Source: a virus
DNA: 34,432 bases
Virus record (IMG/VR): IMGVR_UViG_3300042090_000670
Coordinates: 1-34,432 of that record
Direction: 5' to 3' (one strand)
Part shown: one piece after another, positions 1 through 34,432 of the stretch
Layout of the letters: each line of letters opens with the position of its first letter
How positions within the stretch are numbered: position 1 is the stretch's first letter
Position numbers and translations under genes: made by a program
Notes under the pieces: model-generated
The model's input: the letters and a program-made list of their open reading frames with translations, nothing else
What the model was told of the DNA's origin: nothing
Databases searched by the model: none

Positions 1-122
1 AGGATGTAGACATCGGGAAGGTAATCGCCGGGGGTTTTGATGGCGGCCTTGACGCGAAGCGTAAGGAAGCCGACCTTGACCGTCGATCCGATTGTCCAGT
101 TTTGCTTGCTGTTGGTGATCAT
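1..122 (-). CDS. Small conserved phage protein, 3' part cut by window edge
   Basis: Reading leftward, an ATG at 122-120 opens a frame that stays open to the window edge (40 complete codons). A purine-rich GGGAG lies about 8 bases upstream of the ATG, which supports the start. The visible protein contains KVGFLTLRV and then TPGDYLPDVYIL, a style I associate with short hypothetical proteins of phages and alphaproteobacteria; no function is known to me. It reads away from the terminase operon, so it probably belongs to the leftward gene block of the phage. The rest of the gene lies outside the window. Confidence 0.7.
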   Translation of the reverse strand, partial: MITNSKQNWTIGSTVKVGFLTLRVKAAIKTPGDYLPDVYI

Positions 123-277
123 GTTTATCTCCCTGGGTTGAGGGTTGCGCTATGCGCCTTGATGAGAAGAACTTTAAATTATTTTAAGCGGAAAGGCGAG
201 CACTATTTTTACGGCAGATAACCTATTGATATGTATTGTTGTTTTAACAATGGGTATTTCTGCCCGCTTTGAAAAAA
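123..277. other. AT-rich non-coding leader
   Basis: This stretch lies between the start of the leftward gene at 122 and the end of the disrupted leftward gene at 278. It has an AT-rich core around 170-200. On the minus strand this offers -10-like hexamers but no convincing -35 partner. I see no credible gene in it. Confidence 0.4.
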
Positions 278-375
278 TCAAAATTCTTGCAATTCTTGCT
301 TTTCGCCTGATTCGAGGCATAATCCCGGCCATGCCAAGAAAAGCCGATTCTCCTCTGCGTCCTGTTGCAAGAGCG

Positions 376-383
376 CATCGCGC
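376..383. repeat. Target-site duplication, left copy
   Basis: The octamer CATCGCGC directly abuts the left inverted repeat and is identical to 2244-2251 beyond the right end. Duplications of 8 bp are the known signature of IS1595-family transposition. Confidence 0.93.
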
Positions 384-406
384 GGCAATTATATACTTGA
401 CTGAAC
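384..406 (+). repeat. Left terminal inverted repeat of the transposon
   Basis: This 23-bp sequence begins GGCAATTATATACTTGACTG and ends AAC. It is the exact reverse complement of 2221-2243, and the outermost bases are GG. Confidence 0.93.
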
Positions 407-415
407 GAGGCGGAA

Positions 416-592
416 ATGAGTAACGATGTTGCGCGTGACAGGCCGGAAATCGAAATCACCCCTGCGATGATTGAGGCGGGATGGGCTAAGCTTGTGGCTT
501 CAGGTATAACGGATGAGCCTCTGGAGGCGGATAGACTATTGGTTGCTGAAATATATCGATCCATGTCTGCCGCTCGGATTTTGGAAAATTAA
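416..592 (+). CDS. Passenger protein, 58 aa, unknown function
   Basis: The ATG at 416 follows GAGGCGG and lies only 9 bases inside the left terminal repeat. The product is acidic, with EITPAMIEAG near residue 12-21 and VAEIYRSM near residue 44-51. This pattern recalls short hypothetical proteins common in alphaproteobacteria, but no function is known to me. Its last 107 bases overlap, antisense, the 3' end of the gene on the other strand (486-1100). Both frames look protein-like, so either one of them has a false extension or the overlap is real. Because it lies inside the transposon it travels with it. Confidence 0.6.
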   Translation: MSNDVARDRPEIEITPAMIEAGWAKLVASGITDEPLEADRLLVAEIYRSMSAARILEN

Positions 593-1100
593 TCATTGTT
601 CCCTTTTCGATAACGTAAAACATATTGCACAGCCGCGCATAAAACCAGCATTTATGGCTAAAAGTTATTAAATCATCCGTGGTTTTGCTGGGGGCATTAG
701 GATCGAACATCCAAGCGGTAAGTGGTTTCAGCGTAAGTGTGGCAATCGTTTCGCTCGCTTCGTTGGCGCTCATCATATTTGTAACGCCCCAATGGACAAT
801 CTCGTTTCTCTCTATATTAATTGGGCGCAAGTCTTCTAAGAGAGAATTTCGAAACAGATTGTATGCTGCGCCAAACTTTTTCTTGAATAATTTTTCTATA
901 ATCTTATTGCGGGCGTCGTAGCTTGATATTTTAAAAAAGATGATAGTCGCTACATCTTCATCTGTACCGCTAATGAGTGAAAATATACGGCATAAAGCCT
1001 GTTCAAGATTGGCGTAATTTTGAATAGCTTTTCCGCGCATAGACCATAGAGCGTGTTCATCGGCCTTGCGTATTCCTTCTTGCCAACTGATAATAGCCAT
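486..1100 (-). CDS. Passenger protein with HEPN-like R-x4-H motif, 204 aa
   Basis: The ATG at 1100-1098 is preferred; an in-frame TTG at 1112 would add four residues. Neither has a strong ribosome site. The protein looks largely helical. Residues about 24-45 (YANLEQALCRIFSLISG) and 61-76 (RNKIIEKLFKKKFG) precede the segment ERNEIVHW, which gives R98-N-x-I-V-H103, the R-x4-6-H arrangement typical of HEPN nucleases. The C-terminal end is proline-rich (YPPPEAHPL). I recall proteobacterial hypothetical proteins with the same RNxIVHW signature, but the family has no function known to me. HEPN domains are often RNA-cleaving toxins or abortive-infection effectors. That role is an inference here; the protein could also be a non-catalytic HEPN relative. 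Confidence 0.72.
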   Translation of the reverse strand: MAIISWQEGIRKADEHALWSMRGKAIQNYANLEQALCRIFSLISGTDEDVATIIFFKISSYDARNKIIEKLFKKKFGAAYNLFRNSLLEDLRPINIERNEIVHWGVTNMMSANEASETIATLTLKPLTAWMFDPNAPSKTTDDLITFSHKCWFYARLCNMFYVIEKGTMINFPKSERQTWIDIFQQPIVYPPPEAHPLYLKPQA

Positions 1101-1244
1101 ATGAAGTCTCAAACGCGATCCGATGAGGAAACCGACAAGCGCATGGAAGCGGCGCTCAAGCGAGCCTTATCCATGCCGCCGAGTCCGCACAAGCCAAAAG
1201 CTAAACCGGCTGCAAAGAAGCCTAGACGCGTATCTAAACGCTAG
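1101..1244 (+). CDS. Passenger basic protein, 47 aa
   Basis: The ATG at 1101 lies directly back to back with the start of the 204-aa gene on the other strand (the shared sequence is CATATG). The product has an acidic-basic N-terminal helix (SDEETDKRMEAALKRAL) and a Lys/Pro-rich C-terminal tail (KPKAKPAAKKPRR). Such short, lysine-rich proteins are frequent in alphaproteobacteria and I know no function. Its 3' end overlaps the transposase 3' end by 11 bases (1234-1244). No clear ribosome site is seen. It could be a nucleic-acid-binding partner of the neighbouring HEPN-like protein, but nothing in the sequence proves this. Confidence 0.55.
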   Translation: MKSQTRSDEETDKRMEAALKRALSMPPSPHKPKAKPAAKKPRRVSKR

Positions 1245-2178
1245 TTTCTGTTTGTTTGGCAGGATGAGCTTCTTGATACGTCAGGCGCTTGCCCTCAATA
1301 CCCTTGAGCGCAATATCTGCCCGTTCGCCATCCTTGATTTTGCGGTTGTTGTAGCGGAAATCGAATTCGCTCACGTACCGGCTTAAATGCTGCTGGCTCA
1401 CGTGATGATAGGTGCCGACGATGCCGCGTTTTAGAAGGCTGAAATAATTCTCAATCGTGTTGGTGTAAGCGTCGCCGCGCACGTATTCGTAGGCGCTATG
1501 ATTGACGGTTTCATGTCCGGCAAAAGCACCTGTGACCTTGCGGTTATAAACCCTGCTTTCGTCGGTCATGAGACGGGTTTTCCTGCAAACCTGACTATGC
1601 AGGATCGCGCCGACATTATGGGCGGTTACTTCCGGCACATGGAAAGAGCGCACGTTGCCCTTACGTTCGACAAGGGCAACGACCGGCTCTTTGCCTGAAC
1701 CGCCCGATGCGAGAGGATTACGCTTATTCGCGTGTTTGTTGCTTTCCTTGCCGCCGATATAGGTTTCATCGATCTCCACTGTTTTGCCTTCACCACCAAT
1801 CGGCGTAACGCTACCGTCTCTCATCGCTTCCCGAATGCGATGCGCCATAAACCATGCCGACTTGTAGGTTATCTCCAAAGTCCGGTGAAGCTGATGGGCG
1901 GAAAAGCCTTTCTTGCTCGAAACCATGAGCCGGAAGCCCAAAAGCCATTTATGTAAGGGGATTTTAGAACGCTCGAATACCGTGCCGACGCGAACGGTGA
2001 ATTTCTCCCGGCATTCGCCGCAATGATACCAGCCGTCGCCCATGCTCTTGCCGCCGAGAGGCTTAACCGTCTCGGTTTTGGCGCAGAAGGGGCAGACCAC
2101 GCCATTAGGCCAACGTAGAGCCTCTAAATGCTTGCGGGCGGCAGTTTCATCGTGGAATACTGGATTGGATAGCTGCAT
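1234..2178 (-). CDS. IS1595-family (ISXO2-like) transposase
   Basis: The protein has 314 aa and starts at ATG 2178 with AGGGAGA about 7 bases upstream. An N-terminal zinc ribbon is visible as C29-x2-C32 and C53-x2-C56. The catalytic core shows VEIDETYIGGK (D137), MTDESRVYNRK (D206) and TNTIENYFSLLKRG (N240, E243, K250), matching the DDE-type core of IS1595 transposases, where the third acidic position is commonly Asn. The region around 260-285 (GTYHHVSQQHLSRYVSEF) is also typical. Length and motifs are complete, with no frameshift. It would catalyse cut-and-paste transposition between the 23-bp ends. It lies adjacent to the right end, reading inward. Confidence 0.96.
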   Translation of the reverse strand: MQLSNPVFHDETAARKHLEALRWPNGVVCPFCAKTETVKPLGGKSMGDGWYHCGECREKFTVRVGTVFERSKIPLHKWLLGFRLMVSSKKGFSAHQLHRTLEITYKSAWFMAHRIREAMRDGSVTPIGGEGKTVEIDETYIGGKESNKHANKRNPLASGGSGKEPVVALVERKGNVRSFHVPEVTAHNVGAILHSQVCRKTRLMTDESRVYNRKVTGAFAGHETVNHSAYEYVRGDAYTNTIENYFSLLKRGIVGTYHHVSQQHLSRYVSEFDFRYNNRKIKDGERADIALKGIEGKRLTYQEAHPAKQTETSV

Positions 2179-2220
2179 GGCCGTTCTCCCTAGTTTTGGA
2201 GATTATGACACATGCGGTTT

Positions 2221-2243
2221 GTTCAGTCAAGTATATAATTGCC
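2221..2243 (-). repeat. Right terminal inverted repeat of the transposon
   Basis: This is the exact reverse complement of 384-406 over 23 bp. Inward of it the two ends share only scattered matches, so the perfect repeat stops here. Confidence 0.93.
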
Positions 2244-2251
2244 CATCGCGC
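2244..2251. repeat. Target-site duplication, right copy
   Basis: The octamer CATCGCGC directly abuts the right inverted repeat and is identical to 376-383. Confidence 0.93.
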
Positions 2252-2424
2252 GCCCGGCGTTCGTCGATCAATTGCATAAGCCGATCATAAGCCCCTCGAT
2301 AAACGCTTCGATTTATCGTCCGGTCGCCCAAATGCTCCCAAAGGAACTCGTCAAGCTGCCGTTCCGTCTCCGTCGGTCTGGACATCATTGGCTGGGGCCT
2401 TTCGCTCTTGTTGTCGTAGCCCAA

Positions 2425-2430
2425 TATAAT
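2425..2430 (+). promoter_or_regulatory. Possible -10 element before the terminase genes
   Basis: A perfect TATAAT stands 37 bases before the TerS ATG, in the divergent region between the disrupted leftward gene and the packaging operon. No good -35 hexamer is found at 16-18 bases spacing, so this is a weak call. A phage or activator-dependent promoter remains possible. Confidence 0.3.
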
Positions 2431-2466
2431 GGACGAAGACACCTATGACGTGGTAAACTGTTGCGC

Positions 2467-3045
2467 ATGCCTACCAAAAATCCTCCCGGACGACCCAGCG
2501 GTTATTCCGCCGAACTGGCCGACGAGATCTGTGCACGCATGAATGAAGGGCGCAGTCTCAAGTCCATCTGCGAAGACGCTGACATGCCGACTCAAAAAAT
2601 GGTCTTCCGCTGGCTTGCGAAAAATGAAACTTTTAGACAGAAATATCGTGCTTGCGCGGAAATCCGGGCCGATGCTCTTCATGAAATCATGCAGTCCACG
2701 GCCCTTACGCCGCTCAACGGAGATATTGTAACTCTTAAAAAAACAAAGGATGGAACTTTTATCGAAAAACGCACCGGGGACAACGTGGAACGCTCCAAAT
2801 TGATTGTGCACACGCTGATGTGGCAGATTGCCCGCATGGCACCTAAGAAATATGGGGATAAGCAGTCGGTTGAATTGGCCGGCAAAGACGGAGGGGACAT
2901 TGGAGTCAGCGTACGCGGAGAAGCTACAAACGCAGTTCGATCAGTCGTTTCCGCTCTTACCAAGGGACGAGCAACTAGCGGTAGCGGCGCGGATGAAGTG
3001 GATAAGCCACGCTCGGGCGGATCAGATCGTCCCGCAGGAACGTGA
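2467..3045 (+). CDS. terS: Terminase small subunit
   Basis: The ATG at 2467 is preferred over an in-frame TTG at 2461. The product is 192 aa. Residues about 7-75 read like the DNA-binding helix-turn-helix domain of Sf6-type small terminases: RPSGYSAELADEICARM, then SLKSICEDADMPTQKMVFRWL, then FRQKYRACAEIRADAL. TerS recognises the packaging site on phage DNA and recruits the large subunit. The C-terminal half (KKYGDKQSVELAGKDGG) also fits the family. Its 3' 146 bases overlap the large-subunit gene in another frame if the TTG start at 2900 is used. This is the first gene of the long rightward operon. Confidence 0.9.
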   Translation: MPTKNPPGRPSGYSAELADEICARMNEGRSLKSICEDADMPTQKMVFRWLAKNETFRQKYRACAEIRADALHEIMQSTALTPLNGDIVTLKKTKDGTFIEKRTGDNVERSKLIVHTLMWQIARMAPKKYGDKQSVELAGKDGGDIGVSVRGEATNAVRSVVSALTKGRATSGSGADEVDKPRSGGSDRPAGT

Positions 3046-4324
3046 CTGGACAACGGTATTCTGGTGCAGTGGACGGGGAGCCGGTAAAACAAAGTCAGCA
3101 GCGGAGGAAACGTGGTGGCAATCCTATACGAATCCCGGCTGGCGCGTCGGCGTTATTGCTCCAACTCATAACGATATCCGGCGCACTTGTTTTGAGGGTG
3201 AGTCCGGGATATTGGCGTGCTGCCCGAATGAGTTAATTGATAATTATAATAAGAGCTTGGCTGAAATTAAGCTAAAGAACGGCAGCATTATTTTTGGCTA
3301 TTCGACCGATACTCCTGAGCGATTGCGGGGCCCAAGTTTTCATCTTTTGTGGAACGAAGAGTTAGCTGCATGGCTTAGGCCGCAGGAAACATGGGACATG
3401 GCGCAATTCTGCCTGCGCCTTGGCGATAGGCCGCGCCAGATCATCACCTCGACGCCTAAGCCAATCGAGCTCGTGCGCAACATTATCGCCGACAAACGCA
3501 CGGTGACAATCCACAGCAGCACATATGCTAACCGCGCCAATTTGCCGAAAAGTTTTTTCGACGAGATTATCAAATATGAAGGCACCGATCTTGGGCGGCA
3601 GGAAATTTACGGACAAGTGCTTGATTTGTCGATGTCGGCCGTCTTTAAGCGCGAATGGTGGAACTGGTGGCCGCATGACAGGCCGTTGCCGCGTTTCGAT
3701 CTTATCATTCAGAGTTACGATACCGCCTACAGCGAAAAACAGACTGCCGATGACACGGCTTGCACGGTGTGGGGTCTATTCAAGGCCACGGAAGGCAGGC
3801 AGGAATATTCGGCGTTGTTGCTCGACTGTTGGGACGACAAGATCGGCTTTCCCGATTTGCGCCAGCGCGTCATCGCCGAATTTTCCACCAAATACGGCCT
3901 TAACGACAAGACGGCGGATGCCGTTCTGTGCGAGGAAAAGGTTAGCGGAATCAGCCTGATACAGGAATTGCGGCGGGCGCAGATACCGACTTACGCCTAC
4001 AATCCCGGCAGTGCCGACAAGCTGCAGCGCGCTCATCTTGTAAGCCATCTGGTATGCAACGGTTATGTATGGCTACCGCAAACCCGCCGCACCGGCCACG
4101 GCGGGGTGCCGCTTAAAGCAACTTGTGACTGGGCGCAGAAGATGTTCGATCAGTTATGCTATTTCGGCCCGGATACGCTGGAAGATGGGAGCAAGAAAGA
4201 CTACGTGGATTCGTTAACCATGTTTTTAAGCTGGATGGCGAAAGCCGGATGGATGAAGAGTGCCGGCATGCTGGAAAAGCAAGGGTACTGGAAAAGACAG
4301 CAAAAAAAGATCGTGTACGGTTGA
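2900..4324 (+). CDS. terL: Terminase large subunit
   Basis: The start is chosen as TTG 2900, which has GGAGGGG just upstream; the frame is open from 2828, so earlier TTG or ATG (2852) starts are possible. The 474-aa product shows the N-terminal signature HARADQIVPQERDW, Walker A GRGAGKT (residues 58-64), a Walker B-like segment FHLLWNEELAAW (147-158) and a C-terminal RNase H-like nuclease. The nuclease has SYDTAYS (D274), the EEKVSGISLIQEL segment near 345 and DYVDSLTMF near 435. It is the ATP-driven motor and nuclease that packages DNA into proheads. The Walker B carries Glu-Glu where Asp-Glu is usual. Length is normal for Terminase_6-like proteins. Confidence 0.96.
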   Translation: MESAYAEKLQTQFDQSFPLLPRDEQLAVAARMKWISHARADQIVPQERDWTTVFWCSGRGAGKTKSAAEETWWQSYTNPGWRVGVIAPTHNDIRRTCFEGESGILACCPNELIDNYNKSLAEIKLKNGSIIFGYSTDTPERLRGPSFHLLWNEELAAWLRPQETWDMAQFCLRLGDRPRQIITSTPKPIELVRNIIADKRTVTIHSSTYANRANLPKSFFDEIIKYEGTDLGRQEIYGQVLDLSMSAVFKREWWNWWPHDRPLPRFDLIIQSYDTAYSEKQTADDTACTVWGLFKATEGRQEYSALLLDCWDDKIGFPDLRQRVIAEFSTKYGLNDKTADAVLCEEKVSGISLIQELRRAQIPTYAYNPGSADKLQRAHLVSHLVCNGYVWLPQTRRTGHGGVPLKATCDWAQKMFDQLCYFGPDTLEDGSKKDYVDSLTMFLSWMAKAGWMKSAGMLEKQGYWKRQQKKIVYG

Positions 4325-4375
4325 CATATAGCGGTATAGATGCGCTTAATGCGGCGTGCTGGGTGGAAAATCCAA

Positions 4376-4621
4376 ATGATCGAACTCAAGCAAACCATCA
4401 ACTCCGAAACCGCCGTCGCAGTCGCGCAAGCCGCACAGAAATGCTCTAACTGCAAATTCTGGATGGTCGATCCACAAAACCTGAAATCAGGATTTTGCCG
4501 CAACAAGCCTCCGTCGGCATTTCCGATCAATACTCAGCAGGGGGTCGTATGGATGGGGCAATTCCCGCCGGTGCAGGAAGCCGCATGGTGCGGCGAGTGG
4601 CGCGGAAAGATGATGCTGTGA
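4376..4621 (+). CDS. Four-cysteine (zinc-ribbon-like) small protein
   Basis: The ATG at 4376 follows GGGTGG at a usable distance; the frame is open further upstream. The 81-aa product has C23-x2-C26 (CSNCKFW), C41 (GFCRNKPP) and C72 (AAWCGEW), a pattern expected to bind zinc. Comparable small proteins follow the terminase in other alphaproteobacterial phages and prophages, without assigned function. The stop codon overlaps the GTG start of the next gene, which indicates translational coupling. Confidence 0.75.
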   Translation: MIELKQTINSETAVAVAQAAQKCSNCKFWMVDPQNLKSGFCRNKPPSAFPINTQQGVVWMGQFPPVQEAAWCGEWRGKMML

Positions 4622-4869
4622 ACGATTTAGTTTCCCTTAACAAGATGCGCGACCAATTCTTGCAAAGACGCGCCCAATTGGAAAACCCCAATTTATCGAA
4701 TGAAGAAGCCGCCAAAATAGAGGCGGATATTATTGCTTTACTGCATGATATCCCAGTAGAAAAACGCCTCCGCGTCAGCGATGCTTTATGGATTGGTCAC
4801 CGCGCAGAACTCATTCATGATATTCTGCACGGTACGAATCTTTGGAATGAACACATGAGACCCGCTTGA
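4618..4869 (+). CDS. Small helical phage protein, 83 aa
   Basis: The GTG at 4618 overlaps the preceding stop (GTGA), with GGAAAGA upstream. The product is a charged, probably helical protein (MRDQFLQRRAQLENPNLS, then EEAAKIEADIIALLHDIP). I recognise no family. Its position between terminase and portal suggests a minor packaging or morphogenesis role, which is inference only. The next gene begins more than 100 bases later. Confidence 0.7.
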   Translation: MNDLVSLNKMRDQFLQRRAQLENPNLSNEEAAKIEADIIALLHDIPVEKRLRVSDALWIGHRAELIHDILHGTNLWNEHMRPA

Positions 4870-4892
4870 CAACTCAATGCGTTGTGGATAAT
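4866..4892 (+). promoter_or_regulatory. Possible promoter before the portal gene
   Basis: TTGACA (4866-4871) is followed 15 bases later by GATAAT (4887-4892). The hexamers are good but the spacer is shorter than the usual 16-18. It lies in the roughly 110-base gap between the 83-aa gene and the portal gene, one of the few true gaps in this operon. Confidence 0.35.
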
Positions 4893-4982
4893 CATCACGC
4901 AATCGCCACTGATTGCTAACGGCTTTCGTCCTGATTGCGATGCGAAAACTGGCGCACAAACCTCACGCTTTGTGTGCTTTCC

Positions 4983-7472
4983 ATGCTCGAAACGAGCGCC
5001 GTTGACGTAAATCCATCTGCCATTGCCACGCCGGTTCCGGACGAAACGCCAAACCCCGATGGCACGACCAGCGTTTTGATCGATGCCGATCTCGCGCCGC
5101 AATCAATGCTGGACGGCGAGTTTTATCAGAATCTAGCTCTTTCTTTGCCGGACGATGCGCTGAATGATCTGGCCGAAAAGTATCTCAATCTTATCGATCA
5201 GGACATAGAGGCCCGCGAAAAACGCGACGAGCAATATGCGGATGGCCTGAAAAAGACCGGCATCGCTGAGCCTGCGCCAGGGGGTGCATCATTCGAGGGA
5301 GCCAGCCGCGCAACGCACCCGGTTCTTGCTGAGGCGTATGTCGATTTCGCAGCTTCCGCCATCAAGGAACTGTTTCCGCCCAACGGCCCCGTAAGGACGA
5401 AAATCGAAGGCAAGCCGAATCGCGACAAGAGCGAGCGCGCCAGGCGCAAGTGCGCCTTTATGAACTGGCAGCTAACGCAGCAAATTCGCGGCTACCGCAG
5501 CGAACTTGAAAAACTGTTGACGCAGCTACCCGCCGGAGGCACGCAATTCCAGAAATTCTGGTGGTCGCCGCTTAAAAATCGCATCAATACGGAATTTGTT
5601 CCGATCGACTATTTTATCCTGCCCTACAACGCCACCAACTTTTCCGACAGCCAGCGCAAGTTTCATCGTCTCGATTTAAGCGAATACGATATGCGGCAAA
5701 AGATCGATGCCGGCGAGTACCGTGATTGGTCGCTCCCGAAGGCAAGCGGCGGCGACATGGAGCCGACGAAAGCCGAAGAGCAAACCGCCAAAATAGAAGG
5801 CAAGGAAGATAACTATAGCGAGGATCGCGACCGTATCGTTTACGAAGGCGTCGTGCAGGAGCAGATCGATGACCCAAAAGCGCCGAAAGATCGGCTTGTT
5901 CCCTATCTCATCACTATAGACCGCGAGACGCGCAATGTGCTGGCGCTCTACCGAGACTGGGATGAGGACGACACGCAGGTTTACGCCGAGCTTGAAAATA
6001 CTGTGGATTATAATTTCATTCCGTGGCGCGGCGCTTACGGCATCGGGCTTGAGCAGCTTATCGGCGGATTGTCTGATGCTTTGACAGGAGCATTGCGCGC
6101 CATTCTCGATTCGGCGCTGATCGCCAACTCCGCGACCGCGATCAAGCTGAAGGGGCCCCCAGGGGGAGCGTCCAACGTCATTGAAATAACGCAGGCCACC
6201 GAAATCGATTCACTCGGTTCCGACGATATCCGCAAAATCGCGATGCCGTTGCCGTTTCCCGGCCCGTCGCCCGTGCTGTTTCAGCTTCTGGGCTTTTTGC
6301 AGGGTGCCGCCAAGGGAGTCGTGACGACCGCCGAGGAAAAGATCGCCGACGCCACCAACAACATGCCGGTCGGCACCGCGATGGCTCTGATCGAGCAGGG
6401 GGCCAAGGTTTTTTCGGCCATACATGCCCGCTTGCATGATAGCCAGCGCCGCGCCTTTGCCATCCTGCACCGGCTCAACGCCAAGCATCTGCCGGAAAAG
6501 TTTCAATACGGCAGCGACCCGGACGATTATATCCTGCGCGCCGATTTCGACGGGCCTATGGATGTCGAGCCGGTTTCCGATCCGAACATATTCAGCGAGA
6601 CCCAGCGCTTCGCCCAGATACAAGCGGTTTTTCAGCAGCTTGTGCAGATGGCGCAAGTAGGCCCCCAGCTTGCTCCGGTGTTGCAGGCGACCGGGGTTAA
6701 TATCCGCGCCCTGATGAAGCGCAGCTTCGAGCAAATGAAATTTCCCAACTATCAGGAAATATTGCCGGATACACCGCAGCCGGTTCCCACCAATCCATGT
6801 GACGAGAATATCGCGCTTGCGACGGGAGGGCCGGTCAAGGCTTTCGAGGGACAGGATCATCAAGCCCACATTCAGGTGCATGCCGACTTCGCAACCAACC
6901 CGATGCTTGGCCTTTCCCCAGCTATGTCACCGCATTACATCGTTGCTGCACTTAATCACGTGCAGGATCATATTTTCACGTTTTATCAGGAGTTGATGAA
7001 GCAGAACGCCGGATTGCCAGCGCAGCCCGACGCCGATAATTCCCCGCAAGCAGCAGAGGCGTTGGCGCGGTCATCGCCAATCGTTCTCAAGGCGCTCGAT
7101 CTTGCTTTCACCAAAATACCTCCGCTGATGCAAGCCGCCGTGCAGCATATGCAGGCGAACGCTCCAAAGCCGCCCCCAGATCCGATGGTGGCGGTGGCTG
7201 CTTCCAACGTGCAGATGCAGGGGCAATTAGGCCAAGCGAAAATCGCGCAGCAGGCGCAATCCGACGCCGCCTCCAGGCAGGAAAAGGCGCAGCAGGCGAT
7301 GCTTGACCATGACGCCGATATTCAGAAATCGCGCATTCAAGCCGCGTCCGAACTGGAAAAGGCAGCGCGCAACAACGACACTGCGATGTGGATTGCGCTT
7401 CTGAAAGAAATGTCCGGCCATGTCACACAGTTGCGGGATGGGTCTTCAACCGAAAACAGCCCGAAGGAGTAA
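4983..7472 (+). CDS. Portal protein (podovirus type)
   Basis: The ATG at 4983 gives 829 aa. The frame is open from a TTG at 4935, and no clear ribosome site precedes either start, so the N-terminus is uncertain. The N-terminal part has ASFEGASRATHPVLAEAY and then AASAIKELFPPNGPV, which I recognise from large portal proteins of podovirus-like phages. The middle contains VPIDYFILPYNATNF and TAIKLKGPPGG. The C-terminal roughly 120 residues are Gln/Ala-rich and probably coiled coil (QQAQSDAASRQEKAQQAMLD). The portal forms the dodecameric DNA channel at one capsid vertex and docks the terminase and later the tail. Position directly after terminase and before scaffold and capsid supports the call. 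Confidence 0.9.
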   Translation: MLETSAVDVNPSAIATPVPDETPNPDGTTSVLIDADLAPQSMLDGEFYQNLALSLPDDALNDLAEKYLNLIDQDIEAREKRDEQYADGLKKTGIAEPAPGGASFEGASRATHPVLAEAYVDFAASAIKELFPPNGPVRTKIEGKPNRDKSERARRKCAFMNWQLTQQIRGYRSELEKLLTQLPAGGTQFQKFWWSPLKNRINTEFVPIDYFILPYNATNFSDSQRKFHRLDLSEYDMRQKIDAGEYRDWSLPKASGGDMEPTKAEEQTAKIEGKEDNYSEDRDRIVYEGVVQEQIDDPKAPKDRLVPYLITIDRETRNVLALYRDWDEDDTQVYAELENTVDYNFIPWRGAYGIGLEQLIGGLSDALTGALRAILDSALIANSATAIKLKGPPGGASNVIEITQATEIDSLGSDDIRKIAMPLPFPGPSPVLFQLLGFLQGAAKGVVTTAEEKIADATNNMPVGTAMALIEQGAKVFSAIHARLHDSQRRAFAILHRLNAKHLPEKFQYGSDPDDYILRADFDGPMDVEPVSDPNIFSETQRFAQIQAVFQQLVQMAQVGPQLAPVLQATGVNIRALMKRSFEQMKFPNYQEILPDTPQPVPTNPCDENIALATGGPVKAFEGQDHQAHIQVHADFATNPMLGLSPAMSPHYIVAALNHVQDHIFTFYQELMKQNAGLPAQPDADNSPQAAEALARSSPIVLKALDLAFTKIPPLMQAAVQHMQANAPKPPPDPMVAVAASNVQMQGQLGQAKIAQQAQSDAASRQEKAQQAMLDHDADIQKSRIQAASELEKAARNNDTAMWIALLKEMSGHVTQLRDGSSTENSPKE

Positions 7473-7475
7473 CAA

Positions 7476-7634
7476 ATGTCTGGAGAACGAGAATTTTATG
7501 ATAAAAAAGAACCAATTAACCAAAAGTCCGACGAGGAACTGAAAAAAGTTCTCGCCGAAGAGAAAACAAAAACCGATAGCGATAAGCCGGTTTTTAGCGA
7601 AGACGACCCAACACAAACAGGAGAAACGGCATGA
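7476..7634 (+). CDS. Small acidic phage protein, 52 aa
   Basis: The ATG at 7476 has AAGGAGT ideally spaced upstream (7464-7470). The product is highly charged (SDEELKKVLAEEKTKTD) and likely disordered or helical. No family is recognised. The stop overlaps the next start (ATGA), so it is part of a coupled chain of tiny genes between portal and co-chaperonin. Confidence 0.72.
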   Translation: MSGEREFYDKKEPINQKSDEELKKVLAEEKTKTDSDKPVFSEDDPTQTGETA

Positions 7635-7726
7635 GCGAAGAAATGAACGCCCAGAATACCAACCAGCATAAACTTTTGGCGATGGGCAAGAAAACTCCGC
7701 AGCAAAAAGGCGGCAAGAAGAAGTGA
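7631..7726 (+). CDS. Tiny basic phage protein, 31 aa
   Basis: The ATG at 7631 is preceded by AGGAGA, and it overlaps the stop of the gene before and the GTG start of the gene after. The product ends in a lysine-rich tail (QQKGGKKK). No function can be assigned. Good ribosome site and coupling on both sides are the only support. Confidence 0.6.
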   Translation: MSEEMNAQNTNQHKLLAMGKKTPQQKGGKKK

Positions 7727-7899
7727 GACCAGAACGCATCGTCCACAAGCTGACGCAGCGCCGGGAAGCGATGCAAAAGGCTGTTTTCGAGCGCAACATT
7801 TCGAACGAAGAGTTGAAGCGGCTGCAAGGCATCTGGGAAGGTCTCGGGGAGGCCATCGCGATGATCGGCGAGGATTTGAAGGAGAATGACGATGGTTGA
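7723..7899 (+). CDS. Small helical phage protein, 58 aa
   Basis: The GTG at 7723 overlaps the preceding stop (GTGA). The product is a single-domain helical protein (IVHKLTQRREAMQKAVFER, then EELKRLQGIWEGLGEAIAM). No family is recognised. Its stop overlaps the start region of the co-chaperonin gene, which uses the AAGGAG inside this gene as its ribosome site. Confidence 0.65.
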   Translation: MRPERIVHKLTQRREAMQKAVFERNISNEELKRLQGIWEGLGEAIAMIGEDLKENDDG

Positions 7900-8359
7900 G
7901 CTGAAGCCACTTAAGATTATGCCGCTTAAGGTTACCGATGCCGAGAGGGTTGCGCAGGCATTCCCGGAAATCGATCCGCAATTCAGGCCTCTCGGCCATA
8001 AGCTCATCGTGCAATTGCGTTCGCCCGTCACTTTCAAAAACGGCATTCATTTGCCGGACGAGACTGTCGAGACAGAAAAGTGGAATACGCAAATAGGACG
8101 CGTTAGGGATATTGGGCCAGTGGCGTTCCGTAACCGGGATACCCTTAAGGAATGGCCCGAAGGCGCATGGTGCAAGATTGGCGATTATGTCCGGGTTCCC
8201 AAATACAATCAGGATCGATGGGAGATCATCCATGAGGCCGAGGAAGCCATGCACCTTGGCTATGAAAAGAAGCGGTGGGTTTTGTTCATGCTGGTTAGCG
8301 ACATCGATTTGCTTGGCGTAAAGACCGGCAACCCGCTCGACGTGAAGGCTTACATCTAG
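7892..8359 (+). CDS. GroES-like co-chaperonin
   Basis: Of two in-frame ATGs (7886, 7892), the second has AAGGAG at proper spacing. The 155-aa product has a Cpn10-type core: PLGHKLIVQLRSPVTFKNGI, LPDETVE, QIGRVRDIGPVAF and then CKIGDYVRVPKYNQDRW, ending VSDIDLLGV. This matches the GroES plan (conserved start of the barrel, mobile-loop region, I-G-V strand, K-x-GD-x-V strand) although it is longer than the host protein (about 95 aa). Such proteins pair with GroEL to fold phage structural proteins, as T4 gp31 does for its capsid protein. Location just upstream of scaffold and capsid fits that role. Confidence 0.75.
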   Translation: MVELKPLKIMPLKVTDAERVAQAFPEIDPQFRPLGHKLIVQLRSPVTFKNGIHLPDETVETEKWNTQIGRVRDIGPVAFRNRDTLKEWPEGAWCKIGDYVRVPKYNQDRWEIIHEAEEAMHLGYEKKRWVLFMLVSDIDLLGVKTGNPLDVKAYI

Positions 8360-8369
8360 GAGGAAACAA

Positions 8370-9395
8370 ATGGTTGATTTACCTGAAGACGCCCCCAATA
8401 CAATCGTTCTCAACAAAATTCGTGTGAGCGATGAATCGCAAAACGCGCCCGATGAAGCTGACGATAAGGAAGGAGACGCGCCTGACTACGAAATTGTCGA
8501 GGATAAGGGTGAAGCCCAGACATCGCCAGCCGAAGACCGGGCGCAGCAGAGGGACGAGCGCGACGAACGGTTGGGGCGCAAGCGTGATGAGGACAGGCCA
8601 AAACTCAGCAATCGCGAACGGCGTCATTTGCGCAAGGAAAACCTGCGCAAGAAAATCGACGCCAAGGATGGCTTGATACGGCAGCTTCAGGAAGAAAACG
8701 CCCAAATCAAGAACATCGTCGGCAATCTCGACGGCAGGATCGCCAATCTCGATCAGGCCCAATTCACCACGGCATGGAACGAAGCGGTTTCATCTTTTCA
8801 GGATGCGGAAAAACAGCATATTGAGGCGTTCGGGGAGGCGGATGCGGCCAAGGCGACTGAGGCCATGCGCAAGATGTATAACGCGCAGAAGCGCATCGAC
8901 GAACTGGATGCCATCAAGCAACGAGCGGCGCAGCAGGCTCAGCCGCGCCAGCAACCGCAAGCCAATCCCCGCGTTACATCCAAAGCGCAAGAGTGGGCGG
9001 CGAGGAACGCATGGTTCGATCCAGCCGAAAGCGACGACGACAGCGCCGTGGCGAACGTCATTGCCGCCAAGATAGCCAAAGAAGGGTACGATCCGGCAAC
9101 CGACGATTATTGGGATGAATTGGACGAACGGTTGCAGGCGCGCGGCATCGGTAAGCCGGACGATGAGGGGGGAGATGACGAAGCAGCCAGGCCCGCACCA
9201 CGCAAGCGCGTCTCGCCTCCCGTAAGCGGAGGTGGCGGCCGCCATGATTTGCCGAACGGCAAGGTGCAGATTTCATTGCCGACGGCCTATATCGATAATC
9301 TCAAGCAGGCCGGGATGTGGGATGACGTAGACAAGAGAAATAAAATGATTAAAAAATATCTCGACGGCATCAAGAACCGGGAGGCGGCGGAATGA
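8370..9395 (+). CDS. Putative scaffolding protein
   Basis: The ATG at 8370 follows AGGAGG. The 341-aa product begins with an acidic, low-complexity region (about 20-80), then a basic coiled coil (RRHLRKENLRKKIDAKDG, then IRQLQEENAQIKNIV, about 85-120), a Gln-rich hinge (about 190-205), and an ordered C-terminal part (QEWAARNAWFDPAESDDD, later YIDNLKQAGMWDDVDKRNKM). This build and the place between portal and capsid are those of podovirus scaffolding proteins, which fill the prohead and are later removed. No protease domain is visible. The gene overlaps the next start (ATGA). Confidence 0.78.
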   Translation: MVDLPEDAPNTIVLNKIRVSDESQNAPDEADDKEGDAPDYEIVEDKGEAQTSPAEDRAQQRDERDERLGRKRDEDRPKLSNRERRHLRKENLRKKIDAKDGLIRQLQEENAQIKNIVGNLDGRIANLDQAQFTTAWNEAVSSFQDAEKQHIEAFGEADAAKATEAMRKMYNAQKRIDELDAIKQRAAQQAQPRQQPQANPRVTSKAQEWAARNAWFDPAESDDDSAVANVIAAKIAKEGYDPATDDYWDELDERLQARGIGKPDDEGGDDEAARPAPRKRVSPPVSGGGGRHDLPNGKVQISLPTAYIDNLKQAGMWDDVDKRNKMIKKYLDGIKNREAAE

Positions 9396-9646
9396 AAGAC
9401 ATTTATCGTCTTACGCTTCAGATGCCGGACGGCAAGGAAGTAAGCTGCAAATGCACGCCGAATGGAATCGGCAGCTTTATCGCGCCGCAGGATTTCGAGG
9501 CGATTGACGCAAGGCAGCGGCAGCCGTTTCTTTTCGCGCTGCGCAAAAAATACGACGTGATCGGCACGGCTGCCGACGGATTCCGCGTTTTTCAACCGAG
9601 AGAGAGGAAGTTCGAACATGGCAAAGCTGACAACAAGGGCGCGTAA
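9392..9646 (+). CDS. Small phage protein, 84 aa, unknown
   Basis: The ATG at 9392 overlaps the scaffold stop and has GGAGGCGG upstream. The product starts with a predicted beta hairpin (YRLTLQMPDGKEVSCKC) and has the segment FEAIDARQRQPFLFALRKKYDVI. I do not recognise a family. Its last 29 bases overlap the next gene in another frame. Confidence 0.68.
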   Translation: MKDIYRLTLQMPDGKEVSCKCTPNGIGSFIAPQDFEAIDARQRQPFLFALRKKYDVIGTAADGFRVFQPRERKFEHGKADNKGA

Positions 9647-9830
9647 TAAACTGCCGAAGTCCTCATTTGCGGGGCCGGGGCGCAGCTATCCGGTTAATGA
9701 CAAATCCCATGCCAGAAATGCCCTTGCCCGCGCATCGCAGATGGTGAAAGCCGGGAAACTGTCCCCGTCGGCAGCGGCGAAAATTCGCGCGAAAGCTGAT
9801 CGCAAGTTAGGGCGCAAAAGAGATGAATGA
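9618..9830 (+). CDS. Conserved small basic phage protein, 70 aa
   Basis: The ATG at 9618 follows AGAGAGGAAG. The product has a pattern I know from many phages: ARNKLPKSSFAGPGRSYPV, then DKSHARNALARASQMVKAGKL, ending in a Lys/Arg-rich tail (KADRKLGRKR). The role is unknown; it may be a minor virion or DNA-associated protein. It overlaps both neighbours and so is expected to be co-translated. Confidence 0.78.
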   Translation: MAKLTTRARNKLPKSSFAGPGRSYPVNDKSHARNALARASQMVKAGKLSPSAAAKIRAKADRKLGRKRDE

Positions 9831-10119
9831 TGTTTCGTTTCCGCGCGTGCGATCCGTGCGGCTAAAAAGCGGCGGCGCTAAATTATACATTTACCGTAAT
9901 AACAGAGCGCAGGAATTTGCGTCCAGTTACCGGCGTCAGGCAGCCGGTGTTTATGATCGAAGAAAGAATGATATGGGCGGTTATGCTATCGTAGCCTGGA
10001 GTTTTGATGGTAATACCTCGTGCGTCATAGGTGGGGACGGCACCCATGTTTCAAGGCATAAAGTGGCTGATTTTGTAAAAACCGTAATTCAGGATTATTT
10101 TTATGGAGGAGATATGTGA
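9823..10119 (+). CDS. Small phage protein, 98 aa, unknown
   Basis: The ATG at 9823 overlaps the preceding stop. The product contains GGYAIVAWSFDGNTSCVIGGDG and SRHKVADFVKTVIQDY in its second half; similar small proteins occur in other phage genomes as hypotheticals. No catalytic motif is evident. Base composition here is slightly more AT-rich than in neighbouring genes. GGAGGA near its 3' end serves the next gene. Confidence 0.68.
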   Translation: MNDVSFPRVRSVRLKSGGAKLYIYRNNRAQEFASSYRRQAAGVYDRRKNDMGGYAIVAWSFDGNTSCVIGGDGTHVSRHKVADFVKTVIQDYFYGGDM

Positions 10120-10859
10120 CCGATTTGCCCCGCGTTCTCATAGCCACCCCATGCAAGGATGGGCGCGTTGACGTGAATTACGCCGTGTGCCTTGCCGCCA
10201 CTACGCAAGTGCTGCGCAGCGCCGGGATCGTTTACGAAACCGCGCATATCTGCACGTCCAGCATCGACAGCGCCCGCAATATTCTGGCGACGCTATTCGT
10301 GCGCGGAAGCTGCTCGCACATGCTTTTCATCGACGATGATGTTGTGTGGGCCGCCGATTTGCCGTTGCGCATGCTGAATGAAAATGTCGATATCGTCGGC
10401 GTTCCCTACCGCAAGAAAATAAAGCGGCCGGAATACACGATCAAGCATCCGCGCAATGTCGGCTCGCTGGGGGGGCGTCATTGGATGATATTGGCCGAAG
10501 GTCTCGGCATGGGCATGACTCTGATCCGGCGCAACGTGTTCGAAGGATTGATTCCGAAAGTGCCGCTTTATCATTGCTTCGGCGGCGAAGAGGACAAGCC
10601 GCAGCATCTGTTTTTCCGTCATGAACTCGTGACGGATACCGACGGGAAATTGAAATACGAGTCCGAAGATTTTCATTTCTGCCGTTTGGCGAGGGAGAAC
10701 GGCTTCGAGCTTTTCGCCTATATCGACGAGAACTTGCCGCATGTCGGACGCTGCATTTTCGACGGTCCTTACAACATGCAGATCAATGGCGGGATTCCGC
10801 ACGGCTTTACCGGGGAACGCGAACGATTGCCGGTGATCGTGACGGGAGTGGAGGGCTAA
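10116..10859 (+). CDS. Glycosyltransferase-like (GT-A fold) protein
   Basis: The GTG at 10116 follows GGAGGA and overlaps the stop before it. The 247-aa product opens with a Rossmann-like strand (PRVLIATPCKDGRVDVNYA) and has CTSSIDSARNILATLF followed by MLFIDDDVVWAADLP (DDD at 73-75). This is the nucleotide-sugar and metal-binding signature of GT-A glycosyltransferases. The region YESEDFHFCRLARENGFELFAY near 190-215 fits the usual ED acceptor-site motif. Likely a sugar transferase acting on a virion protein or on host surface glycan; the substrate cannot be read from the sequence. It lies between small structural genes and the capsid gene, next to a methyltransferase. Confidence 0.75.
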   Translation: MTDLPRVLIATPCKDGRVDVNYAVCLAATTQVLRSAGIVYETAHICTSSIDSARNILATLFVRGSCSHMLFIDDDVVWAADLPLRMLNENVDIVGVPYRKKIKRPEYTIKHPRNVGSLGGRHWMILAEGLGMGMTLIRRNVFEGLIPKVPLYHCFGGEEDKPQHLFFRHELVTDTDGKLKYESEDFHFCRLARENGFELFAYIDENLPHVGRCIFDGPYNMQINGGIPHGFTGERERLPVIVTGVEG

Positions 10860-11446
10860 TGCCCGAATTTACAAAAGACTGGTTTTCTCACAACATCCCC
10901 GTATGGCGAGACCTTGTATTGCCGCGAAAACCGCAAAGCGTGCTTGAAATAGGCTCTTTTGAGGGAATGTCGGCGTGCTACCTGCTCGAAAACCTCAACC
11001 CTCTGCATATTGTTTGCGTCGATAGCTGGGAAGGTAGCGACGATATAAATTTTACTGACATGAATGGCGCGGAAGATCGTTTTGACCGCAACACGGAGAA
11101 GTTCCTGGCGCCGGGTAAATGTTTGAGGAAACTAAAAGGCCTTTCCCGTGAAATGCTGCCGCGTCTTTTGACTGAAGGGAGGGGATTCGATCTCGCTTAC
11201 ATCGACGGCTCTCATCAAGCGCCGGATGTTTTGAGCGATGCGGTGATGGCGTTTTATCTACTAAAGATCGGCGGCATGATGATTTTCGACGACTATATCT
11301 GGCAGAACAGGGTGGCCGGCGAACAGGATCATTACCGCATGCCGAAACCGGCAATCGACACGTTTCTCAATATCTTCCAGCGCAAAATGATTGTCATTCC
11401 GCAGGTTCCGCTCTATCAGTTATTCGCGGTAAAAACACATGCTTGA
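10859..11446 (+). CDS. Class I SAM-dependent methyltransferase
   Basis: The ATG at 10859 overlaps the preceding stop (TAATG). The 195-aa product has motif I as VLEIGSFEGMSACYLLE (28-44), an acidic strand end IVCVDSWEG (about 51-59), and DLAYIDGSHQAPDVLSDA (about 111-128) followed by GGMMIFDDY. This is the layout of Methyltransf_24-type enzymes often found beside glycosyltransferases and acting on sugars or small molecules. Together with the preceding gene it may modify a glycan. The 3' end overlaps a promoter-like -35 element (11443-11448). Confidence 0.85.
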   Translation: MPEFTKDWFSHNIPVWRDLVLPRKPQSVLEIGSFEGMSACYLLENLNPLHIVCVDSWEGSDDINFTDMNGAEDRFDRNTEKFLAPGKCLRKLKGLSREMLPRLLTEGRGFDLAYIDGSHQAPDVLSDAVMAFYLLKIGGMMIFDDYIWQNRVAGEQDHYRMPKPAIDTFLNIFQRKMIVIPQVPLYQLFAVKTHA

Positions 11447-11471
11447 CAGAATTTGAAATCTGTGAGATAAA
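11443..11471 (+). promoter_or_regulatory. Sigma70-type promoter before the capsid gene block
   Basis: TTGACA (11443-11448) and GATAAA (11466-11471) are separated by 17 bases. They lie at the end of the methyltransferase gene and in front of a gap of about 110 bases before the next start at 11560. It could raise expression of the decoration and major capsid genes. The -10 overlaps the left arm of an inverted repeat. Confidence 0.55.
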
Positions 11472-11484
11472 TCGCTCTCACAGA
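11459..11484. promoter_or_regulatory. Perfect 9-bp dyad overlapping the promoter -10
   Basis: TCTGTGAGA (11459-11467) and TCTCACAGA (11476-11484) form a perfect inverted repeat around an 8-base centre. The repeat covers the -10 hexamer and the likely start site, so it could be an operator for a dimeric repressor or a hairpin at the 5' end of the message. It is not followed by a T-run and so is not a normal terminator. Confidence 0.55.
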
Positions 11485-11559
11485 GGCCAGTGCGTCTTTT
11501 GGGCGCTTAACCTCCAGCTTGCGTCTCGCTTGCTTACCCCAACGGCCAAAGGGTTTAGC

Positions 11560-12138
11560 ATGACAGACGCATCAACTCCTCACACCGACGAACGTATCGC
11601 GAGACGTGCGCAGTCTTCGCAGAGCCGCGCCAGTCGTCCGGAACGCGCGGCGACCGAGGATCGCGAGACTTCCGATACGATCAGGCGTGAGGAGCGGAAT
11701 TCCATGCTGCGCGACGTGAACACGCTACTGCCGGTTCCTCCGCAAATTCCCGGCTACCACCTCTGCTATCTCACCACCACCAACCAGAAAGACTCGCTCG
11801 AATACCGCTTTCGCGTGGGATACGAGCTTGTCAAGCCATCGGAACTTCCCGGCTTCGCGCCAGCGCAGAAGGCCGGTGAAGCGAGTTCCGACCGCATCAT
11901 GGTGAACGAGATGGTGCTGGCGAAGATTCCACACGACATCTGGGAATCGGACATGAAATACCTTCATCACGATCTGCCGCTCGAACAGATTCAAGCGCTC
12001 AAGAGCCGTGTGCACGTCGGCGAGGACGGCAAGGGAAATCCGCTTGGTTATACCGGCGGCGAGTTCAAGAACGGGGTGTCTGACGGATACGCGCAACTCG
12101 GCAGAGTGCGTGCGCCGTCTTTCGCGGGAATTGCTTAA
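11560..12138 (+). CDS. Conserved structural-module protein, 192 aa
   Basis: The ATG at 11560 with AAAGGG upstream is preferred; the frame is open to 11443 but the extension would run through the promoter and dyad. The N-terminal roughly 50 residues are charged and low in complexity (RAQSSQSRASRPERAATEDR). The rest looks folded: LLPVPPQIPGYHLCYLTTTN, then YRFRVGYELVKPSELPGF and MVNEMVLAKIPHDIWESDM. I recall similar proteins upstream of capsid genes in podovirus-like phages; their function is not known to me. A minor capsid or assembly role is inferred. Confidence 0.72.
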   Translation: MTDASTPHTDERIARRAQSSQSRASRPERAATEDRETSDTIRREERNSMLRDVNTLLPVPPQIPGYHLCYLTTTNQKDSLEYRFRVGYELVKPSELPGFAPAQKAGEASSDRIMVNEMVLAKIPHDIWESDMKYLHHDLPLEQIQALKSRVHVGEDGKGNPLGYTGGEFKNGVSDGYAQLGRVRAPSFAGIA

Positions 12139-12155
12139 CACAGGGAGAATGGCTT

Positions 12156-12746
12156 ATGTCGGCTACGCTTAACGGATACGGCCTTCGGCCCGCCTACAGC
12201 CCGCAGGGCATGGCGGCGGCGCGGCGCTACGATTACGGCATCGCCTCCGGCTACGGTACCGGCATTCTAAAATATCAGCCGGTCGCCCTTAACAGCAGCG
12301 GGCAGCTTATTGCCGCCACTGCCGCCGCAGATTTTCTCGGCGTCTTCGCCGGAGTTACCTATTTCGACAGTTCCGGCATTCCGCATTCCTACGATCAATG
12401 GATCGCCGGCACAACTTATGAATCCACCAATCTCATGTACGTTTATGTGTGGGACGATCCGAACGAGGTGTTCCAGATTCAGGCGGATGGATCGCTCGCC
12501 CAAAGCATCGGTGGGCAGGTGGATTTTACGTCGGCCACCATCGGCAGTGGTTCAACCGTCGTCGGCCTTTCGACCTGCACCGCATCGGCGTCGTCGCTGA
12601 CGACTTCGGGCCAGAAACAGCTTCGCATCGTCGAGCTTGCGCCTTCGCCCGCCATGAACGGCGTCAATGCGTGGGGAGATGCCTACACGGAAGTTCGCGT
12701 GATGATCGCTCGCAGCCAGTACATTGCCAACAAGGTGGCCGTGTAA
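12156..12746 (+). CDS. Putative capsid decoration protein
   Basis: The ATG at 12156 follows AGGGAGA. The 196-aa product starts NGYGLRPAYSPQGMAAARRY, includes LKYQPVALNSSGQLIAA and FLGVFAGVTYFDSSG, then VFQIQADGSLAQSIGGQVDF, and ends AWGDAYTEVRVMIARSQYI. This beta-rich, secreted-like composition without catalytic motifs matches small proteins encoded directly before the major capsid gene in Bcep22-like and related podophages. A decoration or head-stabilising role is likely from position and recalled family. Confidence 0.7.
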   Translation: MSATLNGYGLRPAYSPQGMAAARRYDYGIASGYGTGILKYQPVALNSSGQLIAATAAADFLGVFAGVTYFDSSGIPHSYDQWIAGTTYESTNLMYVYVWDDPNEVFQIQADGSLAQSIGGQVDFTSATIGSGSTVVGLSTCTASASSLTTSGQKQLRIVELAPSPAMNGVNAWGDAYTEVRVMIARSQYIANKVAV

Positions 12747-12775
12747 TCGGGAGCAGCTAACAGGGAGCAAAGACA

Positions 12776-13699
12776 ATGGCCACAAATATTATGAGAAATA
12801 CCGACTTCCGGAGTATCGTCGAGCCGATACTCAACGAGGAGTTCGACGGCGTTTACGATCAGCGCAAGGACGAATATCTGCAGGTGTTCAAGGTCAAGAC
12901 CGGCATTCCGCGCGACCGTCACGAAGAGCCAGTTCTGTTCGGTTTCGGGGCTGCGCCCGAGCTTCCCGAAGGCATGCCGGTCACCTACCAGGCTGGCGGC
13001 GTTCTGTTCCTGAAGGAGTATTTTTACAAGCGCTACGGACTTGCGTTCGCCCTGACTTCAACGCTGATCGAGGACGGCGACCATATCCGCATCGGCTCGG
13101 TCTATTCGCAGCATCTGGCGCAGTCCTTGATCGAAACCAAGGAAGATTTGTGCGTCAGTGTTATCAACACCGCCTTCAGTTCGTCCTATCCGGGTGGCGA
13201 CGGCGTTTCGTTCGGCAACTCAGCACATCCCATTGCGGTCGGCACTACAAGCAATATACTGGCAACTTCCTCCGCGCTCTCGCAGACCTCTGCCGAGCAG
13301 ATGCTGATTACGGTTCGCGCCAATGGCGTCGATAACAACAACAAGAAAATCCATCTGGAGCCGTCGAGCCTGATCGTCGCTCCTGCCAACGAGTTTCAGG
13401 GCGAAGTGATCGTGAAATCGGTTCTTCGTTCCGGCACGGCCAACAACGACCTCAACGCCATCAAGTCGCGCGGTTACCTATCGAAGGGCGTTGCGGTGTT
13501 TACCCGCATGACCTCGGCCACGCAATGGGGCGTTCATAACTCGAACGTGCCATTCGGCATGCAGGTCGTAATGCGCAAGGCGCTCAAGAAAAGCATGGAG
13601 GGCGATTTCGAGACCGACTCATGGCGCTATAAGGCGATTGAGCGGTACGATGTCGGGTTCACTGATTGGCGCTCTGCCTTTTGGACGCCGGGGTCATAG
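12776..13699 (+). CDS. Major capsid protein (HK97-like fold expected)
   Basis: The ATG at 12776 follows AGGGAGC. The 307-aa product has the features of a family of podophage and Mu-like head proteins: SQHLAQSLIETKEDLCVSVI (about 110-130), HLEPSSLIVAPANEFQGEVI, SVLRSGTANNDLNAIKSRG and a C-terminal YKAIERYDVGFTDWRSAF. These conserved positions (SGTANND, ERYDVGFTD) are diagnostic in my recollection. It forms the icosahedral shell with the scaffold gene about 3.4 kb upstream. No N-terminal delta domain long enough for proteolytic removal is obvious. Confidence 0.92.
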   Translation: MATNIMRNTDFRSIVEPILNEEFDGVYDQRKDEYLQVFKVKTGIPRDRHEEPVLFGFGAAPELPEGMPVTYQAGGVLFLKEYFYKRYGLAFALTSTLIEDGDHIRIGSVYSQHLAQSLIETKEDLCVSVINTAFSSSYPGGDGVSFGNSAHPIAVGTTSNILATSSALSQTSAEQMLITVRANGVDNNNKKIHLEPSSLIVAPANEFQGEVIVKSVLRSGTANNDLNAIKSRGYLSKGVAVFTRMTSATQWGVHNSNVPFGMQVVMRKALKKSMEGDFETDSWRYKAIERYDVGFTDWRSAFWTPGS

Positions 13700-13712
13700 A
13701 TCGTTATTTATC

Positions 13713-13730
13713 AATGACTTAACAGTCATT
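13713..13730. promoter_or_regulatory. Perfect 7-bp inverted repeat after the capsid gene
   Basis: AATGACT (13713-13719) and AGTCATT (13724-13730) flank TAAC. The hairpin sits in the 45-base gap between the capsid gene and the next ribosome site (CGGGAG). There is no T-run, so termination would be weak. An mRNA stabilising or processing hairpin that sets high capsid expression is an alternative. Confidence 0.45.
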
Positions 13731-13744
13731 CGGGAGTAAGTAAA

Positions 13745-14470
13745 ATGCCCTTGCAAGATGACACTTATCTAGCCTGTAACGATGTCGCTGTTCAGGGCGG
13801 CGTTAATGCCGGGGCCGTCACCACTGGCGTCGGGCCAGTGGGTCGGGTATTCGTTTACGATATTGTTCCCCTTGCGCTTCTGGCCAATAACCTTGCCACA
13901 TCGCAATCTCCCGGCACCGCCGCGTTGACGTTGGCGGCAGGAACCGGCGTAACCACGGCGACGGTGAACGGCCAGACTGTGTTGCAGCTTGACGTTCCGC
14001 GCATCCTGCGGTTTGTGTCGGGCGGAAACGACACGGGCATTACCTTCAATGTGGTCGGCTACGATTTTTACGGGCAGCCGATGCACGAGAACGTCACCGG
14101 AGCCTCGAACAGCACGGCATCGGGCGCAAAGGCATGGTGGCAGGTTCTGTCGATTACGCCGAGCGCCGGCGTGTCCTCGACCATTACCGTGGGGACTGGG
14201 GATGTGTTCGGATTGCCGTTCTACCTGAAAGATAAAACCTACGCCTTGGGCGTTCAGTGGAACAATACGCTGGCAAAGGATACGGGGACGCTGACGACTG
14301 GCGTCACGACAACGCCAAGCGCGACGACCGGGGACGTGCGCGGAACATATGCCCCCTCGACTGGCGCATCCGACGGCACCAAGCGCCTTGTCTTCGCCCA
14401 GATAATTTCGGCTGCCCAGACCGGGGCGAGCGCAACGCGCTCGGCTATTCTCGGCGCAACGCAATTCTAG
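13745..14470 (+). CDS. Virion-type protein, first of two tandem paralogues
   Basis: The ATG at 13745 follows CGGGAG. The 241-aa product is rich in Thr, Ala and Gly, as expected for a beta-sandwich surface protein. Segments shared with the next gene include GPVGRVFVYDI, SGGNDTGITFNVVGYDFYGQPM and GDVRGTYAPSTGASDGTKRL. No enzyme motif is seen. Position right after the major capsid gene suggests a head fibre, decoration or head-tail protein; I do not know a named family. Confidence 0.75.
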   Translation: MPLQDDTYLACNDVAVQGGVNAGAVTTGVGPVGRVFVYDIVPLALLANNLATSQSPGTAALTLAAGTGVTTATVNGQTVLQLDVPRILRFVSGGNDTGITFNVVGYDFYGQPMHENVTGASNSTASGAKAWWQVLSITPSAGVSSTITVGTGDVFGLPFYLKDKTYALGVQWNNTLAKDTGTLTTGVTTTPSATTGDVRGTYAPSTGASDGTKRLVFAQIISAAQTGASATRSAILGATQF

Positions 14471-14479
14471 GATGAACCC

Positions 14480-15253
14480 ATGACGCAATTCTCCGACGAT
14501 CTCTACCTCGGCAACGCCAATTTCGGTCAATCAACCCAGGGATTTCCAAATTTCGGCTTCGGGCGCCAGGCGTTTCCGTTCGGGTATGGCGGCATCGGTC
14601 TAGGCCCGATGGGGCGGTTTTTCTATTACGATATTCAGCCCCTAACGAAGAACGCCACGGCTCTTGCGGCCTCGCAGACGCCTGGTTCGTCGGCGCTGAC
14701 GCTCTCGGCCGGCACTGGCGTTACGGCTGTGACCGATCCGACCGGAACCGTTCGTTATACATTCGATGTGGCGCGCTGTGTCACCGTGACAAGCGGCGGC
14801 AACGATACGGGGATCAATTTCCTCATCAAGGGTTATGACATTTACGGCCAGCCGATGTCGCAGGCGCTCACCGGCGCATCGGGCGCGGCTGCGACCACAA
14901 CCAAGGCTTTTTACAGCGTTACCTCAATAACGCCATCAGGCGCAGTGGCGACTACTGCTACTGCCGGTTCTGCGGATATATTCGGGCTGCCTGTCGCTCT
15001 AACCAACGGCGTCTATATGGCCAGCGTGAAATGGGGAACGGCCATCACTACTCTTGGCAACGACACCGGCACCTTGGTAGTGGCCGATGCGACCAATCCG
15101 GCAACCACCACCACGGGCGACGTGCGCGGCACCTACGCGCCAAGCGGGGCTTCTGACGGAACCAAGAGATTGATTCTTTCCCAGATCACGCCCGCAACTC
15201 AATGCGGCCCAACGGCAACGGTTGCCGCCATTCTCGGACAGGCACAGGTTTAG
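14480..15253 (+). CDS. Virion-type protein, second of two tandem paralogues
   Basis: The ATG at 14480 begins 10 bases after the previous stop. The 257-aa product aligns with the preceding protein over most of its length: GPMGRFFYYDI, SGGNDTGINFLIKGYDIYGQ and GDVRGTYAPSGASDGTKRL. Its N-terminus differs, being Gly/Phe-rich (FPNFGFGRQAFPFGYGG, about 22-38). The pair most likely arose by tandem duplication and then diverged, perhaps to occupy two sites on the virion. No catalytic residues are evident. Confidence 0.75.
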   Translation: MTQFSDDLYLGNANFGQSTQGFPNFGFGRQAFPFGYGGIGLGPMGRFFYYDIQPLTKNATALAASQTPGSSALTLSAGTGVTAVTDPTGTVRYTFDVARCVTVTSGGNDTGINFLIKGYDIYGQPMSQALTGASGAAATTTKAFYSVTSITPSGAVATTATAGSADIFGLPVALTNGVYMASVKWGTAITTLGNDTGTLVVADATNPATTTTGDVRGTYAPSGASDGTKRLILSQITPATQCGPTATVAAILGQAQV

Positions 15254-15263
15254 GAGGCATATC

Positions 15264-15590
15264 ATGGAACACGGCCATAAATTCCCCAAAGAGCACGGTT
15301 TTACAGGTTCGGCGAACACCTCGAAAGAGCATCGTCCTTCCATTCCGGGTTTTCCGCGCGGCCAGAACATGCCTGATGCAGGAACCGAACCCACAGGCTC
15401 AATCGATCAGATGGATGGACCCGCTGCGATGCCGGTGGCGCAAATGAAGCAAGGCGGTCGCGCACACAAAAAGAATTACGCGCATGGCGGCAGGATCGAG
15501 CACGACGATCATCCCAAGCACGATTCGCACAGTTCGTACGATAAGCATGGATTTCATATCCACAACATGAAAAAGGGCGGTTGCGTCTGA
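15264..15590 (+). CDS. Histidine-rich small protein with GG motifs, 108 aa
   Basis: The ATG at 15264 follows AGGAGG. The product has 13 His in 108 residues, seven of them clustered in 80-100 (HDDHPKHDSHSSYDKHGFH). Paired glycines sit in basic contexts (KQGGRAHKKN at 62-71, AHGGRIEHDD at 73-82, KKGGCV at the end). The paired-glycine style recurs in the large internal proteins further right. Metal binding is plausible from the His cluster. No family is recognised. Its stop overlaps the next start. Confidence 0.68.
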   Translation: MEHGHKFPKEHGFTGSANTSKEHRPSIPGFPRGQNMPDAGTEPTGSIDQMDGPAAMPVAQMKQGGRAHKKNYAHGGRIEHDDHPKHDSHSSYDKHGFHIHNMKKGGCV

Positions 15591-15766
15591 TGCCGTCCCT
15601 CTCCCGCGCCCAGAACCGCTTTTTTCATGAAATGGAAGAAAATCCGGCGGTGCGCAAGCGGCGTGGCGTCTCGCTAAAGGTTGCGCGGGAATTTGTGAAC
15701 GCAGACAGGGGCCGCAAGATCGGCAAGCTACCGGCCCGCAAACGGAAAAGGGTGGCTTCTCGCTGA
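15590..15766 (+). CDS. Small basic phage protein (DUF3008-like), 58 aa
   Basis: The ATG at 15590 overlaps the preceding stop (TGATG). The product reads SRAQNRFFHEMEENPAVRKR, then GVSLKVAREFVNADRGRKI and a Lys/Arg-rich tail. This resembles the short DUF3008-type proteins seen in phages and bacteria (SRAQ-RF-motif, then VAKEF). The function of that family is unknown. The high positive charge would suit nucleic-acid contact, which is speculation. Confidence 0.65.
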   Translation: MPSLSRAQNRFFHEMEENPAVRKRRGVSLKVAREFVNADRGRKIGKLPARKRKRVASR

Positions 15767-15787
15767 TAAGCCACGCGGAGACATGGC

Positions 15788-16885
15788 GTGAGCACAAGCG
15801 GAACCGTATCCCAGACCGTCATTCTGGTGAAAGATATCATCGAGCAGGCCGCGCGGCGCTGCGGACGGCTGCCGGGTTCGCTTAATTCCGAAGAACTGTT
15901 CACCTCGAGAACGAATCTTTACCTGATCCTGTCGTCGCTGTGCAATCGCGGCGCGCCGCTATGGACGGTCGAGAAGATCGTTCTCGGCCTCAATCTTCTG
16001 CAAAACCTTCTGGTTTTTCCGGCCGGCACCATTGATCTGCGGACGGTTCTGTACCGCTATAATGTGTTGCCTTCTGGCGGTACCGCATCCTCAAGCGCTG
16101 GAGGTAACGCCGCTAACGCTTTCGACCAGAACCTTGCAACCGCCTGCGCACAGACGGCGCCGAATGGAAATATCAGCTATAATTTTGGCCAGCAGGTCAC
16201 GATACCGACGGTCGGTTTTCTTCCTGCGGCAACACTGACTCTTAACCCGGTTTATGAATGGTCGAATGATGGATTGACGTGGACGGAAATCGCTCAGGCC
16301 TCCACCGGGGGCGGAACGACCGGCACGTTTGGCAGTGGCACCTATGAGCAGGGCGTGTGGTACTGGCAGGATATTCCGCAGCCTGTCTCGGCCCAATACT
16401 GGCGCCTGCGCGAAACAGGCGGCGGAACGCTGAATATTACCGAGCTTGTGTTCGGCCAGCCCGCAAACGAAATAACCGTCGCCCGCAGCAACGCAGATGA
16501 TTACCAGAATTTGCCGAACAAGAATATCGTCTCCGGCAACCAGCGCCCCTTGCAATACTGGTTCGACCGCCAGATCGTCCCGCAGGCGTGGCTATGGCCG
16601 CCCAGCGGGTATTCCTTCAATACCTTGATCTGCTGGGCGCGCAGGCAGATTCAGGATGTCGGCACGTTTACCAATCAATTGGAAATTCCTGATCGATGGA
16701 CTGATGCGATTATTTGGGCTTTGGCCGAGGCCTGTTCGCATGAATTTCAGGGAGTGCAGTTGCAGCGCATTCCGCTGATCGCCCAAAAATCGGCGCAGGC
16801 GCAGCAATTGGCTTGGACGGAAGAGCGCGATAATTCGCCCGTGCTATATGAAGTCAACCTTACGCCTTATACGAGGAGCCGATAA
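15788..16885 (+). CDS. Tail/connector protein with inserted discoidin-like domain
   Basis: The GTG at 15788 follows GGAG. The 365-aa protein has two parts. The outer part (about 1-92 and 226-365) matches podophage connector or tail proteins: LPNKNIVSGNQRPLQYWFDR, then IQDVGTFTNQLEIPDRW and DAIIWALAEACS. Residues about 95-225 form a beta-sandwich resembling F5/8 type C (discoidin, galactose-binding-like) domains: AFDQNLATACAQTAPNGNIS, YEWSNDGLTWTEI and SAQYWRLRETGGGTLNITEL. The inserted domain could bind glycans at the head-tail joint or be structural. It is followed without gap by the next gene. Confidence 0.75.
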   Translation: MSTSGTVSQTVILVKDIIEQAARRCGRLPGSLNSEELFTSRTNLYLILSSLCNRGAPLWTVEKIVLGLNLLQNLLVFPAGTIDLRTVLYRYNVLPSGGTASSSAGGNAANAFDQNLATACAQTAPNGNISYNFGQQVTIPTVGFLPAATLTLNPVYEWSNDGLTWTEIAQASTGGGTTGTFGSGTYEQGVWYWQDIPQPVSAQYWRLRETGGGTLNITELVFGQPANEITVARSNADDYQNLPNKNIVSGNQRPLQYWFDRQIVPQAWLWPPSGYSFNTLICWARRQIQDVGTFTNQLEIPDRWTDAIIWALAEACSHEFQGVQLQRIPLIAQKSAQAQQLAWTEERDNSPVLYEVNLTPYTRSR

Positions 16886-17241
16886 TGTGGGCCTCCGGCA
16901 AAGCCGCGATAGCGATATGCGACCGGTGCAATTTCAAGAAACCATATATGGAACTGCGTGCCGACGGCAACAGCCCCGGCTTGCGCGTATGCAATGATTG
17001 CTGGGATCCTCTCAATCCATGGCGTCTTCCCGCAATCCAGCCTGACGCCATTGCCTTGCGTTTTCCACGTCCGGACACCTTCATCGGCACCAACGGGCAG
17101 AACCTGACTTATTATGACCTGACCCAAAGCGCACCTCCCGGTTCGCCCTTCTACGGCGGCAGCGGATTATATATCATGCTTGAGGACGGCAGCGGGTCGA
17201 TAGGGCTTGAGAACCAGCAAGCCGGAATAGGGATGCAATAA
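16885..17241 (+). CDS. Zinc-ribbon phage structural-module protein, 118 aa
   Basis: The ATG at 16885 overlaps the previous stop (TAATG), with GAGGAG upstream. The N-terminus is MWASGKAAIAICDRCNFKKP with C12-x2-C15 and C36-x2-C39 (VCNDCWDPLNPW), a clear zinc ribbon. After about residue 45 the protein is Pro/Gly-rich (RFPRPDTFIG, then GSGLYIMLEDGSG). I recall proteins with this N-terminus in the tail modules of other phages, always hypothetical. The stop overlaps the start of the following gene. Confidence 0.75.
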   Translation: MWASGKAAIAICDRCNFKKPYMELRADGNSPGLRVCNDCWDPLNPWRLPAIQPDAIALRFPRPDTFIGTNGQNLTYYDLTQSAPPGSPFYGGSGLYIMLEDGSGSIGLENQQAGIGMQ

Positions 17242-17717
17242 TGGCCGCGCCGAGCCAGATATCGCCGAGCACCATTCCGTTGCCGGGGGAAACGATCAGC
17301 CAGATGCCAGCGGCGATGTTGCCGCTGTCGTTGCAGGAATTAATTCCGCTTGTCCAGAATGGCGCGAACGTAAAAACGCCGCTGAGGAACGTCATCTCGT
17401 CCGGCGGCGGCGGCATAACCTCGGCCGTACAAATAGAAGCCGGAGCGACCGGCGCAACGGCAGCTTTCAATTCCATTAATCTATGGAATAGCGCCACGGC
17501 AAGCAATAAAACACAACCGATACCTACTGCTATCGGCTCTTTTGCGGTTATCTTTATAATGGATCAATATGGCCTCAACGCGCCAGCAGGAGGCGCTTAT
17601 CCTTATCCTATTACGGCCGTCCCGCTCTCGGGAAGTGTCATCGGATTAAATCAGGTGTATACCAATGGCGGCTCGATTATGCTTATCGATACGCCGTTCG
17701 GCTGGGTATCGCTTTAA
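17241..17717 (+). CDS. Probable structural protein, 158 aa
   Basis: The ATG at 17241 overlaps the stop before it. The N-terminus (STIPLPGETISQMPAAMLPL) and SLQELIPLVQNGANVKTPL recall the short trimer-forming heads of phage fibre or adaptor proteins, where Q-N-G-x-x-x-TPL type segments are common. The remainder is beta-rich. No enzyme signature is visible. A minor tail or fibre-attachment protein is the best inference. Confidence 0.6.
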   Translation: MAAPSQISPSTIPLPGETISQMPAAMLPLSLQELIPLVQNGANVKTPLRNVISSGGGGITSAVQIEAGATGATAAFNSINLWNSATASNKTQPIPTAIGSFAVIFIMDQYGLNAPAGGAYPYPITAVPLSGSVIGLNQVYTNGGSIMLIDTPFGWVSL

Positions 17718-17730
17718 CAGGAGGAAAGAC

Positions 17731-18075
17731 ATGAGACCTATCGTACTGACGGCCCCGGCAGCAACCGGAGCAAGTTCGCCCGCGGTGATGGATTATCATC
17801 AGGCCCCGGCCAATATCGGGCTGAGCATAGAATTTCCATCCGGAGCATCCGCGACCTGCAAAGTGCAGTACACCTACGACGATCCTTATGACAGTTATGC
17901 GACGGACTGGAACACGAATGCCGTCTGGCAAGACCATCCGATCCTCACCGGCATTACGTCAAATTCTTCCGACTGGATCAATGCGCCCGTGCGCGGCATC
18001 AGGCTTTACAATACTGCGTGGAGTTCGGGCCAACCGACGCTGATTATCGTGCAGGCCGGGGGCATGAGCGGATAA
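17731..18075 (+). CDS. Conserved phage structural protein, 114 aa
   Basis: The ATG at 17731 follows AGGAGG. The product is a small beta protein: MRPIVLTAPAATGASSPAVM, then VQYTYDDPYDSYATDW and WINAPVRGIRLYNTAW, ending TLIIVQAGG. Proteins with this plan (strand, YTxDD, xxPVxAIRL, VIQAG) are common single-domain hypotheticals in phage tail modules. The role is unknown. Its stop overlaps the next ATG by one base. Confidence 0.72.
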   Translation: MRPIVLTAPAATGASSPAVMDYHQAPANIGLSIEFPSGASATCKVQYTYDDPYDSYATDWNTNAVWQDHPILTGITSNSSDWINAPVRGIRLYNTAWSSGQPTLIIVQAGGMSG

Positions 18076-18785
18076 TGGTGGCAGCGGCTACATACACAAC
18101 TTTGGTCGCCGATCTTGAGGCGTATCTCGCGCGTCAGGATGCGAATATCCTCAATCAGATTCCGCGTTTCATTTTGCTCGCGCAGCTTCGCATTCCGCGT
18201 GAAATGAAAATCCTGGGGTTCAGGGAGGAAGTAGTCGGTAATTTCGACGGCACCGCGCAATCGAGCGGCATCATGGCAAAACCGTCCGACTGGCGCAAAA
18301 CTATCGGGTTTTACATCGGAACCGGTGCCGGGAACAACACGCATACGCCGGTTTTCGAGCGCACCTACGAATACATTCGTTGCGTCTATCCCGATCCGAC
18401 GGCGCAGGGAAACCCTGCAAACGAGCAGTTTTACTATGCCGACGCAGATTATCAGCATTGGCTGATCGGCCCTTCGCCCGCCGGAGCCTATCCGTTCAAG
18501 ATCGATTATTACGGCAGCCTCTCTTTTCTCGATGATGAAAATCAGACAAACTGGCTCACCACCTATGCTTACGATCTGCTCTTATATGCCTGTCTCATGG
18601 AGGCCATTCCGTTCGTCAAGACGGACGAGCGCATTCCGGTATGGCAATCGATGTACGCGCAAGCGAAACAGGCTTTCCAGATGATGGAGCTTGAAGGGTT
18701 ATACGATACGGGCCAGATTACAGGCGAACCCATGAACCAGCCGCCGCCGACCGCCATTTCACCGCCACCGCCGAGGACGACATGA
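18075..18785 (+). CDS. Head-tail adaptor protein (SU10-type)
   Basis: The ATG at 18075 gives 236 aa; the frame is open further left but the coupling TAATG decides the start. The N-terminal helices (TLVADLEAYLARQD, then LNQIPRFILLAQLRIPREMK) and the C-terminal helical part (NWLTTYAYDLLLYACLMEA, then VKTDERIPVWQSMYAQAKQA) match adaptor proteins of podovirus-like phages such as SU10. The middle has ADADYQHWLIGPSPAGAYPF. These proteins form a ring under the portal and connect it to the tail nozzle. The C-terminus is Pro-rich and overlaps the fibre gene start. Confidence 0.82.
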   Translation: MVAAATYTTLVADLEAYLARQDANILNQIPRFILLAQLRIPREMKILGFREEVVGNFDGTAQSSGIMAKPSDWRKTIGFYIGTGAGNNTHTPVFERTYEYIRCVYPDPTAQGNPANEQFYYADADYQHWLIGPSPAGAYPFKIDYYGSLSFLDDENQTNWLTTYAYDLLLYACLMEAIPFVKTDERIPVWQSMYAQAKQAFQMMELEGLYDTGQITGEPMNQPPPTAISPPPPRTT

Positions 18786-21331
18786 AAAAATCCCTTGCCG
18801 CCTTGCTGATTCTTGTGTGTCTCGCCGGCGTGGCGCGAGCATCCGGCTTTACTTCCGTCTTCGGAGGAAGCCCCGTCAATCCCAGCGACGTTTCCTACGC
18901 CGCCTATTCGTTCGGCGCCAATCTGGCGCTAAGCTGGCCGCAATTCCCAAGCGCACAAACCAGCACCGCCGCGCGGTTCATGAGCCTCACCGCGACGACA
19001 ACCGGCCTCGATGTTTCGCTGCCGGACGCTACGTTGCAAAGCGTAGGCTTCGATACGATCATATCGAATCCAGGCTCCAATACATTCACAGTCACCGATT
19101 ACGACGGCGATACGGTCGCCTCGATAGCGGCCGGTCAAAGCTGGTACATACTCGAAGACGCAAATTCCACGCAGGCAGGAGGCTGGTTTATCGTCCAGTT
19201 CGGTAGCGGTACTTCGCAGGCGCAAGCCTCTCAGCTTGCCGGGTACGGATTGTTGGCGCTGTCCAGCACCCTCAATCTCAATCCGACTTCGAACATTGTC
19301 AGCACAAATACGAGTCTGACAACTTCCAGCCGCGCCCAACTTTACGTATGGGCCGGCGGCGCAGGCCAATTTTCGCTGCCGAGCGCGGCGAGCGCCGGAA
19401 ATGGTTTCTTTGTTGCTGTTGCGAATAACGGCTCCGGCACCCTGACGGTCGTGCCGAACGGATCGGATCAGATCGACGGAGCTTCCAGCAGTTCATTCCA
19501 GCCGACCCAATCGGCATTTATCCTCGATTCCGGCAGTTCGTGGACGACGGTAGGCAAGGGAATCCAGAATAATTTCGCCGTCACGCTGCTCAATCTCAAC
19601 GTCGCCGGATCGAGCAACGTAACCGAAACCTCGGCGCAGGCGCAGAACATCATTCAGCAATTCACCGGCGCTCTGACGGGGAATATACAGATCATCCTGC
19701 CAAGCACCGTGCAGCTTTATTTCATGTCGAACCAGACGACCGGCCCTTATACGGTCTCGGTGACGACTTCCGGCGGGACGCCGGTTATCATGCCGCAAGG
19801 GGCCAATTCGATCTTCTACTGCAACGGCACCAACATGCAGAACGCCTTTACCTATGTGGTGAGCGATTCGGTGGTGCTCAATCCGGGCTCGGCGGCAGCC
19901 CCGACGCTCGCGTGGACGACTAACCTGAATACGGGGCTTTATAGTCCGAATACCAACCAAAGCGGGTTCGCCTCGGCGGGCAGGGAGTCTGGGCAATTCG
20001 AAGGAAGTTCAAACGCTGTCAATTACTGGCGTCTGATCGGGAGCGCGACCGGCGTTCCGGTCGAGTTGGCGGCGGCAGGAACCGATACGAATGTCAGCCT
20101 TGAATTGTTGCCGCAGGCTGCCGGCGGAGTTGGCGTCGGCGTTGCGCCAACCGACAAATTCGATGTGGCGGGCGCAATCGGACTTACCTCGACTGCCTCC
20201 ACACCCGCGAACGGCGTTTATCTTTCGGGTGCCAATACACTGGATTTCAGCACCAATTCTTCCAAGGCCCTTGAAGTCAGCAGCGGTGGCGCGATTACGA
20301 CTGGCGTATGGAACGGAACTCCGGTTACCGTTCCCTACGGAGGAACTGGTGAGACGGGCTTCATTGCGAACGGAATTATTCTCGGCAACGGGACGTCTGC
20401 TCTGGGCGTCACTGCAACGGCGGCAAATTCCGCCCTTATCAGCAGCACAACTGGTGTTCCAGCGTGGAGCCAGACTCTTCCAATCGCCGTGCAATTGAAC
20501 ATCACGTCTCTCGGAGCGATAACGACCGGATCGCTCACCCTGAGCGGCACCACGACTTTGGGCAGCCTTAATCTTAATGGCGCCCTTGGCTTGACTGCCA
20601 CCACGGGAAGCGGTCCCGCAAATGGATTTTACTTGCCGGCGGCCAACAATATCGAGATTAACACCGGCAGCGCGAATGCGGTCAGAATTACCTCAACCGG
20701 CAGCACCGGAATCGGCACAGTGTCACCGGATCAAGCCCTTACGGTAGCGGGAGCCATTCACTCGACTACAAGCGGCTTTGAATTTCCGGATTCAACCTTT
20801 CAAACAACAAAGGGAATAACCGTACCGGAACAGTATCAATTGGCCGCCTTAACAACAGGCCCATATTATACGTCGCCTTCCGGCATTACTTCAGCGACGA
20901 ATTTCAAGTTTACTTTGGTCGGCGGCGGCGGCAGCGGAACAGGGAATGGTTCAGGAGGTTCCGGGGCTGCATGCGTTTATTTCATCAACGGCCTGTCGGC
21001 TACAACGACTTATGCGCTTACAATCGGGAGTGGCGGCTCGGTTGGAAATGGGGGCAATTCCACCCTTCAGATAGGCGCGACGACAGTAACGGCGTCCGGC
21101 GGCATTGAAGGCGGAAATTCAGGAGGCCAGGCCGGAACATGCACAAATGCCACATTATCGCTTGGATCTGGCCCGGGCGCTCCGGGTGCATCTGCCGGCT
21201 TCCTCGGCGGCGGCAATCCTTTCGGTAGCGGCGGTTCTCCGAATGCAAACGGATCAGGATTTGGGGGCGGCGGCGGGAACGGCACCACGACTGGTGCATC
21301 CGGAGGTCTTGTGATCGAATGGATTCAATGA
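18782..21331 (+). CDS. Tail fibre with N-terminal signal peptide and Gly-rich tip
   Basis: The ATG at 18782 overlaps the previous stop; GAGGA lies upstream. The 849-aa protein starts with a typical Sec signal (MKKSLAALLILVCLAGVARA, A-x-A cleavage site). It continues with a fibre N-domain known from podophages (VNPSDVSYAAYSFGANLALS, later AGYGLLALSSTLNL). Two copies of a fibre motif follow (NGVYLSGANTLDF near 476 and NGFYLPAANNIEI near 613). The last roughly 130 residues are extremely Gly-rich (FTLVGGGGSGTGNGSGGSG), like polyglycine adhesin tips of T-even type gp38. It should be a receptor-binding fibre. The signal peptide is unexpected in a protein that must join a cytoplasmic particle. Confidence 0.85.
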   Translation: MKKSLAALLILVCLAGVARASGFTSVFGGSPVNPSDVSYAAYSFGANLALSWPQFPSAQTSTAARFMSLTATTTGLDVSLPDATLQSVGFDTIISNPGSNTFTVTDYDGDTVASIAAGQSWYILEDANSTQAGGWFIVQFGSGTSQAQASQLAGYGLLALSSTLNLNPTSNIVSTNTSLTTSSRAQLYVWAGGAGQFSLPSAASAGNGFFVAVANNGSGTLTVVPNGSDQIDGASSSSFQPTQSAFILDSGSSWTTVGKGIQNNFAVTLLNLNVAGSSNVTETSAQAQNIIQQFTGALTGNIQIILPSTVQLYFMSNQTTGPYTVSVTTSGGTPVIMPQGANSIFYCNGTNMQNAFTYVVSDSVVLNPGSAAAPTLAWTTNLNTGLYSPNTNQSGFASAGRESGQFEGSSNAVNYWRLIGSATGVPVELAAAGTDTNVSLELLPQAAGGVGVGVAPTDKFDVAGAIGLTSTASTPANGVYLSGANTLDFSTNSSKALEVSSGGAITTGVWNGTPVTVPYGGTGETGFIANGIILGNGTSALGVTATAANSALISSTTGVPAWSQTLPIAVQLNITSLGAITTGSLTLSGTTTLGSLNLNGALGLTATTGSGPANGFYLPAANNIEINTGSANAVRITSTGSTGIGTVSPDQALTVAGAIHSTTSGFEFPDSTFQTTKGITVPEQYQLAALTTGPYYTSPSGITSATNFKFTLVGGGGSGTGNGSGGSGAACVYFINGLSATTTYALTIGSGGSVGNGGNSTLQIGATTVTASGGIEGGNSGGQAGTCTNATLSLGSGPGAPGASAGFLGGGNPFGSGGSPNANGSGFGGGGGNGTTTGASGGLVIEWIQ

Positions 21332-21338
21332 GGTTAAC

Positions 21339-21416
21339 ATGCTGGTTGTTTTTATCATTCTTGCTTTGATCGTCGCAGGTGGATTATTTCTTCATTGCGC
21401 CATGCCGCGCGAGTAA
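21339..21416 (+). CDS. Single-span membrane micropeptide, 25 aa
   Basis: The ATG at 21339 lies 8 bases after the fibre stop with GAGG upstream. The product is MLVVFIILALIVAGGLFLHC followed by AMPRE, essentially one transmembrane helix. It ends just before the nozzle gene at 21420. It could be a small membrane protein or merely a translated spacer that couples fibre and nozzle genes. No family is recognised. Confidence 0.5.
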   Translation: MLVVFIILALIVAGGLFLHCAMPRE

Positions 21417-21419
21417 AGA

Positions 21420-23009
21420 ATGGCCGAATCCCTTAAAATATTTCCCATCCGCGTTCAGTCGGGGATAAAGCGCGATGGAACCGACACCGAAGGCAATTAC
21501 TGGAACGACGGTCTATGGTGCCGTATGTACCGAGGCTTGCCGCGTAGCATGGGCGGCTACCGCTCGATGTCGGAAACATATCCCGACGAGCCGTCGCGCG
21601 GTCTGTTCGCTGAACTGAACGGCACCGGATTTATCAACCTGTTTTCCGGCTCGGCCAGCAAGCTTGTCGTCGGACAGTTCACGACGGAGGGATTCGGCAA
21701 TACGCCGGTCGATATCACGCCTGCCGGATTTGCCGCCAGCCCGAATAATGTCTGGCAGCTGGATAGCTTTTACAACGAGAACGGCAGTCTCGCTTCCGAT
21801 ATCATAGCGCATGGCGCGCCGAACCTTGCAGCCATCGACAGCATGGTTCAGGCCCCTATTTATTACGGCGATATCAACGGCACGTCGCCGCTGACGGCGG
21901 CGGTCGACGATGCCACGCCGACACCGGCGACCGTTACCGTGGACGGCGGCATTGTTTCCTTGCAGCCGTACCTGATCGGCTATGGAAGCGGAGGTCTCGT
22001 CATCTGGTCGGCATTAAACCAACCCAATCTGTTTCCCGCCGCTAACGCGGCGAATGTTTGCGCCACGAAAATCGTCAAGGGTCTTTCGATACGCGGCGGC
22101 TCCAGTTCGCCGTCGTGCCTTCTTTGGTCGCTCGACAGCCTGATCCAGATGTCGTTCGTCGGCGGCGATGTGATCTGGCAATTCAACACGATTTCCGATC
22201 AAAGCTCGATTCTCTCCAGTAGCGCGGTCGTCGAGTATGACGGCATTTATTACTGGCCCGGCATCGACCGTTTCCTTGTCTTCAATGGCGTGTTACAGGA
22301 ACTCCAGAACAATTTATGTCTCGACTTCGTTTACAAAAACATGAATTTCAATGTCCGGCAAAAAGCGTTCGCCTTCAAGATACCGCGCTGGCACGAGATA
22401 TGGTTCTGCTTTCCGCTGTTCGGTGCGACCGAATGCAACTGGGCGGTGGTCTATAATGTGGTAGAGCAAACGTGGTACTCGACCCTTCTTCCTGCGGACG
22501 GCCGTTCGACCGCCTACTTCGCCAAAATCTGGCAATACCCGATCATGTCTTCGGCGCTCGGCCTTCTTCCCATCGGCCAGAATAGCGGCAGTGTTTTTCC
22601 CGTTTACCAGCACGAGTATGGAACCGATTTCATACGCGGCAACCAGACTTTGGCAATCCGTTCATATGCCAAATCGTCCGATCTTGCGATTGTAGGAGGC
22701 GGCCTGACGGCGTTCGGCGCTCCGTTTATACCGGGGGACTCGCGGTGGACTCAACTATGCGGGTTCGAGCATGATTATCTGTTCAATAACAATCTTTTGA
22801 TGTCGATTTTTACGCGCACCTACGCCGGAGATGCGGATGCTCTGGCGGCGCAAGTAACTATACCAAAACAAGCAAGCAATAACTTTTTCGACACCCAGAT
22901 TCAGGGACGATATATACGTTGGCAAATCGAGGCCAACGAACAGGGGGGATATTTCATTATGGGGCAGCCGATGATGTATTTCCGCCCTGGCGATGCGCAG
23001 CCCATGTGA
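21420..23009 (+). CDS. Tail nozzle / packaged-DNA stabilisation protein (P22 gp10-like role)
   Basis: The ATG at 21420 is preceded by GAGTAAAG. The 529-aa product is beta-rich with repeated blade-like segments, as in the propeller-containing nozzle proteins of podophages. Key stretches are NYWNDGLWCRMYRGLPRSMG (N-terminus), EYDGIYYWPGIDRFLVFNG (about 275-292), KNMNFNVRQKAFAFKIPRW and IWFCFPLFGATECNWAVVYN. The last is typical of this family. It would form the distal tube that holds DNA in the head and contacts fibres. It stops with overlap to the next small gene. Confidence 0.8.
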   Translation: MAESLKIFPIRVQSGIKRDGTDTEGNYWNDGLWCRMYRGLPRSMGGYRSMSETYPDEPSRGLFAELNGTGFINLFSGSASKLVVGQFTTEGFGNTPVDITPAGFAASPNNVWQLDSFYNENGSLASDIIAHGAPNLAAIDSMVQAPIYYGDINGTSPLTAAVDDATPTPATVTVDGGIVSLQPYLIGYGSGGLVIWSALNQPNLFPAANAANVCATKIVKGLSIRGGSSSPSCLLWSLDSLIQMSFVGGDVIWQFNTISDQSSILSSSAVVEYDGIYYWPGIDRFLVFNGVLQELQNNLCLDFVYKNMNFNVRQKAFAFKIPRWHEIWFCFPLFGATECNWAVVYNVVEQTWYSTLLPADGRSTAYFAKIWQYPIMSSALGLLPIGQNSGSVFPVYQHEYGTDFIRGNQTLAIRSYAKSSDLAIVGGGLTAFGAPFIPGDSRWTQLCGFEHDYLFNNNLLMSIFTRTYAGDADALAAQVTIPKQASNNFFDTQIQGRYIRWQIEANEQGGYFIMGQPMMYFRPGDAQPM

Positions 23010-23249
23010 ATGATTACGCAGCCCACAGATACAGTGACATTCGATAGATGGGCTGCTGCGCTGCGTCAAACACGGCCCGACATAGACATTCAGCCGATAG
23101 CCCCGAAGGAAACCGAATGGCGGCGCTATGCCGATCAGGTAAGCCAAAGCTCGGTCTGTCAAACATACAATACCCCGCGTTCGGAGGGGTTCAAGTCATG
23201 GCGGGAGTGGGCGACCGCTTTTATTCTTGCATTTGGCAGCCACGCATAA
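23010..23249 (+). CDS. Small phage protein, 79 aa
   Basis: The ATG at 23010 follows the nozzle stop directly (TGAATG). The product has FDRWAAALRQTRPDIDI and EWRRYADQVSQS, ending FKSWREWATAFILAFGSHA. It is probably helical with aromatic residues; no family is recognised. Similar short genes follow nozzle genes in other podophages in my recollection. It ends just before a strong promoter. Confidence 0.6.
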   Translation: MITQPTDTVTFDRWAAALRQTRPDIDIQPIAPKETEWRRYADQVSQSSVCQTYNTPRSEGFKSWREWATAFILAFGSHA

Positions 23250-23253
23250 ACGC

Positions 23254-23283
23254 TTGACGTAAAGCCTTGTTTTTTGATATTAT
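23254..23283 (+). promoter_or_regulatory. Strong sigma70-type promoter before the acyltransferase
   Basis: TTGACG (23254-23259) and TATTAT (23278-23283) are separated by 18 bases. The element fills the only sizeable gap (23250-23358) in this part of the operon. It would start a transcript with a leader of about 70 bases, beginning with the HlyC-like gene and continuing into the internal virion proteins. Confidence 0.62.
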
Positions 23284-23358
23284 CCCCCTCTCTCCGAAAG
23301 CTCTGTCGGCCACGCACGGGCAGATAATCGGGCATTCAACGAATGCTTGGATTGTCGC

Positions 23359-23763
23359 ATGAATTCCTACCGCTGGCGCATCGCATCGGAGAGCGATTTT
23401 ATTCCTATCTACAATCTGATTTACGCATCGCCCCATCGCGCGAAATGGGACATGGCGGAGATACGCCGCCGCGTGCTGCGGCCGCTGTTTCTCGAACAGA
23501 TCATCGTATTCCTGCGCGGCGCTGATATTTGCGGCTTTCTGACTTTTGCGTTCATGGATCGAAAATCTGGCGCGCATCAGGCAACCGGCGGAATCGAAGA
23601 CGGCGACTGGAGATCCGGCAACAATCCCTGGATCGTGGACTTTTTCTGCGACCGCGACGGGCTGCGGATTCTGGCGCGGCTGCGCGCCGACTTCCGCAAC
23701 GCAATAAAGACACCGATTCGTTACTGGCGCGTCAAACATAAGCAAATCAGGAGAATGACATGA
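23359..23763 (+). CDS. HlyC-like toxin-activating lysine acyltransferase
   Basis: The ATG at 23359 gives 134 aa; a TTG at 23347 would add four residues, and the ribosome site is weak for both. The sequence follows the HlyC/ApxC pattern: YASPHRAKW (H26) corresponds to SPLHRNW of HlyC, VLRPLFLEQIIVFLR to the following strand, GFLTFAFM to the central strand, and DWRSGNNPWIVDF (D94) to DWTSGDRKWFIDW. The known catalytic pair of HlyC is His23 and Asp92, 69 residues apart; here the spacing is 68. These enzymes (GNAT fold) move a fatty acyl chain from acyl-ACP to lysines of RTX pore-forming toxins. No RTX toxin is in the window; the stop overlaps the start of a hydrophobic virion protein, a possible substrate. 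At 134 aa it is shorter than HlyC (about 170). Confidence 0.82.
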   Translation: MNSYRWRIASESDFIPIYNLIYASPHRAKWDMAEIRRRVLRPLFLEQIIVFLRGADICGFLTFAFMDRKSGAHQATGGIEDGDWRSGNNPWIVDFFCDRDGLRILARLRADFRNAIKTPIRYWRVKHKQIRRMT

Positions 23764-25091
23764 GTGGAGGAGGCATCGGCGGCGCTTTGGGCGCGGGAGC
23801 CGGGATGCTCCTTGCACCTGAAACTGGCGGAATGTCGCTTGCGCTTCCGGCACTATTGGGCGCGGCTGGCGGCGCTGGCGGCGCGGCCCTGAGCGGCGGC
23901 AACCCTCTTGTAAGCGGTCTGGAAGGTGGGGCCGGCGGTCTCGCCGGAGGATTTCTCTCGGGGCTGCTAAGTCCTGCGGCGGATGTTGGTACCGCTGCCG
24001 GAGATATTATCAATCCCCTTGATGTTGCCGATACATCCGATCAGGCGGGTATGGGAGATTTGCTCGGCACCCCCTCTCTTTCCGGCATGCAGGGAACGCC
24101 GGCATCCGCCATCCCGTCCAGTGTGCAGATTCCCGGCGCTGGATCGTCCGGAAGCTCCGGCGGCGGCATCAGCGATTATTTAAGCAGCCTGAACCCATTC
24201 GGCGACGGCTCCGGTTCGTCAAGCGCGGCCAACACGGCGGCATCGGGCGCTGCCTCGAAAGCGGGTGGCAACAGTCTGAGCGATTATTTGCTGCCCGCAG
24301 GTCTCGGGCTTGGCGTTCTCGGCGCGTTCATGCCGAGCGGCAGCAACCCCACCAGCGTAACGGGAACGGCAGGTAACGTAGCGGCGGCCAATCCCGGCTT
24401 TACATCGTCATTACCGACATATAAGGCCAATGTGACACAAACTCCGTATCAGGGAAGCTGGTACAGCTACGGGCTGCGCCCTGAAACGCCCATGGTGCAA
24501 AGCACGCTTACGCCGACTTCGACGCCGATCACTTATTCTTCGCCCGCACAGCAAATTCAGCCCTTGGCGCAGGGCGGAATGGTTCGCCATTTTGCGCCGG
24601 GGGGCCATGTGAGGCCAATTGCAGCCCTCCAAATACCGATGTCTAAAATGCCGGTTCGCAAGTTCGCGATGGGAGGCATAAATCCGCCAATGCAGCCACC
24701 GACGGGTGTGCCCCCTCAAATGGGCGCATCCCCCATGCCGATGCAGGCTCCTCCGCCAATGGCGCGCAGGCCCGATCCGCATGCGCAAGCCGCGCAATTC
24801 CAGATGGGGCAGAAGCTTGGACAGGCATTACGTCAGCATATCAAGGGAACGCCGCCCGGTCGCGTACATGGCCCCGGCAAGGGGCAGGATGACGCAATTC
24901 CGGCCAAGCTGTCGGCTGACGAATATGTGGTTCCGGCCGATATTACCAGTGCATTGGGTGACGGCTCATCCAAGGCCGGCGGCAAGGAACTCGACAAGAT
25001 GGTTCACGCAGTCAGGGCGCACAAAACAAGCAAAGGCGCGGATTTTCCGCCTCGCGCCAAGTCGCCCCTCGAATATATCGGGAGGGGCTAG
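23760..25091 (+). CDS. Gly/Ala-rich hydrophobic internal virion protein
   Basis: The ATG at 23760 overlaps the acyltransferase stop (ATGA) and has AGGAGA upstream. The 443-aa protein starts with a Gly/Ala-rich hydrophobic region (about 1-75, with segments near 13-38 and 50-70) and another at 177-191 (LLPAGLGLGVLGAFM), suggestive of membrane insertion. Paired-glycine motifs follow (AQGGMVRHFAPGGHVRP, 270-286; FAMGGINPP, 302-310). The C-terminal part has a phage signature, GPGKGQDDAIPAKL then SADEYVVPADI (371-395). I infer an ejection protein that is packaged in the head and inserts into the host envelope with DNA, like P22 gp7/gp16/gp20. It is the most likely substrate of the neighbouring acyltransferase. 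Confidence 0.7.
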   Translation: MSGGGIGGALGAGAGMLLAPETGGMSLALPALLGAAGGAGGAALSGGNPLVSGLEGGAGGLAGGFLSGLLSPAADVGTAAGDIINPLDVADTSDQAGMGDLLGTPSLSGMQGTPASAIPSSVQIPGAGSSGSSGGGISDYLSSLNPFGDGSGSSSAANTAASGAASKAGGNSLSDYLLPAGLGLGVLGAFMPSGSNPTSVTGTAGNVAAANPGFTSSLPTYKANVTQTPYQGSWYSYGLRPETPMVQSTLTPTSTPITYSSPAQQIQPLAQGGMVRHFAPGGHVRPIAALQIPMSKMPVRKFAMGGINPPMQPPTGVPPQMGASPMPMQAPPPMARRPDPHAQAAQFQMGQKLGQALRQHIKGTPPGRVHGPGKGQDDAIPAKLSADEYVVPADITSALGDGSSKAGGKELDKMVHAVRAHKTSKGADFPPRAKSPLEYIGRG

Positions 25092-27155
25092 ATGAGTGGC
25101 GGAGGCAGCGGCAGCGCGCAAAGCGCTCCCTCGAATACGACCAGCAACAACACGGATACGGTCATCCAGCAGGCTCCGGCCTACGATGTCCAGTATATCT
25201 CGAATTTGCTCGGGCAGGCCGCGACCAGCGCCGCGCAGCCTTATCAGCAATTTCCGGGGCAGCAAGTCGCCGGGTTTACGCCTGATCAGACGGCTGCATT
25301 TTCAAACATCGAAAACCTGACTGGCAACGGAACCGGCGGCGCGGCGGCCACGCAAGGGCAGGCGGCTAATCTTTCGTCGCTTCTGGGGGCGAACAGCGCC
25401 AATAATATCGCCTCTTCCGGTTCTCCTTTCCTGCAAGCCGCCGCAATGTATAATCCGGCAGCGGCCGCCGCTCCGTACACGAATGCCGCCGTCAATACGG
25501 CCACTCCGCAAGGCATTTCCGCCTATATGTCGCCTTACACGAACGACGTGGTTCAGGGCATCCAGAACGAGGCGTTGAACAACTGGAACCAGAATATCAT
25601 GCCGGGAGTGAACAATGAATTTGTGCAGGCAGGACAAGGATTGTCGGGCCGCAACGCGCAAGTGCTGGCGCAGAATGCCGGGAATTTTCAGACCGGCCTG
25701 TCCGCAAATATCGCCAATGCGCTGCAATCCGGATACACGACAGCCGGAAATCAGGCTGCCACACAGGCCGGTATCCTGCAAAACGCCGGGAACACGGCAG
25801 GCACAACAGCGGCATCGGAAGCCGCAAACCTACAAAATATCGGCACCGGCCTCGGCAATCTCGCCGCCACGCAGTCTGGTGCGCAAGGCGCAGCAGCGAC
25901 CAATCTGGCCGGTACAGCGAACACGGTACAAAATACCGGCATTGCCGGCGCTTCCGCATTGCAGGCTGTCGGCCAGCAGCAGCAGGCGCTTAACCAGCAG
26001 AACATCAACACAGCAATCTCTAATTTCCAGAATCAGGTCAATTGGCCCGAGACGCAGGAAAGCTTCCTGAACAGCATTATCAACGGGTTGCCGACGACCG
26101 GCTCATCATCCACAACCGCCGGACAGACGCCCGCCACCACCAATCAAGTCGGCAGCGTATCTCCGCTTTCGTCTCTTGCGGGGTCGCTTATCGGCGCTTC
26201 GTCTATTCCCGGCGCGAAGCGCGGCGGCCTGATCCAAAACTATATGATGGGCGGCCGCGTGAAAGGTTACGCCGACGGGGGGCAGATTCCAGACGATCCT
26301 TCGGACGATGCGCTGAACGGCGTCATCAGCCGGTTGATGAGCGGACAGATCGATAATTCTGGCGTCTTGCCGCCGCCGGTCGCCATGCAACCTTTGCCGG
26401 ATATTCCCACGGCAGGCATTCCGAAAGTGCAGGGCGACCAGCTTGTGCCGCCCGAACAGCAACACGGCACGATCTCCGATGCCTTGGCTGGCGGCGAAAT
26501 GCAAGTTCCCGGCGATCCGTATTCGATGTCAGGCAGCATGAAAAGCCCGTTATCGGCAGGTTTTCCGCAAACCGGCCTCGACCCGCAAAAGCTGCGCAAT
26601 TATCAACTTTTGTCGATGGCATCCGGCTTCCTGCAACCGGCGCGTTCCGGTGCGCAGGCCTTGGGGCAGGCCTTCGGTAATTATGCGACGACTGGCATGG
26701 AAAATGAACGCGCTCTTGCGGAGCAGCAGCAAAGGGCTTTGCAATTCGCCATCACAAATAGCTGGCATCAGGGGCAGTTGCAGAACACGGCACAGAGAAA
26801 CCAGATTTACGGACAACGCGTGGCAGATCAGGGAGATATTGGACAGCAGAATGCGGATACCGCCGCCGCCCGCGCTGCCGCATATCAACAAAGATTGAAC
26901 CAGGCTCAAGTTGATGCCCAGAACAACGGGAAGTGGGAATTAAAGCAGGACGCGCAAGGGAACTGGGTTAAAATCAACAGCCGTACCGGCGACGTGCAGC
27001 CCGTGACATTGGCTTCCCAGCAGCAAGAAAAACCGCGCCAGGCGCAGAATGCAAACGCCCCGCTTGTCGGAGAGGCTCCACTGGCTCAGCAATCAGCCGT
27101 TCCGACGCCGGATGAAATTCGGGCTGAACTTTTACGGCGGGGAGCGATCCAGTGA
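25092..27155 (+). CDS. Large Gln/Asn/Ala-rich internal virion protein
   Basis: The ATG at 25092 begins directly after the preceding stop (TAGATG). The 687-aa protein opens with an MSGGG start like its neighbour. Residues about 180-310 are repetitive and rich in Ala, Gln, Asn and Gly (NAGNTAGTTAASEAANLQN), probably a long helical segment. A paired-glycine motif lies at 377-400 (RGGLIQNYMMGGRVKGYADG). The C-terminal half has LRNYQLLSMASGFLQPARSG and a coiled-coil-like Gln-rich part (ENERALAEQQQRALQFAI). The role as a DNA-ejection or core protein is inferred from size, composition and place. The stop overlaps a GTG start. Confidence 0.7.
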   Translation: MSGGGSGSAQSAPSNTTSNNTDTVIQQAPAYDVQYISNLLGQAATSAAQPYQQFPGQQVAGFTPDQTAAFSNIENLTGNGTGGAAATQGQAANLSSLLGANSANNIASSGSPFLQAAAMYNPAAAAAPYTNAAVNTATPQGISAYMSPYTNDVVQGIQNEALNNWNQNIMPGVNNEFVQAGQGLSGRNAQVLAQNAGNFQTGLSANIANALQSGYTTAGNQAATQAGILQNAGNTAGTTAASEAANLQNIGTGLGNLAATQSGAQGAAATNLAGTANTVQNTGIAGASALQAVGQQQQALNQQNINTAISNFQNQVNWPETQESFLNSIINGLPTTGSSSTTAGQTPATTNQVGSVSPLSSLAGSLIGASSIPGAKRGGLIQNYMMGGRVKGYADGGQIPDDPSDDALNGVISRLMSGQIDNSGVLPPPVAMQPLPDIPTAGIPKVQGDQLVPPEQQHGTISDALAGGEMQVPGDPYSMSGSMKSPLSAGFPQTGLDPQKLRNYQLLSMASGFLQPARSGAQALGQAFGNYATTGMENERALAEQQQRALQFAITNSWHQGQLQNTAQRNQIYGQRVADQGDIGQQNADTAAARAAAYQQRLNQAQVDAQNNGKWELKQDAQGNWVKINSRTGDVQPVTLASQQQEKPRQAQNANAPLVGEAPLAQQSAVPTPDEIRAELLRRGAIQ

Positions 27156-28210
27156 CCGACCTTTCGCAAATACCGACCGATCAGCTTATGGCAATGTATT
27201 CGAATATGCAGGGCGCGCCCAGCCAGCAAGCGCCGTCCGCTGCCGCGCAGCCTCCGCCAAATAACGGTTCGCCGTCTTATGTCGGAAACGTCGATCCGGA
27301 CAGCGGCGATATTACTGTCGGTTCCGGCGCGACACAGCCAACGCAGCCGTCGCAGGCATTCGGATTCGACGTGCCGCCGGCGAACAAGATGGTGATGGCA
27401 AAACTGGCGCAGGAAGACTCGAAGCAGCGCCAAGCCTATATGAGCAACCGCCCAATTGCCCGTAACATTCTCGATTATCTCGACAACATAGAGCCGAATC
27501 TCGACAAGGTGCCCACCGGAGGATTAACCGGGCGTGCCATCGGTTCTGTAATGCAAAACCTGAACCCCGTCATCAAGGGCGTCACGGGGAAGGATAGCGA
27601 ATGGGCCGACGCGGCAGGCAATATTGATAAGGATACATCAGGGCTGGCAACAGAACTGAGCAAGTTTCAATACATGCCGGGAATGCGCGGAAGCGTCCTG
27701 GGCTTGCAAACTATTCTGGCCAGCAAGCCGGGTCTCGGACAGACGCAACAGGTCAACCAGAACATCGTAAACGATATTCGCGGGCGCGTTACCGATTACC
27801 TGACGGGGCAGGAACTTGCGCAAAAATACCGGCAACTAAGCCCGAACCGCATCACCGATCAAAACACTTATACGCTGGACGATGCCATGAAAAGCATCTA
27901 TCCGATCACAACGACCGATCCAAAAACCGGAGTCGTTCTCTATCACCCGGAAAACGTGAAGCTGTTGCGATCGGCGATGGATGACGCGCTGGCTAATCCG
28001 CAAAAATACCTGACGGCAGCGGAACAGGGAAAGCAGATATTCGGCAAGCCCGATAATGCGCCCGCGCCAAAATCGTCTGCGCAGGGTGCAACCCAAGCGC
28101 CGCAACCGAAATTGCCGTCTTTTTCAAGCCCGGACGATCCCGGCTTCAAATCATTGCCTTCTGGCGCTAAATTCATGGGGCCGGATGGCGTTCCAAGGAT
28201 TAAGCACTGA
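27152..28210 (+). CDS. Internal virion protein, 352 aa
   Basis: The GTG at 27152 overlaps the stop before it (GTGA). The N-terminus (DLSQIPTDQLMAMYSNMQG) is a type I know from phage internal proteins, followed by a Pro/Gln-rich linker (about 20-70). The central part is helical (ARNILDYLDNIEPNLDKVP, then FQYMPGMRGSVLGLQTILAS). The end, FKSLPSGAKFMGPDGVPRIK, is a short beta tail that recurs in phage virion proteins. The function is presumably in DNA ejection with its neighbours. Its stop overlaps the next ATG. Confidence 0.68.
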   Translation: MTDLSQIPTDQLMAMYSNMQGAPSQQAPSAAAQPPPNNGSPSYVGNVDPDSGDITVGSGATQPTQPSQAFGFDVPPANKMVMAKLAQEDSKQRQAYMSNRPIARNILDYLDNIEPNLDKVPTGGLTGRAIGSVMQNLNPVIKGVTGKDSEWADAAGNIDKDTSGLATELSKFQYMPGMRGSVLGLQTILASKPGLGQTQQVNQNIVNDIRGRVTDYLTGQELAQKYRQLSPNRITDQNTYTLDDAMKSIYPITTTDPKTGVVLYHPENVKLLRSAMDDALANPQKYLTAAEQGKQIFGKPDNAPAPKSSAQGATQAPQPKLPSFSSPDDPGFKSLPSGAKFMGPDGVPRIKH

Positions 28211-30102
28211 TGGCTAATGATGATCCATTTGCTGGAGTGGCAAGCCCGGTTTCCGCAAACTCAGCCGATCCGTTCGCTGGCGTAGCGAGTCCGGTTCAAT
28301 CCGCATCACCTCAATCTTCTACGGCACAGCTTCCGGGCGAAGAATTGTTTCGGCAAGTTGGGTTGGCGGGGCGCGATCTTGCCGGGGCAGTACCGCTGGC
28401 TGTTGCTGGCGCTGGAGATATTGTTAATGGGGCGATCAATAGTGGCATTGGAGAAATTAACAAGTTTTCTGGCACAGATATACCGAAGCTTGGGATGCCA
28501 ACGGATGCTGTGCAGGGGATGATTTCTGCTACCGGCTTATTTCCGGAACCGCAAAATGCCGCAGAGCGCGGCGTGGGATCTGCCGCAAGTTTCTTGCTGG
28601 GCGGCGGCGAAAACACGATCCCTACTGTTAAGACAATGGCTGCCAACTTGATGGACATGCTTCCGAAAAAAGCTGCCGCTTATGACCCTATGGCTGCAAT
28701 GAGGGGGATCAGCGATTCTTTCAATGCGGCGATCGACAAGGCCAACACTTTTTACGGTTTTCCGAAACAGCTTGCCGAGGGAAGGTCGGTCAGCGCACCG
28801 CAGGTCGCAAGCCATCTCGATTCCGTTATTCAGGACGTGAACGATGCGCCGTGGCATGAGGCGAAATCGCAGGTCGGTACGCTTCAGCGCATCAGGGATA
28901 GCCTGCCTGATAACGGGACGGTTCCCGTCAACGATTTGCTCGATTTGAGAACCTTCACAAACAAATATTTCAACCCAGCGCGCATGACGGATAAAGCCGC
29001 GACCTATGGTAAGCTTAATTCCGTGGTCGATTCCGGCCTGAACATGGCCAAGCAGGAAGTGCCGAATTTTGAAAAGGCCCTTGATATTGCCGATAATTAC
29101 TGGCGTAATAACGTGGCGACGCCATTCCTGAAAAACAAGGTTTTGCTGAAATCGTGGTCGCCGGAAGACGCGCACAATCTGCGCATGGTCGACGAGGGAA
29201 ATCTTGACGAAACGCCTGACATCACGCAGCAGCGTGCGCAAAATCTCGTCAAGAACGTGAAAGACGTTCCTTCCTATAACGCCGTGCGGCGCACGTTGCC
29301 CGATGATGTGGGGCAATCTTTCGATGCGGCGGTTTTGAAAAACATGCCAACCGGACGCCTTCAATCGGCTGGGAAAGCGATCGCCAATACTTCCACCGGC
29401 CATCTTCCTACCGCCCTGAGAAACCTCGCCGATGTTATCAACCCCGGATTGAGCGATGCCGAAAAAGCGACTATCCAAGCAGTAAAACAACAAAACACCT
29501 ATACGCCGCTTTCGACAAAGAATGATCTTGCGCAGGCGGCTTATGAAAATCTCCTGCAAGCTCATATGCGCGGTGAGGGGCAATCTCTTGCGCTACCAGC
29601 GCCGCCTGTGCGCGTCGGGCCTGTAAAGGCGTTGGCCGCACCTTCAGATGCACCCCCGAATTACAATCCGGGAGTGCGCCAGCTTTCCGATCAGACATTT
29701 ACGCCGGACGCAAGAGCGTTGACCTATCAGCCAAGACCAGACTTCGAGGTGTCGCCGGAAGGATGGGCGCAAGCGCCATCGGCAACTCAGATTCGCCAGA
29801 ACCCCGATTTGCTGGGACAGATTTCGAACGCCAAGCAATCGACCAAGAAAACATCCGGCAACGTCGCGCCGAAACAATTGACCTATCAGCCGCGTCCTAA
29901 TTTTGTGGCGACCAAGGAAGGTATTATCGAAGTTACGCCAAGAGGAGCGCAGGGGTTGCCTATAGATATTCCGGGAGAATTGAATGCTATCCGCAAGCCC
30001 TACAAAAAAGGTGGAACGGTTAAACCATCAAAACCTCTCCGCGCCCTTCCCGAGCATATTCTCCCCGAAGACAGGCCAGTAAGATGGGGAGGACGCGCTT
30101 GA
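28210..30102 (+). CDS. Large internal virion protein, 630 aa
   Basis: The ATG at 28210 overlaps the previous stop. The N-terminus contains a duplicated 10-residue unit, DPFAGVASPV, at about 5-14 and 20-29. A hydrophobic Gly/Ala stretch follows (LAGAVPLAVAGAGDIVNGAI, about 57-76). The middle (about 150-420) is mainly helical. A second repeat, LTYQPRP, occurs near residues 508 and 560. A single paired glycine lies near the C-terminus (YKKGGTVKPSKPL). No lytic transglycosylase motif is seen. This is the last of four large coupled genes, which together look like an ejection complex. The stop overlaps a promoter. Confidence 0.68.
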   Translation: MANDDPFAGVASPVSANSADPFAGVASPVQSASPQSSTAQLPGEELFRQVGLAGRDLAGAVPLAVAGAGDIVNGAINSGIGEINKFSGTDIPKLGMPTDAVQGMISATGLFPEPQNAAERGVGSAASFLLGGGENTIPTVKTMAANLMDMLPKKAAAYDPMAAMRGISDSFNAAIDKANTFYGFPKQLAEGRSVSAPQVASHLDSVIQDVNDAPWHEAKSQVGTLQRIRDSLPDNGTVPVNDLLDLRTFTNKYFNPARMTDKAATYGKLNSVVDSGLNMAKQEVPNFEKALDIADNYWRNNVATPFLKNKVLLKSWSPEDAHNLRMVDEGNLDETPDITQQRAQNLVKNVKDVPSYNAVRRTLPDDVGQSFDAAVLKNMPTGRLQSAGKAIANTSTGHLPTALRNLADVINPGLSDAEKATIQAVKQQNTYTPLSTKNDLAQAAYENLLQAHMRGEGQSLALPAPPVRVGPVKALAAPSDAPPNYNPGVRQLSDQTFTPDARALTYQPRPDFEVSPEGWAQAPSATQIRQNPDLLGQISNAKQSTKKTSGNVAPKQLTYQPRPNFVATKEGIIEVTPRGAQGLPIDIPGELNAIRKPYKKGGTVKPSKPLRALPEHILPEDRPVRWGGRA

Positions 30103-30127
30103 AAAACAGCTATTTCCCGTCTATACT
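30099..30127 (+). promoter_or_regulatory. Strong sigma70-type promoter before the spike genes
   Basis: TTGAAA (30099-30104) and TATACT (30122-30127) are 17 bases apart. The following leader of about 50 bases carries AAAAGGA before the ATG at 30179. It separates expression of the receptor-binding genes from the internal proteins. Confidence 0.65.
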
Positions 30128-30178
30128 CCATCCGCCGAGTGCCATCATGGGCGCTGCAATCCAAAAGGAACCAGCCCC

Positions 30179-32980
30179 ATGAAAAAACTTGCCGTCTTTC
30201 TCGTCGCGCTTCTGGTTGCCGCGTCCCTTTATAATCTCTCCAGTGCCGATGCCCAACAATCCTCAAACCCTGGGCGTGAGTGTTACGTGCCATTGGGAGG
30301 CACGACCGGGCAGGTTCTCTCCAAATCAGGCAACGCCTATTGCGCCCTGCAATGGTCAAATGGCGGCGGCTCTCTCACCATCACCACGACCAACACCATC
30401 GGCACGGCCTATCCGACCTTTGCCACGGGAACCGGCTCACAATCGACGCTCTACATCGATCCGACATCCCCCCTCAGCTACAATAACGGCCTTCTGACGG
30501 CGCTCAATCTCACCGTCTCCGGCAACGCCTCCCTCAATGGGACGACGACGATAAGCAATCTTCAACTGACAAGTACCTCTGCTCCATGTGCTGGATGTGC
30601 TGGCACAAGCACGGTTTATCCTGAGAGTTATGGCGCGGTCGGAAACGGAAAATTTAAATTTGATGGTGTTTACACATCCACCGCGCCAAACGCAACCTTG
30701 AGCAATACAAGCTCTACTACGGCAACCGCCCCATCTGTTACGACCATCACGAACAATGATTTAGTGGTGGATGTCTTTCAGTACGGCGCAGCTTGGACTA
30801 CGACTCCGACAACAACGGGAGCTACAGTGGAGGTGAACACAGGCATTGTGGCAAACAGCTATAACTTCTACGCCCTCGATTACACACAAACAACCGCTGG
30901 AGCGACTCCCGCTTTGAGTGGCGTTACTACCACTGCGTCCTCATCGCTTGTATGGTCATATGCCCTCGCGCCGACAAGCACTACGTCCCCGACTTTCATA
31001 GCCGCAACGACAACCAATATTCCAGCTACCAGTTTTTATGGACCTCTCGTTTTGACAAAGCCGACCGGCACCACGAATGGCGATTATCTTATCGCTTGCT
31101 ATAGCCTCTACAACAATAACTATAACGAATTTCATCCTCTAATGGCTCCCCCCTCTACGAGTTGGACGTGGATCAATGGTGCTCAACCAACCGGAACGGC
31201 AAATGCTGGGCAATATAGAAATTGTTACGGGCATGCGGTGGGGGCGAGCGAACCATCAACATATAGTTTCCCAACCTATTCGTCATTCGATTTATCTGCC
31301 TTTATTGTAGATTATCGTGGGACATCCGGCATAGACAACCCGACGAGCACCCTTACATCGGCGACAGCGGCTTTTACAGCCACCGTATCTGGCGATCCGA
31401 TATGCGTTGCGGGAATTGTCAGCCCGACTGGCGCGATAGCCGGAGGCGGTCAGCGATGCGGAACTATAACGGCATACAATTCGGCAACTTCAGTCAACAC
31501 AAGTTTCAGCGTCGTCAATTCTGCCAGTGGTCTGCAGTTTGATTTTGGCGCGTCAGATCAGACAGCGTTCCAGAATATGCTAACTACTGCACCATGCTCG
31601 ACGGCGGGATGCAAGATCCAACTCCAAAACAAAGATTATATATTGACGGGTTCCCTATATCATCCGCAAAACATCCCAATCATTTGGTTTGGTGCAGGTG
31701 CAGGTGTGCCGAACAACGCACAAAACTTCACTATCCTTTCTAAGAACAATACAGATAACGGCTCGAAGCTATTGTGGCTGACACAGGCAATGACGGCTGG
31801 GGCGTTAAACTTTACCGGCACCGCCGGTACATCGTTTAGCGTTGGCGCTTCGGATGCGATGCAAGATTTGACTGTATACGGTGGTGCGGGTTATGGTTTC
31901 GATGGCGGTGGTGCTGACGGCATTGATATGAAGAATTGGGATAATCTCTCACTTACGCGAGTCGATATATTTAATTTCACCGGATATGGCGCGGTATTTA
32001 ATTCACTAGGAAGCTCTTCGCCTAACTACATAAATTTTGAAAACTGGATAGCCAACGACATCGAATATAATGGTTCTGGCGGCATTCAAATCGGAGGTTC
32101 CGGCATAGGTTTCGTTGAGGCACCCGTCCTGCAAGGTAATTTGATTGAGGCTAACGGCGGCCCAGCAATAACGCTGGGGTCGGGAATCATTCAGGGGTTT
32201 AATCTAACAAATGGTAACATCATTCAGTGGAATAATGTCAATCCCGGCACCGCAGGGTCTCAAGCTTCTCCTCCCGAAATATTATTTAGTGGTGGCGTTC
32301 TTATAGGCAGTGAAAATACAGGCAATTACTATGAAATCGATGATAACGCTGGCTCTCAATCCGGCGCATTGAAAGGATCGGCCACAAGCCAGACGACAAC
32401 CGGTGATGCGTTTACTCACACCGGCAGTAACTTTTATCTCGGCACTTACACGCCGAGTATCTATTCGGCTGCTGGCGTTGCGCTGCCGTCATGTATAGCG
32501 AATGGAAAATGGAATACGGCTAAGGTTTCCGACGCCACATCATGCGTAAATGGCGCGACCTATGCGAGCGGCGGTAGCGACACCTGTTATGTGACATGCA
32601 ACGGAACGAGCTGGATCGTTAGCTACGGCGAAGGCCCGGTATCCGGCGACCCTCTTACGGCAAAATATCTCGCACTAAGCGGAACCAGCACGAATACGAC
32701 GGTGGTAAACGGTATTTATCTATCGGCAGCGAATACTCTAAAGCTTACTACGTCTGGCGCGAATGCGTTGACGGTTTCTACAACTGGCAACGTGGCGTTT
32801 ACCAATCCGATTTCGACCGGCGGCTACACCGTCAGCGGTTTGCCAACCGGCATTATCGGAATGCGAGCTTACGTGACGGATCAGACCACCTCATGCCCAC
32901 TTGCCGGAGGTACGCTCACCGGGAGCGGCGGCGTCACATGCCCTGTGTTTTACAACGGTTCGGCATGGGTCGGTGATTAA
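30179..32980 (+). CDS. Tail spike/fibre with signal peptide and beta-helix signature
   Basis: The ATG at 30179 follows AAAAGGA. The 933-aa protein has a clear signal peptide (KKLAVFLVALLVAASLYNL, then SSADA). At about 147-160 it has YPESYGAVGNGK, the start motif of pectate-lyase-like phage spikes. The partner part of that motif (GASDQTAFQNML) comes only at about 455, so roughly 290 residues are inserted between them. The insert holds a beta-sandwich-like segment (KPTGTTNGDYLIACYSLYNN, then AVGASEPSTYSFPTYSSFDL). The beta-helix probably covers about 455-730. The end has the fibre motif NGIYLSAANTLKL and GMRAYVTDQTTSCPLAGG. A depolymerase activity is possible but no catalytic pair can be named. 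Confidence 0.8.
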   Translation: MKKLAVFLVALLVAASLYNLSSADAQQSSNPGRECYVPLGGTTGQVLSKSGNAYCALQWSNGGGSLTITTTNTIGTAYPTFATGTGSQSTLYIDPTSPLSYNNGLLTALNLTVSGNASLNGTTTISNLQLTSTSAPCAGCAGTSTVYPESYGAVGNGKFKFDGVYTSTAPNATLSNTSSTTATAPSVTTITNNDLVVDVFQYGAAWTTTPTTTGATVEVNTGIVANSYNFYALDYTQTTAGATPALSGVTTTASSSLVWSYALAPTSTTSPTFIAATTTNIPATSFYGPLVLTKPTGTTNGDYLIACYSLYNNNYNEFHPLMAPPSTSWTWINGAQPTGTANAGQYRNCYGHAVGASEPSTYSFPTYSSFDLSAFIVDYRGTSGIDNPTSTLTSATAAFTATVSGDPICVAGIVSPTGAIAGGGQRCGTITAYNSATSVNTSFSVVNSASGLQFDFGASDQTAFQNMLTTAPCSTAGCKIQLQNKDYILTGSLYHPQNIPIIWFGAGAGVPNNAQNFTILSKNNTDNGSKLLWLTQAMTAGALNFTGTAGTSFSVGASDAMQDLTVYGGAGYGFDGGGADGIDMKNWDNLSLTRVDIFNFTGYGAVFNSLGSSSPNYINFENWIANDIEYNGSGGIQIGGSGIGFVEAPVLQGNLIEANGGPAITLGSGIIQGFNLTNGNIIQWNNVNPGTAGSQASPPEILFSGGVLIGSENTGNYYEIDDNAGSQSGALKGSATSQTTTGDAFTHTGSNFYLGTYTPSIYSAAGVALPSCIANGKWNTAKVSDATSCVNGATYASGGSDTCYVTCNGTSWIVSYGEGPVSGDPLTAKYLALSGTSTNTTVVNGIYLSAANTLKLTTSGANALTVSTTGNVAFTNPISTGGYTVSGLPTGIIGMRAYVTDQTTSCPLAGGTLTGSGGVTCPVFYNGSAWVGD

Positions 32981-33123
32981 TGAACGGCTTCTTCCTCTTC
33001 CTCGCCGGTCTCGCCCTCATCTTCGGATTGTGGATCGCCTACAACGAGGCTTTCGGCGTCGTCATGATCTGCAATAAGAGCGGAACCATCAACACCTGTT
33101 ATCTCAAGGAGCGGCTGCCGTGA
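32980..33123 (+). CDS. Small membrane protein, 47 aa
   Basis: The ATG at 32980 overlaps the spike stop (TAATG). The product has an N-terminal transmembrane helix (FFLFLAGLALIFGLWIAY) and a short tail with two cysteines (MICNKSGTINTCYLKERLP). The stop overlaps the next GTG. No family is recognised. A lysis-related or envelope role is possible from its form only. Confidence 0.6.
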   Translation: MNGFFLFLAGLALIFGLWIAYNEAFGVVMICNKSGTINTCYLKERLP

Positions 33124-33236
33124 CCCCCCGCGCTCACTTCATCATCTGCACCATTCTTGGCGTCCTCGTTATCATCGGGGCGTTTCTTGCGCCGGAGCGA
33201 GCGCCGTGTACGGCTTGCTGGTTGGCGGCTCAATGA
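33120..33236 (+). CDS. Small membrane protein, 38 aa
   Basis: The GTG at 33120 overlaps the previous stop (GTGA), and its own stop overlaps the next ATG (ATGA). The product has a transmembrane helix (FIICTILGVLVIIGAFLA) and ends with two cysteines (APCTACWLAAQ). It forms a pair with the preceding membrane gene between two spike genes. No family is recognised. Confidence 0.55.
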   Translation: MTPRAHFIICTILGVLVIIGAFLAPERAPCTACWLAAQ

Positions 33237-34432
33237 AAAATCTAGTAATAATCTCAGCTTTCCTTGCGGTATTAGGGGTATCTATTCCCTGTCTTTCGGC
33301 TAACACGCCGCCTCCCGGCGGTAACGAAGCAACAGGCTTCTATAACAATAACGGGCAATGGGCAAATCTTGAAACGGAAGGCTACGGGCTTTACGGCGTA
33401 AGCATAACAACGCCTACTTTCCCGGCAGCCAATATGAATTACCTGATAACGCGGCAACGCGAACTCGACCCGGCTTATTTTGGAGCCGATTGTCAAGGTT
33501 ACTTGTCAAGCAGTTACGGCACGCCGGATTACGGCGCACCAACATGGTTGGCCGGTACTACGACCTTTTCGGTTCCCGGCTATACGTTCAATCCGGCGAC
33601 GGCAGGCCCCGGCCATGCCGGAGATGTTGGCTCGCCCATTTGCCCCTATGACACGCCGAATGCCTATAGCGGCCCAGCGGAAGTACCTTGCACGGCGGCG
33701 AATGGTATTACCCCCAACTGGTGGATTACATCAGTCGATACCGTCAACAATGTGGCGCACGTCAATCAGACTTTCGCCAATAACAGTTCTCAGGATAGCC
33801 AGCCAACAGGCGTGATTTGGGGAGGCTATCCGACGAATGCTGCCGATCTCTCGACAGCCTCTATCGATACGAATTTTCTGGAATCTGCTCTTAGCCAGCT
33901 AAGATATGTACACGGCGAACTCTACGCGCCGGACAGATGCGTCGTTAATAATCTGAAATCCTATAACGGCAATGCCATATCGGGTTCTCCGCAGGGCCAT
34001 TATTATGGCGTTGGGAGCACGAGAACCGGAACGACATGGTATCACTTTACAAGCGGATGGTCGAACGAAGGCTCTCCTTACATGCTCAACATGAACGGCA
34101 CACAGCAATTGGCCGTGCATAACTTGACTCTCGTGGGGCAGCTTTTTCCGTTCATAGATTTTTACCCCGGACAACGCGCAACGGCAATTGGTAATCAAAG
34201 CTTTGGCCCTCCCGACGGCCTTGATTTGGAGAATGTATCGATAGCTCAGTTTGATAATTCTATCGGTTCGCCGCCCGGTTATACGAAGCCAACTATCTTT
34301 ACGGCAACGGCGACCGGAAACACGCTCACGGTTGTTTCCGTTCTGGGGCCGACGACCACAACATCTTCCGCCCTTTATCTCGGTGAAACGATTACATCGC
34401 TCGGAGGCACCGCGCTTCCGGCCAGCACCACG
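33233..34432 (+). CDS. Spike/fibre-like exported protein, 3' end beyond window
   Basis: The ATG at 33233 overlaps the preceding stop, and the frame stays open for 400 codons to the window edge. The first 23 residues form a signal peptide (KNLVIISAFLAVLGVSIPCL, cleavage after SA). Next come TPPPGGNEATGFYNNNGQWA and an aromatic, Asn/Gly-rich region with several cysteines. Residues about 290-345 have right-handed beta-helix style turns (LAVHNLTLVGQ, then GLDLENVSIAQFDNSIG). It resembles the spike encoded just upstream in style but not in sequence. It is likely a second receptor-binding or depolymerase-type protein. The C-terminus is missing, so the fold is not certain. Confidence 0.72.
   Translation, partial: MKNLVIISAFLAVLGVSIPCLSANTPPPGGNEATGFYNNNGQWANLETEGYGLYGVSITTPTFPAANMNYLITRQRELDPAYFGADCQGYLSSSYGTPDYGAPTWLAGTTTFSVPGYTFNPATAGPGHAGDVGSPICPYDTPNAYSGPAEVPCTAANGITPNWWITSVDTVNNVAHVNQTFANNSSQDSQPTGVIWGGYPTNAADLSTASIDTNFLESALSQLRYVHGELYAPDRCVVNNLKSYNGNAISGSPQGHYYGVGSTRTGTTWYHFTSGWSNEGSPYMLNMNGTQQLAVHNLTLVGQLFPFIDFYPGQRATAIGNQSFGPPDGLDLENVSIAQFDNSIGSPPGYTKPTIFTATATGNTLTVVSVLGPTTTTSSALYLGETITSLGGTALPASTT

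Follow-up and report, generated by a model that had tools for sequence, protein, structure and literature searches.

A glycosyltransferase and O-methyltransferase gene pair inserted in the head operon of an IMG/VR virus: a candidate unit for methyl-capped glycans

The head operon of the virus record IMGVR_UViG_3300042090_000670 contains a gene pair encoding a GT-A glycosyltransferase of the PHROG 1574 type (GT; 10116-10859, + strand) and a Methyltransf_24 or class I O-methyltransferase (MT; 10859-11446, + strand). We propose that the two form a two-step glycan unit, in which a sugar would be transferred and then capped by O-methylation, most likely on a virion protein, a reading to which we give about an even chance of being correct. 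The two-step unit is supported by an intact GT-A fold with its DxD motif, an intact O-methyltransferase fold, the overlap of the two genes and their recurrent pairing in other viruses, and a virion protein is suggested as the target by the place of the genes in the head operon, by the presence of such GTs among the structural genes of related phages and by the precedent of the Cluster O mycobacteriophages. Throughout, the window is the whole stretch of DNA analysed, that is, positions 1 to 34,432 of the record (34,432 bases).

Gene order and insertion site

On the + strand the head operon comprises, in this order, genes for terminase, portal, a GroES-like protein, a scaffold-like protein, three small proteins, the GT, the MT, two capsid-block proteins and the major capsid protein. 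The last of these (12776-13699, +) was recognised as PHROG 371, major head protein, and by its matches to annotated capsid proteins of named phages, and it is preceded by the capsid-block gene g196 (12156-12746, +). No DNA nearly identical to positions 2500-14500 of the window was found in named phages. The scaffold-like gene (8370-9395, +), whose homologue precedes that of g231 in the 71 relatives in which both were found, marks the left border of the inserted stretch, and g231 (11560-12138, +) marks the right one. The latter is listed with a TTG start at 11443 that overlaps the MT stop; because homology to the relatives begins some 46 codons in (about codons 46-50 of the listed frame), the ATG at 11560 is the probable true start and the overlap of MT and g231 may not be real. 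The first-pass annotation had put the two enzymes between scaffold-linked small genes and the capsid block, which is where they lie (small genes at 9392-10119, capsid block from about 11560), and had described overlapping starts, which is correct for the GT, whose GTG start overlaps the previous stop by 4 bases, and for the MT, whose ATG start overlaps the GT stop by 1 base, and is doubtful for the third overlap only.

The three small genes are scarcely represented among the relatives. The first, s84 (9392-9646, +), lies within the inserted stretch and has a weak homologue in the relative L002 (31%, E 0.001), none being found in a larger search of the relatives at 1e-3; its position is occupied by frames of 75 and 80 aa in L002 and in a further relative, L003. 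The second, s70 (9618-9830, +), belongs to PHROG 16160 (E 6e-29), of unknown function, and has a 59% identical homologue in L002 that was not found in the other 83 relatives, while s98 (9823-10119, +), directly 5' of the GT and of low GC (0.461), had no homologue found among the relatives. Outside the inserted stretch, the GroES-like gene (7886-8359, +), 5' of the scaffold gene, gave a weak Cpn10 match below the cut-off and accompanies the scaffold gene in 64 of 82 related loci; an IS1595/ISXO2-type transposase gene (1234-2178, -) lies upstream of the terminase gene on the opposite strand; and a protein encoded after the capsid block (15788-16885, +) weakly resembles the F5/8 type C (discoidin-like) family, its 27.2 bits falling just short of the cut-off (28.2).

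For comparison we assembled 84 related head-operon loci, namely the best 80 of at least 594 capsid-protein relatives, two loci found through the GT (L002 and L003) and two named phages. In the 71 loci measured, the scaffold gene is separated from the next gene by at most 196 bases (median 43, aligned ends), and the distance from the scaffold gene to g231 is 2,348 bases in L002 and 2,164 in L003 (aligned ends) and 2,047 in the window (listed frames). The GT occurs in two of the 84 loci, L002 and L003, and no locus has the MT; the cassette is present in none of the 82 loci not found through the GT, 11 of which lack one border and thus provide no test of the insertion site. It is likewise absent from L005, the closest other relative by capsid protein (84%). 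The GT-MT cassette in the head operon is an insertion. The slot after the GT is differently filled in the three carriers: the window has the MT, and L002 and L003 have in its stead a second glycosyltransferase, in L002 a protein of 279 aa with a match to a glycosyltransferase PHROG (E 5e-7; GT-GT) and in L003 a 248-aa family-2 enzyme (E 5e-9; GT-GT2).

The restriction, as far as seen, of the insertion at this site to the window, L002 and L003 would also fit a passenger (moron) cassette lodged where the head operon tolerates extra genes, with enzymes that act separately, the MT for example on a small molecule or a tRNA. We hold this to be improbable, as all three clade members found have retained the GT in one position, and elsewhere enzymes of the two types turn up again both as neighbours and as one open frame.

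Predicted activities of the two enzymes

The GT frame (247 aa) is preceded by the Shine-Dalgarno-like GGAGGAG (10105-10111, +) and matches PHROG 1574 over residues 6-212 (E 2.1e-18). No Pfam family, Anp1 included, was matched by the window GT in the profile scan, and it is therefore not filed as GT62; of the 46 aligned members of the GT family, 41 match Anp1 with an E of at most 0.05 (lowest 1e-6). Its predicted model (mean pLDDT 84.9) has as top solved fold match STIV A197 (PDB 2c0n; Z 17.7 over 163 residues, rmsd 2.4, 20% identity), tied with LH3 (Z 17.2) and followed by Mnn9 (15.3) and mimivirus R699 (15.2). A197 is also the best match of the GT profile among solved structures, with a whole-sequence E of 5.5e-4 and a best single stretch that is not significant. 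In the 46-row alignment D73, D75, D185 and H209 are invariant and E184 is nearly so. Model and alignment thus place the protein in GT-A by both fold and metal-binding DxD, in agreement with the initial description of a GT-A-like protein with a DDD motif, which corresponds to residues 73-75 and includes the invariant D73 and D75. The enzyme looks catalytically intact, and sugar transfer is its predicted activity. In PMC10551542, A197 is presented as an essential viral GT-A enzyme that possibly glycosylates the STIV capsid protein.

The MT (195 aa, with GGAGGG upstream) proved, as first annotated, to be Methyltransf_24-like (Pfam 63.7 bits against a cut-off of 26.3). Its predicted model (mean pLDDT 91.1) matched metal-dependent O-methyltransferases at Z 17.6-20.1 among the 50 matches listed, including the sugar enzymes MeT1 (Z 19.3 over 182 residues), a sugar 1-O-methyltransferase according to PMC9883506, and MycF (Z 17.7 over 164), a sugar 3'-O-methyltransferase. 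Because the fold matches catechol, caffeoyl-CoA and tRNA (TrmR) methyltransferases equally well, we only infer a sugar acceptor for the MT, and the match to TrmR is a point in favour of a passenger enzyme acting apart from the GT. D116, H119, D144 and D145 are invariant in all 54 rows of the MT alignment, and D116, D144 and D145 align with the metal-binding IDAD and DN motifs of O-methyltransferases of solved structure. H119 was compared with the residue spacing of MycE. A histidine base is described for this sugar enzyme in PMC9539859. With the residues of its SAM and metal sites kept, the MT looks catalytically intact and is predicted to be active. Since both genes have relatives in many virus records and both folds are confident, neither is a chance open frame.

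The first-pass annotation had counted a third group-transfer enzyme in the same structural operon, an acyltransferase. The GT and the MT do belong there, but the HlyC-type acyltransferase gene (23347-23763, +; PF02794, E 4e-10) lies 12 kb downstream, outside the cassette; it was found in one of 19 relatives, L002, which is also a GT carrier, and we found no other link between it and the GT-MT pair.

Pairing of the two families and origin of the MT

No viral relative of the MT was recovered by a single-sequence pattern search. A profile search for viral MT loci was evaluated for its best 80 of 272, and a PHROG 1574-like GT was present in 73 of these 80, always on the same strand (73 of 73) and within 1.5 kb in 72. 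The motifs used to collect these MTs came from two that are paired with a GT, so that paired loci are favoured, and the set includes overlapping loci and near-copies. When it was thinned at 90, 70 and 50% identity, the GT accompanied 37 of 43, 23 of 28 and 5 of 8 MT representatives, respectively. Either gene may come first (MT in 38 pairs, GT in 35), the gap is at most 4 bases in 34 of the 73, and in the locus L111 one open frame of 439 aa (5759-7078) matches both profiles, that of the MT weakly (E 1e-11). Seen from the GT side, an MT occurs in 27 of 80 loci (the best 80 of more). A literature search returned no paper on such a pair among the matches listed, from which we claim no absence.

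No PHROG 1574-like GT was found within up to 6 kb on either side of the MT in 80 bacterial loci (the best 80 of more). In four of these (L248, L249, L256 and L268) the MT directly follows a gene of one cluster, two scanned members of which (L248 and L268) are OGT-like GT41 enzymes, and most of the other bacterial loci showed no glycan genes on inspection. The bacterial context of the MT therefore draws its support from few loci and is not a rule.

The surroundings of the viral pairs are mostly of replication type. Four gene clusters, judged by eye to encode DNA polymerase, exonuclease, helicase and RusA, were present in 92 of the 98 loci with both enzymes, in 15 of the 53 with the GT only and in one of the seven with the MT only. 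Likewise, among 116 scanned neighbours (out of 143) of GT representatives, exonuclease PHROGs were the best represented (10, 9 and 8 members), with 3 members each for virion structural and tail PHROGs. Only 5 of 158 GT or MT loci contained homologues of other proteins of the window. Given the 92 of 98 pair loci with replication-type genes, a place in the capsid operon is by itself weak evidence for virion proteins as the target.

The nearness of most pairs to DNA polymerase-like, exonuclease, helicase-like and RusA genes, together with the DNA glycosylation by phage GTs that is established in the literature, could point to the modification of phage DNA bases, with a sugar placed on a hydroxymethylated base and then a methyl group. 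This is very improbable. Among 40 contigs with the GT, the MT or both, which were hand-picked and mostly long, the thymidylate-synthase fold (PF00303) was found in none and Tet/JBP (PF12851) in one, and both families were absent from all five of the window, L002, L003, L005 and L329, many of the records, the window among them, being fragments. DNA hypermodification was accordingly set aside as unsupported, no base-hydroxylating family having been found in the 40 contigs save that one Tet/JBP gene. The exception, the Tet/JBP-type gene of L247 (G011:C1:13939-14346), lies on a 71-kb virus contig together with a PHROG 1574 GT and is possibly a separate DNA-modifying case.

In a careful tree of MTs, built without four long rows (B_L286, B_L298, V_L154 and B_L287), the 38 other viral MT rows fall on one side of a branch (support 99/98) that leaves out the window MT and V_L169, and the nearest rows to the window MT are bacterial. 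Constraining it to group with the viral MTs costs 13.2 log units and is not rejected (p-AU 0.2), and no starred branch fixes its exact place. The MTs of L178, L238 and L216 had appeared on the bacterial side by FastTree only; the careful tree puts them on the viral side, and we make no claim for them. The GC content of the MT (0.491) differs from that of most of its neighbours, the GT having 0.559 and the window 0.549. The tree position of the MT leads us to favour a pair that was probably reassembled in the window's head-operon clade rather than inherited whole, and GC points the same way. An MT of deviating GC that groups with bacterial rather than viral pair MTs, a grouping not statistically settled, would suit a passenger gene as well.

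Candidate acceptors and parallels in known viruses

In the proposed pathway, the GT would take a sugar from a host nucleotide-sugar and transfer it to an acceptor, and the MT would then methylate a hydroxyl of the added sugar and so cap it; in L002 and L003 the second GT would extend the glycan in place of the methyl cap. The host would need to supply the sugar donor, since no nucleotide-sugar enzyme was found among 32 window proteins scanned with Pfam or the ten scanned of the 80 open frames of the L002 genome. The pair most likely decorates a head or tail protein of the virion before or during assembly, the acceptor being the least certain step. A comparison of the capsid protein and two neighbouring proteins revealed no Ser/Thr-rich or GT-specific tail, and the capsid protein of L005, which has no GT, is as similar (84%) as the capsid proteins of GT carriers.

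Besides L002 and L003, at least six other phages related to that of the window have the GT family among their structural genes. L329 (capsid protein 32%) encodes a 38% identical GT between portal and capsid-block genes on the same strand, and in L004 a methyltransferase and a PHROG 1574 GT lie just 3' of the capsid gene. On the same strand as their structural neighbours, the GT is about 1 kb 3' of the capsid gene in L128, just 5' of the homologue of g255 in L157 (capsid protein 62%) and 3' of that homologue in L153, and in L172 an MT follows the capsid gene by about 0.7 kb with the GT 5 kb further on, past the g255 homologue. In L158 the GT is upstream of the homologues of g118 and g255, all on one strand. 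The window GT makes up a single clade with those of L002, L003 and L329 (FastTree 1.0), outside which L172 groups with L153 (0.984) and L128 with L158 (0.945), so that the structural-gene GTs of the other phages span at least three GT lineages (FastTree; the L157 GT is absent from this tree). A single entry of the GT into the head operon was dropped as an explanation, structural-gene GTs being found outside the window clade in L172, L153, L128, L158 and L004. These structural-gene GTs raised our estimate for a virion target from just under an even chance to an even one and slightly lowered that for the host surface.

In the latter reading, the pair would act during infection on a glycan of the host surface (LPS O-chain, capsule or S-layer sugar) and, for example, stop progeny from binding to debris or exclude a second phage. 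Phage GTs of such a role are mentioned in PMC12619734 and PMC10202952, some bacterial relatives of the MT stand beside glycosyltransferases, and most loci with both enzymes hold replication-type rather than structural genes. However, expression from a late head operon would be late for a receptor change, no membrane segment was seen on inspection of the GT, and no lipid-carrier or flippase family was found among the 32 window proteins scanned. We consider this reading rather unlikely; a virion protein is the most likely target of the two. The earlier proposal of modified virion proteins is partly sustained by same-family GTs among structural genes and by the Cluster O parallel, but has against it the prevalence of replication-type genes around the pair, and a heavily modified virion is possible.

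A close parallel in gene arrangement is that of the Cluster O mycobacteriophages (Corndog gp35-gp38, Firecracker gp33-gp36), in which an O-methyltransferase of the TylF/Methyltransf_24 type and GTs are encoded by overlapping head-operon genes; by gene order against Firecracker, the window too has GT and O-methyltransferase genes inside the head operon. Corndog virions carry glycans. The authors of the Cluster O work propose that the capsid is modified with methyl groups and glycans, and virion glycosylation in phages is reported elsewhere from mycobacteriophages. The two systems differ in host and in place, the Cluster O block lying between the portal and capsid protease genes and that of the window between the scaffold gene and the capsid block. 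They also differ in their enzymes: the Cluster O GTs belong to PHROGs 4447, 1721 and 854 and gave no significant match to the window GT or its profile (hhalign E 0.063, 0.39 and 0.75, with single sequences limiting sensitivity), and the Cluster O MT matched that of the window at a pairwise E of 0.047 and a profile E of 0.006 (probability 6%).

Other viruses offer partial likenesses. STIV A197 resembles the window GT in fold and as its best profile match, and is viral and possibly active on a capsid protein, but it is only 20% identical, comes from an archaeal virus and has no methyltransferase partner mentioned in the portion of PMC10551542 at hand. In chlorovirus PBCV-1, the virus-encoded A064R couples the transfer of sugar to a later O-methylation of the terminal sugar in a capsid glycan (PMC7019647); it differs in being one three-domain protein (GT-GT-MT) of an algal virus, and we liken it by description only. 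The aquatic phage MW202753.1 has the same two families side by side (GT 28% and MT 39% identical to those of the window), after a RusA-type gene and on the strand opposite an endosialidase-chaperone gene, with no capsid gene annotated in the part seen, and its MT falls among the other viral ones and away from that of the window.

A wider reading, which we put forward tentatively and regard as unlikely to hold in full, is that a GT-MT capping unit of aquatic phages was assembled more than once, beside replication genes in many viruses and, in the head-operon clade, by the joining of a GT of structural operons to an MT of bacterial type, and would lay short methyl-capped glycans on virion proteins as an environmental protection. 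The analysis provides a likely role for PHROG 1574, now listed as of unknown function, and offers a concrete pair of enzymes to express. The recurrence in uncultured aquatic viruses of a unit of GT and O-methyltransferase, in which the window GT has no significant sequence match to the mycobacteriophage GTs tested, would suggest that methyl-capped phage glycans are commoner than is now known.
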